DNA from: Lepraria neglecta
Lineage: Eukaryota > Ascomycota > Lecanoromycetes > Lecanorales > Stereocaulaceae
Direction of reading: 5' to 3'
NCBI GenBank assembly: GCA_033220425.1
Contig: CM065647.1
Location: forward strand, 4,340,001 to 4,404,000
Length of the DNA: 64,000 bases
The stretch's first letter is position 1, and the number at the start of each line of letters is the position of its first letter. The notes under the pieces are model-generated. The model ran no database searches and was not told the DNA's origin. It worked only from the letters and a program-made list of their open reading frames with translations. Positions 1 to 64,000 of the stretch are shown here, in pieces. Position numbers and translations under genes: made by a program.

Positions 1-104
1 AATTCTTTTGTTATACCTGGTAAATTTTCTTATTGGCGCTCATTACACAAGGCTGCAGGAGCGGCTGAGATTCTCATCACAAGAAAAAGCAATTCCGCAG
101 AGTT

Positions 105-666
105 AGTTACGCATCCTCGATGTTGCGGCCGGCAATGGCAGAATTGGCATCGAAACACGCTCATAGCTAGGCCAACAACCTGGTATCTCATGTCTTGTTG
201 GCACTGACCTCATGGAGTCAGCAAAACTGGCTATGATGGGGGGATCAAAAGCCAAATCCATATGATGAGTACGTGGTCGTTGACTTGACCGATTCACCTC
301 AACCGGGCATCCACCGCTGGAAGAAAAATGGGTTCGACGTAGTGACGATTTGTGCGGCCCTGGGTCCTGGAGATGATAATCTGCCCCTTGAAGTGGTTGA
401 TGCAGCTATTGAGTTCTTGCGGAGGGATGGATTGCTCGTGTTTACCGTTAATGCGGGATTAAAGACACCAAGAACAGGAGGTACGAAAGCTTTCTCTCTC
501 GTCTTAGTCACGACGGGGAGACGACGCATTGGAAGGATATGAGAAAGGTTGATCGGAAGGTGTACACTCACCGTTTGAGCGTCAAGGGTAAGCCGATTGA
601 GTACACTGCGTTGATTTATCAGAAAATGGAGCAGGGGAGTGTACGGAATGGAGTCAAGCAGAGTTG
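105..666 (+). pseudogene. Broken SAM-dependent methyltransferase (class I, WBSCR27-like)
   Basis: The pieces read as a small class I methyltransferase. Motif I is L-D-V-A-A-G-N-G-R-I-G near 113. An acidic motif follows, G-T-D-L near 205, then Y-D-E-Y-V-V-V-D-L-T at 261-290, F-D-V-V near 335, and a C-terminal stretch ending V-K-Q-S at 666. A TAG stop lies near 168. The frame changes once in the G run near 237-242 and again near 480-485, so no single frame carries the whole domain. The family uses S-adenosylmethionine to methylate small molecules or proteins; the substrate is unknown. The N-terminal part upstream of motif I was not found. An undetected intron could explain one break but not all three. 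It reads as a decayed host gene. Confidence 0.7.
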
Positions 667-1629
667 AGCTGAGGACTGTGAGAGGACATGCACTGAGCTT
701 TGCTAGTGCGATTCGTTGAGGTGCTTAGCTTGGGAAGATGACAGACAGAAAAACAAAAATTCCATAAATTTTGCTTTTCCACATGTAACGCGGCGCCATG
801 CGTTGGCATAAAAGCCATGCGCATAATCAAAAGCACTCACTGACAACTTCTGTTCAAGCAAGACGCTTTGCGCTGCCAGATGCTGCACAAATAAGATTGC
901 ATATTTGGAGGTCTCAGAGCTATTTAGTTCTTCAGCCAATGACGTAAGTTGAAGCGGCGGTAGTTCCGCTGAGTCGGTTTTTTTCGTCATGTCATGCACT
1001 ATATTTTAGTTGCATGTAAGTGGGTCTAGATCAGGATTTTCCAAGCTCAAACCCCTCTGAGACGATCAATTGACAGGACTATAAGTGAACACCAATGAGA
1101 CGTCTGCATGCCCTTTCTCAGGCCGCGCCGATGCACACTGGAAAAGTCATGAAGTAGACAATAGAGGAGCCCTGTTCCATTCTAGCTCTGCTAGAAAATG
1201 CTTTGGAACATTGATATCGGGCTCATTCTTATCAGTGAGCCCGTTGGTTGGTGGAGCCGGGAATGATCTTGATGGCTTCCGAGCCACTACTTGAGAGGTA
1301 ATCAAGAGCTGCGGAAGCTGGTGAAGAGCAAAGGGATGCAGTGATGCGGGAAGCGAAGGTCGAAGATCAAGAATTTTGATGAGAGGGCAACACACTGAAC
1401 GCACAAGCCGAGAAGGAGAGAAATGTTGCACAGCGAACGAAGGAAATCTATGGACTTTGTCGAAACTCCAAATTCAAATCCGAAATACTTGTACTTCCTT
1501 GATTAGCTACATTAGCTTGCCTACATCTAGCTTTCCGTCCCGCGCCACGCTTGTCAACGGTCCCGCTGTCATAACCTCATCACTAAATCGCAATAAATAT
1601 ATTCTCCTCCTTCTTACGCCGGTGTGGGA
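667..1629. other. Gene-free stretch with a block duplicated at 6137-6187
   Basis: No gene is supported here. At 1531-1580 a block beginning CTTTCCGTCCCG recurs at 6137-6187 with about two C/T differences over 45 bases. Both copies lie 50-90 bases downstream of the stop of an array gene. Confidence 0.6.
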
Positions 1630-2211
1630 TCATGGTATTGCGGTATTGCCATCGATGTGCTGATCAGGACCGGCATCGATGTTGGGGGCACCAACACTGT
1701 TCATCGGCGCTGGGGTGTCATCGCTTCCAGCTTCATGGCCTTGGCTCGGCGGGAGGTTGGCGTCGTTGGCATCGTCAGCCATGACCTCTGTTGGCGATTG
1801 AATCGACAGCGACGTTTGAGAGGGTAGGGGAGCGGACAGCGTGTGTGGGGCGACGGCGGTAGAGGCTCCGTCCTCTACTGAAACTGGTGAAGCAGCAACT
1901 ACGGCTTGCTCTTGGTTTTCAATTGGAGTATGGGATGGGACTCTGATAGGGCCCTCCGGGTCCTCGATTGACGCAGGCAGGGAGATAGGGTGACCGAGTT
2001 CAAGGTCTTGACAAGCGTCAGCATGGCATGATTGACGTGGACTCGAGGACTTACCTGCAGCCTCACCTTCTTGGCGGTGATGATATGCATGCCATATCAT
2101 CCAAGCTCTTCTGCCTTGGTGGACAGTGACAATACCGATAATTGTTGCGGTTGTGCCGTATACAGCAGTCATAAGGATCTCAACCGTGGTCGGTGATGTG
2201 GTGAAGGGCAT
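1630..2211 (-). CDS. Array protein 1: small one-helix membrane protein with variable tail
   Basis: Two exons (2211-2055 and 2006-1630) give 177 residues. The 48-nt intron (GTAAGT...CAAG) is a multiple of three, so it also reads through in frame. Residues about 11-31 form one hydrophobic helix containing Y-G-T-T-A-T-I-I-G, followed at once by Q-G-R-R-A-W-M-I-W-H and a His-rich stretch. The positive charge after the helix suggests the tail faces the cytosol (inference). Exon 2 opens with D-L-E-L-G-H and continues as a Pro/Ser/Thr/Glu-rich, apparently disordered tail. I chose the second ATG because copy 2 then aligns residue for residue. The family is not one I recognise and its function is unknown. 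It is the most downstream-sited of six copies on this strand. Confidence 0.65.
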   Translation of the reverse strand: MPFTTSPTTVEILMTAVYGTTATIIGIVTVHQGRRAWMIWHAYHHRQEGEAAGKSSSPRQSCHADACQDLELGHPISLPASIEDPEGPIRVPSHTPIENQEQAVVAASPVSVEDGASTAVAPHTLSAPLPSQTSLSIQSPTEVMADDANDANLPPSQGHEAGSDDTPAPMNSVGAPNIDAGPDQHIDGNTAIP

Positions 2212-3641
2212 TGTGGAGTGTGTGGAGGCCGGCAAAGATTCTCTTCTCGCAATAGACCAAATGTAGCAATGATTGTGGCCGAGAGCCTACAGAGATAATT
2301 GCCATTGTGCTGGGGAATCCACTTAATTTATGCCGCACTCTGAGATACAGCCTTAGCACACTGAAGAGGGATCAAGATCATGAGAGTAAGCCAAAATGGT
2401 ATGTTCCCCTGGAGATGTTTGGGAGTTGAAAGCCCGGTCTGGTGGGTGAAAGGTATATTTGTTCCATGCATCGCCCCTCTACAACCGGTGGTAAGATACT
2501 AACTCGAATAGGTGCTACGCTAGCCATGAGTAGTTTGAGAGCCTTTCTTGCTCTGCCTCTTTTATTGCGTCAACATCTTTTGCAGGGGTCAGAATCCTTC
2601 GCGGCAATTCGTTACCCCTAGTAAGAACCAATCAGTAAAGAAGTCTGATTATATGTGGGTCTCAGCCCCAAATGGCTTGGCAGCGGGAATGCTCCGTGAT
2701 ACCCCATCTGACGCGGATCCCCGTCTCGATTTGTCTAGCTCGCGGTGGACACGCATCTCGCCAATAGCTCATACAGCTCAGCAAGAATGGCCTACCCAAA
2801 TACGCCTAAAAGTACGAAGCGACCGTTTCGAACACTCCATGACATACCAATCCATCAGCGATATACGCCATATACTGTATACCTCAAGGATTGTTTCCAT
2901 AATTTCTATCATCGTCTTTATCCATATCCATTCAAGACTCTACTTATCCACAGAGAACCACTAATAATGACGTAGTCGGTCAATTGATGTGATGATTGGT
3001 TGAGTTGGCTGACATAATTTACGTTAGGCTGACGAGTCTCGCGGTCCCGTAGAAGCTCGCGGTCCCGTAGAGCTCCGTTGATTTTTGAAACCACGCGAAG
3101 GATTCCCACCTTCCATCCTCCCTTCTGTACCATTCCCTTACAATACAACCCTCAGAGCTCTAATGTAATCGGATCCATGGCTTGCATCCTTCTTACCTAT
3201 GCCTAACCGCCAAATGCGGCGTCCTCTCAACGCCGTAGCTACCGGAGCTGTCCATTCTAAATATTAGCTCGGACCAATCCTACTAGCTCCACCGGCCTCA
3301 CGCCAACAAAGGCCAACGTCTTGTTAATGCTGTGGGCTATGGACGAAACGAAGGGTCACAATGCCTGGAAAGCTGCGGGACAATGCAGCTAACGCCAAAC
3401 CTGCACTACACGCCTGGTTTTAGTAGCTTTACCTCCATGCCTACTAGGAGCCATACATCTAGCTCCGGGTAGATGAATTTTTTTGCAACTTCAGGGCACT
3501 GAGGGTTGGTATGGTAATCAAGGGTGACCATTTCAGAGCCTAGGTTCAATGCTTGTATATGTGCTTGTTTCACTAAGGTCCAGCGCAATCCTCAATCTGC
3601 CGGCCAATAATCTCTGTCAAGCCTCACGCCTTGTAACTCAC
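2212..3641. other. Gene-free stretch
   Basis: Open frames at 2548-2964 lack family resemblance and codon bias. A short tandem duplication of CTCGCGGTCCCGTAGA lies near 3036-3072. Nothing else was recognised. Confidence 0.5.
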
Positions 3642-4224
3642 TCATCCAGCGATCACGGCCATTCCTGTCGCCAGAACCATCAACATTACCCACCCATACC
3701 CTTGTACGGACCCTGCATTGCCAGTAAAAGGCACTGGGGAGCCCGCCATCACCGTCCCATTACCCATCGGTGCCCCAGTCCCACTAGCGCTCGGAGCCGC
3801 GGTCGAAGATGAACCATTCTTGGGGCCAAACCCTCCAACTTTGGCACAGAGACTTATAGCATAAGCATTCGTCACTGCCATTGCACAGTTAGAAATCCTA
3901 GACGCTTGTATTGAGAACGGGAGAGAGTACCGTTCTGCTCAGATGCCGTGCAATTGGCAAGTTCGCACGTGTCGAAGACGGTGGCGTATGTGGGGTCTTT
4001 GCAGATACACGTGAGATTTGTGTTCGAACAGGTGCTTTCGCTAAAAGCTTGCAGTGTGCATTGTTGCTGGATGAATTAGCATTCTGCTGATGTTGGTGGA
4101 GAGTACAAAGGAGTTGACTTACAGCACATTTCGGGAGTACCATTTGTGCCTTGGTAGTACTTTGTGCTTGAACGACTTCGAGCAGTGCCCCAGCAATAAG
4201 AATGACGAAGGTAGTGAAATACAT
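3642..4224 (-). CDS. CFEM-domain GPI-anchored cell-wall protein
   Basis: Three exons (4224-4123, 4066-3931, 3874-3642) join in frame into about 156 residues. The N-terminus is a signal peptide ending near V-V-Q-A-Q. The spliced domain then has exactly eight cysteines with CFEM spacing: P-K-C-A, Q-Q-C-T, S-T-C-S, L-T-C-I-C-K-D, D-T-C-E-L-A-N-C-T and S-L-C-A. A Ser/Gly/Thr-rich spacer follows, and the last ~20 residues are hydrophobic, as expected for a GPI-anchor signal. CFEM proteins are secreted or surface proteins of ascomycetes; some bind haem and take up iron, others are effectors or wall structural proteins. Which applies here cannot be told. Intron 2 has the branch point CTAAC just before its acceptor. 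The gene sits inside the array of small membrane proteins on the same strand. Confidence 0.92.
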
Positions 4225-4803
4225 CGTTCTGGTATTGATGGTAACTAAGGCTGGGAAGGTCTAAATATGAGTACTGTGAGCAAGATTTATACTGGGAGAA
4301 TTCAAACCGCTCAAAACTTACGACCCTGACTTCTCAATGTCATATGAGATCATAGTGGCTTTTTCATGCAAGCACAATGACATTGTTTCAGGGCCTGCCA
4401 AGAACTGATACGTGCGCTTCGGACTCAGGCACCATTTACCGTACCGATATCGTAGCTAGTTCCGAACGAACAGCTCCGAACGAACAGCTCCGAAAAAATT
4501 AAGATTCAAAACTTCATGTCACTCCACTATACCGTCGCTCACTGCTATGGATGGGCATCCTTGTTCATTTTGTTGAGCGCAGTTGTCGATGTGTGAGAGA
4601 GCCGTTGTAGATGCGTATGAGAGAGCCACAGTCTGTCTTGGTTTTGCGATACATGGAACGAAGCCTATGGAGTCCTACTGAAAAGAAAAGCGACTGTATA
4701 TCCTCCAACATCGATTCAGCTGCATGAAAAAACTAGACTCATGAATTCGTCCAACGTTATATCCACCGCTCCCCTTACGCATTGCCGACCTTGAAGAGCC
4801 AGG
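4225..4803. other. Gene-free stretch
   Basis: This is the upstream region of the CFEM gene and the downstream region of array copy 2. A 13-14 base tandem repeat (CCGAACGAACAGCT) lies near 4463-4495. No gene was seen. Confidence 0.5.
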
Positions 4804-5405
4804 CTATAGTGGTGTTTCTATCGATCTGTGGTTACAATATTGTTTGAGGTCAACTTCGCCTGTCGACGTTGTTGTTGTTGTTGGAATCTCAGACTCCTTC
4901 GACTGTGTCAAGGCTGATGATGCATACTTGTCACCAGTTGGTGGAAGCATGTGGCCCTTGCTTCCGTCTCCTTCAATCAGGTTTGCGGGAAGAACAGTCT
5001 TCGCAAACTTGGTCATCGATGACAATTGTACACTCTCGGGCTCGAAGGATTGTGGCAGACTTGACGACAGACCTCCGTGAGAAGGTTCATGGCTCCCGCC
5101 AGCGTGGTGCACCAACGCAGCATGAGCTTCGAGTGTTTCGGGAGCCTGGACCGTTTCAATTACTTCTCGAGGCACAGATTGGCCCAGCTCAATGTCTAAG
5201 TAAAATCAGCGACGCATTGATGGCTGAGCAGATGAGTCGATGCTGTACCTGAAGCTTGAGCTTCTTGGCTGTGGTGGTGTGCATACCACATCGTCCATGC
5301 TCTCCGGCCTTGATAGATGGTAATAACACCTATGATCGTTGCCGCGGTGCCATAGATGGCAGTCATAAGAGTCTGAGCCGCGGTTGACGTAAGGCTGAAG
5401 GCCAT
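4804..5405 (-). CDS. Array protein 2: small one-helix membrane protein with variable tail
   Basis: Exons 5405-5249 and 5195-4804 give 182 residues. The 53-nt intron lies at the same place and phase (1) as in copy 1. The helix carries Y-G-T-A-A-T-I-I-G and runs into Q-G-R-R-A-W-T-M-W-Y and a His-rich segment. Splicing creates D-I-E-L-G-Q. The tail is Ser/Thr/Glu/His-rich, has a short poly-Thr run near its end and looks disordered. An upstream in-frame ATG at 5465 would add 20 residues, but the start at 5405 matches copy 1. Core identity with copy 1 is high while the tails do not align, so the tail is evolving faster or under different constraint. Function is unknown. Confidence 0.68.
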
Positions 5406-6274
5406 CTTTGGGGTACAGGCGACGGGGAAAGAGGTGAGCGAGGCCGCTTGCACGCGGGAAACCAAAGTAAAGGTCGCGAGTAAGAGGTGAGAGGTGCCAT
5501 TTCGAAGGGAAGTTTGCTGTTTATATGTCCCAATTGTAAAGAGAATGATCGTTGTCAGATGGATTCTCGATAGTCGGCTTGACTTAATGCAGGTTCAACG
5601 GCCGTGCTTGGGGGAATATGGAGGATTTTGATAGCCGAGGTTTTCGCACGCGAGCACGTGTGGTGGCGTTTGGTAGGAGAAGTGCCTCGGTGCCTCGCAA
5701 CCTCGCAACCTCGCAATGAAAGTTACGTGGGCGGGCTAAACTCTAGCCATTGGAAACACATGTGAAGATTAGAATTAGAATTAGAAGTGGGGCTAGCTCA
5801 GATCTATGAAATACATGGCTTACGGTCCAAATAATTGCGTTCCTGCCGAACAATGGCAGTTTCAGGTCCGGATGCGTTGCTACTTAGTTGATGCTGAGGC
5901 ATGCGTCCAACGGTTCTCGCTCAAATGATCTTTTGGTTCTTGGTTCAATCTCTTATGCTGGTGCGTCAGTAAGCAGCTTCAAAGGGCGAATTTCTAGAAG
6001 ATTGGAGAGTACGTATAGGGCGAGGTTTGAAGATTTAAAACACATGACTGCATAGAGAATAAACGTAGTCTATACTATTTCAATACAATCCCAAGTCTCA
6101 TAGACACTTAAACCTCAGACTAAGGCGCCGGTGTATCTTTCCGTCCCGTGCCACGCTTGTCAACGGTCCCGCTGTCATAACTTCATCTCAACATCACAAG
6201 TTCACAACACACAATATCTACTCTACCTAACAGTGTAGTGAGGCTCAGACGGCTAGGGAGCAGCTGCCGGGCTG
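5406..6274. other. Gene-free stretch with a duplicated block at 6137-6187
   Basis: It holds short tandem repeats (CCTCGCAA near 5695-5715; GAATTA near 5770) and the second copy of the 45-base block also found at 1531-1580. No gene is supported. Confidence 0.5.
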
Positions 6275-6833
6275 CTAAGCGGGTGCCTGGTGGAGGCTGG
6301 ACTTGCCATCCTTCGGCTCCAGCGGAGGTGTAATATTGACCCTTCCAATTGCACGACTGTCGAGATCGGCGTCTGTATTTGTCTCGGTTGCATTGTTTTC
6401 AGGGTCCTGGCTAGACCTTGGGACAAGGCTAGCCTCGTTAGAAGTCAATGTCCCTAGCGGCGGCAATTGACTTGGCGGAGATTGTAGGAGTGTAGAGGAG
6501 ATATCTTGGACGACGCCAGCCCGGCTCTCGTTTGTAGCGTGAAGTGGTATGCCAATAGTTCGTGGGTGGGCTGAGGGACCTGGGGTAGGGAAGGACGACG
6601 CCAAGCCGAGCTCAAGACCTAGATGGAACTGTCAGCTAGGCCATCAACTCAAGGGACAGAGTATGACAGAGCATATTTAGACACTTACTAGAACGATGAG
6701 GGACTGTATTGTGACGGTGCTCGTGCCATATGGTCCACGCTCTGTGAGCTTGGTAAATAGTAACAAGGCCGATGATTGTTGCGGCAGTCCCATACACAAC
6801 GGTCGTGATAATGTCACCCGAGAGAGAATGCAT
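6275..6833 (-). CDS. Array protein 3: small one-helix membrane protein with variable tail
   Basis: Exons 6833-6689 and 6618-6275 give 162 residues; the 70-nt intron again splits a codon in phase 1. The helix contains V-Y-G-T-A-A-T-I-I-G-L-V-T-I-Y-Q, followed by A-H-R-A-W-T-I-W-H, with Ala replacing the usual Gly after Gln. Exon 2 opens S-L-E-L-G, so the usual Asp of the D-x-E-L-G box is Ser. The tail is Pro/Ser/Thr-rich and disordered in appearance. An in-frame ATG at 6887 would add 18 hydrophobic residues, but the later start gives family length. It is closest to copies 1 and 2. Function is unknown. Confidence 0.65.
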
Positions 6834-7302
6834 GTTATCGACAATTGGCAATAGGAAGCAGAAGCTTTCCTTTGGTAAGAGTAACACACAAGGCTCGATG
6901 AAGTGCTGGAGTCAACACATCCATCCTGAGGGGGACCAGCGCCTTTTAAGCTTCACTGTGACAGTGCGCCTGAAGCCTACAGGGAATGTCAGCATGATCA
7001 GTTCCACAGCAACAGTATTAGTGGCTGTGGCTTCGCGTTGGGTGCTATAGAGGATCATGGGAAAGTGCGTAGGTGAAGATCTGCGTATCGCGTATCATTA
7101 GTACCTAAATCAGATTGATTAATTATTACGCTAGGGGCCGCTAAACTTGTCGCCATACGTTGAGCCTATTATATCCTCTCGGGTTCGCGCCAGCTCCCTC
7201 GATAACACCCTAGGCTCTACCCACTCTCTAACGCCTTACGGATACAGGGCGCTCAGACATATGAGGCTTGCTTAGGCAGAACCCTGCCAAGACTCATGCT
7301 TA
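6834..7302. other. Gene-free stretch
   Basis: Upstream region of array copy 3. Nothing was recognised before the transposon end at 7303. Confidence 0.5.
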
Positions 7303-7879
7303 CTCGTACCCCAAACCGCCAGCCGCTAAGCCTAATTGGGAGCGCTAATAAATGATTTATCAATGCCACTATTCAATGCCTCCATTCCATTGCATTGCAT
7401 TGCATGGCCATGGCCTAATTAGAGCTCTACAAGAGGCCCGGAGGCAGTGGACTAGTAGTGGAAGAGGCCCTGCTATTCAGACAAGCCATATCTTATGTGG
7501 TCGGTGCAGCACATCCATCCGAATCCTCGAATGATTCGATCTCGTAGAGTAGTCCGACTGATTTGGAACCGAGTAGCGATCTGGCAAGTCGATTCGGCTT
7601 GTGGTGTTCCAATGGTTTCGTGATAATAGTTTATAGCCAACAGGATCCTTTGCTCTTTCGGGAGCTCCAGAGGGCCTGTCTGGAGGTCTTCTTGCTCTGG
7701 TAGATCAGATAGAAGGTCGGCAGGGTCGTCAGAGCCGTGGAGCGTTGATATAGCCATTACGGTGGCATGCAATGGGCGGAATGGAGGAGTTTGAGTATGA
7801 TTTTCGACATACCATTTGATAGCTTGCCTAATTAGGTTTAGCGGCTGGCGGCTTGGGGCGGTTGGGGAGGCAATACGAG
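7303..7879 (-). mobile_element. Internally deleted Fot1/pogo-type DNA transposon with terminal inverted repeats
   Basis: The ends are imperfect inverted repeats: CTCGTACCCC...CCGCCAGCCGCTAAG at the left, and its complement ending CAATACGAG at the right. TA dinucleotides at 7301-7302 and 7880-7881 flank them, as expected for a Tc1/mariner/pogo target duplication. The minus strand encodes the transposase N-terminus (about 7879-7473), with I-R-Q-A-I-K-W-Y-V and a helix-turn-helix Q-I-S-R-T-T-L-R-D-R, fused directly to the far C-terminus. All of the catalytic DDE region is missing, so the element cannot move by itself. A longer relative in the opposite orientation lies at 57277-58376, and the two share the same left and right internal sequence. 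Confidence 0.85.
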
Positions 7880-9273
7880 TAGTCAGCCTCAGCCCTATGA
7901 GCTTGCATATCCGGTTGAATGCGCGGCCGAATCCACACACCTGCAGTTTTCTAGGATCGGACTTCGCGTTCAAATGAGCGTGTACCAAAACGCCACTGGT
8001 CCAAAATTCTTCATCTACTACTACTCGCTGCTCGGCCTTTCGTTCTCAGCCTGATGCATAAAACCAGTAAGAACGCGAATCCTCCCGTCGCACGCCCAAG
8101 GGCCCCTCCCCCCCCCTTTGGCCACTTTGGTATCCGCCGCAGATGTAATTCCCAGTAACGACAATTGATCGGCTGAGAGACAATGGACGTATCTTCGGTC
8201 TGCCTGGCACCGGCCAGGCTGGGTCAGGTAATCATGTAGGTGAAGTCTATCGCGTTTGAGGTTCGCCGTTTTGATGGAGTTGCGCCTCTCACTATTTTAA
8301 AAATCTTGTCTGCTTGACCGTTTTTTCCCTCTACCATTCGGGTTGGGAGATGTCTGTGTGCATCCAGCTCTGTTGTGTCCACCCAGCTCTGTTGTGTCCA
8401 CAACTCTTTCTCTCTTTGCCTTTAATGTAAAGGTCAGTAGGTTCGTCTTGTGACCTAACGATCAAGGGCCTTAAAGGCGGTTGCGTTTAATTTTCTTTAC
8501 GTAGATGCGCGATTTTTGTATCACACTTGATTCAAGAATAAAGACAAGACGTCCATTCATCAAAGGTCAAGTTTCTTGGACACTGATGCACGTGCAATGA
8601 AGGTGCATCAAAGCAAAGCAGAGGTCGTGTTCAAAGACAGTGCAGCCTTGCAGCTTAAAAAGAATATATATGCAAAAAGAGAGCTAAACAGTACATTGTA
8701 CACTACGTACCTTATGGTGCATTTTCAAACTCGCGGCTTTCAATTCCATAGGCCTCGCGGCGCGAAATGCGCTAGCAAAAGAGCTAACTTGATCCGTCGA
8801 GTCCGTGAAATAATGACACGGAATCGACAGAAACGGCTTAGTGGATCTCTGCGAAATCTCTTTGGCAAAGTTTGCCTCGTCTCCCCATTTTCAAGCAACT
8901 ATGCATTGAAAGACAATAAGAAAAGTTCTTTAAGTTCATTAAAAAAAAACTGTTGGGGTGATGTAGATGATCACAGAGAAAAACTGATCAATCGTTTCAT
9001 TAATTATATGCTGATTTCATAAAGCGTCAATTCCATGCTAGGCCAAACGTCCAAAACCTACGCAGGTCATCACAGGCTGTCCCCATACCCCTTGGCATAG
9101 ACCACACTACCTTTTGCACAGCGCCGACAACATGGCGCACCGAAAACCGTCTTTCAAATGCTGCTACATAATTTCTCCGCAGGTAAATCCCCCCTAGGCT
9201 CTCGCACCTGGTGTTTCGGACGAACGAGCAACATCGGCAATAGGTGCAAGAGTGGCAGCTCGTGAAGTTTGAT
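7880..9273. other. Gene-free stretch
   Basis: A 148-codon open frame at 8576-9022 lies in A-rich sequence and resembles no family I know; I do not call it. A C-rich run is at 8107-8120. Nothing else was recognised. Confidence 0.45.
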
Positions 9274-9596
9274 TCAGAAGTCGATTGCCGTCTCACGCTC
9301 CGTTCGACTCATCGATTGGATTGCTGGTAGCTCAAACACTTCTAACGGATGGACATTATCTGAAGAAGAGTCGCCAATGCCAAGCTCCAGGGCTAGAAAC
9401 TCTGCATTAGTCGATCCAGTATTCGAGCAGGAGTATAAAAATCACTTGATCCACCAAAACCTCCGTCTGCGCTGTCATGACGCTCACGCCAGATTTTCCA
9501 CGCGCGATGACCCTGCCAGACAGTAATAGCACCGATCAATATAGCAGTGACACCGAAAACGATAGTACCGACGGTTTAGGTGGTACTTGACGCCAT
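9274..9596 (-). pseudogene. Array copy 4: short member with an early stop
   Basis: Exons 9596-9455 and 9392-9274 join in phase 1 like the other copies. The helix reads V-F-G-V-T-A-I-L-I-G-A-I-T-V-W-Q-G and runs into H-R-A-W-K-I-W-R. Exon 2 begins A-L-E-L-G-I. Codon 7 (9578-9576) is TAA where CAA would fit the neighbours, a C-to-T change in a CpA context typical of RIP. The donor GTGGAT is weak. The tail is only about 40 residues, far shorter than in the other copies, so the intact ancestor would have had about 86. It could survive only with an alternative start. It is most like copy 5. Confidence 0.7.
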
Positions 9597-10668
9597 TAGT
9601 AGAGTAGTCTTATGCGGAAGCTAGATTGGTTGTCGAGAATGCTTGTAGGTGCTGGTGATCATTGCGGTGCTTAAGAAATTTCGATTCAGGTGGTATTGTA
9701 AGGACATCCTGGGGACTTTGGAGTGCTGGAGCCTTGAAGCCGTATTTTTCATGTTTGTTGGGCGTGACTCGGGGGTCTCGATTGAGTCGATTTAGCTGAA
9801 AGAAACATGCAAGTCCCCTTGGGCCTCAGGTACGCTTACGGAGCGATAGCAATCTACGCGCATACACGTTGTATGGCTTGCCTGGGTCTGAGAGCCTTGA
9901 TTGGGTGCAAGGATAGCAAAGATGGAGACAAGTGGGCAATCGTTACCCTAATTGGTTGAAGAGGAAAAATCTTCGCGGGTAGAATCACCTTAATGTCGGC
10001 ATGATTCGATCGCATCCCGCTTCGTCTTTTCTCCACGCTCTGCTTCTTTCAGGCTAGAATTAGTGGGTAATCGTTGCCTTGAATGGCTGAAGAGAGAAAA
10101 TCTTGCGGGTAGACTTATCTCAGTGTCGGTACGACTTTTCCATCACGACTAATCATTTCCTCCCACTCTTCCACTCTCCCCTAACAACATTTCTTAGTGT
10201 CGTCATAGCCTTACGGCCTTCAAGTCGCGCATGAAACAGTCCTGCGTATCGAATCCATTGGATGATCACAAACAGAAATTTGGGACCGCGCACTATTATC
10301 AAGAGAGGGAAAGATATAGACTAGATCCCAAAGTCGCATTGTTAATACCACCTGAAAGTCTGCCCCGTTGATTGGACATTGTGGAAAGGAAGCAAAGAGA
10401 AAGTGATTGAAAATGGGGGTGATGCTTTGGAAGGGATGGTGGGCAGCTAAGCCGTTGAAGACGAAAAGCACTGGAGATGCGATTGAAAGAATCCATGGTG
10501 CATTGAAAACCATTGAATTTAGATAATTTACCTTAATTGCATACCAAATACATATCATTCTTGGGCATGAATGTCTCTGAATGTTACCTTATCGTGAAGG
10601 TACCATTGCCCTCTCCACCCATCGGGGCGATCTTGATATGTCCCCCTCTTCCTTCAGGGGCGAAAGCA
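9597..10668. repeat. Gene-free stretch with a diverged direct repeat (9931-10005 and 10062-10135)
   Basis: A unit of about 75 bases beginning AGTGGG(C/T)AATCGTT(A/G)CC recurs after 131 bases. The copies differ mostly by transitions. No gene is supported in the stretch; open frames at 10220-10558 lack codon bias. Confidence 0.6.
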
Positions 10669-11218
10669 TCACTTGGCCGAAACTGTAACAGCATCACTTC
10701 CTGGCTTTGTCGTTCCGGTCGAGGTTTCCAAGTCAGGGAAGCGTGCTGAAGAAGGCCTTTTGTCCGCGCCGGCATCAGTTGCAACCGCGGCAGCGTCTTG
10801 CTGTATTTCAAGGCTTGGGCTAGAGTTGGGATTTCTTTCAGCCGGCATACTGGTCGCAGCCTGGAGAGCCCGAAGTTCGAATCGCTCTGTTGGTAATGGT
10901 CGGTTGATGTTGACGTGAGGAGTGACAGGGTTGTCGATGTGGTTGTTCGTCTGGCCTTGCGCAGTTGCCGTTGTACTCAAGCCCCTTCCCAAATCTATGT
11001 GAAGGAATGTTCAGCATGGTACGAAGACATGAGCATTGAGAGATGGCGAGAAATGTATACACACATAATGGATAACCTGCTTCAATGTCTTGACCAAAAT
11101 GACGCTTACTCCATGTTTTCCAGAATTTGTAGCCTTGCCAAATAGTGATGATGCTTATGGTAGTGGCAGTGATACCGAAGACAAGGGTGATGAGGGACTG
11201 CGTGGAATTGGATGCCAT
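10669..11218 (-). CDS. Array protein 5: small one-helix membrane protein with variable tail
   Basis: Exons 11218-11077 and 10994-10669 give 155 residues, with an 80-nt intron in phase 1 at the family position. The helix carries V-F-G-I-T-A-T-T-I-S-I-I-T-I-W-Q-G and continues into Y-K-F-W-K-T-W-S, so the R-A-W triplet is K-F-W here. A second D-I-E-A stretch lies just before the intron, and exon 2 opens D-L-G-R-G. The tail is Asn/Pro/Ala-rich. An in-frame ATG six codons upstream is possible. The gene is most similar to copy 4. Function is unknown. Confidence 0.65.
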
Positions 11219-13092
11219 AGACGAGACTGGAGCCATGACCGAAGGTACAGCTGTGGGTGAGAAAAAGGTGCGAGATTGTGCTTGTAGGAGGTTGTAATAC
11301 CTGGTGGTAGTTGAGTTGAGACTTGAGCACTGGGTGCGGTCATCTTGGAGGAAAAGCTGCGTGGCAGCATGTTGTACTTGTCTTTGTTCACAATTCTGGA
11401 AAGAGCCTCTTTATGTTCGCAAGGCAGTTCGCGAATGGTAGGAAAGGCAAATTCAGGCAAACTTGCAGCACCACTATAGAATCAAATTATCCCGCTTTCT
11501 GAATTTGATAGGACGATAACGAGCATTCTCACGTTAATCATACCCTTTCGCGGCATTAGCCATGATTATGCAGTTCAGAGCCGCCGTTTCGAACCAGTCA
11601 GGATACGTCGTTCAAGCCACTCCGAAGTCGCGAGGCTCTTCCTTGTCCATCATACTCGAGATCTAGGGCTGAAGCGGATTGACGTACGTGGTTTTGCTCC
11701 CCGGAAGCAGAACCGGTTGGCGGGATTCCTTGGATCTAGGCCAATGCTTAAGCAAGATGATGAAAGCTGACACACGCAGGGGCTGGTCGAGACCTGAGAC
11801 CGAAAAGGTGCTAGTCGTGGCAATTGGATCCGTGGGAATATTGTGATTTGCAACTCTGTGGTCTGAGCGGCAGTTTTGGGTGACAGAATATTACTGGATG
11901 CCGCATTGTATTGGTGTTAAACCTGTAAGACTGCACAGGTCCTAGAGCAGCTCATGCGCTTTTCGGCGGATTAGAGAGCCGTAATAAATGGAGATTCGGT
12001 GTTATTCCAGCGGAGGACAAGTACTTTTCAGGGAAGGCTGCTGCTCATGTGCCGCTAACACCTGCTCCAACAGCTTTCTGAATAATATTATTTAAGCTCT
12101 GGCTCGGCCGGAAAACGACCATTTTAATTCGGTACCAGTACAAATAGCCTGATCTTAACTTCCATACGTGTGTGAACAGCAACTCTTGTAGCGCAAATTT
12201 TCACTGATTCAATAACCATCCACCCTCTGTCATGAGAAATGACAGTATCCACAGGCTCTGAAGACAGGCTTATAGTTACTCGATAGCTTCAACCTCAACG
12301 AACAATTGTCTGGAAGAACTCTAAGCTGACTGAATTGGCGTGTTTCCAAGGAGATCTTGCGCCTGTATCTCCATAAATATGTCGCCCGTGGGAGCTAGTA
12401 ATAGATGTTACCTCCACGAGTACGCTGAGAGCAGTCGCTACTCTTGCATGGCCGAAGACCGTGTGGAATGCCTTGGGGCATGTGGAGCTCAAAGCGTTTG
12501 GTCTTTGGGGGAATCGAGGCTGGTATTGAACATGCTATGGTGGCTGTCTGGGATAAGCTTGATGATGGTGATCGTAATCGATGGGTGCAGAAGTAGTCTA
12601 TTTAAAAGGTTAAGATAGGAATGGCATCAATATTTGGGCAGAAAATTTTCAGCATTGCTTGGCTGTCTTCCCTAAGGTACGCTGAGGTTAACGATTCCTG
12701 GCGATGATGCCAATGGTGCAAACGTAGTGGGAGATGTAAAGGTAGAAGAGATACCGGGGTTATTAACATACAGCGATAAGACGCAGAGGGCAGAATGTTA
12801 GCTTCTATTAGAATTGCTTAGTCCAGAAGTTATGTATTGAGGTACATCGAACACCAAACTTTAGCCAATCACGTCTTCTCACGTCCCGAAATAAGACAGA
12901 GAGTCATGAAACAACGCAATGACAAGCTTTGGAAGATATCCAAGGCTGTAAATGAGATCATAAATTCCAGTCCAAGTACTGATGTATGCTGCTTCCATTC
13001 GTAACAACGTTATCCATAGGAACGAAATACTGACGGCAGATTCGGGCAGTGTTGATCCAAACACCAGGCCGTACTGTTCCCACGCCAGTGTT
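11219..13092. other. Gene-free stretch
   Basis: About 1.9 kb between array copies 5 and 6. Several short open frames exist on both strands but none has family resemblance, splice continuity or codon bias. Confidence 0.5.
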
Positions 13093-13718
13093 TTATAGTA
13101 CAGGCAGAGTCTTGACAGGATCGACACGGCCCGTGTGATGAGTTTGATTGTTGCAGGATCCGATGGAGGGAGTGCCAACTAGAACAAAGTCAAGGCTCTT
13201 TGAGCTCCTTGACAACGCAGGAGTTGAGGTCGCGCTGAGCCCGAGGTCTGAGCACGAAGCAGTGATGTGGCGTCGTTGCGGGCTTGGGTACGTTCCAAAA
13301 GGATTCATTGGAGCCACAGCAGGATGTTCATTTGCGTTGAGATACAAAGGTGATATCGATCCCCAGGACTCGGTATCCTCAGTGGTGTGGGTGCTTCCAG
13401 GGTTCGAGGAAGCCGGGCATGATCTCTCCCCAGTCAGATTAGCAAGCGATAGGGCACCTGTAGGTGGCCCTCGCCTTTCGAGAGACGTATGCGTACGTTG
13501 CAGGCCAAGCTCGATGTCTGAAAAGTGTGAGTATTGTCCATCAGCCTAAGCTATAAAGGACGAGGACCTGTGGTGATGCTATGCTGATAGTGATATTCAC
13601 GCCACAACTTCCACGCCCGATGACCTTGATACAAAGCGATGATACTGAAGCCGCTGGCTGCGATACCGAAAGCAATGTTAGCGATTGTCTGGGCTTGATT
13701 CGATGATGTAGAAGACAT
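13093..13718 (-). CDS. Array protein 6: small one-helix membrane protein with variable tail
   Basis: Exons 13718-13568 and 13517-13093 give 191 residues; the 50-nt intron is in phase 1 at the family position. The helix contains I-A-F-G-I-A-A-S-G-F-S-I-I-A-L-Y-Q-G, followed by H-R-A-W-K-L-W-R-E-Y-H-Y. Splicing restores D-I-E-L-G-L. The tail of about 140 residues is Ser/Thr/Pro-rich. An ATG five codons upstream (13733) is also in frame. It is the most divergent core of the six and the most upstream-sited in the direction of transcription. The conserved intron and D-I-E-L-G box make homology secure. Function is unknown. Confidence 0.68.
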
Positions 13719-14997
13719 GGCCGACAAGGCCAATGGACAGGGCTTTAGAAGGATACTCGGTCTCGATCTTGGTGTTGAACTGATAATTGGACATCTGGTA
13801 AGGTGAGATTGGCCGCGAGATATGTCTTTCCATGGTGTCCTGCGCGAGGCTGACGATCGTCTTCATGTTGCAACTTCTGTAATGATCCCTACAGAGATTT
13901 GGGTTTGGACATATCTTGAACCAGATGTCGAAAGCATCTCAAACACTTGAGATGTGATTCTTGTTGCGCCCTCCAATCGGAACGTTCACAAGTGTATCAT
14001 CTGATTCATGGATATTGATCAAGACTTGTCGCATGCGCGCTTGAAACAAGCATAATGGAGAATACGCGACGGCTATGACTCGAGTCGTTTCGCGCCTATG
14101 ATAGTTGACAAGAGCCCTCCAACAACTTGGTTCATTGGAGGTAGTGTGTCCCAGATACAATGAAAGCCGGTGGATCCCCAGGCAACGCACAAACCCACAA
14201 TCGGCTCTCAGTCCGGGGTAGCGAATCCGGCGCTAGTGCCTCAGGACACTGACCAGTGTTTGCCTCGTGGCCTTGCATGGATCATTCAACCATTCCAGCT
14301 TACAGGCATAGTCTTTTCGGCAGTTCTAGTCGTTCGTACTTCCCATTCCGTTGCCAACCGAACTTCATGCTCCACGTCCCATGAGCAGATCACAGCTCAC
14401 CTACAGTGCTACCTTGACGTCACTTGCATTCAAAGCCGATAGAATGGGTATTGCTTCATTCCGCTAATCCAAAAGTTTTCTCTATTTCTCGTTCTTTAAT
14501 CTGCCGAATCAATGCTTGACTGCTCCGCCCCCTGAGGCGAAAGACCACTTCTGGGTGCTTGTTCCTCTAGTATAGACCTGTAGCCGATTTTAAGAGCAGC
14601 GACAGTAGGAAGGACCTGCTGATTGACGTAGTCGACATCGAAAAGCCCACCTCTAGCCAGTGGATTGCGAACGAAAAGCACATTTTTAGAAGTTGTTCTC
14701 CTGACTCTTGGAGTCAAATGCTGATGTTTTAAGAGCTATTGCCGGCTCTGCACGTGGCTGAAACTGTCATCACTACTGCATCCACAAGCACAATCGGGCA
14801 GTTTTCGGCCGCTAGATAGGCAGCTGAAAAGCTGCCTGGTTAAAGGGTATGAAAAGTTTGTCGGTTTTTGGCCTTGGGGAGTGCTTGGAACAGCGCTTGG
14901 ATACAGAAGTGCAACTGAGTACAGTGATTGGCTCCGAATGTCTCAGACCTAGAGGTTTCGAACTCTCGTATACGCACGGACATATGCGAAGTGCGTA
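13719..14997. other. Gene-free stretch
   Basis: Boundary between the accessory array and conserved genes. Small open frames (for example 14496-14717) are not supported by anything else. Confidence 0.45.
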
Positions 14998-15518
14998 TCA
15001 AGTCGCCCCGCCACAGCATGTCCCACCAGCAGAAGCCAAGTTTGTTCCTTTCTTGATAGATTCGTTATCACCTCTCTCCGTCTCGTCGTGTATCCGGAGT
15101 TCTGAGTGGCCCATGATATTAGCACCAGGCCCCCCTTAAAGATCTACCCGACAAGTCGGTTCCAATAATGCACGAAGTCGAAGCCTCGGCCGACGGGGTA
15201 AACGCACGGTATCTCTGTTCCTCTTTCCCCGCCGTTACTTGCTGCCCCTGCACCACATTTTGTCTTAATATTCTTGCCACCTCTTGCGCTTCAATGATCT
15301 TCTGCTGAGCCTCGTCGCTATCAACAGGTAACGAGCGATTGTTGCTGAAATTTGAACGAGCTTCCACCTTAGCAGCGGAGAGGAGTCGGGCGTCACCTGC
15401 AAGTACATACGCGTCAGCTCTTAAGAAATGTGATGTCAAAGCGTGTAGAATCGTAATGCGTACCTTGGAAGGCGATGCGAGCGGATCGCAGCACATGACG
15501 GTATGCTGCCAACGCCAT
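14998..15518 (-). CDS. MZM1: Mitochondrial zinc maintenance protein 1 (LYR-motif Rieske chaperone)
   Basis: Three exons (15518-15464, 15396-15208, 15101-14998) give 115 residues, the family's usual size. The N-terminus A-L-A-A-Y-R-H-V-L-R-S-A-R holds the LYR-type motif (here A-Y-R) and R-I-A-F-Q-G-D. The middle has L-P-V-D-S-D-E-A-Q and the C-terminal part R-I-H-D-E-T-E-R-G-D-N. MZM1 (LYRM7 in animals) is a matrix chaperone that holds the Rieske iron-sulfur protein during assembly of respiratory complex III; loss also lowers matrix zinc in yeast. The protein ends with a Gly/Cys-rich tail, G-G-T-C-C-G-G-A-T. The gene is divergent from ZUO1, with 214 bases between start codons. Confidence 0.93.
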
Positions 15519-15732
15519 TGGTGATTCGAGAATGATATGCAAGCTCTGGGAGAGGTTGGTGCTGAATGCTGCTCTATAGTAGTTAAGCAGCTGTTTGTTG
15601 CTTGGCAAGAATTTCAGTGTATGCAAAATTTAGCCGAGGATCTGCCTAGCGCCAAAAAAGTTGAAGGTATTCAGCCTTTTCACTGTGCGACAAGTTTACT
15701 TTTAATCAGCAACCACTATCTTCAGCAACACA
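15519..15732. promoter_or_regulatory. Shared divergent promoter of MZM1 and ZUO1
   Basis: The two start codons face away from each other with 214 bases between, so both promoters must lie here. No TATA box stands out. Confidence 0.6.
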
Positions 15733-17203
15733 ATGGCAGCTGTCCAAGTCTCTCTACCATTGCCAGTCCTCCCTCAGGGCTGGTCGGAAGAGAGGGATTT
15801 CAAGCCCATCGGTCAGCTCTCATCTGCGACCCAACGAAACATCGAGCCTGTGGGACCTCACTTTCTGGCTCACGCAAGAAGAGTCTGTTACTTCCTTCCA
15901 AATGATGGCCTGTAATGCTTTTGTATGCTGACATATACAACAGAAGCGTCACAAGCGCACTTTTTCTGAAGACGAGCGTATTCAAGCTCAAGAAAATGTC
16001 AAGAAAATCGACGATGATGACGCTGGAGAGATTAGCGAGCCAGAAGATCCCTTAATGCTCCAACGTGACGCCAAGGACTGGAAGGTACCTAACTCACCCC
16101 CTCATATGGTCTCTACTCCCAAAGCTGTTCGATGCTGACGGCTTTGGCTACAGGGACAAGATCACTACGCTGTCCTCGGCCTCTCTCAATACCGCCACGA
16201 AGCCACCGAATCCCAAATCAAGCGTGCCCACCGCAAGAAAGTGCTTCGCCATCACCCCGACAAGAAAGCAGCCGCAGGCTCCTCGGAAGATGATTCCTTT
16301 TTCAAATGCATCCAAAAAGCCACCGAAATCCTCCTCGACCCTGTCAAACGTCGCCAATTCGATTCCGTCGACGATGCCGCAGATGTCGAACCTCCATCCA
16401 AGAAGCAAGCACAGAAAGGCGGCTTCTTCAAGCTCTGGAACCCTGTCTTCATAGCTGAGGGTCGGTTCAGTAAGAATCAGCCTGTACCGCGACTGGGCGA
16501 TGACAAGGCTACAAAAGAGGAGGTCGAGGAGTTCTACAACTTCTGGTACAACTTCGACAGCTGGCGGTCTTTCGAATACCAAGACGAAGATGTGCCGGAT
16601 GATAATGAGAACCGTGATCAGAAACGACATGTGGAGAGAAAGAACAACAATGCCAGGAAAAAGAAGAAGACAGAAGACACGGCGAGGCTGAGGGCTTTGG
16701 TGGACGAATGTCTGCAAGGCGACGAGCGGATCAAGAAGTTCAAGAAGGAAGAGCGCGCTGGGAAAGACAAGAAGCGGCTGGACAGGGAAGCAGCGGAGAA
16801 GAAAGAGAAGGAGGAAAAAATCAAGGCTGCCGAGGAGCAGGAACGTCTGCGTAAGGAAGCCGAGGAGGCGTCGAAGGCTGAGAGGGCTGAAGGCAAGAAG
16901 GCTAAGGAAGCAGCGAAGAATGCTGTGAAGAAGAATAAGAGAGTGTTGAAGGGCAGTGTGAAGGATGGGAACTACCTGCTTCCTGCTGGACAAGACGCTG
17001 GAGCGAAAAGGATTGATGAAGTGTTGAATGATGTCGAGGCAGTGATGGCGAAGATCGAGCCGGAGGAGATGGCTTTGTTGGCGAGCAAGCTGAATGGGCT
17101 GAAGGTGGCAGAGGAGGTAGGGAAGGTTTGGGGCGAGGAGGTGAAGAGGCTGGTTGATGTTGGGAAGGTTAAGGAGGGGGATATGAGGGTGCTGGGGAGG
17201 TGA
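15733..17203 (+). CDS. ZUO1: Zuotin, ribosome-associated J-protein
   Basis: Exons 15733-15882, 15944-16084 and 16154-17203 join in phase 0 into 446 residues (yeast Zuo1 has 433). The J domain starts near residue 98 with D-H-Y-A-V-L-G-L and carries the diagnostic H-P-D in L-R-H-H-P-D-K-K. The zuotin homology region follows, with F-F-K-L-W-N-P-V-F and F-Y-N-F-W-Y-N-F-D-S-W-R-S-F. Next comes a long charged Lys/Glu helix (about residues 235-370), which contacts ribosomal RNA in the family, then a short helical C-terminus. Zuo1 pairs with the Hsp70 Ssz1 in the ribosome-associated complex and stimulates Ssb on nascent chains at the tunnel exit. The 1-kb open frame antisense to exon 3 is a shadow of its Glu/Lys codons. 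Confidence 0.97.
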
Positions 17204-17584
17204 AAACGGGCAACTATTGTCTTGAATGACTGCCAACTGTAATGGCGTTTCTTAGTGACGAAGCTACGTAATCATATAAGCGATAGACTCCATAGATGGA
17301 CATTTGGAATGAAGGCAAGGAATGATTCTCAAATTGTGGCCACCCAAAGGAAGAAGCCATAGCCCCCTGCACGCTTGTCTTTCACTCTAGCAAAATCTAA
17401 CACTCGGTCGGCCATTCGTAAATTCCATCACCAGCCACAGCATTTCTTCATTGCTGTGTCACGTAGAGGACGTCCCTTCCATATATGCCTCTCCACAATT
17501 TCAAACAAGTCATAGCCATCAGCTTCATCACGACTCCCAACGCCATGCCACCCATATCCTATCAACAACTCCCCGCAGTGCCTC
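17204..17584. terminator. Convergent 3' region of ZUO1 and DID2
   Basis: About 380 bases between two converging stops. It must hold both polyadenylation regions; I see no separate gene. Confidence 0.4.
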
Positions 17585-18491
17585 CTAATTCCTCAACGCC
17601 CTCAACCTTTCCCCCAACCCCTCCTCCCTCTCCTCCTCCGCTGCAACCTTCCCAGCCGGCACACCCGTCTCCGGCGCCTTCATCTCCGCACCCAACTCAA
17701 CACCCGCCTCATCAGCAACCATATGCATCAGCTTATCGACATCATCTTGTGGTGTGCCGACAGCTGTAGCCTGGGACGTAGCGTTCTCATAGTAGCCGGT
17801 TGCGACGTCCAGGTCTTCGAATTGGGTTTCGAATTTGTCCATTACTGCTGAGATCTGGGCATTTGAGCATCAGCAAGCTCAACACTCCACTTCAAGACGA
17901 CATGATAGAAGCAATTTCCTACCTTCTCCAAGTCCATAGCTTTCATAGCACCCTCCATACCTCGTACCACACCCGCCATACTGCCTGTGACTTGCCTCAT
18001 CGTCACCGCCGTCTGTACTCTGCTGGCCACTGCATCGATCCTTGAGCCTAGTCGTAGGAGATTGAGCTTCTCATTCTGCTTTCGTATGGCGTTCTGGGCG
18101 TAGATCTTGGCGATATCGGGGTGGTTTTGTTGTATTGCCTACGGAAAATGATGGTGATTAGCCGGAGGACAAACAAGCTGAGTATGATAGAGGCGAGGCG
18201 CAGTGATTTGAAGGGTATTACAGGCCGGAATGAGAGGCAGCGAACCTTCTTGAGCTTGTTCTTCTCTGCTGTTTCATCTTTGCCTGCTTTGGCAGCTTGT
18301 CTGTTGAGTTGTTTGGCGGTGAACTATGCGGAGGAAGGGATGAGTATCAGTAAATCTATACAAGCGTCCGATAGTCCACGAAGCGGGGAGCAGACTTGCG
18401 CACCTTCAGGTTGAACAGCGACTTCAGAATGTCAGCATAGGTCTTGTGTTCATGCGGCAGTGGTTTGGCATACCTTCTCAAGACCAGACAT
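17585..18491 (-). CDS. DID2: ESCRT-III-associated protein Did2/Vps46 (CHMP1)
   Basis: Five exons (18491-18474, 18421-18404, 18323-18246, 18138-17923, 17854-17585) give 199 residues; yeast Did2 has 204. The first two exons are only 18 nt each and encode M-S-G-L-E-K and S-L-F-N-L-K. The basic helical Snf7-type core follows, with [10 protein letters not shown] and [12 protein letters not shown]. The C-terminus ends [11 protein letters not shown], the MIT-interacting motif that recruits Vps4. Did2 acts on endosomes, where it helps Vps4 disassemble ESCRT-III during multivesicular body sorting. All introns are in phase 0. A Glu-rich linker precedes the MIM. Confidence 0.95.
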
Positions 18492-19404
18492 GGCTGGTAG
18501 ACTTGGACGACGAACTGTGGTGGAGAAAGATTCAAATCGTAGAGGAAGGCTTGGGAAATCGAGGAAAGACGATGGGAGATATTGTGTGTTTGGTGTCTTG
18601 CCTGGAGCTGTTCAATGATCAGCGATATGACGCTATTCGGTTAATCTTCGGGCATAAGTCATCGTTTGATCTTGCCGTAAGACCTTCAACGCAAATGAGC
18701 GTGCATGTATCCAGAACAGCACTAGACAGTGGAGGGAGCCAGGCCTGGAAGATCTCGATAAATGCTCCTCGGAATTAGGTTCTGTTTCCTAAGATATCAA
18801 TATAAGCTCATCGCTTTCTGTCCGCGCGGACCTGGCAGAAGCTGGAGGATGTTGCACGAAGAAGTGTGTCTCATTCATTGGCCGACGCCAGCCTGGTAAA
18901 AAGAAACGCTGCGAATGGCGGATCTTTTCCGTAACTCCCGACAGCGAGTGAGCTTTTTGCACGTTGAGAGTTCGATACTGATGTAAGGACATTGTTCATT
19001 CCTATTTCTTGCTCCTAGCTCTCGCATTACCAATGGAAAGGGGGGTTCCTGGAGAGTTGCCAATGATACGTCGGCAGACGAACGTCCGCCATTCAAGAAG
19101 TATGTCCCTGGACTGTATCTTGCGGCATGCCAGGCTGGAATGGCTCAAGTCTAGCTGATTTATGAGCCTTGCAAAGCTCTTCTCTCATTCCTCCAAGCTG
19201 CTGGTCCCCAGAATTACTCATCCTAGGCTCAAATGATAATTAATCATCTGCCGTTCACAGATCTTGTGAGTATGCAGAGCAAAAAAGGGATTACATATTG
19301 TTTGACCCAATCTTCTATTATCCAAGCAAACTTTCCGCGTTTTCACGGACTTGCATCATCCAGAACATAGTTGAATCAAAATTATTCTGAGCCAAGAACT
19401 GATT
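18492..19404. other. Gene-free stretch with a dispersed repeat at 18888-18993
   Basis: Bases 18888-18993 (minus orientation) match 28348-28465 (plus orientation), sharing TGCAAAAAGCTCACT and GTCGGGAGTTACG. No gene is supported. Confidence 0.55.
18888..18993 (-). repeat. Dispersed repeat, copy A
   Basis: About 105 bases of similarity with 28348-28465, in opposite orientation and 9.4 kb apart. Small open frames over both copies translate to related peptides (I-S-I-E-L-S-x-C-K-K-L-T), but stops interrupt them. It is probably a fragment of a larger element not visible here. Confidence 0.65.
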
Positions 19405-20960
19405 TTATTCGTCTTCTACTACAATTTGTATGTCAAAGAATAAGGGTACAGTCCCTTGTATAATTTTCTGCACCAGCGCACCAAGCTCCTCCACGAGTAT
19501 CTCCACCCAAACCCCCAATCTCCTCCACCAGTACCTCCACCCGTGTCTCCACCCGACCACTCTCCTCCACCAGGCGAGTTGTGACAGGCAACGAGTCTGG
19601 GAGCTGTGCGGTCCTTCGTGAAATGAGTCTCGCTCCCGCATCTCTTGCATGCACGACTCTTATGCTTGGCCAGGAAACCCTCATCGTCTTTGAAGTCCAT
19701 GACTGCCCGTTTCGATAAGCATGTCCTGTGTCGCCATCATAGCTCCCGTTACGCATGAGACCAGCCTTCGTCATTGGGCTCGCTCTGCACGTGAGTAGCC
19801 TCGCTATGAACCAGAACGCTGTCGCAAAGGTAAGTGAACTTAGCCGTCATGTTCATGTTCTCACAGTCGTGGCAAGTGTCAAGCTTTGGCTCACTTGTAG
19901 AATTTGGACTGGGCTTTCATGATATCGCTATGGAACTTGAAAAGGTCACCTCGAAATTGCGCGAACTTATGGTGGGTGGCAGCTCTCCTTTATCCTCCTC
20001 GTCTGTCCATCCATCAGGTACCTTCAACGGATCTTCGAGAGAATTCTCAGCGGCAGACTCTTCGGACTATTTAGCGGATGGCATCTTGAAAGGGAGTTTC
20101 TTCTTTGGCGGCTTCGTACAGTCTTGCTTGACATGGCCCGTCTCGAGACTGTTCTTGCAAGTGCGCTTGTCTGGATTCGTGCAAGAATCAAGATGATGAC
20201 CGAGCTCGGAGCACTTGTAGCAGGGCTTTTTGGGACAGTCAGCCTTTCGGTGGCCATGCTCTTCACAGAACTTGTAAAGTCCGGTGAACACTCCCGCCTG
20301 TCCGCAATTCCTCCTAAGATGACCAACTTGACCGCAGTTGTTGCATTAGATGTTCAGATTTGGCTCGGGACAATCACTCTTGACGTGACCCATTCCATCG
20401 CATTGTCGGCAGAGTGGCTCACCGCGATGGATCGCTTCGAGCTTCCTGCGGAAATAGTCTGCAGCGCTGAGATCAACTAGCTTGGCTTCATCGTGATTCT
20501 CGGGCTTGACGAACACGATGACGCCTTTCTTCCCATAATAGTCGAAAGCGCCTTGGAGATCTTTACCAAGACGGGTCTCAAGAGCAATTCTAGCGCTACG
20601 CTCCTCTTCGGTTAGTTCATCCAATTTGGCTCGGTGGTGAGGGTTTCTCCTGAGAGCATTGATATCTCCAGTAAAGTAGAACTGGTCTTGCGGCCTAGAG
20701 AATCCGACGTTCAAGCGAGGCTGCTCCTTCACGAGACCCCAGCCACCGAGGCGGCAGCTAGCAAGGACGATGTCAAAGAACACGCAGTGATTTTGTCCAC
20801 CTTGGAATGAATCGACGGTCAAGACACCGATGCCCCAGAGATTCAATTTCGCTAGTATATCTCGGTAGGTCTTTGTTTCTCGCGATATGGCGTTTCGATG
20901 GTTATCTGCTGTTCTTCGAATGTGTTCGAAGGCGAGGAATTGGCTTGGTATATATTCCTT
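19405..20960 (-). pseudogene. Relic of an SF1-type helicase with C-terminal CCHC zinc knuckles
   Basis: Near the 5' end come P-Y-R-E-K-Q and then, after a frame change, V-D-S-F-Q-G (the motif V region of superfamily 1 helicases of the Upf1/AAA_12 group), L-N-V-G-F-S-R-P-Q-D (motif VI) and a long linker. Next is a run of CCHC knuckles such as C-R-Q-C-D-G-M-G-H-V-K-S-D-C, C-N-N-C-G-Q-V-G-H and C-Y-K-C-S-E-L-G-H. The frame is interrupted by TAA at 20346-20348, TAG at 20067-20069 and further TGA/TAA codons toward 19405. Most are one C-to-T change from CAA, CAG or CGA. The ATP-binding N-terminal half is absent. Helicases of this layout bind RNA or DNA; this copy is dead unless the pieces are read through. 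Confidence 0.72.
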
Positions 20961-21231
20961 GACCTATTCTCTAGTTTGAATTTTTTATGGCTATGGTGCG
21001 CATTGTAGGTGGTAAAAGAGTTATTGTTCTCGCTAAGCTAGAATTGCTAGAGTACATGAATGCCAAGCGCTTAAGGCGCTAAGGCTCCGTAACATCTCCC
21101 GGGGACACCGAAAAGCTCGTCCCGAGCGATCATGGTCCTGAAGTTGTCGAATTCCGAGGATGTCGGGGGTTGAAGTGCAAGCGCAAGCTATGAGCGGCGC
21201 GCAGGAAACTCAGTGTTTGACCGCCGTCTGA
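20961..21231. other. Gene-free stretch
   Basis: Nothing was recognised between the helicase relic and the stop of the next gene. Confidence 0.4.
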
Positions 21232-22357
21232 TTATCTGGGATATTCCCTTTTAAATCGTGCTTTCAGGTGTATGTAATCCTCCTCTACCTCCGCTGATTC
21301 CTGCCGGAGGTTATTGGCGGTGCATGAATCGGTCATTTGTGCAAGTGGCAGCAGGGCGTTCGCAACACTAGCGGTCCTGTTATAGCACGATTCCAGGTTC
21401 TCAGCATATGCGATAGTGACTCTTAATTTCTGTTGAAGCTGGGAAATCCGTAGTTGTGCCCCAGAATCTGCTGGTGATGACGATCTGGCGAACCGATTCT
21501 GGGAACTAAAACGCGAGGTTATTGAAGTCTGTCGATGTGGTTCCGGGGTAATCGTGTTCGAAGAATAAGAACTCGCAGGTGTAAGGTGTTGATACCTTGC
21601 AGGCGCTCCGCGTTTGAAAGCTGGTGATTCTCGGGAATATCTTGGAGTAGAGGTAGGCTCTCGATGCCCAGGAAAAGCTTCGTCGGGATCAGTTGCTGCT
21701 TGGACAATACCTCGAAGTGCGTTGGCGCCCGGGTCTTGACGGTAGGATTGGCGAGGAACAGGCCCCGAAGCATCCAGGCTGTGTGGCCCCCGGCGTTGTC
21801 TCTTGGTTTTATGGGCAACGTAAATGTCATCGTAGTCTTCCAAGTCGTTGTCACCGGACTTGCTGGTTTCTGAGGTTTCTGAAAACTGCTCCAGCTGCCG
21901 TTCCTCCGAGGCTGTTGCCGGTTGATCAGTTGCGGATTTCTTCGGTGGCTTCATACCTTGGATTGCTGGTTGAGTCTCCATTGCGGAGTCTTTTGTTTTG
22001 GTATTGTCGCCTCCTTTCTCCTCCCCGGGGGGCATCTTTGCCTAAGACCTCCCAGTCTCGCGTAATGTAGTCGCCAGCACTGCATATACTCCCTAGGACG
22101 GTGGGGCTATTAGGTCCCAGGCTCTGTTCCCTCTTCATCCTATCGAGAGTTGGTTTGTTGGGCTTCCGAACTAATCCCATCCGGGCACCTATATCTCCGT
22201 GAAGTTCAATTCCGCCGTAGATGATAAATCTTGTGATTCCCTCAGCATCGATGTCCACCGCCGGCCGACCTGAGGCTAAAGATTGTGCGGGCAATTTTCC
22301 TGTGGCCGTGAAATCGAACTTGTGGTTGACCTTGCGGTTTCCGATGTCGAGCCTCAT
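21232..22357 (-). CDS. Unknown fungal protein, two exons
   Basis: Exons 22357-22100 and 22041-21232 join in phase 0 into 355 residues if a 58-nt intron (GTCCTA...CTTAG) is removed. The donor is weak, but the junction restores the frame, P-N-S-P-T then A-K-M-P-P-G. The first ~85 residues look folded, with G-I-T-R-F-I-I-Y-G-G-I-E-L-H-G. The middle is Ser/Pro/Arg-rich and disordered, with a basic patch K-T-K-R-Q-R-R-G that could be a nuclear signal. The last ~70 residues form a probable coiled coil (R-I-S-Q-L-Q-Q-K-L-R). I recognise no family. It is intact although it lies between two helicase relics. Confidence 0.55.
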
Positions 22358-23159
22358 TGCCCAATATTTGTAATAGTCAGGTAAGAAGAGAAGAACAAGG
22401 ACGAGGGGGATGTTTATGTATATTCAATGGGAGAAGGGATCATTGATGCTCGGTGTCGTTGGTGTTAACGTTGGAGCTGATTGTTGGGAAGAAGAGAGGG
22501 GAACTGTTGGGGGTTTATATCCTGGAGGATGCCGACTGGAAGAGATAAGTGAATGGAAGAGAATGGCGTCGGTCAATGGAAGGGAAATGGCAAACCAGTG
22601 ATGACGGACGTGGCGAAGAGGAAGATTGGGGCAATAAGTGATAAGCATGACAGGAAGATACCGGCGAAAAAGTGACCTAATTGTTCGATATTTCTTTCGT
22701 GATTTCACCCCAATTGTCGACTAACATCTCATCGACAATCCCCAACTCATTCTTGCCACTTCATTCTCCAAGGCTCTAACGCTCCTCAGCTCCTTCCCAG
22801 CCGCCCTTCACTTCTACATTCCGCTAGCACATTGCCCTTCATCCATGCTACTTCGCGCTCTAAACCAGTCACATTGGCCTCAATCCTAGTGGGATTTCTA
22901 TGCTACTTCACTGACATCCCTTGAAGCATTATGATTATTTCGCCCGCTCTCCCTATACCGTACCTTAATCTGTGAATTACCGTTCACTCTCCCTATCTTT
23001 CTATTACGCCATCCATCGCTGATGCTATTCACTTCGAGAAGAATCTCTATCCGATTAGCATCCTCTAGGATATAAATCCCTAACATTCCTCCCTTCTTTT
23101 CTTCCCAACCATCCAGCTCCAACACCAACAAAGCGAGAAGCACGCGGAGAAAGAGGCTT
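22358..23159. repeat. Gene-free stretch with an inverted repeat (22458-22580 / 23005-23131)
   Basis: The arm at 22458-22580 (plus) matches the complement of 23005-23131, sharing GTTGGTGTT, GGTTGGGAAGAA-like and TTTATATCCT(A/G)GAGGATGC. The spacer is about 425 bases. No gene is supported. Confidence 0.6.
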
Positions 23160-24576
23160 CCTTCGAAGGTGACCAAGATCATGAATTGCGGCTTGTGGAA
23201 GTCTTCGCCAAGCATGGTTGATCAGGTTCCTCATCTAAGCTTCAAAATGATTTACTGATAGACTCTAGGTTCCGGAAAGACGAAAGCGTATTGCATCCCC
23301 ATTGTAGAGTGGCTGCTGGCGGAAAACAAAGTTGAAGAAGAGCTGCAGCGGCCTCGACCCTTAGCCCATGACACCCCCTTTCCGCTGGAACTGGCACCGC
23401 ATTAGCAGAACCTTTAGTGCTGATCCTTTGTGCCTGTCCGAGAGCTTGTTGGTCAGGTGCTCCATGAGCTGATTGCGTTGACTGTCGCTACCGACATCTG
23501 TCCACGGGTCGCCACCGGCGGCCATCCAAAGCAACTCCAGGAAGAGCTACTGCAGAACGTTGCCACATGCTATTGAGCTCGCCAGGCCGTCTCATCGACT
23601 TGTCGAATAGCATCTCCCCGACTGGCCAGAAGGCTTTGTCGGTGAAGAAATTCGAACTCGTTGTCATGGACGAAGCGGACCAGTAGTTGGACAATGAATG
23701 GGCTTCGCAAGTCCAAGTCATCGAGGATGCCCTCACTCCAAATAACGCCTACCATTGATTTTTTCCTCTTAGTGTTCCGAAGAGCACAAAAAGCGAGCAA
23801 AGACGTTTTGTCGTGACGCCAACTCAGCTTTGGATATGGACTATGACCTGCCTATTGACAACGACCCCCAGCGATACACTCTCGTCGAGTAGGAGTTCAT
23901 CGAGGTGCCCACTGAAAATAGCAAGCGTCTACATGCCCTCGAGGAGCGTTTTTATATTGTCTGGCGCGAGAAGGCCTTAATCTTGGTGAATCACTGCGAA
24001 GATGTTGATGCCATTTTCGGTTTTCTTTGGAGCCAAAGCCCACCAATTCCAACAGGTGAGGTCCACGGCCTTGTTCCCTCAACTTGGCGCGAACAAGCCA
24101 TCAGTTCATTCGAGCGTGGACATGTCTACATCCTCGTGGCAACAATCGGTATCTGTTGGCGTGGCCAAAACTTCAAAGGTGTTCAGCGCTTGATCTTCTT
24201 CACCCTGCCATGAACTTTACCTCAGTACGCGTTCTCCCTGGGTCGAGTTGGGCGCGTCGGCAACCCCGCTAAATATCTTGTGCATTATATACTCAAGGAC
24301 AAAGGCATCAATAAGGACTTGGAGAATTTCCTGATCAAGAATCGTCAGCCACTTGAGAAGATTCCACCACGTCTCGTTGAAGTATCTAGCAATGAGACCA
24401 CCGATGGAGGTTCGGTCGAGCCCGCTGGTAACACTTCTGAAGAAGCAGTCACGGCGTCCGCGCAGGGTGAGAGGTCTAGTGGTCCTACGACGCCTGTTGA
24501 GGGAGATGGAGGTTCGGTTGCGCGCGCGAAAATCATTGCTGAAGAAGCAGCTATGACGTCCGGGAGAAAGGGTTAG
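23160..24576 (+). pseudogene. Relic of a DEAD-box RNA helicase
   Basis: Pieces in several frames follow the order of a DEAD-box helicase. G-S-G-K-T-K-A-Y-C-I-P is motif I near 23272, M-D-E-A-D-Q is motif II near 23669, then come V-A-T-I-G-I-C-W-R-G (motif V region) near 24140 and G-R-V-G-R-V-G-N (motif VI) near 24250. The codon after D-E-A-D-Q is TAG where CAG would fit, and further stops and frame changes interrupt the rest. The C-terminal tail holds two ~30-residue repeats beginning D-G-G-S-V. Intact relatives unwind RNA in translation or ribosome assembly. The number of breaks rules out function as one protein. Confidence 0.8.
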
Positions 24577-25719
24577 AGTGAACCTGTGACGAATACCGAT
24601 GGTGTGAAATGGAGATCGGTTATGGTCTGGCTGTTGGATACACCTTTGGGAGCTTCTGATGTATGGCAGGGTATTTCATTCTCGTGTTTGGTGTGCTAAT
24701 CAAAAGAACCCTGAGGATAGTATTCACGTAGAATGCTACATAAGTATCTTCCATAGCGATATCCACTGCATGGGACCAAACACCTCGTCTCAATGCTTGG
24801 CAAGGAACATCAAAATTGCCTAACTTCAACGTCGTATAAATTTACGTCTATATAATAAAGTTTTAATCCTTTTAATTCTAAAAGTTCATAAACATCTAAG
24901 GAATAGTAAAGTTGCGACTGTGAGGCGCCAAGACTCAGCCCCTGAAACGAGGTGCTAGCCATGCAGGGGATAATGTCAAGCACTATTCTCGGTCGAACAA
25001 TCTCGCTCCCTTAAACCGCAGAGAAATTCTCTCGTTGACTTAGCAGACTGTTTCATTCTCCGCACGCGACGTTCATGTCACGTCTCTATAGTTATTATTG
25101 TGCATTTGTCACGGAAAGAGCACGGAGCTGGCCCATGAAAGATATTCGACCTGGTTCTGCGGAGATAAACGGATGCTCTAGTGTGGTCGAGGCGACTTGT
25201 TCCAGCAGAAGTGATTGAAAGCTCGCCAATCTAGTCATGAGACAAAAGTGATTTGAATTGGTGCAAGACTTGGGGATTGCATTCCCAGGACTGATAGAGT
25301 TGGAATTGGCGACTTTTCAACTTCGATATCATGATTAGATGCCGAAACCTTTGTGAGTCGAGCAGGGCTCCGTGAACTCTGAGCTCGAATGAGCTGACTA
25401 GCAGCCAGATTTGCTAGAATTAAAGCACGAAGTGTCGAATTCTCAGCTCCGTTAAGCGGATATGCTGCCCTATTTGTTGATGGTCAAGCAGAGATTGTCA
25501 AATCCGGAACTCGGATGAGTTTATTGGATGCCGTTATCGTTGTTGGTTGAGAGGGAGTGCCATGGTCTGCGCTCAGTCTTACTACTAATTGTCGTCATAC
25601 CTTAATAGGTAGGAGAGCGAGACTCTACAAAGCCAACGGGTTTCGAGCTGCGAGTACGCCATATTCAGCTCAACGATTACCAGGAGAGTATCAAAATAAT
25701 GACCCGTCGAGTGACAGAT
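24577..25719. other. Gene-free stretch
   Basis: AT-rich with many short frames; no gene, structured RNA or repeat was recognised. Confidence 0.45.
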
Positions 25720-27130
25720 ACCTAACATCTGAAAAAATTTGAGCAGCAATGTAAACAACTCGGGCTCAAAGCCTAGATTGAATGTTACATCTTTCGACGT
25801 GTTGATGATGCTCGTAAGCCGACTGCTTCCAAGACAGCCTCAGCCAACCAAGACGTCAACAAAGTCACAGATAAATCATCTTGCATCCATGAGGTTGTGA
25901 GTGATGATGTCCGTGAGTCGATCTCATTCAAGGCTGCCACCATTGAGGGAACCGTCGACAAAGCCACCGGTAAAGTATCTAGCATCCACGAGAGTGTTAG
26001 TGATGGGGCTCGTGAGCCGACAGCTTCCAAGACTCGTCTGACCAAGCCAACCGTCGACAAACCCACTGTCAAAACATCTAGCATCCATGAGGTTGTTAGT
26101 GATAACATCCGTGCGCTACCCTTTTTCAAGGCCGCTCCGACCAAAGCACCCAAGACTGAGCACGCCTTCAACGACTGGAATGGCGTCTCACCGGACAATC
26201 CCATCGCCGCTGCTACCGGACCTTGTCTACCACTTCGACCAATTTTCAAACAAAACATGGTAAAGAAGTCACCCGAGTCCTGTTTCGAGCCAGGGAAGAG
26301 CTCATCACAGTCAAAGCCAATGAAGTCACGATCCGTCCTTAAGTTCCCATTCGGATGTCTCGAGCTGCTCGCAACTCGCATGGAGAAATCTACCAATTCC
26401 TCTGACAAAGCCTGGCAATATTCCCTAAGCCATCTGAAGAACGTCGATTTCGTCAGTGCATGGGACCGCGTCATATATTTGCTAGACACTGGGAGCATCC
26501 GCGCCTTATCCTAAACAAGCAAAGCTATGTACAATCGCGTCAACTGTCAACTCATCCACTGGTACGAGATCTACTCCCGCAACGAAGGCTACCACAACGA
26601 AGCCTCAGAATGCCTCTGATGCTGGCTCCAACAACTAAAAATATGTATACGTCACCACCGATTCGTCTGTCAACAAGCTCGGAGCTTGGAACGCCTTCTC
26701 GCCACAGAATCCTATCCCTCTAACTCGCGCATCAACTGCAGCACCACCACTTAGGCGGATGATCAAGAAGACGGTTTCCAGGAAGATATCGGAGTCAGCA
26801 TCAGACTCGGGGCCGGCGACGAAAGCACCCACTCCGTCATCCTAATACCTCAATCGCGATGTCATGTACTGGTCGGAGCTCCACAAAGTCTTCGAAGTTA
26901 CCGACTCCAACTCGACTGGGCAAGAGACACGCGTTCGTGCTACTGACGAGTTCATCAGTCGGGCGCCAGCATGGAAGTTTGTAATAGCTGGACCGCGTTT
27001 GGACGACCGAGAGCGCACAGCAGGCTCGCGAACAAGAGGCGTCGTCCGGGCAGAGAACCTACACCATGTTGCACAACTTGACTACGCTCGCATCCAATCA
27101 CCCAAAGCTCATCACAGAGCTCGTGTTTGA
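25720..27130 (+). pseudogene. Gene relic with 33-residue tandem repeats, family unknown
   Basis: An open frame at 25775-26514, preceded by a TAG near 25774, carries three to four copies of a 99-base unit coding roughly V-x-D-x-x-R-E-x-x-x-x-K-x, then T-V-D-K, then S-S-I-H-E. After the repeats comes W-N-G-V-S-P-D-N-P-I-A (about 26180). A related segment W-N-A-F-S-P-Q-N-P-I-P occurs in another frame at about 26690, so a larger unit is duplicated too. A third readable stretch at 26864-27130 (Y-W-S-E-L-H-K-V-F-E-V-T) is in frame with the second across one TAA. The frames do not join into one open gene. I do not recognise the protein; repeats of this sort suggest a surface or scaffold protein, but that is a guess. 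Confidence 0.5.
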
Positions 27131-27570
27131 TCGGGTCGATATGCTCTCACCAAGGATGGTCGCAGAGACTGGTCTCGCTGATTTCCCAGCTTTGCAGCGT
27201 GTATAATTTTTGTACGTGCAGCAACCGAATGCTGGCACAAGTCAGCCGGCCTTGCACCATGCTCTCCTGTTTGCTCGCTTGGGCAGAAGCTTCCCGCTAC
27301 CAGAAGGACCCCTTCAATGAGCTCTTTGTCAACAATATGAAGACCGACCCTCAGTTCCAAAAGGACCTGGAGGCATGGATCAATATTGGGCACCCGAAGC
27401 TCCATGGTCCCATGAAAATCCTTACCTTAGACCACGCGCATCCCATAAAACATCAACACTCGCACCGCGCTCTCGTCATCACGTATATCACACCAGATCA
27501 TGTGACCGCATATTAACTACAGTTGACATTGGCACGACATACACATTCATATCGCAGAACGCTATTGAAC
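27131..27570. other. Possible continuation of the repeat-gene relic
   Basis: A 129-codon open frame (27127-27516) includes S-R-Y-Q-K-D-P-F-N-E-L-F and looks coding in part, but it connects to nothing by a clear splice. It may be more of the same relic. Confidence 0.3.
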
Positions 27571-27862
27571 ATGGCACCGCGTAAACCCAAGGCCCTCACC
27601 ACTGCGGAAAAGCAGGTTCAGTTGACGGACGCCCTCGGTACGCCGGAGAAGGCCAAACCAGCCAAGCCACAACGGCGGGATGGTAGCTGATGACTATTAC
27701 GAGTACGTCACAGCCGCGAGCAATGACATTATCGACCATGTACTCAACGCTATAAACCTGAAGGTCGAAGGCAAAGTCTATGGCGAACGACTCCAATATG
27801 GCGAAGCAACAGCCCGAATGCTTCGGTTGTTCATTGGGAATGCCTGGTCTGTGCTATCCTAA
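27571..27862 (+). pseudogene. Two overlapping small frames, possibly one frameshifted gene
   Basis: The first frame (27571-27690) starts ATG GCA CCG CGT and gives M-A-P-R-K-P-K-A-L-T-T-A-E-K, basic and Lys/Pro-rich. The second (27680-27862, ATG at 27680) gives D-D-Y-Y-E-Y-V-T-A-A-S-N-D and ends N-A-W-S-V-L-S. They overlap by 11 bases in different frames. One single-base change would make a protein of about 97 residues, so this may be a frameshifted small gene or two unrelated frames. No family was recognised. Confidence 0.3.
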
Positions 27863-30405
27863 AGCACAATAAGGGTTGGACGATAATCCAATGTGCTACG
27901 CATGCAGCGCTGAGGGTGATGTCTTCTTCCGAGAGATAGCAGGCCACACCTAGGGCCATTTGATCAGATAAAGTTTATACTGAATGGTGGAACAGCGCAG
28001 TACTTTTTTGCAACGAGTATGAGTCGAGAAGGAAGAACTTACCTCACAGTATATAGTGTCGCAACGAAAATGATTGAGAAACCCAATACCAAGTGTCCAC
28101 GTAGCGAACATAATGAAATTGATGGTGATAATGAACTGTTGCACCTTTTTATGCCTCAACACGTGTGGTTTCCGATGCAGATCCGTAATATTTGACCCTT
28201 TGAGCCATTGAAACGTGCAGAATTGCCGCATTGCCACAACTTTCAACCACAAAGTAAATGAATTCGCAAACTCAGAGCTGGTACACTCCTTGTGGCAGGG
28301 GCAACGCTATCTATATAGGACGTTGTACACAAGCAAAAACCAAGATAACAATGAACAAATGCAACATCAGCATCGAACTCTCGAGATGCAAAAAGCTCAC
28401 TCCCCGTCGGGAGTTACGAAAAACACCAAGCACGGCCATTTACCAAGCTGGCATTGCGGCACAACAGTAAGGTGGCTGTTGCTGCAGTACTGCCAGATTC
28501 CCCGCGGGGACGAAAGTGGAGTGCTTATTTTAAGGTTTGAACAAAAGCTTCAACATCACAAGAAATTGAGCACACATTTGGCACATTATCGAGAAGATAG
28601 ATATTTTGCGTGCCCCTCCGTACTCACGTGTGTATCTAAACTGCAAATCCCTCGCAAATCTCCTCCAATATTCGTCAAAGCAATGGAGGCGAGTGCAAGT
28701 GCCTTCATGGCAATTTGAGCCTTCCAAAAGTTTACCATTTCACTCATAACGCTTCCAGTTCCTCCATTGCCGTCCTGATGGTACAGATGCTGCTTGGTAT
28801 TCCTACCAAGCCGTCGTTTGGACTTGTCGTGCATTCGCCAAGACTTAATTCTCACTAGCGCAGCCCTAGCAAGCGGAAACATCCTAGCGAGCCGAATCAG
28901 CATGAACTCTGGCTTGATCCTTGGACGACACTCCATCAATGGGATTCCCTCTTCCTACGACATGTCCTCTTCCATCCAGATACACTTCTGAGGACGTGCT
29001 GTAACCACCGCGTCACCTCTGAGAGAATCTTACGGCCCGAAAGCTTCCCTTCTTCAGTGCCTCAGCTCTCTTTTGTCGGCTGCTTTCTTCTACAACTTGT
29101 ATGATCTACTGCTTTTCGGGTTTTCCCATGAATTCAGAGTTGCTGAAGCACCTACTCAAGACAGATTCGACTCGAGTGTCGGATGCTGAGTGGCCTGCTT
29201 GGACAGCGCCGAGCATGATGAGCTAAGATGCCTCGATGGATGCAGTTTTGAAAGACCAAGGTCTCTAGAGTCTTTCATTGGGAAGAAATTCCAGGTGCTA
29301 AGGCTTCATCATTTCCATCTATATGCCATTTACTGTTTAGTGTTTACTCTATCTTCCACATCTACGAATAGGTCACCTACATTCTTTTCCTTTAAGGGCG
29401 TTCTTGTCCACACCCACAACATGAAGCAAACTCGTCCTCTGCATTGAATACGCACTAGCAGTAGCTGTAGTACAGGTCTTAAGCATACAAACGGATACAT
29501 AAAGTCCGTCAATGTAGACTCTAGACACTTGTACTCTTCTATTGTAGTAGCCTGATGTGCATGAATAGCCGGACTTGCACCCATGAGCAGCTTGTCCTCT
29601 GATCCAGGGGTCACTATTCTGAGTTCTTTCTCCAAATTTGAAGAAGTTGTTGCGTGCACCTCCAAGAATGGTGGCAAAATTTTGTGGATAACCGTTGCCA
29701 AGCCTTTCAGTTTAACTTCGGATGAATCCCGTGCGGAGAATTGGCAGCCGTTGCGCCTACGGGTTGAGGCAGTAGAAACGGCCTTTAGGCTATTTCAACG
29801 ACATGTTTACTTTGCATGTTTACTCCTTCCATTGTCCTGCCGCTGAATTCCAAGTACTTCACGTTGTGCCTCAAGTCTGCGTCCCAGGCTCTAGCGAGTA
29901 TCTGTGTGTACTCTGCTGCATCCTGCTGCATCAATTATGCAGCTATAGCAAGGAATCATTTTCTACAATCTGTACTTTCTCAATTATGATGTCTCTTTAC
30001 GCAGCATGCATCTAATTCTAGGCTTCAACGTCCTGCTACATCTCTCCGCAAAGGTTCGTAGCGATCCTGCTGCCGTATGGCGCTTTAAAACTTGCGCGTT
30101 GCGTGATTGCGAGCTCTAAAGAAACCTTACTCTTAGCAGCTAGCGTAGCAGACTTCAATTGTTAGGGTCTTTGGCCTGAAACCCATTTAGAGCACGGTGA
30201 GGGTGTGACTGGACGTGAATATGCTAAAAATTGCTGTGTATTCAATTGATATCTATTCTCCCATGTCTCCCTCGAGGTTTCCATCCGGGACTTGACTTGC
30301 TGGTGCTTGTTTACCTTATGAGAGACGAAGGTGTAGGGCTCCTTCCCTAGAATCCGATACTCTGGTACGGCGCCACTAGTAGGAGAAAAAAAAATTCCTA
30401 CAGAG
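27863..30405. other. Long gene-free stretch
   Basis: About 2.5 kb with one dispersed repeat at 28348-28465. A minus-strand frame of 123 codons at 29330-29701 has no recognisable features. Nothing else was seen. Confidence 0.45.
28348..28465 (+). repeat. Dispersed repeat, copy B
   Basis: Partner of 18888-18993 in inverted orientation. Shared blocks include ATCGAACTCTC, TGCAAAAAGCTCACT, GTCGGGAGTTACG and TTTACCA(A/G)GCTGGC. Confidence 0.65.
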
Positions 30406-30530
30406 TATTTAAAAGATTCCCTCCCCCAAAAATTTCAATTTTTCTTTTCTTTTTTCCCCCATCGAACTCATTGATCTCTCTCCTCACACACACACACACA
30501 CACACACATCATCATCATCATCACTACACA
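30406..30530 (+). promoter_or_regulatory. Probable core promoter and 5' leader of the next gene
   Basis: A TATA-like TATTTAAAA lies at 30406-30414, followed by a pyrimidine-rich tract (about 30420-30480), a CA repeat (30485-30508) and an ATC repeat up to 30523. The start codon has the good context CACAATGA. The dinucleotide repeat lies in the leader and would vary its length. Confidence 0.5.
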
Positions 30531-31733
30531 ATGACTTCGATCTCTTTCTCTCTCTCTCGTGCTTTTACAGCCATGATCGGTCATGCTGTAACCTTGCGCA
30601 AGAATACTCCTCTGTCTCGCCAACAGAGTGGTATTGTTTCAAATGTCAACAAAATCGTCACCGCAGTCAACTCAAAACCTACTGCGTCCAGGCTTCCTAT
30701 CAAGAGTGCTCTCAAGACCCGCCAAGTCTTGCCCCAGCACACATCACTGCCCAAGTCTCTTCCTGGTAATGTCTCGTCCGCCATCCGCGCTGCCGCCGCT
30801 GCCAAAATCCAGCAACGCCACGAACGCATTGTCGCCAAGCTTGCACCCGCCAACAAGAGACCCAAGCAATACCCTGTCAAAGCTACTCAGCCAGCTACTT
30901 CACCAGTCACAGCCACCACCACGCCAGCATCGACCATGTCAGCCCTCTCGATGCCGGCTCCAGTGTCATCCTCTGCTGCCGTCGCCCTAGCATCGACCCA
31001 GCCAACCCCCTCGATGTCATCCCAAGTCGCTACGCCAGCCATCGTGTCCAAGCCTCGAGAGTATCTCTTCCTCCCCGTCTGGGTTAAACGCAACTGGCGC
31101 CAGACTTGGTCGCACGATTGGGACCATGAACACATCACTTTCTTTGTGGACATATCCGACCACGTTTGGAGAGCTCCATCTCGCATTCCGTCAATCCCTA
31201 CCGGCCGGCGTCCTCGTCTTCCTGTCACAGCTCACCGGTACTCCCCAGTCTTCCTCCCACCTTGTCCGTTGCGATACAGAGGCAAACATCCCTATTGTCC
31301 TGGTCGACCTCGTGAACTAGACCAGCATGGCAACATCTATCGCAGTCCCTACGGACGCCCATGGCATGGCAAAGCTTGCACCTGCCATGGAGTGCTGCTC
31401 GACAATCACGAATACTGGATCCGGCCTGAGAACTGGGATACTACTCCTGCCGAGGAAGACGTCGATCCCCACCGCCCTCGCAAAGTCCGCTTCGCTGGCT
31501 CCGAAGTTGTCACTACCTTCGAGCCCTGGTACGAGGATGCCTGGGGCGACTTCGAGGACGTTCAAGACCCTGCTACTGAGGCCGACGACGACCTCGAGAT
31601 CCTCGCCCTCGACCTCAACACGCTATCCGTCGAAGCCTCACCATCATCGCCACCACCACCGCCAGCCAAAAGCGACTTTCAAAGTACCTTCGACAAGCTG
31701 ATGGCTGAGGGCTTTGACGACGACGAGGACTAA
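30531..31733 (+). CDS. Unknown 400-residue protein with a PP1-docking-like motif
   Basis: One uninterrupted exon. I start at 30531, not 30471, because the upstream in-frame ATG would translate the CA/ATC microsatellite into His/Thr runs. Residues 1-80 are basic and Ser/Thr-rich. Residues ~85-190 are Ala/Pro/Ser/Thr-rich and disordered. The middle (about 190-320) looks folded and is rich in Trp, Arg and Pro, with L-P-V-W-V-K-R-N-W-R-Q-T-W and W-H-G-K-A-C-T-C-H-G. Near residue 328 is R-P-R-K-V-R-F, which fits the K/R-V-x-F docking motif for protein phosphatase 1, just before an acidic tail with a poly-Pro run. I recognise no family. Codon use is strongly C-ending, as in the core genes, which supports a real gene. 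Confidence 0.7.
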   Translation: MTSISFSLSRAFTAMIGHAVTLRKNTPLSRQQSGIVSNVNKIVTAVNSKPTASRLPIKSALKTRQVLPQHTSLPKSLPGNVSSAIRAAAAAKIQQRHERIVAKLAPANKRPKQYPVKATQPATSPVTATTTPASTMSALSMPAPVSSSAAVALASTQPTPSMSSQVATPAIVSKPREYLFLPVWVKRNWRQTWSHDWDHEHITFFVDISDHVWRAPSRIPSIPTGRRPRLPVTAHRYSPVFLPPCPLRYRGKHPYCPGRPRELDQHGNIYRSPYGRPWHGKACTCHGVLLDNHEYWIRPENWDTTPAEEDVDPHRPRKVRFAGSEVVTTFEPWYEDAWGDFEDVQDPATEADDDLEILALDLNTLSVEASPSSPPPPPAKSDFQSTFDKLMAEGFDDDED

Positions 31734-32817
31734 GCAACTATCGACTGCCTTTCGTTCATGTTCATCACCGCCTTGTTTCAGTGGCGGGGTGTCAGACTAC
31801 CGCTGCCCAACTGCACATCCCCCTTTCCTTTCCCATCATATACTAACGGGTCATGTGGTCTGGCATGGGAATCTGTTCCTACCCAGAAGACTGATTCAAG
31901 GCGGCGTCATTTCTGATGGCTAGTCAGCTTATCCACTTCTTGTAAGTCATCTCATCATGCAGGTTATTGACTACGCTAATCAATCTCTTCAGCACTCCAG
32001 AGACTGTGCAGATACCAGCCATACCATCATACACTCTTGCACGTCTCGTTCTGATGCAGCTCGACCACCTTACCCCACGACATTCTCGACCTGACGCTCT
32101 CCCTTCCTGCACGACCCACAGTTCCACATCGGCCGCAGTCACACCACCGACCATGTCGTCCTCCTCCTCCGCGAGTCAATCATGCATCGGCCACAGTCAT
32201 CCTGCCGATCACCTCGCCATCCTACGTCAGTCAGAGCCATACGTCGGCTACAGTCACCCTGCCGACCGCTCCGCCATCCCACACCAGTCAGAGTCACACC
32301 TCAGCCACAATCACACTGCCGACCATGTCATCGCCATTCTCAGCACATCATCACTCTCACCTTTTGTCTCAGGCTACAGTGCAGCTCCAGGGTTGGCACC
32401 CCTGTCTCGAGCAGCATTCCGGTAGTACGAGCAAAAGAATTCGGCCACACTGACCTTCTACTAACCCGAGTGACATCTATCTTCTGGGCTACGTTACCCT
32501 TTTGCTTTGCTTTTTCACATTAAAAAAAAAGTCGAAAGACACCAAAAAAAGAAAAAAATACCCACTGTTTGTTTGCTGGGCGTGCTCCAGGGTGGCCCCC
32601 TGTCTCAAGCAAGCTGGCATTACTAACTGATGGTCAAAACAATCACCAAAAAAGCGTTAAACCGCACCACTAGTTAGATGTTTAGATTAGTTTACATAGA
32701 TGATCGCGACTGGTGTAGGAAAGTTACTGCTGACGATCAATAGGTCTGCTGACAGTGCTGGCAGCTTTGCTAACAGCTGATAGCTCTGCTAACAGTACTG
32801 ACAGCCCATGCCTGCAG
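31734..32817. repeat. 3' flank with a ~57-base minisatellite (about 32115-32335)
   Basis: Three to four diverged copies of a unit of about 57 bases, with the core TCGGC(C/T)ACAGTCA(C/T)CCTGCCGA. A second duplicated piece, GCTCCAGGGTGGC-like followed by CCTGTCTC, occurs near 32388 and 32587. A shorter 20-base repeat (TCTGCTAACAG-like) lies at 32743-32800. No gene is supported. Confidence 0.55.
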
Positions 32818-33139
32818 GCTCCCATGAGCCAGTAAGTCTTTTTCCCCTTCCCAGATCGTCGAGTGGTTCTGGCTGATACCTTTCTTTGTATACCATCTAG
32901 ATTCCCGCTTTGACAGTTTACCTTTGTTCGTAGGCTCCCATGAGCCAGTGAGTCTTTCACCCCTTCACCCCTTCCTTCCTTCCTTCTTCTTCGAATGGCT
33001 CTGGCTGATAACCCCTTACATACCACTTAATTTTCTGTCTGGCCTTTCGGCTCGGGGGCTCCCAAGAGCCAGTAAGTCTTCCTTCTCTCCCACTTTCTGG
33101 AATGGCTCTGGCTAATATCTTCCCTTGCATACCATTCAG
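32818..33139 (+). repeat. Tandem units that each look like an exon end plus a small intron
   Basis: Three units about 120 bases apart start with the hairpin GGCTCCCATGAGCC (third: GGCTCCCAAGAGCC). The hairpin is followed at once by A|GTAAGTC, A|GTGAGTC or A|GTAAGTC, then a pyrimidine tract, GGCTCTGGCTGATA or CTAATA (branch-like) and ATACCAT. Units 1 and 3 end in CTAG and TCAG, giving introns 32832-32900 (69 nt) and 33072-33139 (68 nt). Unit 2 reads CTTAA and lacks the AG. They could be duplicated introns of a non-coding transcript, or introner-like elements. No open frame runs through the intervening exons. Confidence 0.5.
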
Positions 33140-34779
33140 AATTCATCTTAAATTCGCGCCTTGTGTGAATTATCTCCATGTGCCTTGTGCACTACTTTTT
33201 TTTTCCACTCTAAACAGCTTGGCCTTGACGTGGCAGAGTGGCTTAAGGCTCCTTCGGGAGCTGAACCAACAAGCTTATACCCCATCACTTCTCCATTGCT
33301 TATTTCCCCTTATCCCCTTTGGCTGATAGGTTTTGTCTATACTGCATGTATTAGCGTCAGATTTAGTCGAGCCATGATGTCTTTGAATAGTTGTTTACCT
33401 TCTCGAGCAGTAGTGTTGTACTTGGAAAACTTTGTAGATAGGCAGAGATGGGCTCCATCAATCAATTAAGACTTCAAATCAAGTTTCACTCTTGTTCCCA
33501 GATCAAACGTAGATTCTCTGCTTTTAGGACACAGGAGACTGCAGCTCTTGACTACTTTACAATTGAACACAGCCCAATTTTAGCAGGATCAAAGCTGGTA
33601 TGTATACATTTCTGTTACTGTAGAGCTGTTAAATCGCCATGGGAAGGGTATGGAGCCCAATGTGCGTTGAATTTGCACTCACTTTGAGTAGGTTCTATGC
33701 CCATTTCATTGCCTGTAGAGCTGTTGATTCGCCAACAGGAAGGACTTTAATCTCATTGTGAGCTCAATTGATGCTAGCGTTGAGAAGGGTTTATGGTCAT
33801 TTTCTTGGCTGTAGAGCTGGAAATGAAGGGTTCTCTGCGTCTAATGGAACTGAGCGGGCGAGTCTTGGGTAGGAGTGAAGTGGAAAGCGTGGGATTTTAT
33901 GAGCCACAGGAGCAGCAAACGGCTTTTTAGGTGCTCTAATAGCCATCAATAGACGTAGTATGCGCGGGAGTTTAAGCGGGGTTTCATTCTTTGATTGGTT
34001 CTAGGAGCTGAGCACTAAGATGTCTGTGCTTCAACATCCGTATCTTGTAGAAGTGATTGACTAGGAAGACTTTCATTTTGTTATGGCTTCTACTCAAATA
34101 GTGCTAGGAAGCTGTCTAATCGAGCTCTAATTGAAACAGTTGTCCTATATACGCAGCTTGTTGGCCCGCTTATTTGCCGCATGCATGAATTCCTCTTGAC
34201 TATTAATTGGTCAACGGAAGCCCGTCTTCTCTCCATCCCTACCTCTCTCCTCCTTTTCTTTCGTCTTTTGGCACTTGGACTTTGCTGAGTTACCAGTATC
34301 GAGGGCGAGTTGACAAGAATCTGTCAAGTTGTGGAATCTGTAATACTCGGCCCTCGCTCCTCGTATCAGGTGCTTCCATTTCTTCGCAACTGGGAACAGG
34401 ATGCACGGTGCGGACCGTAACTGGGAATCCTGGTTCGCGGATTGGGGAAAGGGTTTCTGTATCCACGATGTTTCTGGACGTGACATCTACGGCCTGACTG
34501 GCTTCAAGCTCGCGCGGTAGAGGAATTGGTGCCTAAGCGGACTATTGCATTGGAGGCAACCTAAGTGATACTTTAGTAACTTCGGTCTGCGAGTGCTAAC
34601 CCGTAGAAGGGTCTTTGACCGCTGCAGCACTCCAATTTGTAGTAAGATCCCGGGAAACCTGTGCTTCTGGCTGGGTAGTATCCGTCACGGTCGTCGGGTC
34701 GAAGTATCTTGTAATCACTGAAGTCTGTGCGTTTCCGTGGCTGGAATGCGTTGTTTGGTTGGCTATCGACCTCCGATGT
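33140..34779. repeat. Gene-free stretch with ~95-base repeats (about 33617-33835)
   Basis: CTGTAGAGCTGTTAAATCGCCA near 33619 recurs as CTGTAGAGCTGTTGATTCGCCA near 33713 and, shortened, CTGTAGAGCTGGAAATG near 33810. A hairpin GGCTCCTTCGGGAGC near 33249 echoes the one in the units upstream. No gene is supported. Confidence 0.5.
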
Positions 34780-35215
34780 GTCACGCTTTCGTTTGTTGGA
34801 GAGCTCGGAGTCCCTCATTTCGTTGCATTGCGGTCCCAGGTGTTTGCTACTTTGTTAGCTGTACACCGGTAATGTGCCTCGTTTTAATTTGTTGGAGAGC
34901 GTCGAGGTGATTGATTTGATGCGTTGGGGAGCTGGGGATGTATCGGTCGTTTTCTGCCTCTGATGTGCCACGCTTGAGTTAAATGGAGAGTGCAGAAGAG
35001 GTCGCTGATGCTTTAGGGAGCGGTAGCTACGGGAATGCGTCATTCTGTTGGCTGTTTGCCACTGATGTGTTTCTTTCGTTTGTTCGAAGGCGCCGAAGTG
35101 GTCGTTGATGCGTTGGGAAGTTGGGGGGATGTATCAGACGAATGGCTTTCTGCCTCTGGTGTGTCACAATTCCGTTTTTCATAGGTTCGTGAGCAAGACC
35201 ATCAACTGCTGATTT
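34780..35215 (-). repeat. Tandem repeat derived from a coding sequence
   Basis: On the minus strand, units of roughly 130-190 bases alternate two motifs: ACACATCAGAGGCAGAAA followed by CCCCAACGCATCAA, and CTCCAACAAACGAAAGCG. In translation they give S-N-K-R-K-R-D-T-S-E-(V/A)-x-S in changing frames. The most 3' unit is open to 34573 (ending A-L-A-D-R-S-Y) and may be the C-terminus of a decayed gene. No intact gene is seen. Confidence 0.5.
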
Positions 35216-35789
35216 CAAATGGACCGGCTAACAGCAGATTATTGCCAGCCGTTTAGGCCAAAACTGTGGGTCAATGAGTACGAACTCTGAACGTCACTTT
35301 ATCCACATCGGGGGCTATAGAACCTGAGCACTGGTCTGTGAAAGACTCTTTGGCCAGTGGAGTCTGTACAATTTGAAGTGTACTCTCGAAGCCTTCGGGA
35401 ATAGACACATTACAGCTACTGTAAACTTGAAGCAATGAACTCAAGAGTCACTCTGCCTCTTAGTTGTTGCTAGCCCACAGCCGCGTAAACAACATCACAT
35501 CTGCAATAGAAGTGGAGGCTACAAATTGATTTGGAGCATAGGGCGCAGCAAACGAGGCATCCAGCAAGAGCTTGAGGTACCGTTGGCTTCATATTGCCAA
35601 GAATGCCAAGAATGCCAAGCAGCGGTTCAGCCCGCTGTAGCCCTTACGATCTCCCGCCTATCCGCAGAGCCTCAAGATTGGCATTGAGCAAATGTGACTC
35701 TCAATTGCTCTTCTCTAACGCATTCTCGTGCAATAATCCAGACCAAGCATACTGTCGGCGGAAGCACTTTTCCCACACCTAAAGAAGCC
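35216..35789. other. Gene-free stretch upstream of BRE2
   Basis: Contains the BRE2 promoter. A short AATGCCAAG tandem repeat lies near 35598-35625. Nothing else was recognised. Confidence 0.4.
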
Positions 35790-37893
35790 ATGGCCGACTC
35801 CCAGCAGCCACCAAGCTCAACCCCTCTAGCAGTCAACCAGACTCGCGTCGAAGATGCAAATACACCTATTGTATCTTCGCCCCTAAACCCTGATGCAGCT
35901 GCCTCACGAGTTCGCACACGAGAGCAGCGTGAGAAGAAAGCCGTGAGTCAAGCTACAGATGCTCGTCTGTCAGGACCCAGCTAAAGCACTGTCGTTCACA
36001 GACACTTAAAAAAAGAGAAGAGGGGGAAGATCAAGGACCGAACAAGAAGCTGAAGAAGTCATCCAAGGAACCTACACATATCTCGCCAATACGCTACAAA
36101 TTACCGCTACCCAAAGCAGTTGACTTCTCAACTCCCATAGCTCCAGTGTTCACGCTCTTGCACGACAGACCAGGACACCCCGCCTATGAATCATCCGAAC
36201 AGTAAGCCCAGCTGCTTCTACGCTTAGCTCATGGCTAACTGACCAAGTGTCTACTCCAAGAAAGGCTTCCGCTACACGAGAGCCATTGTCGACCCGCTCT
36301 TCCCAGCTATACAATACCACAGGCAGTCGGAAACAATCTTCCACCCTACCTTTAATCCAGAAGACACAGCGCCTCTGATCCTCTTTGGCGATCCTCTATG
36401 CCGTATAATAACTACGGACAAAGGCTTTCGAACTGCCCGAGCAAACGTATTTGCGAGGGAAGGGAGGTTTTATTGGGAGTGTAAGATACTTTCAGGCATC
36501 AAACCTGACCCGATGGATGAGCAAAGTGGTGGGCACATAAGATGCGGCTTTGTACGACGTGAGGCAACATTAGACGGACCGGTTGGATTCGACGCCTATT
36601 CCTACGGTCTTCGCGATGTTGACGGACAGGCAATCTACATGTCTAGGCCAAAAGACTTTTATGGCTCCAGCTTTGTGGAGGGAGAGTGAGCACCCAGAAA
36701 ATACCTCTATTATCACCAATAGACTAATGTTCCCAGCGTGATTGGCTTTGAGATCATCCTGCCCTCGGAATCCCTGCACAGAAAGGTGGTTGAAGGGGTT
36801 TATAACAAAGCCGTTGATGTGACAGACGACCTGGACCCTAGTGCAGCGAAAGAAACTGCAGATATCATCAGAGATAGGGTTCCCATCCGATTTAAGACGG
36901 TATGCCCATACTAAGCGGTTCCCTCCCCATTTCTTTAGTTTATGTAAGATGTTCGGGCATCAACGACTTGCATCTGCTCTCTGCATCACGACTCTTCCCT
37001 CTATTCATCAAGCGTGATGCTGACTCTCGGTTTTTGCAGCACATATATCATGAGGCTTTCGAGTACACTCCAGTGAAGCCACTCGAAGACTTGATGCACC
37101 CTGCTCCCGCTCTTAACGCAACCAACTCAACAACCAGCGACGATCCACACCCAAACCATCCAGAACCAGCCCTCAGGACTTTACCAATGTCCAGCATCAA
37201 AGTCTACCTGAACGGGAAACTCGTTGGGACCCCTTTCACAGACCTCCTATCTTTCCTCCCACCAGCCTCCAAGCCATTGAGTCAACCTGGATCACGGCAG
37301 GGTCTTGATGATGGAACGCTGGGATATTATCCTGCGATCTCAGTCTATAGGGTCAGTCCCTGGAGCCAAAATTTCCCCTTCTGACCTAAGTTCTGAGTCT
37401 TGAGACATGTCTTGGGAGCCTTTGCTCTCTGGACATATTTCAAGCCTCCAGATACCGTCTTAAAAAGGCAATGCTGACTCCGAAATCTTTATCCAGGGTG
37501 GGTGTGCAGAAGCTAATTTTGGTCCAGCCTTCTGGTTTCCGCCTGAGTCGCCAGATGTTGAAATGAAGGATGCTCCAGATACAAAGGTCAATCCAACAAC
37601 ACAGCAGCACATAGCAGGAAGCCAAAGCCGCTTGCGGCCTTTTGTGGAGCGATTCAATGAGCAAATTGCGGAAGATGTAATGTATGGCATCACAGTCGAC
37701 CGCCCTCTCCTTTTGGAGGTGTATGCTAACAGGACCTAGGTTTGATCTAATTGATGAAGTCGATTTCTGGTCGCAGGGCGTAGAAGAGGAGGACCAGGTG
37801 CCCAGTGACCTTGGTCCAAACGACCCCCAGGCGGCGGGCATGGAAGGAGCATTAGCAAACGGCGAGCTTAAGATTATGCAAGAGGATGAATGA
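35790..37893 (+). CDS. BRE2: COMPASS subunit Bre2/Ash2 (SPRY domain)
   Basis: Seven exons close exactly in frame: 35790-35942, 36002-36201, 36248-36685, 36737-36899, 37040-37351, 37497-37681 and 37740-37893. They give 534 residues. A charged N-terminus with a Lys-rich stretch (K-K-L-K-K) precedes the SPRY domain, which starts near residue 120 with F-T-L-L-H-D-R-P-G-H. It includes G-F-R-T-A-R-A-N-V and G-R-F-Y-W-E-C-K-I and G-F-D-A-Y-S-Y-G-L-R-D. A long insertion splits SPRY before Y-L-N-G-K-L-V-G-T and Y-P-A-I-S-V-Y. The C-terminal helix reads E-D-V-M-F-D-L-I-D-E-V-D-F-W, which binds Sdc1/Dpy30 in the family. Bre2 is a core subunit of the Set1 histone H3K4 methyltransferase complex. The last donor is GTATGG; the more obvious GTAATG nearby breaks the frame. 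Confidence 0.95.
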
Positions 37894-38764
37894 CGGCAAG
37901 CCAGCTTCGCCGGACCTCAAGGAACAGCTTGTATCACAAGAGACTGCTGTTGCTCAACATCGAATTCCCACCCATTTGTGCTTCGAGCAGGGTACGGAAA
38001 GCTCAGCAAGCAGATTCACTAAATACTTTGCCTCTGACCTTTCTGGCGCCGATGCCCCTGCTCACGCCCACCATAAGACATGGCTCCGACTCTCTCATGA
38101 TTCTTGCTATTCGCCAGGTCCACATTACAGCTACACCCCAGCTCGCGTACACTTCTGTTGTCATACGGGATATACGACACCTCTGTGCCGGTCCCAGTAA
38201 TACCACTACTGTCCCACTGATCACGACCAACCACAGCCACTCTCAAGATTTCTAAGAAGAGCGCTGTGTGCCTTCTGATGGTCCCCATCCGTCACGAGAT
38301 TCAAGAAGCGTGGAGCAGGACGTCGTCAAGGGGGCACGTTCAAGCTGCAGCCGCGCTTGCTTTTGGCCGACCTTATACCAAAGGGTTCACCCCACGGCCT
38401 CAAACACTGCCTCCAATCTCTTCCTTGATCCATGTCTGGGCCAAATTGGGCGTTGAAATAGTCAAGATCGGGTGAACCTGCACTTCGTCTAAATCTAAAG
38501 ATTCGTGCAAGCCCCTTGCCTCAAAACTTGAACAGCAAGATTTTTTGGAGCGCAGCGGGATGCTTTAACTATTCCATGTCAAGGCTTTAACCTAGCTTTC
38601 TGGTCTAGATACTATGCAAGAATCACAACCATGGGTATCAATAATGTGCCAGGTTCCAACATCGGCTCTCTAAAACGCCTGACCATGCCCTGAACTTGAT
38701 CGCCTAATACCCGTAATCCCCTTAAATCATCGAAATTGCCACATAGTCGTATATTCTGAGCGCC
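37894..38764. other. Convergent 3' regions of BRE2 and NC2-beta
   Basis: A 104-codon frame (37886-38200) overlaps the BRE2 stop and has no recognisable features. No gene is called. Confidence 0.45.
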
Positions 38765-39466
38765 TCAAGATTCCTGATTGAATTTCGACGTAGCCGACCT
38801 GAACAGTGCCTGCTGCTGCTCTAGTAGTTCCTCCTGTGTAAGACCGCTCTGGTCCATCTTGCTCGTCTTCTTTTCTCGCGTCTATCATCCAAGCCATTAG
38901 CAAACTATTCTCTAGAAGTTCTCAACCCTCCTCTTCTCATGTCCAAGCAAATTATCCCTCTCAAGCTGTTCATCAAACAAGGGCCATTTGTCTCACCTTC
39001 AAACTCTCCTTCATATCACCCGCACTCGCCAACACCTCCCTCACATATTCCGGAAAGCCCAGCTCCCTCAACGCCTTATCAATATGCTCCGTCGCAATCG
39101 TCTTCTTGCTCTCCTTTTCCGCGATCTCGTTCGCCTCGCTCGATATCAACGTAATGAACTCCACGCAACAATCTATGAGAAGATCCCGAGCGTCTTTGCC
39201 GAACGCTATCGAGGTTTCGGAGTCGGGGGATGCGAGGATCTCGTTGATGATTTTTTGGACCGTAGCTATGGTGGCAGAGGGTATTAACCGGAACCCCGGA
39301 GAGCGAGGGGGGAGAACATAGGGAAGGAGGAAGGCGAATATACCTTTGGGAAGACTGAGGTCATCAGTACCTTTTCTCGCGGAGCCGTTAGCAAACACGT
39401 CGTCTAGTTCGAAGTCCATGGTTGTAGTTGGGGATGTAACTCACCTCCAAATTCTCGGTCAGACAT
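38765..39466 (-). CDS. NCB2: Negative cofactor 2 subunit beta (Dr1), histone-fold repressor
   Basis: Four exons (39466-39445, 39370-39344, 39265-38997, 38881-38765) give 144 residues. The first two are only 22 and 27 nt and encode M-S-D-R-E-F-G-G and T-D-D-L-S-L-P-K. The CBF/NF-Y-type histone fold then runs A-T-V-Q-K-I-I-N-E-I-L, C-C-V-E-F-I-T-L-I-S-S-E-A-N-E and K-K-T-I-A-T-E-H-I. The C-terminus Q-S-G-L-T-Q-E-E-L-L-E-Q-Q matches the family's Gln-rich helix. NC2-beta pairs with NC2-alpha (Bur6/DRAP1) and clamps TBP on DNA, blocking TFIIA and TFIIB. A later ATG at 39419 opens a longer exon 2 but removes the conserved start. Confidence 0.95.
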
Positions 39467-40697
39467 ATTAGCTCGTTGTAGTACTTTGGATTGGGGCTCG
39501 TGACTTCCGTGGATGCTTGTGTATCAGTATCATGGTGCTTGGGGTGCTACCGTTTGAGAGAATACAATGCCTTGGCTTTTGTTCTAGTGCTCGGAAGCGC
39601 TAGCGCTCTTGGGAACAGCGCTGAAGATTTTCTTCAGCCTGCCATTTCCTCCATGTGCTTTATTTTTCCATGACCATTACAACTATTGAGAGAGACCTAT
39701 ATTTATTCCTGAAGCTCTTCGGTATTTTGAGAAGAAATCTTTGCCATTTGATCGTATTGGTGAGGGGTGGGGTTGCCTTCCTCATCTCGACATGAGGGAC
39801 AAGTCTAGTTGACGGACCATGAATCGAAGCGTAAGCTACTATCCCGTGCTCTTATCCTTGTATCTCCTCCTTCATATGATGAACTTCGTGTCGCCCCTAT
39901 CCGACTAGGAGCCACGGCTCTCGTGGAGACGTGACTGTCCTGCCAAACGGACTTTCTGAATCTTTGCCTCTACGCTCCCTATATTTTCGTATGCTCGAAG
40001 CTTACGGTGCCTTGAGCTGACTCGGATATGTGTCTGCTAGGTCCCATAATTCTCGTTAAAGCGCTCGAACGACGTCTGGACTATCGGTTGGCTATGGCGT
40101 CTTCTCGGGTAAGTCTCAAACTGTCCTAAAGGCTTATCAAACTTCGGTGCACCTTCTACGATTTGCGGGATGAGTAACACATGTACTATCAAATTCGGAT
40201 TTAGATCTTGGGTGTCGAATTGGCATACAAGGCTATATGGCGAAAGAACTTGGGTTCGATTATCTGAACTATCAAATTCCTATTTCACTATCCAATTATC
40301 CAAAGGGTGTCATGGAGGCTGACTACCCTTGAGTTTTCAGGCCAGACACCATGACTTCCAAGGCTATGGGATGCCTTCTTTAAGTAAGATATCCCAATCT
40401 CTTCGACTTTCTCCCTCCCAGTTCGACTTGTAATGATGATCCATTCACATTTCATGCTAAACCTGAGGTCACAACGGTCCCTGATTAAAAATGTTATATT
40501 CATCTTTCGGCTGAAATTTTTCCAAGTCATGGACCCACTAAGTACTTCTTTTCTACTGCAAGATCTATGCTAACAGTCACTATGAATACCAGGCGACAAG
40601 ACAACCAGATCACGGATCCCGGTATCGCAGCAATTCCGCGCTTTCCCAGCTACAAGCTTGTCAATACCGCAGCCTGAGTGTCTCGATACATGGGAGC
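39467..40697. other. Gene-free stretch
   Basis: Promoter side of NC2-beta and 3' side of the SDR. Short frames only; nothing was recognised. Confidence 0.45.
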
Positions 40698-41579
40698 CTA
40701 CCTGATAAACTTCCCATTCAGCTCCCTCGGAGGATCCAGCACCATCTTTGCCATTAAATCACCCGGGTCCGAAGGTTTCAGAAGCTTTCCTTCTCGATGG
40801 AGACCAAGAAATTTGTCGTTGTCCTTCTTTGCCATTATGGAGGAGTGAACTTCTCGGAGTTCTCGTTGCATCTCAGTGTCTACAACGCCTGGCCTCACCG
40901 AAATGCTGGTCACCTCAGGCTCCTCGCACGCTAGTTGGCCGGCAAGGTGGTTCATTGCTGCTTTGGTAGCCCCATATGCACCCCATGTGCTGACCGCTCC
41001 TACGGATACACCGGATGAGGTGAAAAGGATGCAGCCCTTTGATTCGTTCAACAGGGGCAGCGCAGCCTTGGCCTACTCCTTCTCAGTGATGATGACATGA
41101 CGTTCCTATCGGGACCTACAAAAGCAACAGCACTCATAAAGTTAACGTCAAAAGTCTTCTTCCAATCTTCGGCATTGGTGTCTCTGAGCTTCGTTACCGG
41201 GTCTATGATACCGTGGTTGACAATGAGTCCTAATCTCAAGCATTTAGCTACTCCTTTTCCATTTTAATTTGCATTTTTTGATTTCATCAATACCATCCAG
41301 CCTCCCGAACTCTTTGGCCGCAAGGTCGACCCCTTTCTGTGCCAGCGATAGGTCGCCTAGGTCACCGACAAGTACTCGCACATGCTCGGGATGTTTCTCT
41401 CGGAGCTTTTCAAGAGCGTCTTTGCTCCTGGCGATCACAACAACATCATTGGAGGTTTTGAGCAGATACTGAACAATCGCAAGACCAATGCCTACGTCAA
41501 ACGTCATTAGAAAAGCCCATACAATGTCAGTGTCATGATTACCTCTTGAAGCGCCAGTGACAATGACCGTCTTCGCCAT
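40698..41579 (-). CDS. Short-chain dehydrogenase/reductase (classical SDR)
   Basis: Exons 41579-41543, 41491-41294, 41229-41120 and 41072-40698 join in frame into 239 residues, within the usual 230-260. The Rossmann motif is T-G-A-S-R-G-I-G at residues 8-15. N-H-G takes the place of the usual N-A-G. The active site has T-S-S-G-V-S and Y-G-A-T-K. The C-terminal G-K-F-I-R ends at a TAG; a few more codons are common in fungal relatives, so the last exon may continue past a missed intron. SDRs reduce carbonyls or oxidise alcohols with NAD(P)H. Arg after the first Ser in the glycine loop hints at NADPH (inference). The substrate is unknown; relatives include yeast YIR035C-type enzymes. It is divergent from the TDA3-like gene 176 bases away. 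Confidence 0.88.
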
Positions 41580-41755
41580 CTCGCTGTTCGTGATCAGACT
41601 GTTTAAGTTGTTGATTTTAGCTCCGTTAATTTGTGGGAAAGTCTGTTCGGATACTACGTCACACTGCTTTACTTCACCGAAGATTCCCCGCCACATTTCC
41701 TGCACTCTTGGTGCAACATTGTTGACTATCCAAGCCATCTCAAGAGCTAGCTATA
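41580..41755. promoter_or_regulatory. Shared divergent promoter of the SDR and TDA3-like genes
   Basis: Only 176 bases separate the two start codons, so the two oxidoreductases may be co-regulated (inference). Confidence 0.5.
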
Positions 41756-43502
41756 ATGTCTACGGTTATAATCGGCGCAGGAATCATCGGCACTTCTACA
41801 GCCTACTACCTCTCCCAGTCCAAAACCTTCAAGGGCGAGATGCACCTTGTTGAAGCCTCCCCACAATTATTTGCCTCCGCCTCTGGCTATGCAGCGGGAT
41901 TCCTCGCACGAGACTGGTTCTCGCCTTCCTTAGCCAACCTCGGCGAGTTGAGTTTCGACCTACACAAGCATCTTGCGGAGGAGCATAATGGATACGAGCG
42001 ATGGGGATACAGCCGAAGCTCGGGCACGAGCCTGGCAGAATCTGTAGGAGCTGCCAATGGGGCGGACTGGCTAAGAGAAGGTGCAAGTCGGTCGACAGCC
42101 GCAGCCAGGAGCGGCAAGGGTGGTGGAGATGGTCCTACATGGTTGCGACGTCATTCAGAGCTTGATGTAATGTCTGACGGAAGCACAACGGCGCAAGTGT
42201 AAGTGCAACGCGCACTCTCCTGACGAGCTCTTTGTTTGCGCTTTTCCATGCCAGTATAGGTCGCCAATTTGGCGAAATCTTTAGGATTAGAGCCTTGAGA
42301 GGAAGGCTGTCTCGGGCCACGGAGCCTCAAGCTCGTCTTCTGCAATGGCGTCTGAGTTTGATAATGCCAATCCAGAACTCTATTGCCTGACCTTTTTTGT
42401 CCCGTTTGACTCGTACGTATTGGTCTTAAAGGCTTTATGCCGCTCTGTGGAGCATCGAGTGTTAGTCTAGAGGGCCAGCTTGAGTTCAACAATGACCAGT
42501 GGAGATTTATGCCCCTCTCAAATAACGTCTATTTGTGGAAGCAAATCCATGAAAGTACACGCTATCAGCGTACTCGGAGCACCGATCTTGCATCTCAACT
42601 ATTTAGATCCGTCTAAAGTGGTTCACTCTCCGCGCTGTAGCTCTCCGCTCTCAGTCCTTTTCTGCTCTAGTCTCCTCTCATCTTGCGCGCAGGTCAATGT
42701 TGTCGAGCTGCCTTTTACGCATACTAAGCTCTTCTACAGAGACCCTCGCCTACTCTGTCAGTTTCTGATGGACCAATGCCTTTCCCGCAACGTCCATCTC
42801 CACCAACCCGCAAAACCAATCTCAGTCGCCCGAAGCTCCTCAGGCTCGCTATCTGCCATCACAATCCTCAATACCACCACACAAGAAGAGAAGGCACTCC
42901 CCTGCACGCACCTCATCCTCGCAGCGGGAGCTTGGAGCGCGCAAGTTCACCGTACCCTTTTCCCCTCTTCCAAGATCTCGCTACCCATTTCATCCCTCTC
43001 AGGCCACAGTCTCGTGCTCCGCTCGCCGCACTGGCCGCCCAAACCTGATGTCACAGACGACTCCACGAACCCAATGGTACGCCAAGATTGCCACGCCGTC
43101 TTCACGACTGATGCAGAAGGTGGATACAGTCCCGAAATCTTCTCGCGTATGCCGGATGGGCATATCTATCTCGCTGGTCTCAACTCCAGTACCTACCCCC
43201 TACCGAAGATCGCGAACGAACGCATCATCGACCCAAGCAGCATAGAATTGCTGAAGAAGACTGCACACAACTTGTTAGGAGATGATTTCGAGGTCGTAAG
43301 GGAGGGCGTTTGTTGGAGACCTGTTGCCAAACGGGGCGTGCCTATTATTGCTGACTTGAAGGGCAAAGGGGAGGAGGGAGTAATTGTGTCTGCTGGACAT
43401 GGCGCGTGGGGTATTTCGAATAGTTTGGGAACGGGGTATATTGTAGCGGGCATGGTGGAGGGGAGGGATATGAAGGAATATGTAGGCCGTTTAGGGTTTT
43501 AA
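41756..43502 (+). CDS. FAD-dependent oxidoreductase, DAO family (Tda3-like)
   Basis: Exons 41756-42198 and 42740-43502 give 401 residues. The N-terminus carries the FAD-binding G-x-G-x-x-G motif (V-I-I-G-A-G-I-I-G-T-S-T-A-Y-Y-L). Further on are A-S-G-Y-A-A-G-F-L-A and T-H-L-I-L-A-A-G-A-W-S, and the C-terminal FAD motif is G-H-G-A-W-G-I-S-N-S-L-G-T-G. The layout matches D-amino-acid-oxidase-fold proteins related to yeast Tda3, which acts in late endosome-to-Golgi recycling; its substrate is not known. The single intron is 541 nt, about ten times the local norm, with a normal GTAAGT donor and CTACAG acceptor. The junction restores T-T-A-Q-V-D-P-R-L-L. A partly open frame inside the intron belongs to it and not to the protein. 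Confidence 0.88.
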
Positions 43503-44018
43503 GGGGCCACTTTGAAGGGTGATGGAGCTGGTGGTATTGTGTTTTCTGGGGCATAGAGGCAGGCAATGGAGCCAATATGATTTTGAAAAAGTTGTGGGAA
43601 TGTATATCTGTTAGGGGGAGGAGTAGGTTACCTTGCTATTGATGTAGTATGAAAATTAGAAGCTGGCCATTTATTTTGTAGAAGAGGAGAATGGGAAGCA
43701 CTTGATGGTATCGTGGGAGCAGATGTTTTGCCCATGTTAATGGTGTAGGAGCTGTGAACACGCAATTTGATAAGCACAGGAGTATACCACAAGACTATTC
43801 TTTTGGTATGGAAGCAGAGAATAAGCCAGTTACCTAGAGCATGGGAGCAGATCTCATCACATTCTCGATGACATGTGAGCAGAAAACGACCGCAAAACAC
43901 CAAACTTCGTTCCACCACGTTCCAAAATGGCACAACGCACGCTCAATTTCATGTCTAGTTGCCACGTAAGTAGCTCTCTCGCGTCCGGCATTTGCACAAC
44001 ACACGCTCAATCTCATCT
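43503..44018. other. Convergent 3' region with a short direct repeat
   Basis: A unit of about 36 bases (GCACAACGCACGCTCAAT-like) at 43929-43965 recurs at 43994-44030 with several transitions, the second copy running into the SLT11 3' end. No gene. Confidence 0.5.
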
Positions 44019-45260
44019 CTAATTGCCTGATAAGCTAGGATACTGTACATCGCTTTGCCCCGGTGGCGGCGCTATTACATCCAAATCTGACTCATCACGC
44101 ACTTCAGCAGGCCCCTGGATGGCCTGTTTCCCGCTCGAGTTGCTCATAGAAGTCCCCATATTCCGCCCATCCCGAGCGTGCATCATGCGTATGTCGGTAT
44201 CCATTGAGTCCAAAGCCTTGGGTTTTCCCCACCGGACGCGCAAGGGACAGCCTTGTATGACAGCTTTCCCTTGGCAGGCTTCAGTGGCGGCTTCTGCGCC
44301 GGCACGAGAGGTATAATTAATGAAGGCACAGTGAGACCTATGTGAACATATCACTGAGCGAAGGGTGCCGAAGGGGGTGAAGAAGGTACGGAGGGCGTGT
44401 TCTGGTAGGTCATCTTCTACGCCGGTGACGAAGAGTGAGGTTATGTTGGGATCGCGGGGTGGGAGGATGTCTTGGGCCGTTGGTGGGAGCTGCGCTGTAC
44501 TGGGGAATGCTCGGCCACCTCTGCTACCTCCTCGGCCTCGACTCGTCCCTCCTCCACGTCCTCTGCTGTCGTGCGTCCGTATTGGCCCTGGAACGTGAGA
44601 AATCCGCTTCTGTCCTCCGTCTTCCGACCCAGCATCTCCTTCCGTCTTTTCATCTTCCGCACTGGCTTCCAACCGCCGTTGCTTCTTATAGTAAGGTTCA
44701 CTATTCGCTAGCCTCCTCAGTAGATCCCTAGCCTTCTCATCCGCCTTCTCGTATTCTTCCACACCGCCTCTACCCTCCTCTATCTCCCTCTCATGCTCTT
44801 GTGCGTAGTATTCTCGGTTGATGCTGCTCTCAGGACCCGGAGCTACCATCTTGAGCGCAGCATCTCGCACGACTATCGGTAGACCGAAGGAGAGATCGAG
44901 CATGCAGCATTGGCAGCAGTTCTTTAAGCGGGCGCAGGTGAGGCAGATGTTGGTGCGTTTCGTGCGGGCCGTTCGGTCTGCTTTCCAGCGGAATATTGTG
45001 AAAGGGCGCGTGCATATCTGGGAGGGCACTGTGTCAGTCCTGTCTATTTGAATAGGCATGGGCGGTTCCTACCTTGCATTCTGCTCCGTGATCTTCTTTC
45101 AGCATTTGGACGTATGGATTGTCAGGTAAGCAATTCTCGCAGACAGATGGGAAGTCTGAGAGACCAGTTAGCATTTCTACAGAGATACGACGTGCTTAAG
45201 TTACTCACCAGTTGACTCCCAACCTGACCGATTAAGATCTTGCTTTATCTGAGGCGGCAT
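44019..45260 (-). CDS. SLT11: Pre-mRNA-splicing factor Slt11/Ecm2 (RBM22)
   Basis: Exons 45260-45209, 45155-45073 and 45017-44019 give 377 residues, the family's usual length. The N-terminus has Cys pairs of an unusual zinc-binding region ([28 protein letters not shown]). A helical linker follows ([10 protein letters not shown]), then an Arg/Gly-rich stretch (R-G-R-G-G-G). Near residue 250 an RRM reads T-S-L-F-V-T-G-V and later H-C-A-F-I-N-Y, ending L-R-V-R-W-G-K. Slt11/RBM22 joins the activated spliceosome, contacts U6 and the pre-mRNA, and helps position the catalytic RNA core. It is divergent from ERG6, with 398 bases between starts. Confidence 0.96.
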
Positions 45261-45658
45261 GATGATAGCTTGCAGACGCCTGGGACTGGTAGGAAGGAAA
45301 GGTCTCTCTATGTTCGGGAGTCACAATCAATCAAAGATGTCGCCTTATGACTCGCGAACAAGATGATGTCGCTGAATTGCTGAATAATGTAAGATGAGGC
45401 TCAAAAGTGGCATGATAAAGTGGACCGATGGGAAAGATCTCGGCCCTGGCTCTTTCCGACGCTAGAATTTTAGTGGCTGCTGTCACAGGGAGAGAAGTAA
45501 AATAATTTCCGTTGGTGCAAAGTCCAAATATTGACGGGGACGCTTCACTGCCTCTACACTCCTTTCAACCCCCAGTCGCTCTTTTCCAGGTCTCTCTACT
45601 TCAGTAGTGTCACAAAACCTACTCTTTCATACGTCAATTGCCTCTCTTTACCTCCACA
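45261..45658. promoter_or_regulatory. Shared divergent promoter of SLT11 and ERG6
   Basis: The 398 bases between divergent starts hold both promoters. I could not pick out a convincing sterol-response site. Confidence 0.5.
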
Positions 45659-46896
45659 ATGGCGCCAATTGCCCTCGAAGCAGAGGATCACAACCGCGAT
45701 GCAGCATTTCACAAGGCGCTGCATGGCAAATCCGCAGAAACAACAGGTTTCCGCTCAATGATGAACAAAGATCATGATGCGCACAAAGTGGCTTCTGAGG
45801 AATACTTCAAGCACTGGGACAACAAGTCTGCAGGTACTGAAACCGCAGAAATCAGAGAAGCAAGTGCTCTCGCCCCTCTCGCAACGCAAATTTTTTCTAA
45901 CTGCTCATACAGGCACGAAAAGCAGAATACGCAACCCTAACTCGACACTACTACAACCTTGCAACTGACATTTACGAATACGGCTGGGGAGGATCCTTCC
46001 ACTTCTGCCGCTTTGCCTACGGCGAGGGCTTCCACCAGGCCATTGCGAGACATGAACACTACCTGGCGCATATGATGGGTCTACGAGATGGCATGAAGGT
46101 GTTGGACGTGGGCTGTGGTGTTGGAGGGCCGGCGAGGGAGATTGCGAAGTTCGCGGGTGTCAATATTGTTGGATTGAACAACAATGACTACCAGATTGAA
46201 CGCGCTGGGATGTATGCTGCGAAGGAGGGGCTGTCGCAGCAGTTGAGCTTTACCAAGGGTGATTTCATGGTATGATCCATATCATACCTGTAAGAGGAGA
46301 CTACGATTGACTTGGCACAGCAAATGTCCTTCCCATCCAACTCCTTCGACGCCGTCTACGCCATCGAAGCCACCGTCCACGCTCCCTCCCTCGAAGGGGT
46401 CTACTCCCAAATCTATCGCGTCCTCAAACCCGGCGGCGTGTTCGGTGTCTACGAATGGCTCATGACCGATCGCTACAACAACGAGAATCCCCATCACCGC
46501 GAGATCCGACTAGGCATTGAGCAAGGAGATGGAATCTCGAACATGGTGCGAGTGTCGGAGGGTCTGGAAGCCATCAAGGCTGCGGGTTTTGAGCTGGAGA
46601 TGCATGAGGATCTGGCTGATCGCGCAGATGCGAGGCCGTGGTATTATCCTTTGGATGGGGATCTGAGGATGGCGGGGAGCATTGGGGACGTGCTCACCAT
46701 TGCGCGGATGACAAGACTTGGGAGATTCCTGGCGCACAATGTTGTGGGCGGACTTGAGAGGATTGGTTTGGCACCAAGGGGTACCAAAAAGACTGCGGAC
46801 AGTCTGGCACATGCGGCGGACTGTTTGGTAGCTGGTGGGAAAGACAAGCTGTTTACTCCTATGTACTTGATGGTCGCAAGGAAGCCTGAGGCGTAG
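45659..46896 (+). CDS. ERG6: Sterol 24-C-methyltransferase
   Basis: Exons 45659-45859, 45913-46269 and 46321-46896 join in phase 0 into 377 residues (yeast Erg6 has 383). Landmarks are [15 protein letters not shown] (sterol site), the SAM motif [27 protein letters not shown] and V-Y-E-W-L-M-T-D. The enzyme transfers a methyl group from S-adenosylmethionine to C-24 of zymosterol (lanosterol or eburicol routes in many moulds) in ergosterol synthesis, at lipid droplets and the ER. Intron 1 begins GCAAGT, so it is a GC-AG intron: the only GT nearby breaks the frame. Intron 2 is ordinary GT-AG. Confidence 0.97.
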
Positions 46897-46978
46897 ATAG
46901 GTTCACTGATAGCACTTAATCCTAATCCAGCTGGCAATTGATGCCGTCTACCGCTCCTTTTGTTCTCGCATGATCAAA

Positions 46979-47272
46979 TCACTTTTCCCCGTCCGCATCC
47001 CCCGCTCCATTGGTCATTTCTGACTCGGCTTTGGGTTGCCCGTGGGCTTCTTGTCGTCGGGCTTCGTCTCGCCCGCGTACTGGGTGACCATCAGCGTGGT
47101 CCCGCAACGTGGCTCGAGTAGCGCTCACGCTTGCCTTGGCTTTCGCATCCTTGGGCACGATCTCGTTGCCCGTGTGGTCCGCCGCGTTGCCCCTTTTTGT
47201 CATGTCGGGTTTCCCGTCCATGCTCTTGTTGGAGCTCCCCGTGGAATCCTTGACGTTCCCGGGGTCAGCCAT
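46979..47272 (-). CDS. Possible small hydrophilic protein
   Basis: An open frame of 97 codons from ATG at 47272 (or 101 from 47284). The product is Lys/Asp/Gly/Ala-rich and lacks hydrophobic segments: D-P-G-N-V-K-D-S-T-G near the start and T-N-G-A-G-D-A-D-G-E-K at the end. Composition resembles small stress-induced disordered proteins of fungi, but no family motif is visible. Codons are GC-ending, like the neighbouring core genes, which is the main argument for it. It converges on ERG6 with only about 80 bases between the stops. Confidence 0.4.
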   Translation of the reverse strand: MADPGNVKDSTGSSNKSMDGKPDMTKRGNAADHTGNEIVPKDAKAKASVSATRATLRDHADGHPVRGRDEARRQEAHGQPKAESEMTNGAGDADGEK

Positions 47273-47284
47273 CTTCGGTGGCAC

Positions 47285-49762
47285 TTGGTGGAAGGTGGGA
47301 GGTGACGGGACAGGCTAGATCGATGGAGCGTCTGCCAAGGTTGAATGGCGCCTGCTGGAAGAGATCGTTGTTCCATTGGGACAAGCTTGCTAGCTCGCTG
47401 GCTTGCGTGAGCGATTGCGTGAGCAAGAAATTGTTCACTTGATGATCTGGCCAGTTGAGCTTGACTGAAAATAGCTGTGTCACCACCAGCCAACGTGCGT
47501 GACGACTAGCCGGGATGGCGACCACGGGTGTGTCTTGGTCCAGTGTTACAGCCATCTGGGATGAAATGATTGCAACATTTTGGGTTTGAGAACCATTTCC
47601 ATCACAGAACGATGAATGAAGGGCAATGCAGTTGTATCCCTGATGTACAATACGAGAGACATGATGTGAGTATAGTGGTACGGAGGTCCTCCCTTCATGA
47701 GAAGGAGAAAATAGAAAGATCTTAGAAAAGACATACACGACTTGAATAAAGTAGGTTCCCACTGAAGATTCCAGAAATCCCTGAGGCATCTTTGAAAAAA
47801 GGCGGTTTTTCAATGGAATTCAAGACCTAAAAGCAGAACGGAGGAATAGCGAGAGGGAAACAAAATCGCTCAAACGTTACTGATTCAAGTAGAATTTTGT
47901 GAATCAAGGACCATGATGCTAAGTACTTATTCGTATGGTGGGCTTGAAATGCAATAATGTTTCTTGCAACTTATATCTATACCATGATTAGCCAGATGTT
48001 TCCAATTCTTTACCTGTTACTGGGAACCAGACACTCACCTATATATTACCATAGATCCCTTTTTCTACCTCTTTCTATGTGCTCAGTAGAACAGGCGCTT
48101 TTGAGCCCATACTTTCTCTAGTACTATTCTGTTCTGGCATTAGAGCTAGCCGGTATCCTGATAGATATCGTACACTTTTCAAGCTTACTTCCCAATCTCT
48201 TTGCTCGTCGCAAGAATTTTGAATAATACTACCTTACTCGGCTAACTCAAAGTAGAACGATAGAATCCGAATAGAAAATAAATCGCGTTCGCCTCTTCTC
48301 GAGTGAAATATGGAACGGATACAAGAGAGAGACATAGATTGTTAGTCTGCTTTCCAACGAGTTGGCTCGCGGCAATCCCTCTCAATATGTAAACCACTAG
48401 ACAATTTGGTCAGTCTCTTGAATTAATATTGCACGCTTCGAAGGATATCAAGCAAGGGTTTTGTTCAGTTTTCGTTCCTTAAGTACCCGAACTATACGAT
48501 CTTTAGCTTCATTTACAGCTCAAACAATATTAGAGTCAGAATCTTTCTGCGGAAACGCTAAAGAGAAGTAAATCTGAAGGCTCATAACAGCAACTCTCAA
48601 TAATCGATAATTGCTGAAACACCGCAGGGATATAACAAGTCGGGTTCCAAAGATGGCTATCTGGGGGGACTGCCTCGAATCAACTCAACCTTTCAAACTC
48701 TTTGAGGAAAACGATAGGACATATTGATATGATTCGCCGTCTCTAGATTAGAAGGCATGAAATTTTTTTTTCACTGCTGTTACTGCAGTCTATTGAACAA
48801 ATACGTGATGCTGGTTTGTCTCGCATCCCTGAACGTTAGACCCTCGCCTTCTCCAGAGCGTCAACTCTACCAACAAGACTTTCCCATCGATGGCGGACCT
48901 GTGTGCAAACTACTTAGGGTCAACCCTACGGTACCCCTGATAGCTTCTTGATGGCTTCTGGGCATACTTCGGGAGAGTTCTGGGCTGAGCTATAGGCCTG
49001 CTAGGGAAACCGCCGGCTTTCGAATGAGTAATTTTGCTCAGAAAGTCTTATGAAAAGACTCCGTCGTACTCATGAAGCAGCTATTTCTCGAAGTCAATAA
49101 TGTTACTGACGAAGTCGTACTACTGCCGAGTCGGACAGCTGCTGCAAAATGTCTGCTTCATAAAGTAGCATTGCTTTACTCACTAAACACAACATCTCTG
49201 CAAACGTCAATAATGGAAAAGGAGTGGAAATGTGCATCTCTATGCTGAAAATTTTCTACTGCTCTGTAGATATTTCAGTCGCCAGGATTAGGGTCATAAT
49301 TTCACAACTGTCTATTTCTTTCCGCCTCATACGGATCCAGCTGTGTGTAGCAAAGTCTATTCGCTACATAACATCAGATAAGCACCAGATATACTGAGAG
49401 AATACAGTGCTTACCGCGGACACCATGGCTTTCGAGTCGTGGAACGCCGAGCAGGTAAAGATTGGTGCGATTTGCGTTTTCTCGTCCGCCGTCACCTGAG
49501 GCTCCATTCCCACAATTGTCCAATCGTCTCCCTGCAGCCATTGTCACTGCTCGATAACCTTCATCTAGAAATTAATTAGCTCCTGCTCTACCTCGACTTC
49601 CAGAATTGCCTCAGAATGCCTTTTGCATTCCATTTTCTTTTAGTGGGGAAGGTGTTCCTCGAGTACTACATCAGCATTTTACCTACGGTCGAATCTATCG
49701 CTGTGCACTCGCTATACAAAGAGCTTGTTTCGTAATAGCTAAACTCAAGACGCACGATACTG
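47285..49762. other. Long gene-free, AT-rich stretch
   Basis: About 2.5 kb. A 182-codon minus frame (47265-47813) overlaps the small hydrophilic ORF and has no family features. From 47.8 to 49.6 kb the sequence is AT-rich with only short frames. Nothing was recognised. Confidence 0.5.
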
Positions 49763-51103
49763 ATGGCTTCGACGGGATCGATGCACGATGAGATGCCAAT
49801 AGAAATGGCGCCAGTGAGCCGTAATGGTACCAGTAATGGGAATCATAGTTCCGGGGCGCCTGATACCAATGGGCATGGGTCTGATGTAGAGGCCGGTAAT
49901 ATTAATGCGGGTTCAATTCAATGATGCTATCCGTTGAGGCTTCGACCACTCCATGCTAACGGTTCCAGACTCTACAACCGAGGCTGCCCTTCGCAGACCT
50001 TCATCTCCAAACCAAGAGAATGCTGAAAGCGAGCGGAGAGGCCATCAGAGTACTGGAATACGACCCCTCTCAAAGCGGAACCAAGGCAACGCTTTGCTGA
50101 TCTTTGATCAGTTGAAGATTACCCAAGAGGTTTTCCGCAACTAGCAACCGTGCTCAACATGGATGTCAAATTTCTCATCTATAGGAGATTTGGTATCTTC
50201 GAAATCGACTACTGTTAGACCGTGAGATTGAACTCGCCCAACTGGAAGAAAAGCTTAACACCATGGACGAGGAACAAGCCAAAACGTGCCCGGAGGCGTT
50301 GATGACAGTGAACCCCGAAGGATACCGAGACGATGCATCTTTACAGAATTTCCGCTCCAATGGACATGATACATCAAAAGCTCAAAGAATACGGTAGGCG
50401 CTTGTCAGTCTCCGACAGACACGAGACCCCCTTCTGACTGTACCTGCAGATGATTTAGTATCCAGGATGAGGCATTCTTGAGCCTAAACTATCTCTTCGA
50501 GCGCAATCACACGAGTTTCTACAATTATCTTGTCAACGAAAAGCCCTTGTTTCGCAAGCAGAACAAGTTCTTGGAAACTGATGACGACTTAGCAGCTCTG
50601 GCCGATTGCAAAGAGAGTAGTTGGCTTGATCTCGCCTTGGGAAAGATACTTCATTGGTGCGTACCGAGAAATGTAAGCATCAGCCCCCTTAGTGAGCGCC
50701 AGCTGTTTGACACTTTCGAAGAGCTTCTTCACCGCCCCAACACTGCAAGCCCAAACAGACGACGATTCCATCCACTTGCGCAGCGAGGACCGCGTAGATA
50801 TCCTGATACGAACGACCTTTACGATTATCATCCTTGCACTGCTTGTCGCTCCAGCTTCAGTGCTCTTCTTCGTCAAGGGTCACAGCGGTATGAAAGTCGC
50901 CCTCATCTCCGTCTTTACCCTGTTCTTCGCTGGCATTCTCCATATTGGAACAAAGGCTCAAAGGTGTGCTTCTACCTGTTTCTCTTCAAGATATTACAAG
51001 AACAGCTAAGCCCATGCACAATTTTAGGCACCAGAATTTCGCGGCGACAGCAGCATATTGTGCCGTTCTGGTTGTGTCCCTCAGTAATATTTCCAACCCT
51101 TAA
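49763..51103 (+). pseudogene. DUF6594 membrane protein gene with one frameshift
   Basis: Six exons (49763-49895, 49969-50049, 50112-50393, 50459-50672, 50722-50963, 51028-51103) keep frame except for one missing base near 50204. With that counted, the product is about 342 residues. A disordered N-terminus leads to the family's start, I-E-D-Y-P-R-G-F-P-Q-L-A, and F-L-I-Y-R-R-F-G. A coiled coil follows (R-E-I-E-L-A-Q-L-E-E-K-L), then N-E-K-P-L and D-D-L-A-A-L-A-D. Two or three membrane helices end the protein (T-I-I-I-L-A-L-L-V-A-P-A; V-F-T-L-F-F-A-G; A-A-Y-C-A-V-L-V-V). DUF6594 is widespread in Pezizomycotina and its function is unknown. Because every other exon closes, this may be a recent break, an allele or a sequencing error. 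Confidence 0.8.
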
Positions 51104-53588
51104 TTGCAATTACATGACGCAATGACGCAACATAGTTCGAGTAGGAGCAAGGAGCGAGACATGGTTGCTTTCATCTCTCAGGTTTCTGATTCGCGTTGTT
51201 GTGAGGTTCATGTATCCGTCTGTTCTTCCTGAGAACCTGTTGTGACCAGTTATGATCAGCATTCATTAAGATTCTATAATTGTGCGGATCCTTTTTTGTC
51301 ACAAGAAGTTTCCTCTGCTGTCGCGTGCATTGCAATTCGCAGCTGCTTCGGGTCGTTGAGAAGCCGAGCTTGGATGACAGCCTAAATAGGGCATCTCAGG
51401 GTTCGGGCTAGGAATCTAAGCATGTTTTACGAGTTGGTCGACCTAATGCTGTTCCTGAGATAGGATCAATTCCCATCTCAACGATGTCATGCTTTTCAAC
51501 ATTACGGTCAACATGACCGCCAGTGTCGCCTCTCACTGACGTTATATATGTTGCAAGTGCTTGAGCCCCTAGTCCTGTCACAATTATTCAATTGGTTATC
51601 GTACCATTACTAATGTGACTTCTTGAAAGTCATATGGGCAATTCGCTTTTCAATAGATGGAACTTCCAGGAATTGTTTTACTTGTTGATGACCCCTGCAA
51701 ACTCACGGTATTCGAAGGCATGCTGGAAATGGCGCAGTTTTATCTGCCAACAACTAGAACGTCAAACATTCTTGCTTCAGGCCACAAATCTCCAATACTC
51801 ATAGCGACGACTATAACAGACCCATCGAGATCAAAAAGATGCTCCTCTATAATGTCTTCTATCGTCTACTGTTGGGTGTCTTCTAACATGCGATGAAAGG
51901 TGTTTCCCCCTTCCATGCTTTATTATCCGTTCTGTATCAGAGGGCAAAACGATCTTTACGAAAGATTGAAGCGGCAGACGTAGAACGCAGCGGATGCCTT
52001 TTATGATTTGGATTTCTATATTATGGATCTTTTGGGTTGGTAGAAAACACAACAGCAGACAGAGGGGTCTGTAGCCATAAAAAGCTAAATAACAGGACCT
52101 TGAATTCTGAAAACAATTCCTCATAGACTTGTTCAATAATTAGCGAGTTAAATAATAATCCCTACGATATTATAGGCTTTCCATAGTCTATAAAATCGAG
52201 GCTGAGTGGATTCTAGTCCTTGAAAATCTTTCCTACTAGAAATATATATATTTGCATCCGTCAATCCGTATCTGTGCCTGTCTTGAATTTTCCTTCGATA
52301 ACCTTCTTGAATCTTGCGGTTGTTATCTATAAATGGCTATTCACGCTCTTCTATTGCTCATAAGCAGTATTCAGCCAAAAATGAAGCAAGATTGGAGTCT
52401 TATTCAAAGGAATAGGTTCAGGAGCAAAAACCCCGGAAGACCTAGGCGAAGACTATAATGATGCGAATAGCACTTATTTGAGCCGATAGTATACTTGAAG
52501 CGAAACTCTAGACAATCATAAAGTAATCGCAGCACTTTGAATGATTCATCGCTCTTTTTTCATGAGTTTCTCAATGTATGTCCTGGCATTGCCACTGCCT
52601 ACCTTTTAGACAGACGGAGACACACTTGAGAATCGGGATGCGAAAATAGGGTCTACCATTTTGCTTTCCAGGAACCCGTGTCGCCTTTGGAGGCAGGGCA
52701 TTAACTCCCTTGTTCACGTTGCATTTTATTCAAATCTTTTTCTTTTAAATTTATTTCATTTCGTCGTGTTGTAATTTATTGCAACACCGTACCGCATTTA
52801 ACACCCCATCGCTTCCAAACCCGCTGCTATCGCTTCCTCCCCACAGTCACCGGTCCACGATGAACCTTCATTCAACAGCACCAATCCCACGATTTCTTCC
52901 AACATTGCAAACGAAGACACCTCGCGCGGAGCGTCCAAGGACGAGACGAAGCGCGCCGCCGACCCCCAATCGGTCAAAGTCTCGCGGAATAACACCTCCG
53001 TCAACAACAACACGAGCACAAAAATCGACCGCAAAGAAGAGGGAATCATCCAAGACCACGGGCGAGCTCAGGTGCACGGACAAGAAGCAATGGGCACAAA
53101 GGACGCTCAGCAGAGCTGTGGTGGGGAGCCCAGGAGATTTCACGAAGCTTGCGTGCACGGTTTCTATCACACTACCTAGCCAGTGGTATTCTATCCTAGG
53201 AAAACGCACTTCAGACTCAACATTAAGTAGCAAACTTTTAAAAAAGTCGGTATGTAGCTCAATGACCCCGTATTTCTTTCCAATGCCAGCTCTAGTGCAA
53301 TCCACTTCGGCCAGTATCTCCACTCCCTTGAGCAACAAACCCGTCCAATCAGCGGTATTCTACCCAAGCAAAACGCAATTCCGACTCAAAATTGAGCAGC
53401 AAGTGTTCCAAAATCACTGTCAATAGAGCGAAAATAAGCACAATGCATTGATTTTCTACTCGCTGTACCTTCTGTAATGCAATCATATCGCTCTAGTAAT
53501 ACACTGTTTCGTCATTCGCCATGCTCAATGTTCTCATCATTCATCCAATTTCAAACTCTTCAAGAGCCCAAACCGCCAATATTAGTGC
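51104..53588. other. Gene-poor stretch with a possible gene fragment and a direct repeat
   Basis: Bases about 52803-53170 are open in a frame with C-ending codons (A-S-K-D-E-T-K-R-A-A-D-P) but lack an ATG and end at a stop. The overlapping ATG frame 52860-53426 has poor codon use. A unit of ~68 bases starting CAGTGGTATTCTA at 53178 recurs at 53349 with many transitions. The rest (51.1-52.7 kb) is AT-rich without features. Confidence 0.4.
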
Positions 53589-56317
53589 TCATCCACCCCA
53601 GCTCCAGCGCTCTTTGTCGCTCGGCCCAGCACCAGAGAGACCTTTATACCGGTCCGGCATCTCATCAACTATCCATTCTAGCACAGTTTCGTAACACAAA
53701 ACGAACTGTCTCAGAGTCTGTACCATGCTTAATCGTTGCAAACGGAAGTCGCTGACCGTTTTGGCGACCAAATCTTCGTCATCGTTGAGTGTCCAGTCGT
53801 CCTCTTTGGTGTCGATCTCCATGTCATCCACGTCTCTTGTGCGGGCTTGGCGTTGTCGTTTGAGCATATCGATGACGCTGTCAACAGTGCAGAAAGTGCC
53901 CGTGCGCCCACAGCCAGCGCTGCAGTGAACCACGACTGGACGTTCGCTTTCACCCGCTGGCTCATCGATACTCCGACCACTTTTGCCGGGTTCGTAGCTG
54001 CGGACCAATGAGCTGCAATGCTCAACCAACCCCAAGACATGTGCCGGATGAGCTGGGGCGCCAAAGTCAGGCCAGCTGGAGTATTGTAGCTGTGTGATTT
54101 CACGGAGAGGTTCAAAGGGGTGGTTCGCGTGCGAGAGGGTCAATTTGCGGACGATGACGTGCGGGGTTTCGGGGTCAATGGGAGGTGTAGTCTTAGCATA
54201 CTGAGTAGCATAGTTTGTAGAGCGGCGGCGTAAGTTGTCAGGTCTTTCGTCTTTCGCATCGGGCTTGACAGGAGGCAAGGTGAAGGATCTGCTAGCTTTG
54301 CACTGTTCCAGGCCGAGATGGCGTTCCGAGATTGCTTTCAGCTTGAATGGTCCGTAGTCGCCTGGTAGCCAGTATGGGTGGCATTTCCGTTGACCGCCTT
54401 CCGATTCGGCAGTGAGCATTACTATCACACGGGCATCTTGTTCCCAGGATACGCGCCAGAAGTCCTAATCCATAGTGTTAGCTACTCTGCAGTACCCTAG
54501 GTAGGAGTGGCAAGACTCACTTGAAAAGTAGCTGGCACAGGCGCCTGGGACGCAATGTAATGCTTGTTGCTCCACCTTGCTTTGATATGGCTGGCATTGA
54601 CGTAGTCACAGCCTCCGGATGGCACGTCTTGTAGCTTCACCCGCGAATGGTCGTAAGGCAGCATGTCCTTGTACCTGTTCTTAGCTCCCTTTTCGATGCC
54701 CGCAATCTGCACAGCTTCAGGCGAAAGAGGATTTGGCGTGCCGTAAGAAACATTGATCGAAAGAGCTTTCTGCATCCGATGTTGCTCAGCTTTCTCAATA
54801 CCAAGAAAGCGGTCAGCAACAGTCGTGCCCTTATCACTCTCGTTCGAGACCTTTCGGAGCCATGTTGGTATTCGGGTTACCGCACTCTCTTTTACACCCG
54901 ATGGTAGCTTGACTGGCATTTGGCCCACACCTCCGATCAAGTCCATGTTCTGCCTGATAGAACCGAAGAACGGATTCGCAGCGCCTTGGGTACTCGGCAT
55001 CATGCAGCCTCCAGCAACAGGAGCCGCTGCCGGCGGATCTATTGAAAGTTTTCTTGAACTGGAATGATCCATCTCAATGGCTGGTCTCTCATCAATCTGC
55101 TCTGGAAACTTTTTCGCAAAGTTACTGAAGCCACCACGTATTATAAGGGTAGCACCTTGCCATTTCTCGTTGGTGAACTTCTTCAGGGTATTGACTGATG
55201 ATGTGGCATCCTTGAGCTGCATCGAGTTTGCGTCGTAGACAATAATGAACTTGGCCTCCCTCCATCGGGCGAAATTTGCTTTCTCCTTCTCTTTCGTAAA
55301 TGTATCCGCTAACCTCTGCACATTAAACGATGCTCGCTTAAGGAGAGTGGTGGGAATGCACAGATTGAGGGCGCCTTGTATCCTGGACTTTGAGTATTGA
55401 GGGAACACCCTAAGATCGAGTAAAAGTAGGTCTTGAGGAAGATGGCCTTTCAGTACTTCGACGAAGTCTTGGGGCGAAATCATTGTAGGGCCATCTGTGC
55501 TAACGGATGATGGTAAGGTCTCAGAGCGCTGGATGGTATGGGAGGGAGGGTCGATTCTGTTGTTGGGTAGGGAATTGCGAGGGTGCTTTTCGTCAACATG
55601 TGATATCTGGGTTCTTTTTAACACTGACAGGCCCGAATTCGAGACATTTGCTGGGGATTGCACGTTCGATCGCGACCCAATTTGCGGCGCATCAAAGTAG
55701 GATGGCTCTTGAGAGCTCAATGGCTTCGGGCCGGGGCGTTGGGGATCAGTTGGAGTAGTATCGATGTCCATACCATCCTCCGAAGTGTCTGCATCCTCTG
55801 AAGGCCGTTCTTGAGACTTGGGAGCCACCGCACTTCGTCTTCTATGACTTTGATCTGCCACACTCTTAACAGTTGACGGCCTCCCACCTGGAGTCTTTTC
55901 GCTGAACTGGGAAAGGTGCCCATGACTCAAATTGAAGGTATTGGTCTCTGATTGTCTTCTGAAGTTCTCGAAGCGAGGTTGCGAGTCTAGAGGGTAATTC
56001 TGTGGAGAAGTGGCGGCATTAGGCTTGTCGCCAGCTGATGAAGGACTCCAATTCTTCCTCGCGTGTATCCCTGCATTGGAGTTGGGAGGATTGCTCGAAG
56101 GATCGGTAACGTATTCGAAGTAATTGGGACTCGAGGCTTGTTGAGGGCGTCCTGTATGAGGAGATAAAGCTTTAGATGACCGCCCTGGCGTAGACTGGCC
56201 TGGTGTTTTCGCTGGGTATCCGTGAGGTGTGGTTGAAGATTTCTTTGGGGCTCGTGAAGGACTCCGCGGAGACCATGGCCCTTGGGGAGAAGGACGAGTT
56301 GTTGTAGTGGCACTCAT
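53589..56317 (-). CDS. Protein tyrosine phosphatase with rhodanese-like domain (MAPK phosphatase, Pyp1/Ptp2 type)
   Basis: Exons 56317-54521 and 54464-53589 give 890 residues. The first ~260 are Ser/Pro-rich and disordered. Residues ~275-395 form a rhodanese/Cdc25-like (CH2) domain with L-L-L-D-L-R-V-F-P-Q-Y and F-I-I-V-Y-D-A-N-S; the catalytic Cys position is not Cys, as in other MAPK phosphatases. The PTP domain begins near residue 530 (N-R-Y-K-D-M-L-P-Y-D) and has D-Y-V-N-A-S-H-I, the WPD loop W-P-D-F-G-A-P and the signature H-C-S-A-G-C-G-R-T-G. An insertion rich in Asp/Glu follows the signature. Relatives (S. pombe Pyp1/Pyp2, yeast Ptp2/Ptp3) dephosphorylate the tyrosine of stress MAPKs such as Hog1/Sty1. 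An ATG three codons upstream is also in frame. Confidence 0.95.
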
Positions 56318-57276
56318 GATTTGCATGTGGCGAGCCTCAGGTACTGTAATCCCCGTACTTTTGAGAGTTCGTTATCGGCAAACAAGCTGATCTGCTGCCA
56401 TCATTGGGCGATGAGGGGTGGGTAAAAGTTGAAATTGTTGCGCTGGTGTGTGTGTGTGTGGATTGGGGGAGTTTGTTAGAGGGACAAAGTTCGTCGGAGA
56501 GGCAAAGTTCTGAAGGCGTTCGAGAAGTGTCAGTGCTTTGTGTTTAATTTAAAAGATCGGAGGGAAAGAGCCGCTTGAAGAGCTCGTGTGGGGAGGATAA
56601 CTACCCACAGTGGAGCAGAAGGAGCAATGTTCTAGACCCTCAATTCCCGGGTAGTCTGTAGAAATTAGACGAGCTTGGCTAGCTGAGGCTTGCGCGCAAA
56701 GATTCGGGTGGTGGAAATGAAGAGATAATAGTGTGCTGAACAACGTCAGAAAATGTTGTACTGTCGAAGAGGCTGACGGGTTGTCCTTCACGGTTGGTTG
56801 AAGCCCAACCGGAAGCCTCTCACAAAGGGTCCAGATTCACCGTTTTGCCCACCAAACTCATACGTCAGATCCAGCCTTACAGAGATCGTATCGCACCTTC
56901 ATTCTTTGACCTTTTTTGACACACGCCGTTTATAGATTTAATCTTTTCTGATTATCTACGGCCTCGATACTATCTTCCAGCTCAATCATAATTCCTCGCC
57001 CTCGACATTCTATAAAACTCAGAATCATTGACACAAGTTGGCGAATTCGCCTGCCTAGAAATGACGTTTCAGGGTCTTTTGCCGCAAAGCTGTGCCTGGT
57101 GAACGTGCCTATTGATCAGCACTGCCCAGCATACTATGACCGCATATTGCGGTCCATACCCGGCCAGACTTGAGACAACAGCGTGTCAACAGCCTCAGCT
57201 GCACCATTGCATCACTTCCTTCAGCTAGCCGAATTATTTAATGCAGCCTCGCCTAAGTACTCAATGTTGCCTGCTA
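56318..57276. other. Upstream region of the phosphatase gene
   Basis: About 950 bases with a TG microsatellite (56447-56460). No gene was seen before the transposon end at 57277. Confidence 0.5.
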
Positions 57277-58376
57277 CTCGTATTGCCCCCCCAACCGCGC
57301 CCCCCCCCAAACCGCCAGCCGCTAAGCCTAATTAGGCAAGCTATCAAATGGTATGTCGAAAATCATACTCAAACTCCTCCATTCCACCCATTGCATGCCA
57401 CCGTAATGGCTATATCAACGCTCCACGGCTCTGACGACCCTGCCGACCTTCTATCTGATCTACTAGAGCAAGAAGACCTCTAGATAGGCCCTCTGGAGCT
57501 CCCGAAAGAGCAAAGGATCCTGTTAGCTATAAACTATTTTCACGAAACTATTAGAACACTACAAGCCGAATCGACTTGCCAGATCGCTACTCGGTTCCGA
57601 ATTAGTCGGACTACTCTACGAGATCGAATTAAAGGAGCCAGATCAAGGAATAAAGTCAGCCAGGAGTAATAATTACTATCACCAGCAGAAGAAGCCGCAA
57701 TCGCCAGATGGATAATACAACTCGGAAAATGGGGGTGGCCACTAAGGGTTATGAAATTGCGGTCTATAGCCCAGTAGATACTTCGAAAGAGAGGTTATAT
57801 GAAAGACCTAGGTAATCACTAGGTTGAGAAGTTCTTCAATCGCTATCCTGATCTAAAAACGAAATTCCTTTCGCCTATAGATAAAGACAGGAATAATATC
57901 GCCAGTAACCCTGAAACGTATCAGATATATTAGCGAGGCCGGAGCAGCCAGTCCTTATGCGAGAGCTATCGCCTACTCCAGTAGCTATATAGGGAGGTCG
58001 AATTATCAGGAAGCCACGGCGACTCCTTAAATAGGCGCTATACCTAATGAAGAAGGAGTGCAGGTCGAGGAAAGCATTGCAATAGCGTTTTCAGGCCTGA
58101 TTTCGAGTTCGAATTGGAATATGATATCGCAAGTAGAGTTATATATTCGAGGATTCGGATAGATATGCTGCACCAACTACATGAGATATGGCTTGTCTGA
58201 ATAGCAGGGCCTCTTCCACTACTAGTCCACTGCCTCCGGGCCTCTTGTAGAGCTCCAATTGGGCCATATAGCCATGCAATACAATGGAATGGAGGCATTG
58301 AATAGTGGCATTGATAAATCATTTATTAGCGCTCCCAATTAGGCTTAGCGGCTGGCGGTTTGGGGGGCAATACGAG
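57277..58376 (+). mobile_element. Fot1/pogo-type DNA transposon, internally deleted
   Basis: The element starts CTCGTATTGCC and ends GGCAATACGAG, inside TA duplications at 57275-57276 and 58377-58378. The terminal repeats extend through CCGCCAGCCGCTAAGCCTAATT. The plus strand carries transposase remains: I-R-Q-A-I-K-W-Y-V, R-I-S-R-T-T-L-R-D-R, then a CENP-B-type helix-turn-helix (L-S-P-A-E-E-A-A-I-A-R-W) and F-F-N-R-Y-P-D-L. Stops interrupt it, for example TAG after E-Q-E-D-L near 57481. The DDE catalytic core is missing. It lies 177 bases past the stop of the F-box gene. The shorter relative at 7303-7879 is in opposite orientation and lacks even more of the middle. Confidence 0.85.
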
Positions 58377-58552
58377 TATCTTCGGTTCCAAATCCTTGGA
58401 ATGCGAAGGGCTGAGCGCTAGTCCACCGCTACAAAATCGCTTAGAGATACCCTGATAAATTGAATTCATTCTGTTGTTCTACCCACAGTCTTGACCGTCT
58501 GTCTGGCGCTTCTTGCGCCTCGTTCGGTGCGGCTGATACTCGCATCCTCTGC
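58377..58552. other. Spacer between the transposon and the F-box gene
   Basis: No feature seen. Confidence 0.4.
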
Positions 58553-60654
58553 TCAGCGAACTGGCACTGGTCGACGTTGCTGCGCCCTTGTAGTCACCGG
58601 CGCTGCCACAGCAGTGTCTGGCCATGCGTCATAAGCCAATGACAGACCCTCCCTCTCACCCTCGCTCATGTGTCCCATGTCCCACTTCACAAGTCCTTGA
58701 TCTGTCGTAGCGTACAGCTGAATCTCGTTCGTCCACAACATACTATGCACTACTCCCTCAGACGAGAGTAGTGTAGGTCTCAGTCGACCAAAACCCTTCC
58801 TCGAATTGTAGTCGCGCACTGGGAAATAGTGTTGCAATTCGCCTTGATGAAGCAGTCTAGGACTGAAAGACCACACAAGCACACGCGACCAAGTAGCGGC
58901 TGCGATCCTTGATCCGTCGGGAGATACAGCCACCACCGTGCCCAACGAACTCGTGCCCTCTCGATAGCCAGCCAGTAGTGCTAACGCCTTCCATGCTAGA
59001 AGTTTTCGGCCTCCCTCAAGATCGATGCCATGATCACAATGGGCTGTAGATACTGTGGTGTCCGCCTGCACGACGAATACATCAGGATGATTCGACCAGT
59101 CCCTCCGATTCCTGCTCATGCCGAGAGCCAAATATGACATTTGGCATACAGGCGTAGTGCTCCAATCCACGGTAATGTTGTAGGAGTGACTTCCGTGGAA
59201 TGGCATTCCAATCGCGAATTCTTCGAGGTGATGCTCAATGTTCTCGTTGTTAATGTAGGCGTTGTTGGCGAATATAGGGGCGCAGGCTGACTCGGATGGA
59301 TTACACGTTGGCGTGAACCACGAGTGAACGGGGTTGCCGGGCTTGTAGAAATTCAACTTGCTGTTGTTGTCCACGAATTGCACATTGAATATCAGTCTCT
59401 CCTTATATCTGGATGCGGGGAGGCCGGGAGGATCAGATATCTTGAGGACATCTGGATTTGGATCTGGAATCATCAAGTCAGCCGTCTCAAAATCCGAAAG
59501 CTGTCTGATGAGTACTGCCTGGTGCTTCACCATCCTCGTTCTCAAGATGCTCGTTGTACAAATAGCCAATGACACCCCCGTTTAGTATAGAAGACATCAA
59601 GCACATTAACATCGTTCAAGAGACTCAAAGATATTCGCCGTCTCTATAACATCATACGAATTCTAACATCAACGATATTATATGCACCACTAACGCAGGA
59701 AACAGCGCGAGAACTCGAAAGCGGATACGAATACTAACCATAACCACAAGCTTCCATCAACTTATGATCCCTCCCAACTAGCCAAATCTCAGTCTCACTT
59801 TGCCTAGCAGGATGTTTCCAAGCAATGCACGCATTCCCATTCGACGCAAGAGCAAGTCCCACAGGCTCTTCCTCTTCCTCGGAGTTGTTAATATCCCTTT
59901 TCTCCTGCTGAGTAGAACAGTAGAAGTAGCCCTTGGTCTTTGCAGACACGCGATGAAACGTAACAAGCTTGTAAGTGGGGTCATTGAACGATCCTGGTTC
60001 AAATGGGCCTACACAAGTGTCCCTAACATCGTACCAGGATCGATACAGGACGGCTAGATCTCGACTACCGGAGGAGATTGCCATCTTGACGATGTCCATC
60101 CTATATCCGGGCTCATCCTTTGAAGGCTCGATGCGGAGTTCCGTTTTGTGCCGGACATGATGTTTGCCTAGGTCGTAGATCTGAATGATGCTGCCCTCAT
60201 GGACCGTTACCAGTTGGGCTATACTTCCTGGTTCAGATGGAGTTGCGGGAGAGAAGACCGCATGGCTCACTGGCGTCCGAGACGCTGATGAGAATCTTGT
60301 GACATCGCTCAACACACCGGCCGCACATCCACTTTCCGCAGCTCGTTTCCGGAATCGTAGAAGTAGATCAGCATTTGATAAGTCGTCGAGGCCTAGTCTG
60401 AGTCCTGGAGTGCTGTTTATGTGTCTGAAGAGAGTAGGTTTCGATTGGGCAGCAGCGTAGAAGTGTTGGCAAGTCAGGAGTGATGCGAAGAATGTTCCAA
60501 CATCCATGTGCCATGTTATCGTTTGGAAAACTTCTATTGGGAGCTTGAGTAAGGCGGAACCTTGCGGAATCTCCGCAGCCGTTTCGGTTTCTGTATCCGT
60601 CTCAGATAGAGGGGCATCCTCGAGTAGAGTATCGTTGGATATATCTGGAACCAT
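58553..60654 (-). CDS. F-box protein with a beta-propeller-like C-terminal half
   Basis: Two long open parts (60654-59734 and about 59575-58553) are separated by roughly 160-190 bases that I read as an intron starting GTTAGT near 59740. The exact acceptor could not be fixed, because the candidates near 59530-59560 do not all keep frame. Residues ~35-80 form an F-box (L-L-K-L-P-I-E-V-F-Q-T-I-T). The second half ends with V-A-V-S-P-D-G-S-R-I-A-A-A-T-W, a WD-like blade, then W-T-N-E-I-Q-L-Y-A-T-T. F-box proteins link targets to SCF ubiquitin ligases through Skp1; the target is unknown. The total is about 630 residues. If the intron is wrong, these are two neighbouring genes, but F-box first and propeller after is a common fungal layout. 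Confidence 0.75.
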
Positions 60655-61128
60655 TATCGACCACTTGGTATGAGAAAAGAGCAATTAGTCGCAAAAACTT
60701 ATGAGAAGATAATCTCATGTCCAGATCAAGCGCCCTAAGAGTGAATGTTTTGGTCGTTAAATTCCATAAGATGAGGGAGGTGAGGGAGGTTGCGGATTTT
60801 GATAAGAGGATTCAGCCTCGTGGATGGTGCCTTGAACTAGTGATGCATTCAACCTTCATGAGGACTAGAGCTGAGCCAAACCCTTCTACGTCTTCCTGAG
60901 GTATACTTTACGGGCAAATATTGTAGAGCTATGATGAAGGAAGATGCCCTTATATTAGGCATGAATCGATAAGTACACGAAGGCGGCTACCGCCTGAATT
61001 GAAATACACGTAGTTGAAAACACTATACAATTCTAGCATTCCCCCAGAACGCCCGCGCCCATGGATATCCCAGATCCAGCCCATGCAATTAAATGTAATG
61101 CTCTGTACAAATCTTGAGGCCTCTTCTC
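60655..61128. other. Spacer with no gene seen
   Basis: Promoter side of the F-box gene and 3' side of the acyltransferase gene. Nothing was recognised. Confidence 0.4.
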
Positions 61129-62558
61129 TCATGTCATCAACAAAGGCTTTTGCTCTACCGCCTTTGCATCGTCTCTGAACACCAGCTCTTCAAACCAATT
61201 GGTTACTCTCCCACAGACCGGATCAACGTGCGTCGCCCAAAGGTTTGCGACTCTGTACAGAAATACGTAGAACATTGGTAATGCTATCACACACACCCAG
61301 CGGTTCGCAATCGGTCGCCAGCCTTGGGGAAGTTGGTTTCCATCTGCGTCCTTGCCCTGTAGTGGCCGAACTGACGCCCCGAATAATACCCAAGTCAGGA
61401 CTGTCCGGATTAAGGGTGCATGTAGAAGATATATGGGGAAGCTCAGCTTGCCCATCCAGCAGAAGAATGAATTGGACAGGATCCGTTTTGCAGTATCGTT
61501 GAACAAAATCCCCAACGTCAAGATGTTGGCTCCGAAACCTGGATAGTAGCGTGCGTACTCGACGTCGGTAGGAAATATATATTTGCCGAGATTTAGAAGA
61601 AAGCCAGACCAGCGGGTCCACGATGGATTCTCTTCAGGGTATGACATGAAGAACAAGCCAAGGAAAATTAGGGTCGACGAGGCGATGGATCGGGCGAAGT
61701 TATGCTCTGCGGCATAGTTCTGGACGTCGGGGTCCAAGGTGAGCTCGGCGAGGATCATGCCGCAATAGACATTAAATCCAATGAGAGCTAATGTGTCGTT
61801 AGTGAAACGTTGGTCAAAGAGGGTTATCTGAGCGCTCACCGTCTCCGCCTTTCCATTTAAAATAATAAAGTGCAGCTAGAACGAAGAACCTCCACTTTGG
61901 CTTGACGTAGACCGTAGCGAACAAGGTCAAATAGGTCATCATTGACCCTTGTAGAAGGTATGTAAGGGTCCATTGTATCCTGTCATAATTGTTGAATCCA
62001 TCTAACCATGTAGTCCCAAGACTATGGAACAGATCGTAGAAGGCGGCAGCGAAGGAGGCGCTGGGCGAGGGGCTCGTATCCCGTATCCAAGCAGAGTCCG
62101 CGGTGTGCGCAACCTTGTATCCCCCAAATTGGCACACCAGCCAGCTGCAAACCGTCGCTATGACGGCAGGTATCATGAACCGTCCCGTTCTTCGGAAAGA
62201 GCTCTTTGCAACACTCGATAAGGCGGCATCAGCGTTGCCGGCTCGAGAGAGCTTTATGGGTTTCAGAGAGTTGACGTAGCCGGCTAGGAGGGCGAACGCA
62301 GCCACGCTGGCTCGGCCCATGACTAGACATCGGATAAAGGGGAGTTGGAAGAGGGTTGGAGGGAGCTTGTCGGACATGGCAGGCGAGAGAAGATGAGGTA
62401 CTAGTGAACGGGCTATATGAGCTGTCACGACGAGAACAGAGGCAATCCCTCGAAGGCCCTACGAGACTTTGTCAGTATTCTGGCAAGCCAGTGTAGAGGG
62501 AGGGAAGACGGACATCTGCCCAGACCACGTCTCTTTTTGGTGCTTGCGGAGGGACCAT
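61129..62558 (-). CDS. Membrane acyltransferase, acyltransferase-3 family
   Basis: Exons 62558-62514, 62458-61840 and 61787-61129 give 440 residues. The N-terminus reads W-A-D-G-L-R-G-I-A-S-V-L-V-V-T-A-H, matching the family's L-D-G-L-R-G start and membrane-embedded His. About nine to ten hydrophobic helices follow, including W-T-L-T-Y-L-L-Q-G-S and G-K-L-S-F-P-I-Y-L-L-H-A-P-L, the usual last conserved block. These proteins move acetyl or other acyl groups onto sugars, lipids or small molecules across a membrane (bacterial OatA is one example). The fungal substrate is mostly unknown. The ATG I chose is the first in the readable exon, and the frame is open further upstream. Exon 2 ends G-G-D and exon 3 starts A-L-I-G-F. 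Confidence 0.9.
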
Positions 62559-63321
62559 CTCAAACCGATTGATAAGGCCAAGGCCATCAATTAACAGTAT
62601 AGATTATCGCAAGAGGTTTTTGCCAGCTAGGGATGGAAGAGGAATGCTTTGAAAGTATGCACAGAGGTATGTTCAAGGCAGAAGCAACAACCACCTCCAC
62701 GGCCAGTCGACGCACTCCTGAGGCTGAATATTTAAGGGGACTTAAGGCCAACGAAGGAGCGAGCCGGGATGGAACAGAGATTAAAGGAAATCTTGGCGAC
62801 TCGGCAGATTAGTGGCGAGAATTGAATGTCTTTATTGGCTAACGCGTTCTTCAGCTAAGTCCCTACATACTACCCCACTCCCCAAACCGGCAGCCCCCAA
62901 ATTTTCCTCGAGCACGCGACAAACCCACGCTATCCACGCCAGCACTCATCAATTATCATCGATTCCTTGTTGACGACTTTGCAGCGGAGATCAACAATCA
63001 TTCCGAATAATGGGATGCGCTGTGGCGACAGACAGAAGCGCTCGAATCGGCTCACGTGCTCGGCACTACCAGAGGCAGGATTTCACTCCATGCTGATACA
63101 AGGAAATCGGGCATAAGAGCAAGAAAAGATACAAAACTCCGTGCATTGAAAGATCGAAACGGCGCAAATGGGTATTTTTGCTCATCGTTGACACATACGC
63201 GACCTTTCATCAGTCCGAACTCGGTTCTCCAACATACTCCATCCGAGCTCATCAACAAGCAAAGCATGGGCACTCCAAAAGCACACGACATGCACCGTCA
63301 TGTACGTGAGTGACAGTCGCT
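62559..63321. other. Gene-free stretch
   Basis: Promoter side of the acyltransferase gene. Short frames on both strands at 63052-63313 are not supported. Confidence 0.4.
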
Positions 63322-63432
63322 CTATTTCTGCGATTGGCTACCGTTGCTTTGGGCGCCCAAGGCCAAAAGAGACGACATCGCGAGGAGGAGCAAGACCAAG
63401 ATATATACTGCATATGTTGCGTTACCCGTCAT
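63322..63432 (-). CDS. Possible 36-residue membrane microprotein
   Basis: ATG at 63432 opens a 36-codon frame ending TAG at 63322. The product has a polar start (M-T-G-N-A-T-Y-A), a strong hydrophobic helix (V-Y-I-L-V-L-L-L-L-A) and a short polar tail (S-N-G-S-Q-S-Q-K). Helix, flanks and stop make it look designed, but the length is close to chance and there is no known family match. Confidence 0.2.
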   Translation of the reverse strand: MTGNATYAVYILVLLLLAMSSLLALGAQSNGSQSQK

Positions 63433-64000
63433 GATGGGATCTCTGGGAAATGAAGTGTTATTAATCACATGGCGGTTGTCCACAGCCTTTTCAATATGTT
63501 AACTCGACGTTGCTCAAGGGATTCACTCGTTTCAAGACAATGGCGCAATGAGAGTCTGAGACGATTCTCTCTCAGACTCACAGTAGCGTTACTGGATCAT
63601 CTGCCTCGCAAGGACCAAACCCACAACGATACGTCCTCAACCTTGTGCCGCCCATATCTGGCTGACGCTCAACTACGCTCTGGAATTTGTTGATGGCAAG
63701 GAGGAAAGCTTCAACAGCCATGGCGCACTCCTTCGCACCAGCGCAAGTCTATCGAAGAAACACGATTTGATTTGTAGTTGGGTTCGCCGATTGATACAAC
63801 TACGCTTCTCTGGAAGCCGCTGAGTGCAAGGAAGGACCCCCGAACACCCATTCCACACTTGTGGAATCAGCGTAGGCACCTATGATGAAAGACGACTACG
63901 TTGCTACTTGGGACCGCTTATGGCGGCCAGCACTATACCAGCAAAGCAAGCCATGGGCAACCGCACTGCGATAGCTACTTTTTGGCACGGAGATAGTGCT
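63433..64000. other. Window edge, no gene seen
   Basis: Only short frames without features. Confidence 0.4.

Follow-up and report, generated by a model that had tools for sequence, protein, structure and literature searches.

A tandem array of six related genes for small, predicted single-pass membrane proteins in Lepraria neglecta

Introduction

Which kind of protein is encoded by a cluster of six similar genes in Lepraria neglecta, and has this cluster diversified for a particular task or simply grown by local duplication? The window, that is, the whole analysed stretch of 64,000 nucleotides, carries six homologous genes on the minus strand at positions 1630-13718, here named g1 to g6. The original prediction described a same-strand array of six paralogs. 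Six homologous minus-strand frames are indeed found, but only five of them look intact, so that the array consists of five intact-looking copies and a broken one, g4.

Gene models and the broken copy

Full two-exon models were obtained for five copies, with predicted lengths of 177 (g1), 182 (g2), 162 (g3), 161 (g5) and 191 (g6) amino acids. The features are as follows (window coordinates).

2055..2211, minus strand: g1 exon 1; N-terminus, helix, QGRRAWMIW block; donor GTAAGT; homology to the other copies
1630..2006, minus strand: g1 exon 2; DLELG box and a 120-residue disordered acidic tail
5249..5405, minus strand: g2 exon 1; N-terminus, helix, QGRRAWTMW block; donor GTACAG
4804..5195, minus strand: g2 exon 2; DIELG box and tail, 130 residues including the box; predicted disordered
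6689..6833, minus strand: g3 exon 1; N-terminus, helix, QAHRAWTIW block; donor GTAAGT
6275..6618, minus strand: g3 exon 2; SLELG box and tail
9461..9596, minus strand: g4 exon 1, broken; ATG followed by an in-frame TAA (9578-9576), helix, QGHRAWKIW block; late donor GTTTTG
9274..9392, minus strand: g4 exon 2; ALELG box and short tail (39 residues including the box); FELPAIQ stretch in common with g5
11077..11236, minus strand: g5 exon 1; N-terminus, helix, QGYKFWKTW block; late donor GTTATC
10669..10994, minus strand: g5 exon 2; DLGRG box and tail with FELRALQ
13568..13718, minus strand: g6 exon 1; N-terminus, helix, QGHRAWKLW block; late donor GTCCTC
13093..13517, minus strand: g6 exon 2; DIELG box and tail, 141 residues including the box
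1528..1593, minus strand: 66-nt element lying behind the g1 stop, with 89% identity to that of g3
6134..6199, minus strand: 66-nt element downstream of the g3 stop

The 32-nt core of the 66-nt element occurs only at these two sites genome-wide (up to three mismatches allowed). A repeat element is inserted between g3 and g4. Neither a tRNA nor an RNA family reaching its gathering score was identified in the window.

In g4, the ATG-led frame aligned with the other copies ends at codon 7, the TAA just ahead of the helix, and this stop also appears in the genome-search alignments. Behind it the frame is open but lacks an ATG upstream of the helix, and no AG occurs from the stop to the Q codon of the block, so that there is no acceptor able to bypass the stop in this interval. 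As an in-frame TAA precedes the helix, g4 is probably a pseudogene.

The second exons are open for 108-141 codons in five copies (joint chance, estimated from the local stop frequency, about 3e-11), and in each of the six copies the modelled frame of exon 2 has the best codon usage score, with a margin of only 0.004 in g6. For exon 1, codon usage gives no support, the true frame being never the best of six in any copy, and the exon 1 models therefore rest on conservation.

Homology, copy number and family identity

The exon 1 core sequences of g6, g2, g5 and g4, used as queries against the whole 42 Mb genome, each matched all six copies (weakest E-value 2.2e-4) and nothing beyond them at E<=10. 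The genome thus holds at least six copies, this number being a lower bound, since g1 and g3 were not among the queries and the search scores the best candidates only. A search with the core pattern yielded 12 genome matches, the six array copies and six others; the latter were rejected by eye after translation, as no hydrophobic helix precedes the motif in them. As judged by sequence comparison, homology beyond chance and common descent of all six copies are demonstrated. The copies form two sub-clades that follow their linear order, g1-g3 and g4-g6 (bootstrap 97). Tandem duplication and sub-clades in linear order fit ordinary local expansion, and a gene array of such kind is ordinary.

Outside this genome, no family name was found in Pfam-A, NCBIfam, PDB sequences, IMG/VR, GTDB or the literature. 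The five full proteins had a single weak match in Pfam-A (TPR_21, E-value 0.22, 11.7 bits against a cut-off of 25.5). The six cores, with g4 represented by the piece behind the stop, matched three Pfam families with one member each (best E-value 0.028) and, in an NCBIfam scan confined to cores, one family with one member (E-value 0.043). A profile of the six cores had seven matches among PDB sequences at E<=10, the best of which (E-value 0.58) is lysozyme over 17 positions, a chance match. Pattern searches yielded 35 stretches in IMG/VR viral contigs and 11 in GTDB bacterial and archaeal genomes, none of them relatives, both collections being a poor place to look for a fungal family. When the core peptides were searched as text in the literature, none of the 20 titles listed, out of 729 matching papers, dealt with a fungal protein, and we took the matches to be embedded equation code. 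Another literature search brought up a single paper, on peroxisome genes, which was not relevant. The suggestion that the family is an unrecognised one thus holds for Pfam-A, NCBIfam and PDB sequences, as well as for IMG/VR and GTDB, and the strong match of the core to Pfam that was looked for is absent.

Anchor module

Two of the predicted common features are borne out in every copy: a single hydrophobic helix, seen as an ungapped 20-residue hydrophobic stretch ending at the Q of the block, and the post-helix block Q-(G/A)-x-(R/K)-(A/F)-W-x-x-W itself. Mean hydropathy of the helix is 1.7-2.2; it contains Thr and Gly, and A-xxx-(G/S) is found at the same helix position in all six copies. The number of K and R residues before and after the helix ('after' being 16 residues from Q) is 0/3 in g1, 0/2 in g2, 0/2 in g3, 0/4 in g5 and 0/3 in g6. 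In all five intact copies the positive charge is therefore greater behind the helix, which is the charge pattern of type III (N-out/C-in) signal-anchors. An AlphaFold2 model of g2, computed together with the four intact paralogs (five sequences as input, overall mean pLDDT 55), features a single helix at residues 7-54, with block means of pLDDT of 90-95 over residues 11-40 and of 39-53 from residue 51 onward. The conserved anchor module demonstrably lies in exon 1, while its predicted topology and location rest on rules.

The exon 1 core is under purifying selection: pN (0.20-0.44) is lower than pS (0.58-0.95) in each of the 15 pairs. Its silent sites are near saturation.

Intron and splice donors

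The single phase-1 intron, predicted to occupy the same place throughout, stands on its acceptor side: a phase-1 acceptor precedes the box in six of six copies and is homologous in all of them. Its donor side is well supported only in g1 and g3, both with GTAAGT. In a census of 244 candidate introns outside the array, a rough one as the control counts are unscaled averages over four altered branch patterns that give 172 introns apiece instead of 244, the modelled g2 donor GTACAG had a count of 0, and the weak modelled donors of g4 (GTTTTG), g5 (GTTATC) and g6 (GTCCTC) had counts of 2, 0 and 0. Alternative, early phase-1 donors in these three copies, GTGAGC at 9487 (g4), GTAAGC at 11109 (g5) and GTGAAT at 13600 (g6), sit one base past the second Trp codon; their counts of 2, 1 and 1 are likewise thin. 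The 48-nt intron of g1 is in frame and stop-free, so that its retention would also be readable.

Tails

The long tails, described as unalignable in all but one copy, largely conform to that description. Compared without the box, 12 of 15 pairs do not beat 200 shuffles, but the g4 and g5 tails are related (0 of 200 shuffles), and two further pairs are marginal (g5-g6, p 0.03; g2-g3, p 0.045). By eye, a FEL(P/R)A(I/L)Q stretch is common to the g4 and g5 tails. Ser and Thr together make up 17-26% of the tails of intact copies. Capture of the tails from other genes was considered; of the six tails, those of g2 and g6 were searched, and neither matches anything else genome-wide at E<=1.

Exon 2 box and the DxE motif

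Of the box said to open exon 2, the full form D-(I/L)-E-L-G is present in three of six copies (g1, g2 and g6), and the remainder is degenerate: S/A-L-E-L-G in g3 and g4, D-L-G-R-G in g5. With the late donors, D-(I/L)-E lies within 20 residues of the WxxW block in four of five intact copies, a count that none of 5000 shuffles reached, while a looser count of [DE]x[DE] was reached by 22 of 5000; this control ignores the kinship of the copies, and hence a single inherited event may lie behind three of the four occurrences. Neither g3 nor g4 has a DxE, the g4 box being ALELG. In g5 it lies four residues ahead of the box position, inside exon 1. The early donors would remove DxE from both g5 and g6, leaving it in g1 and g2 only (two of five intact copies).

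Proposed explanation and alternatives

Our tentative explanation, to which we assign a probability of roughly 0.35, is a locally expanded family of small single-pass membrane proteins with an N-out/C-in anchor, DxE-type ER exit and a disordered cytosolic tail, most of which we infer. The helix would insert as a signal-anchor that is not cleaved. The N-terminus, which is short and either uncharged or acidic, would lie outside, and the Q-G-x-R-A-W-x-x-W flank, which is basic and aromatic, would be placed at the cytosolic face, since the positive-inside rule predicts the N-out/C-in topology. The A-xxx-(G/S) face would pack helices together, and through it the helix may self-associate. The membrane-proximal D-(I/L)-E would act as a cytosolic di-acidic DxE signal loading the protein into COPII vesicles, by which it would leave the ER for a later membrane. 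According to PMC5464768, the B site of Sec24 binds DxE signals, a matching yeast Sec24 mutant is unable to package DxE cargo, and VSV G uses a DxE-type signal. At the later membrane the disordered cytosolic tail would be held, its length and general composition being of more importance than its sequence, and it might possibly bind partners.

The moderate hydropathy of the helix suits the mitochondrial outer membrane as well. The proteins could be signal-anchored there, as Tom20, Tom70 and OM45 are, with the tail in the cytosol and the box and tail serving as docking or regulatory sequence. Hydropathy of only 1.7-2.2, Thr and Gly in the helix and two to four basic residues directly behind it agree with this location, as does PMC2573885, which states that several yeast outer-membrane proteins, including a 45 kD one, have moderately hydrophobic, interchangeable transmembrane domains, and according to which moderate hydrophobicity also seems to be what human TOM20 and yeast FIS1 depend on. 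Hydropathy alone, however, cannot separate the two fates, and an outer-membrane location, which gives the D-(I/L)-E box no role, appears to us rather unlikely. Nor are mitochondrial outer-membrane anchors known to carry a WxxW aromatic belt. The opposite topology would expose Ser/Thr-rich, O-mannosylated tails in the cell wall or lumen, like those of single-pass wall sensors, and the Ser and Thr content of the tails could be cited in its favor. This is very improbable: the positive-inside rule points the opposite way in all five intact copies, the N-terminus, judged by eye, is unlike a cleavable signal peptide, and mucin-like sensor stalks have a Ser and Thr content far above that of the array tails.

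Other explanations concern the history of the array. If the copies are old duplicates on their way to being lost, most of them with little function left, this could account for the stop in g4, the weak modelled donors in g4-g6, the degenerate box in g3-g5 and the repeat element between g3 and g4. However, five frames have stayed open over 161-191 codons at near-saturated silent divergence, with pN below pS in every pair, which requires selection over most of the copies' history and makes such decay an unlikely account of the array. Diversification for recognition or signalling, as originally proposed, would have selection diversify the tails while the anchor is kept; in its favor are the tandem arrangement, the conservation of the core beside tails that for the most part cannot be aligned, and the coding status of these tails. 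This proposal is not supported, because drift of unconstrained disordered sequence at the divergence seen in the core explains the tails equally well, and a scan of the five intact copies and of ten ORFs of the window gave no kinase, receptor, NLR or HET domain; we regard it as improbable. A more speculative reading, which we think very unlikely, is that the tails are interchangeable cytosolic payloads, each recruiting a different partner, on one selected delivery module (the self-associating helix, the interfacial aromatic-basic belt and the ER-exit box), and that the second donor in g4-g6 deletes the pre-box linker, switching the exit signal on or off.

Comparison with known systems

If the family is widespread in fungi, it merits a family entry, as its conserved part of about 35 residues is easily missed, and it could supply a small membrane anchor that carries its own sorting signal; if not, the array is simply an uncharacterised membrane protein gene duplicated locally in the ordinary way. 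The proteins of the Tom20/Tom70/OM45 class resemble the array proteins in having an N-terminal moderately hydrophobic helix, a basic C-flank and a cytosolic C-terminus, the latter being predicted here. In contrast to that class, the array proteins have no Pfam match to such families, carry a disordered tail instead of a folded domain and possess an extra DIELG-like box. With DxE COPII cargo such as VSV G they have in common a single pass and the proposed C-in tail, and D-I-E or D-L-E lies 12-13 residues behind WxxW in g1, g2 and g6; the box is incomplete in g3-g5, and the likeness is one of motif, with a putative role in export. Finally, the array proteins are similar to single-pass fungal membrane families that have no Pfam name, being small, with one helix, tandem duplicates and a disordered tail, and similar N-termini are presumably present in other fungal proteomes.

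Six homologous genes on the minus strand

In six minus-strand frames of the window (g1–g6) a hydrophobic stretch is followed by the block Q-(G/A)-x-(R/K)-(A/F)-W-x-x-W. Five of them give two-exon models in which exon 2 opens with a D-(I/L)-E-L-G-like box and continues as the tail. Genome size, short introns and the presence of a CFEM-domain and a zuotin-type gene lead us to place the source among filamentous fungi.

Two-exon models of the array (window positions 1630-13718)
g1, minus strand: 177 residues, phase-1 intron of 48 nt, box DLELG
g2, minus strand: 182 residues, phase-1 intron of 53 nt, box DIELG
g3, minus strand: 162 residues, phase-1 intron of 70 nt, box SLELG
g5, minus strand: 161 residues, phase-1 intron of 82 nt, box DLGRG
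g6, minus strand: 191 residues, phase-1 intron of 50 nt, box DIELG

The g1 intron (2007-2054, 48 nt) is in frame and stop-free, and its retention would add a readable 16-residue insert.

The g4 frame that starts at an ATG and aligns with the other copies ends at codon 7 (TAA, 9578-9576), and the open frame downstream has no ATG ahead of the helix. Since no AG occurs from the TAA to the Q codon of the block, the stop cannot be bypassed by a splice acceptor there. The remainder of g4 retains its family match in the genome search. Thus the original prediction of a six-copy array holds for six homologous frames, but the stop in g4 leaves five intact-looking copies and one broken.

Conservation of the core

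Each of four queries against the genome (42 Mb, 11 contigs), namely the exon-1 peptides of g6, g2 and g5 and the helix piece of g4, recovered exactly the six array copies, the weakest with E 2.2e-4; at E<=10 these four gave no match outside the array, the copy count being a lower bound because the search scores only the best candidates. The DNA pattern of the block occurs at 12 places in the genome, the six array copies and six others, which were rejected as relatives: by eye, no hydrophobic helix precedes them. Pfam, NCBIfam and PDB held no credible match to the array proteins, in agreement with the earlier view of an unrecognised family, and a literature search returned nothing on point for it. 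This supports the statement that no named family in these three databases covers the array, and is not grounds for calling it new to science.

Among exon-1 cores, every one of the 15 pairs has a lower pN (0.20-0.44) than pS (0.58-0.95), and silent sites are near saturation in many of these pairs. The duplications are therefore old, and selection has preserved the core. A tree built from 35 columns of the core (200 replicates) separates g1-g3 from g4-g6 with bootstrap 97, a split consistent with tandem duplication proceeding stepwise along the chromosome.

Sequences between and beside the copies

1528-1593 and 6134-6199: 66-nt element 3' of the g1 and g3 stops
3642-4260, minus strand: CFEM-domain gene between g1 and g2
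7309-7858: inverted-repeat element between g3 and g4
9931-9999 and 10062-10129: 69-nt repeat between g4 and g5, 80% identity
16139-17203: zuotin-type J-domain gene on the right flank (ZUO1-like, RAC head, DnaJ matches)

The two 66-nt elements are 89% identical although pS between the exon-1 cores of g1 and g3 is 0.62, and a 32-nt core of the elements is found only at those two places in the genome (<=3 mismatches); gene conversion, or constraint on an element 3' of the genes, is possible. Imperfect 53-nt inverted terminal repeats flank about 550 nt at 7309-7858. Their pattern has 66 genome-wide matches (<=2 mismatches; 15 are one 2-mismatch variant), many arranged as facing pairs spaced about 0.5-2.4 kb, and a second pair in the window lies at 57312-58358; by these repeats, the element belongs to a DNA transposon or MITE family. 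The CFEM assignment comes from Pfam PF05730 (E 1.4e-7, ORF 3872-4075), and the gene ends in an apparent GPI-type hydrophobic stretch (by eye). Left of the window lies a bZIP frame (L018, 6298-7884), which we take to resemble HacA.

Splice sites

One intron at the same place had been proposed for all copies. The acceptor is indeed homologous in six of six, but the donors are unequal: GTAAGT (g1, g3), GTACAG (g2), and the weak GTTTTG (g4), GTTATC (g5) and GTCCTC (g6). In a rough census of 244 candidate introns from 145 kb outside the array, with unscaled control means, GTGAGT (9) and GTAAGT (5) were favoured; GTTTTG occurred twice (control mean 2.5), and GTTATC (0.2), GTCCTC (1.2) and GTACAG (1.2) not at all. 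Alternative early donors, also phase 1, lie one base past the second Trp codon in g4 (GTGAGC), g5 (GTAAGC) and g6 (GTGAAT), with thin census counts of 2 vs 1.0, 1 vs 0.2 and 1 vs 0. In the late models the Trp lies at a similar distance from the box in every copy (9 residues in g4, 11-12 in the other five), which favours the modelled late donor as ancestral.

Open, predicted disordered tails

Exon 2 stays open for 108-141 codons beyond the acceptor in the five intact copies (joint chance about 3e-11, given 0.0385 as the local stop frequency). With 11 long ORFs of the window and flank as the training set, codon usage ranks the modelled frame of exon 2 first in each of the six copies, though in g6 by just 0.004, and gives no comparable support in exon 1. 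Residues P, S, T, A, G, Q, N, E, D or K make up 66-75% of the intact tails. For g2 aligned with the other four intact copies (mean pLDDT 55, only five sequences), AlphaFold2 predicts a single helix at residues 7-54 and a tail with pLDDT block means of 39-53. Without the box, 12 of 15 tail pairs align no better than shuffles, much as the original prediction of unalignable tails had it; however, g4-g5 beats all 200 shuffles (score 34 vs maximum 33), and two further pairs are borderline before any correction for 15 tests, g5-g6 at p 0.03 and g2-g3 at p 0.045. The g6 and g2 tails had no other match in the genome at E<=1.

Predicted topology and possible role

No Lys or Arg flanks the helix N-terminally in any intact copy, and the 16 residues from the Q of the block onward contain 2-4; by the positive-inside rule, the N-terminus would be outside and the tail cytosolic. 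All six helices carry A-xxx-(G/S), a helix-packing pattern, at the same position.

With the C-terminus inside, D-(I/L)-E of the box would sit where di-acidic ER-exit signals act. DxE signals are described as binding Sec24 at its B site, and VSV G is named as a protein that employs one (PMC5464768). In four of five intact copies D-(I/L)-E lies <=20 residues from WxxW (shifted in g5, absent in g3), an occurrence reached by none of 5000 shuffles, which ignore the shared descent of the copies; early donors in g5 and g6 would leave it in only two copies. Chief among the alternatives to an ER-exported protein is an anchor of the mitochondrial outer membrane. Moderate hydrophobicity is described as a requirement for such anchors (PMC2573885), and the array helices show it too, with a mean hydropathy of 1.7-2.2. 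Our preferred reading, put tentatively at a probability of 0.35, is that COPII carries an N-out/C-in anchor out of the ER, in which the helix would fix the protein in the membrane, the box would act as the exit signal and the disordered tail would be held on the cytosolic side.

The hypothetical diversification for recognition, as suggested originally, is not needed to explain the array. Arrays in which genes for small single-pass proteins with disordered tails stand in tandem are familiar from fungi.
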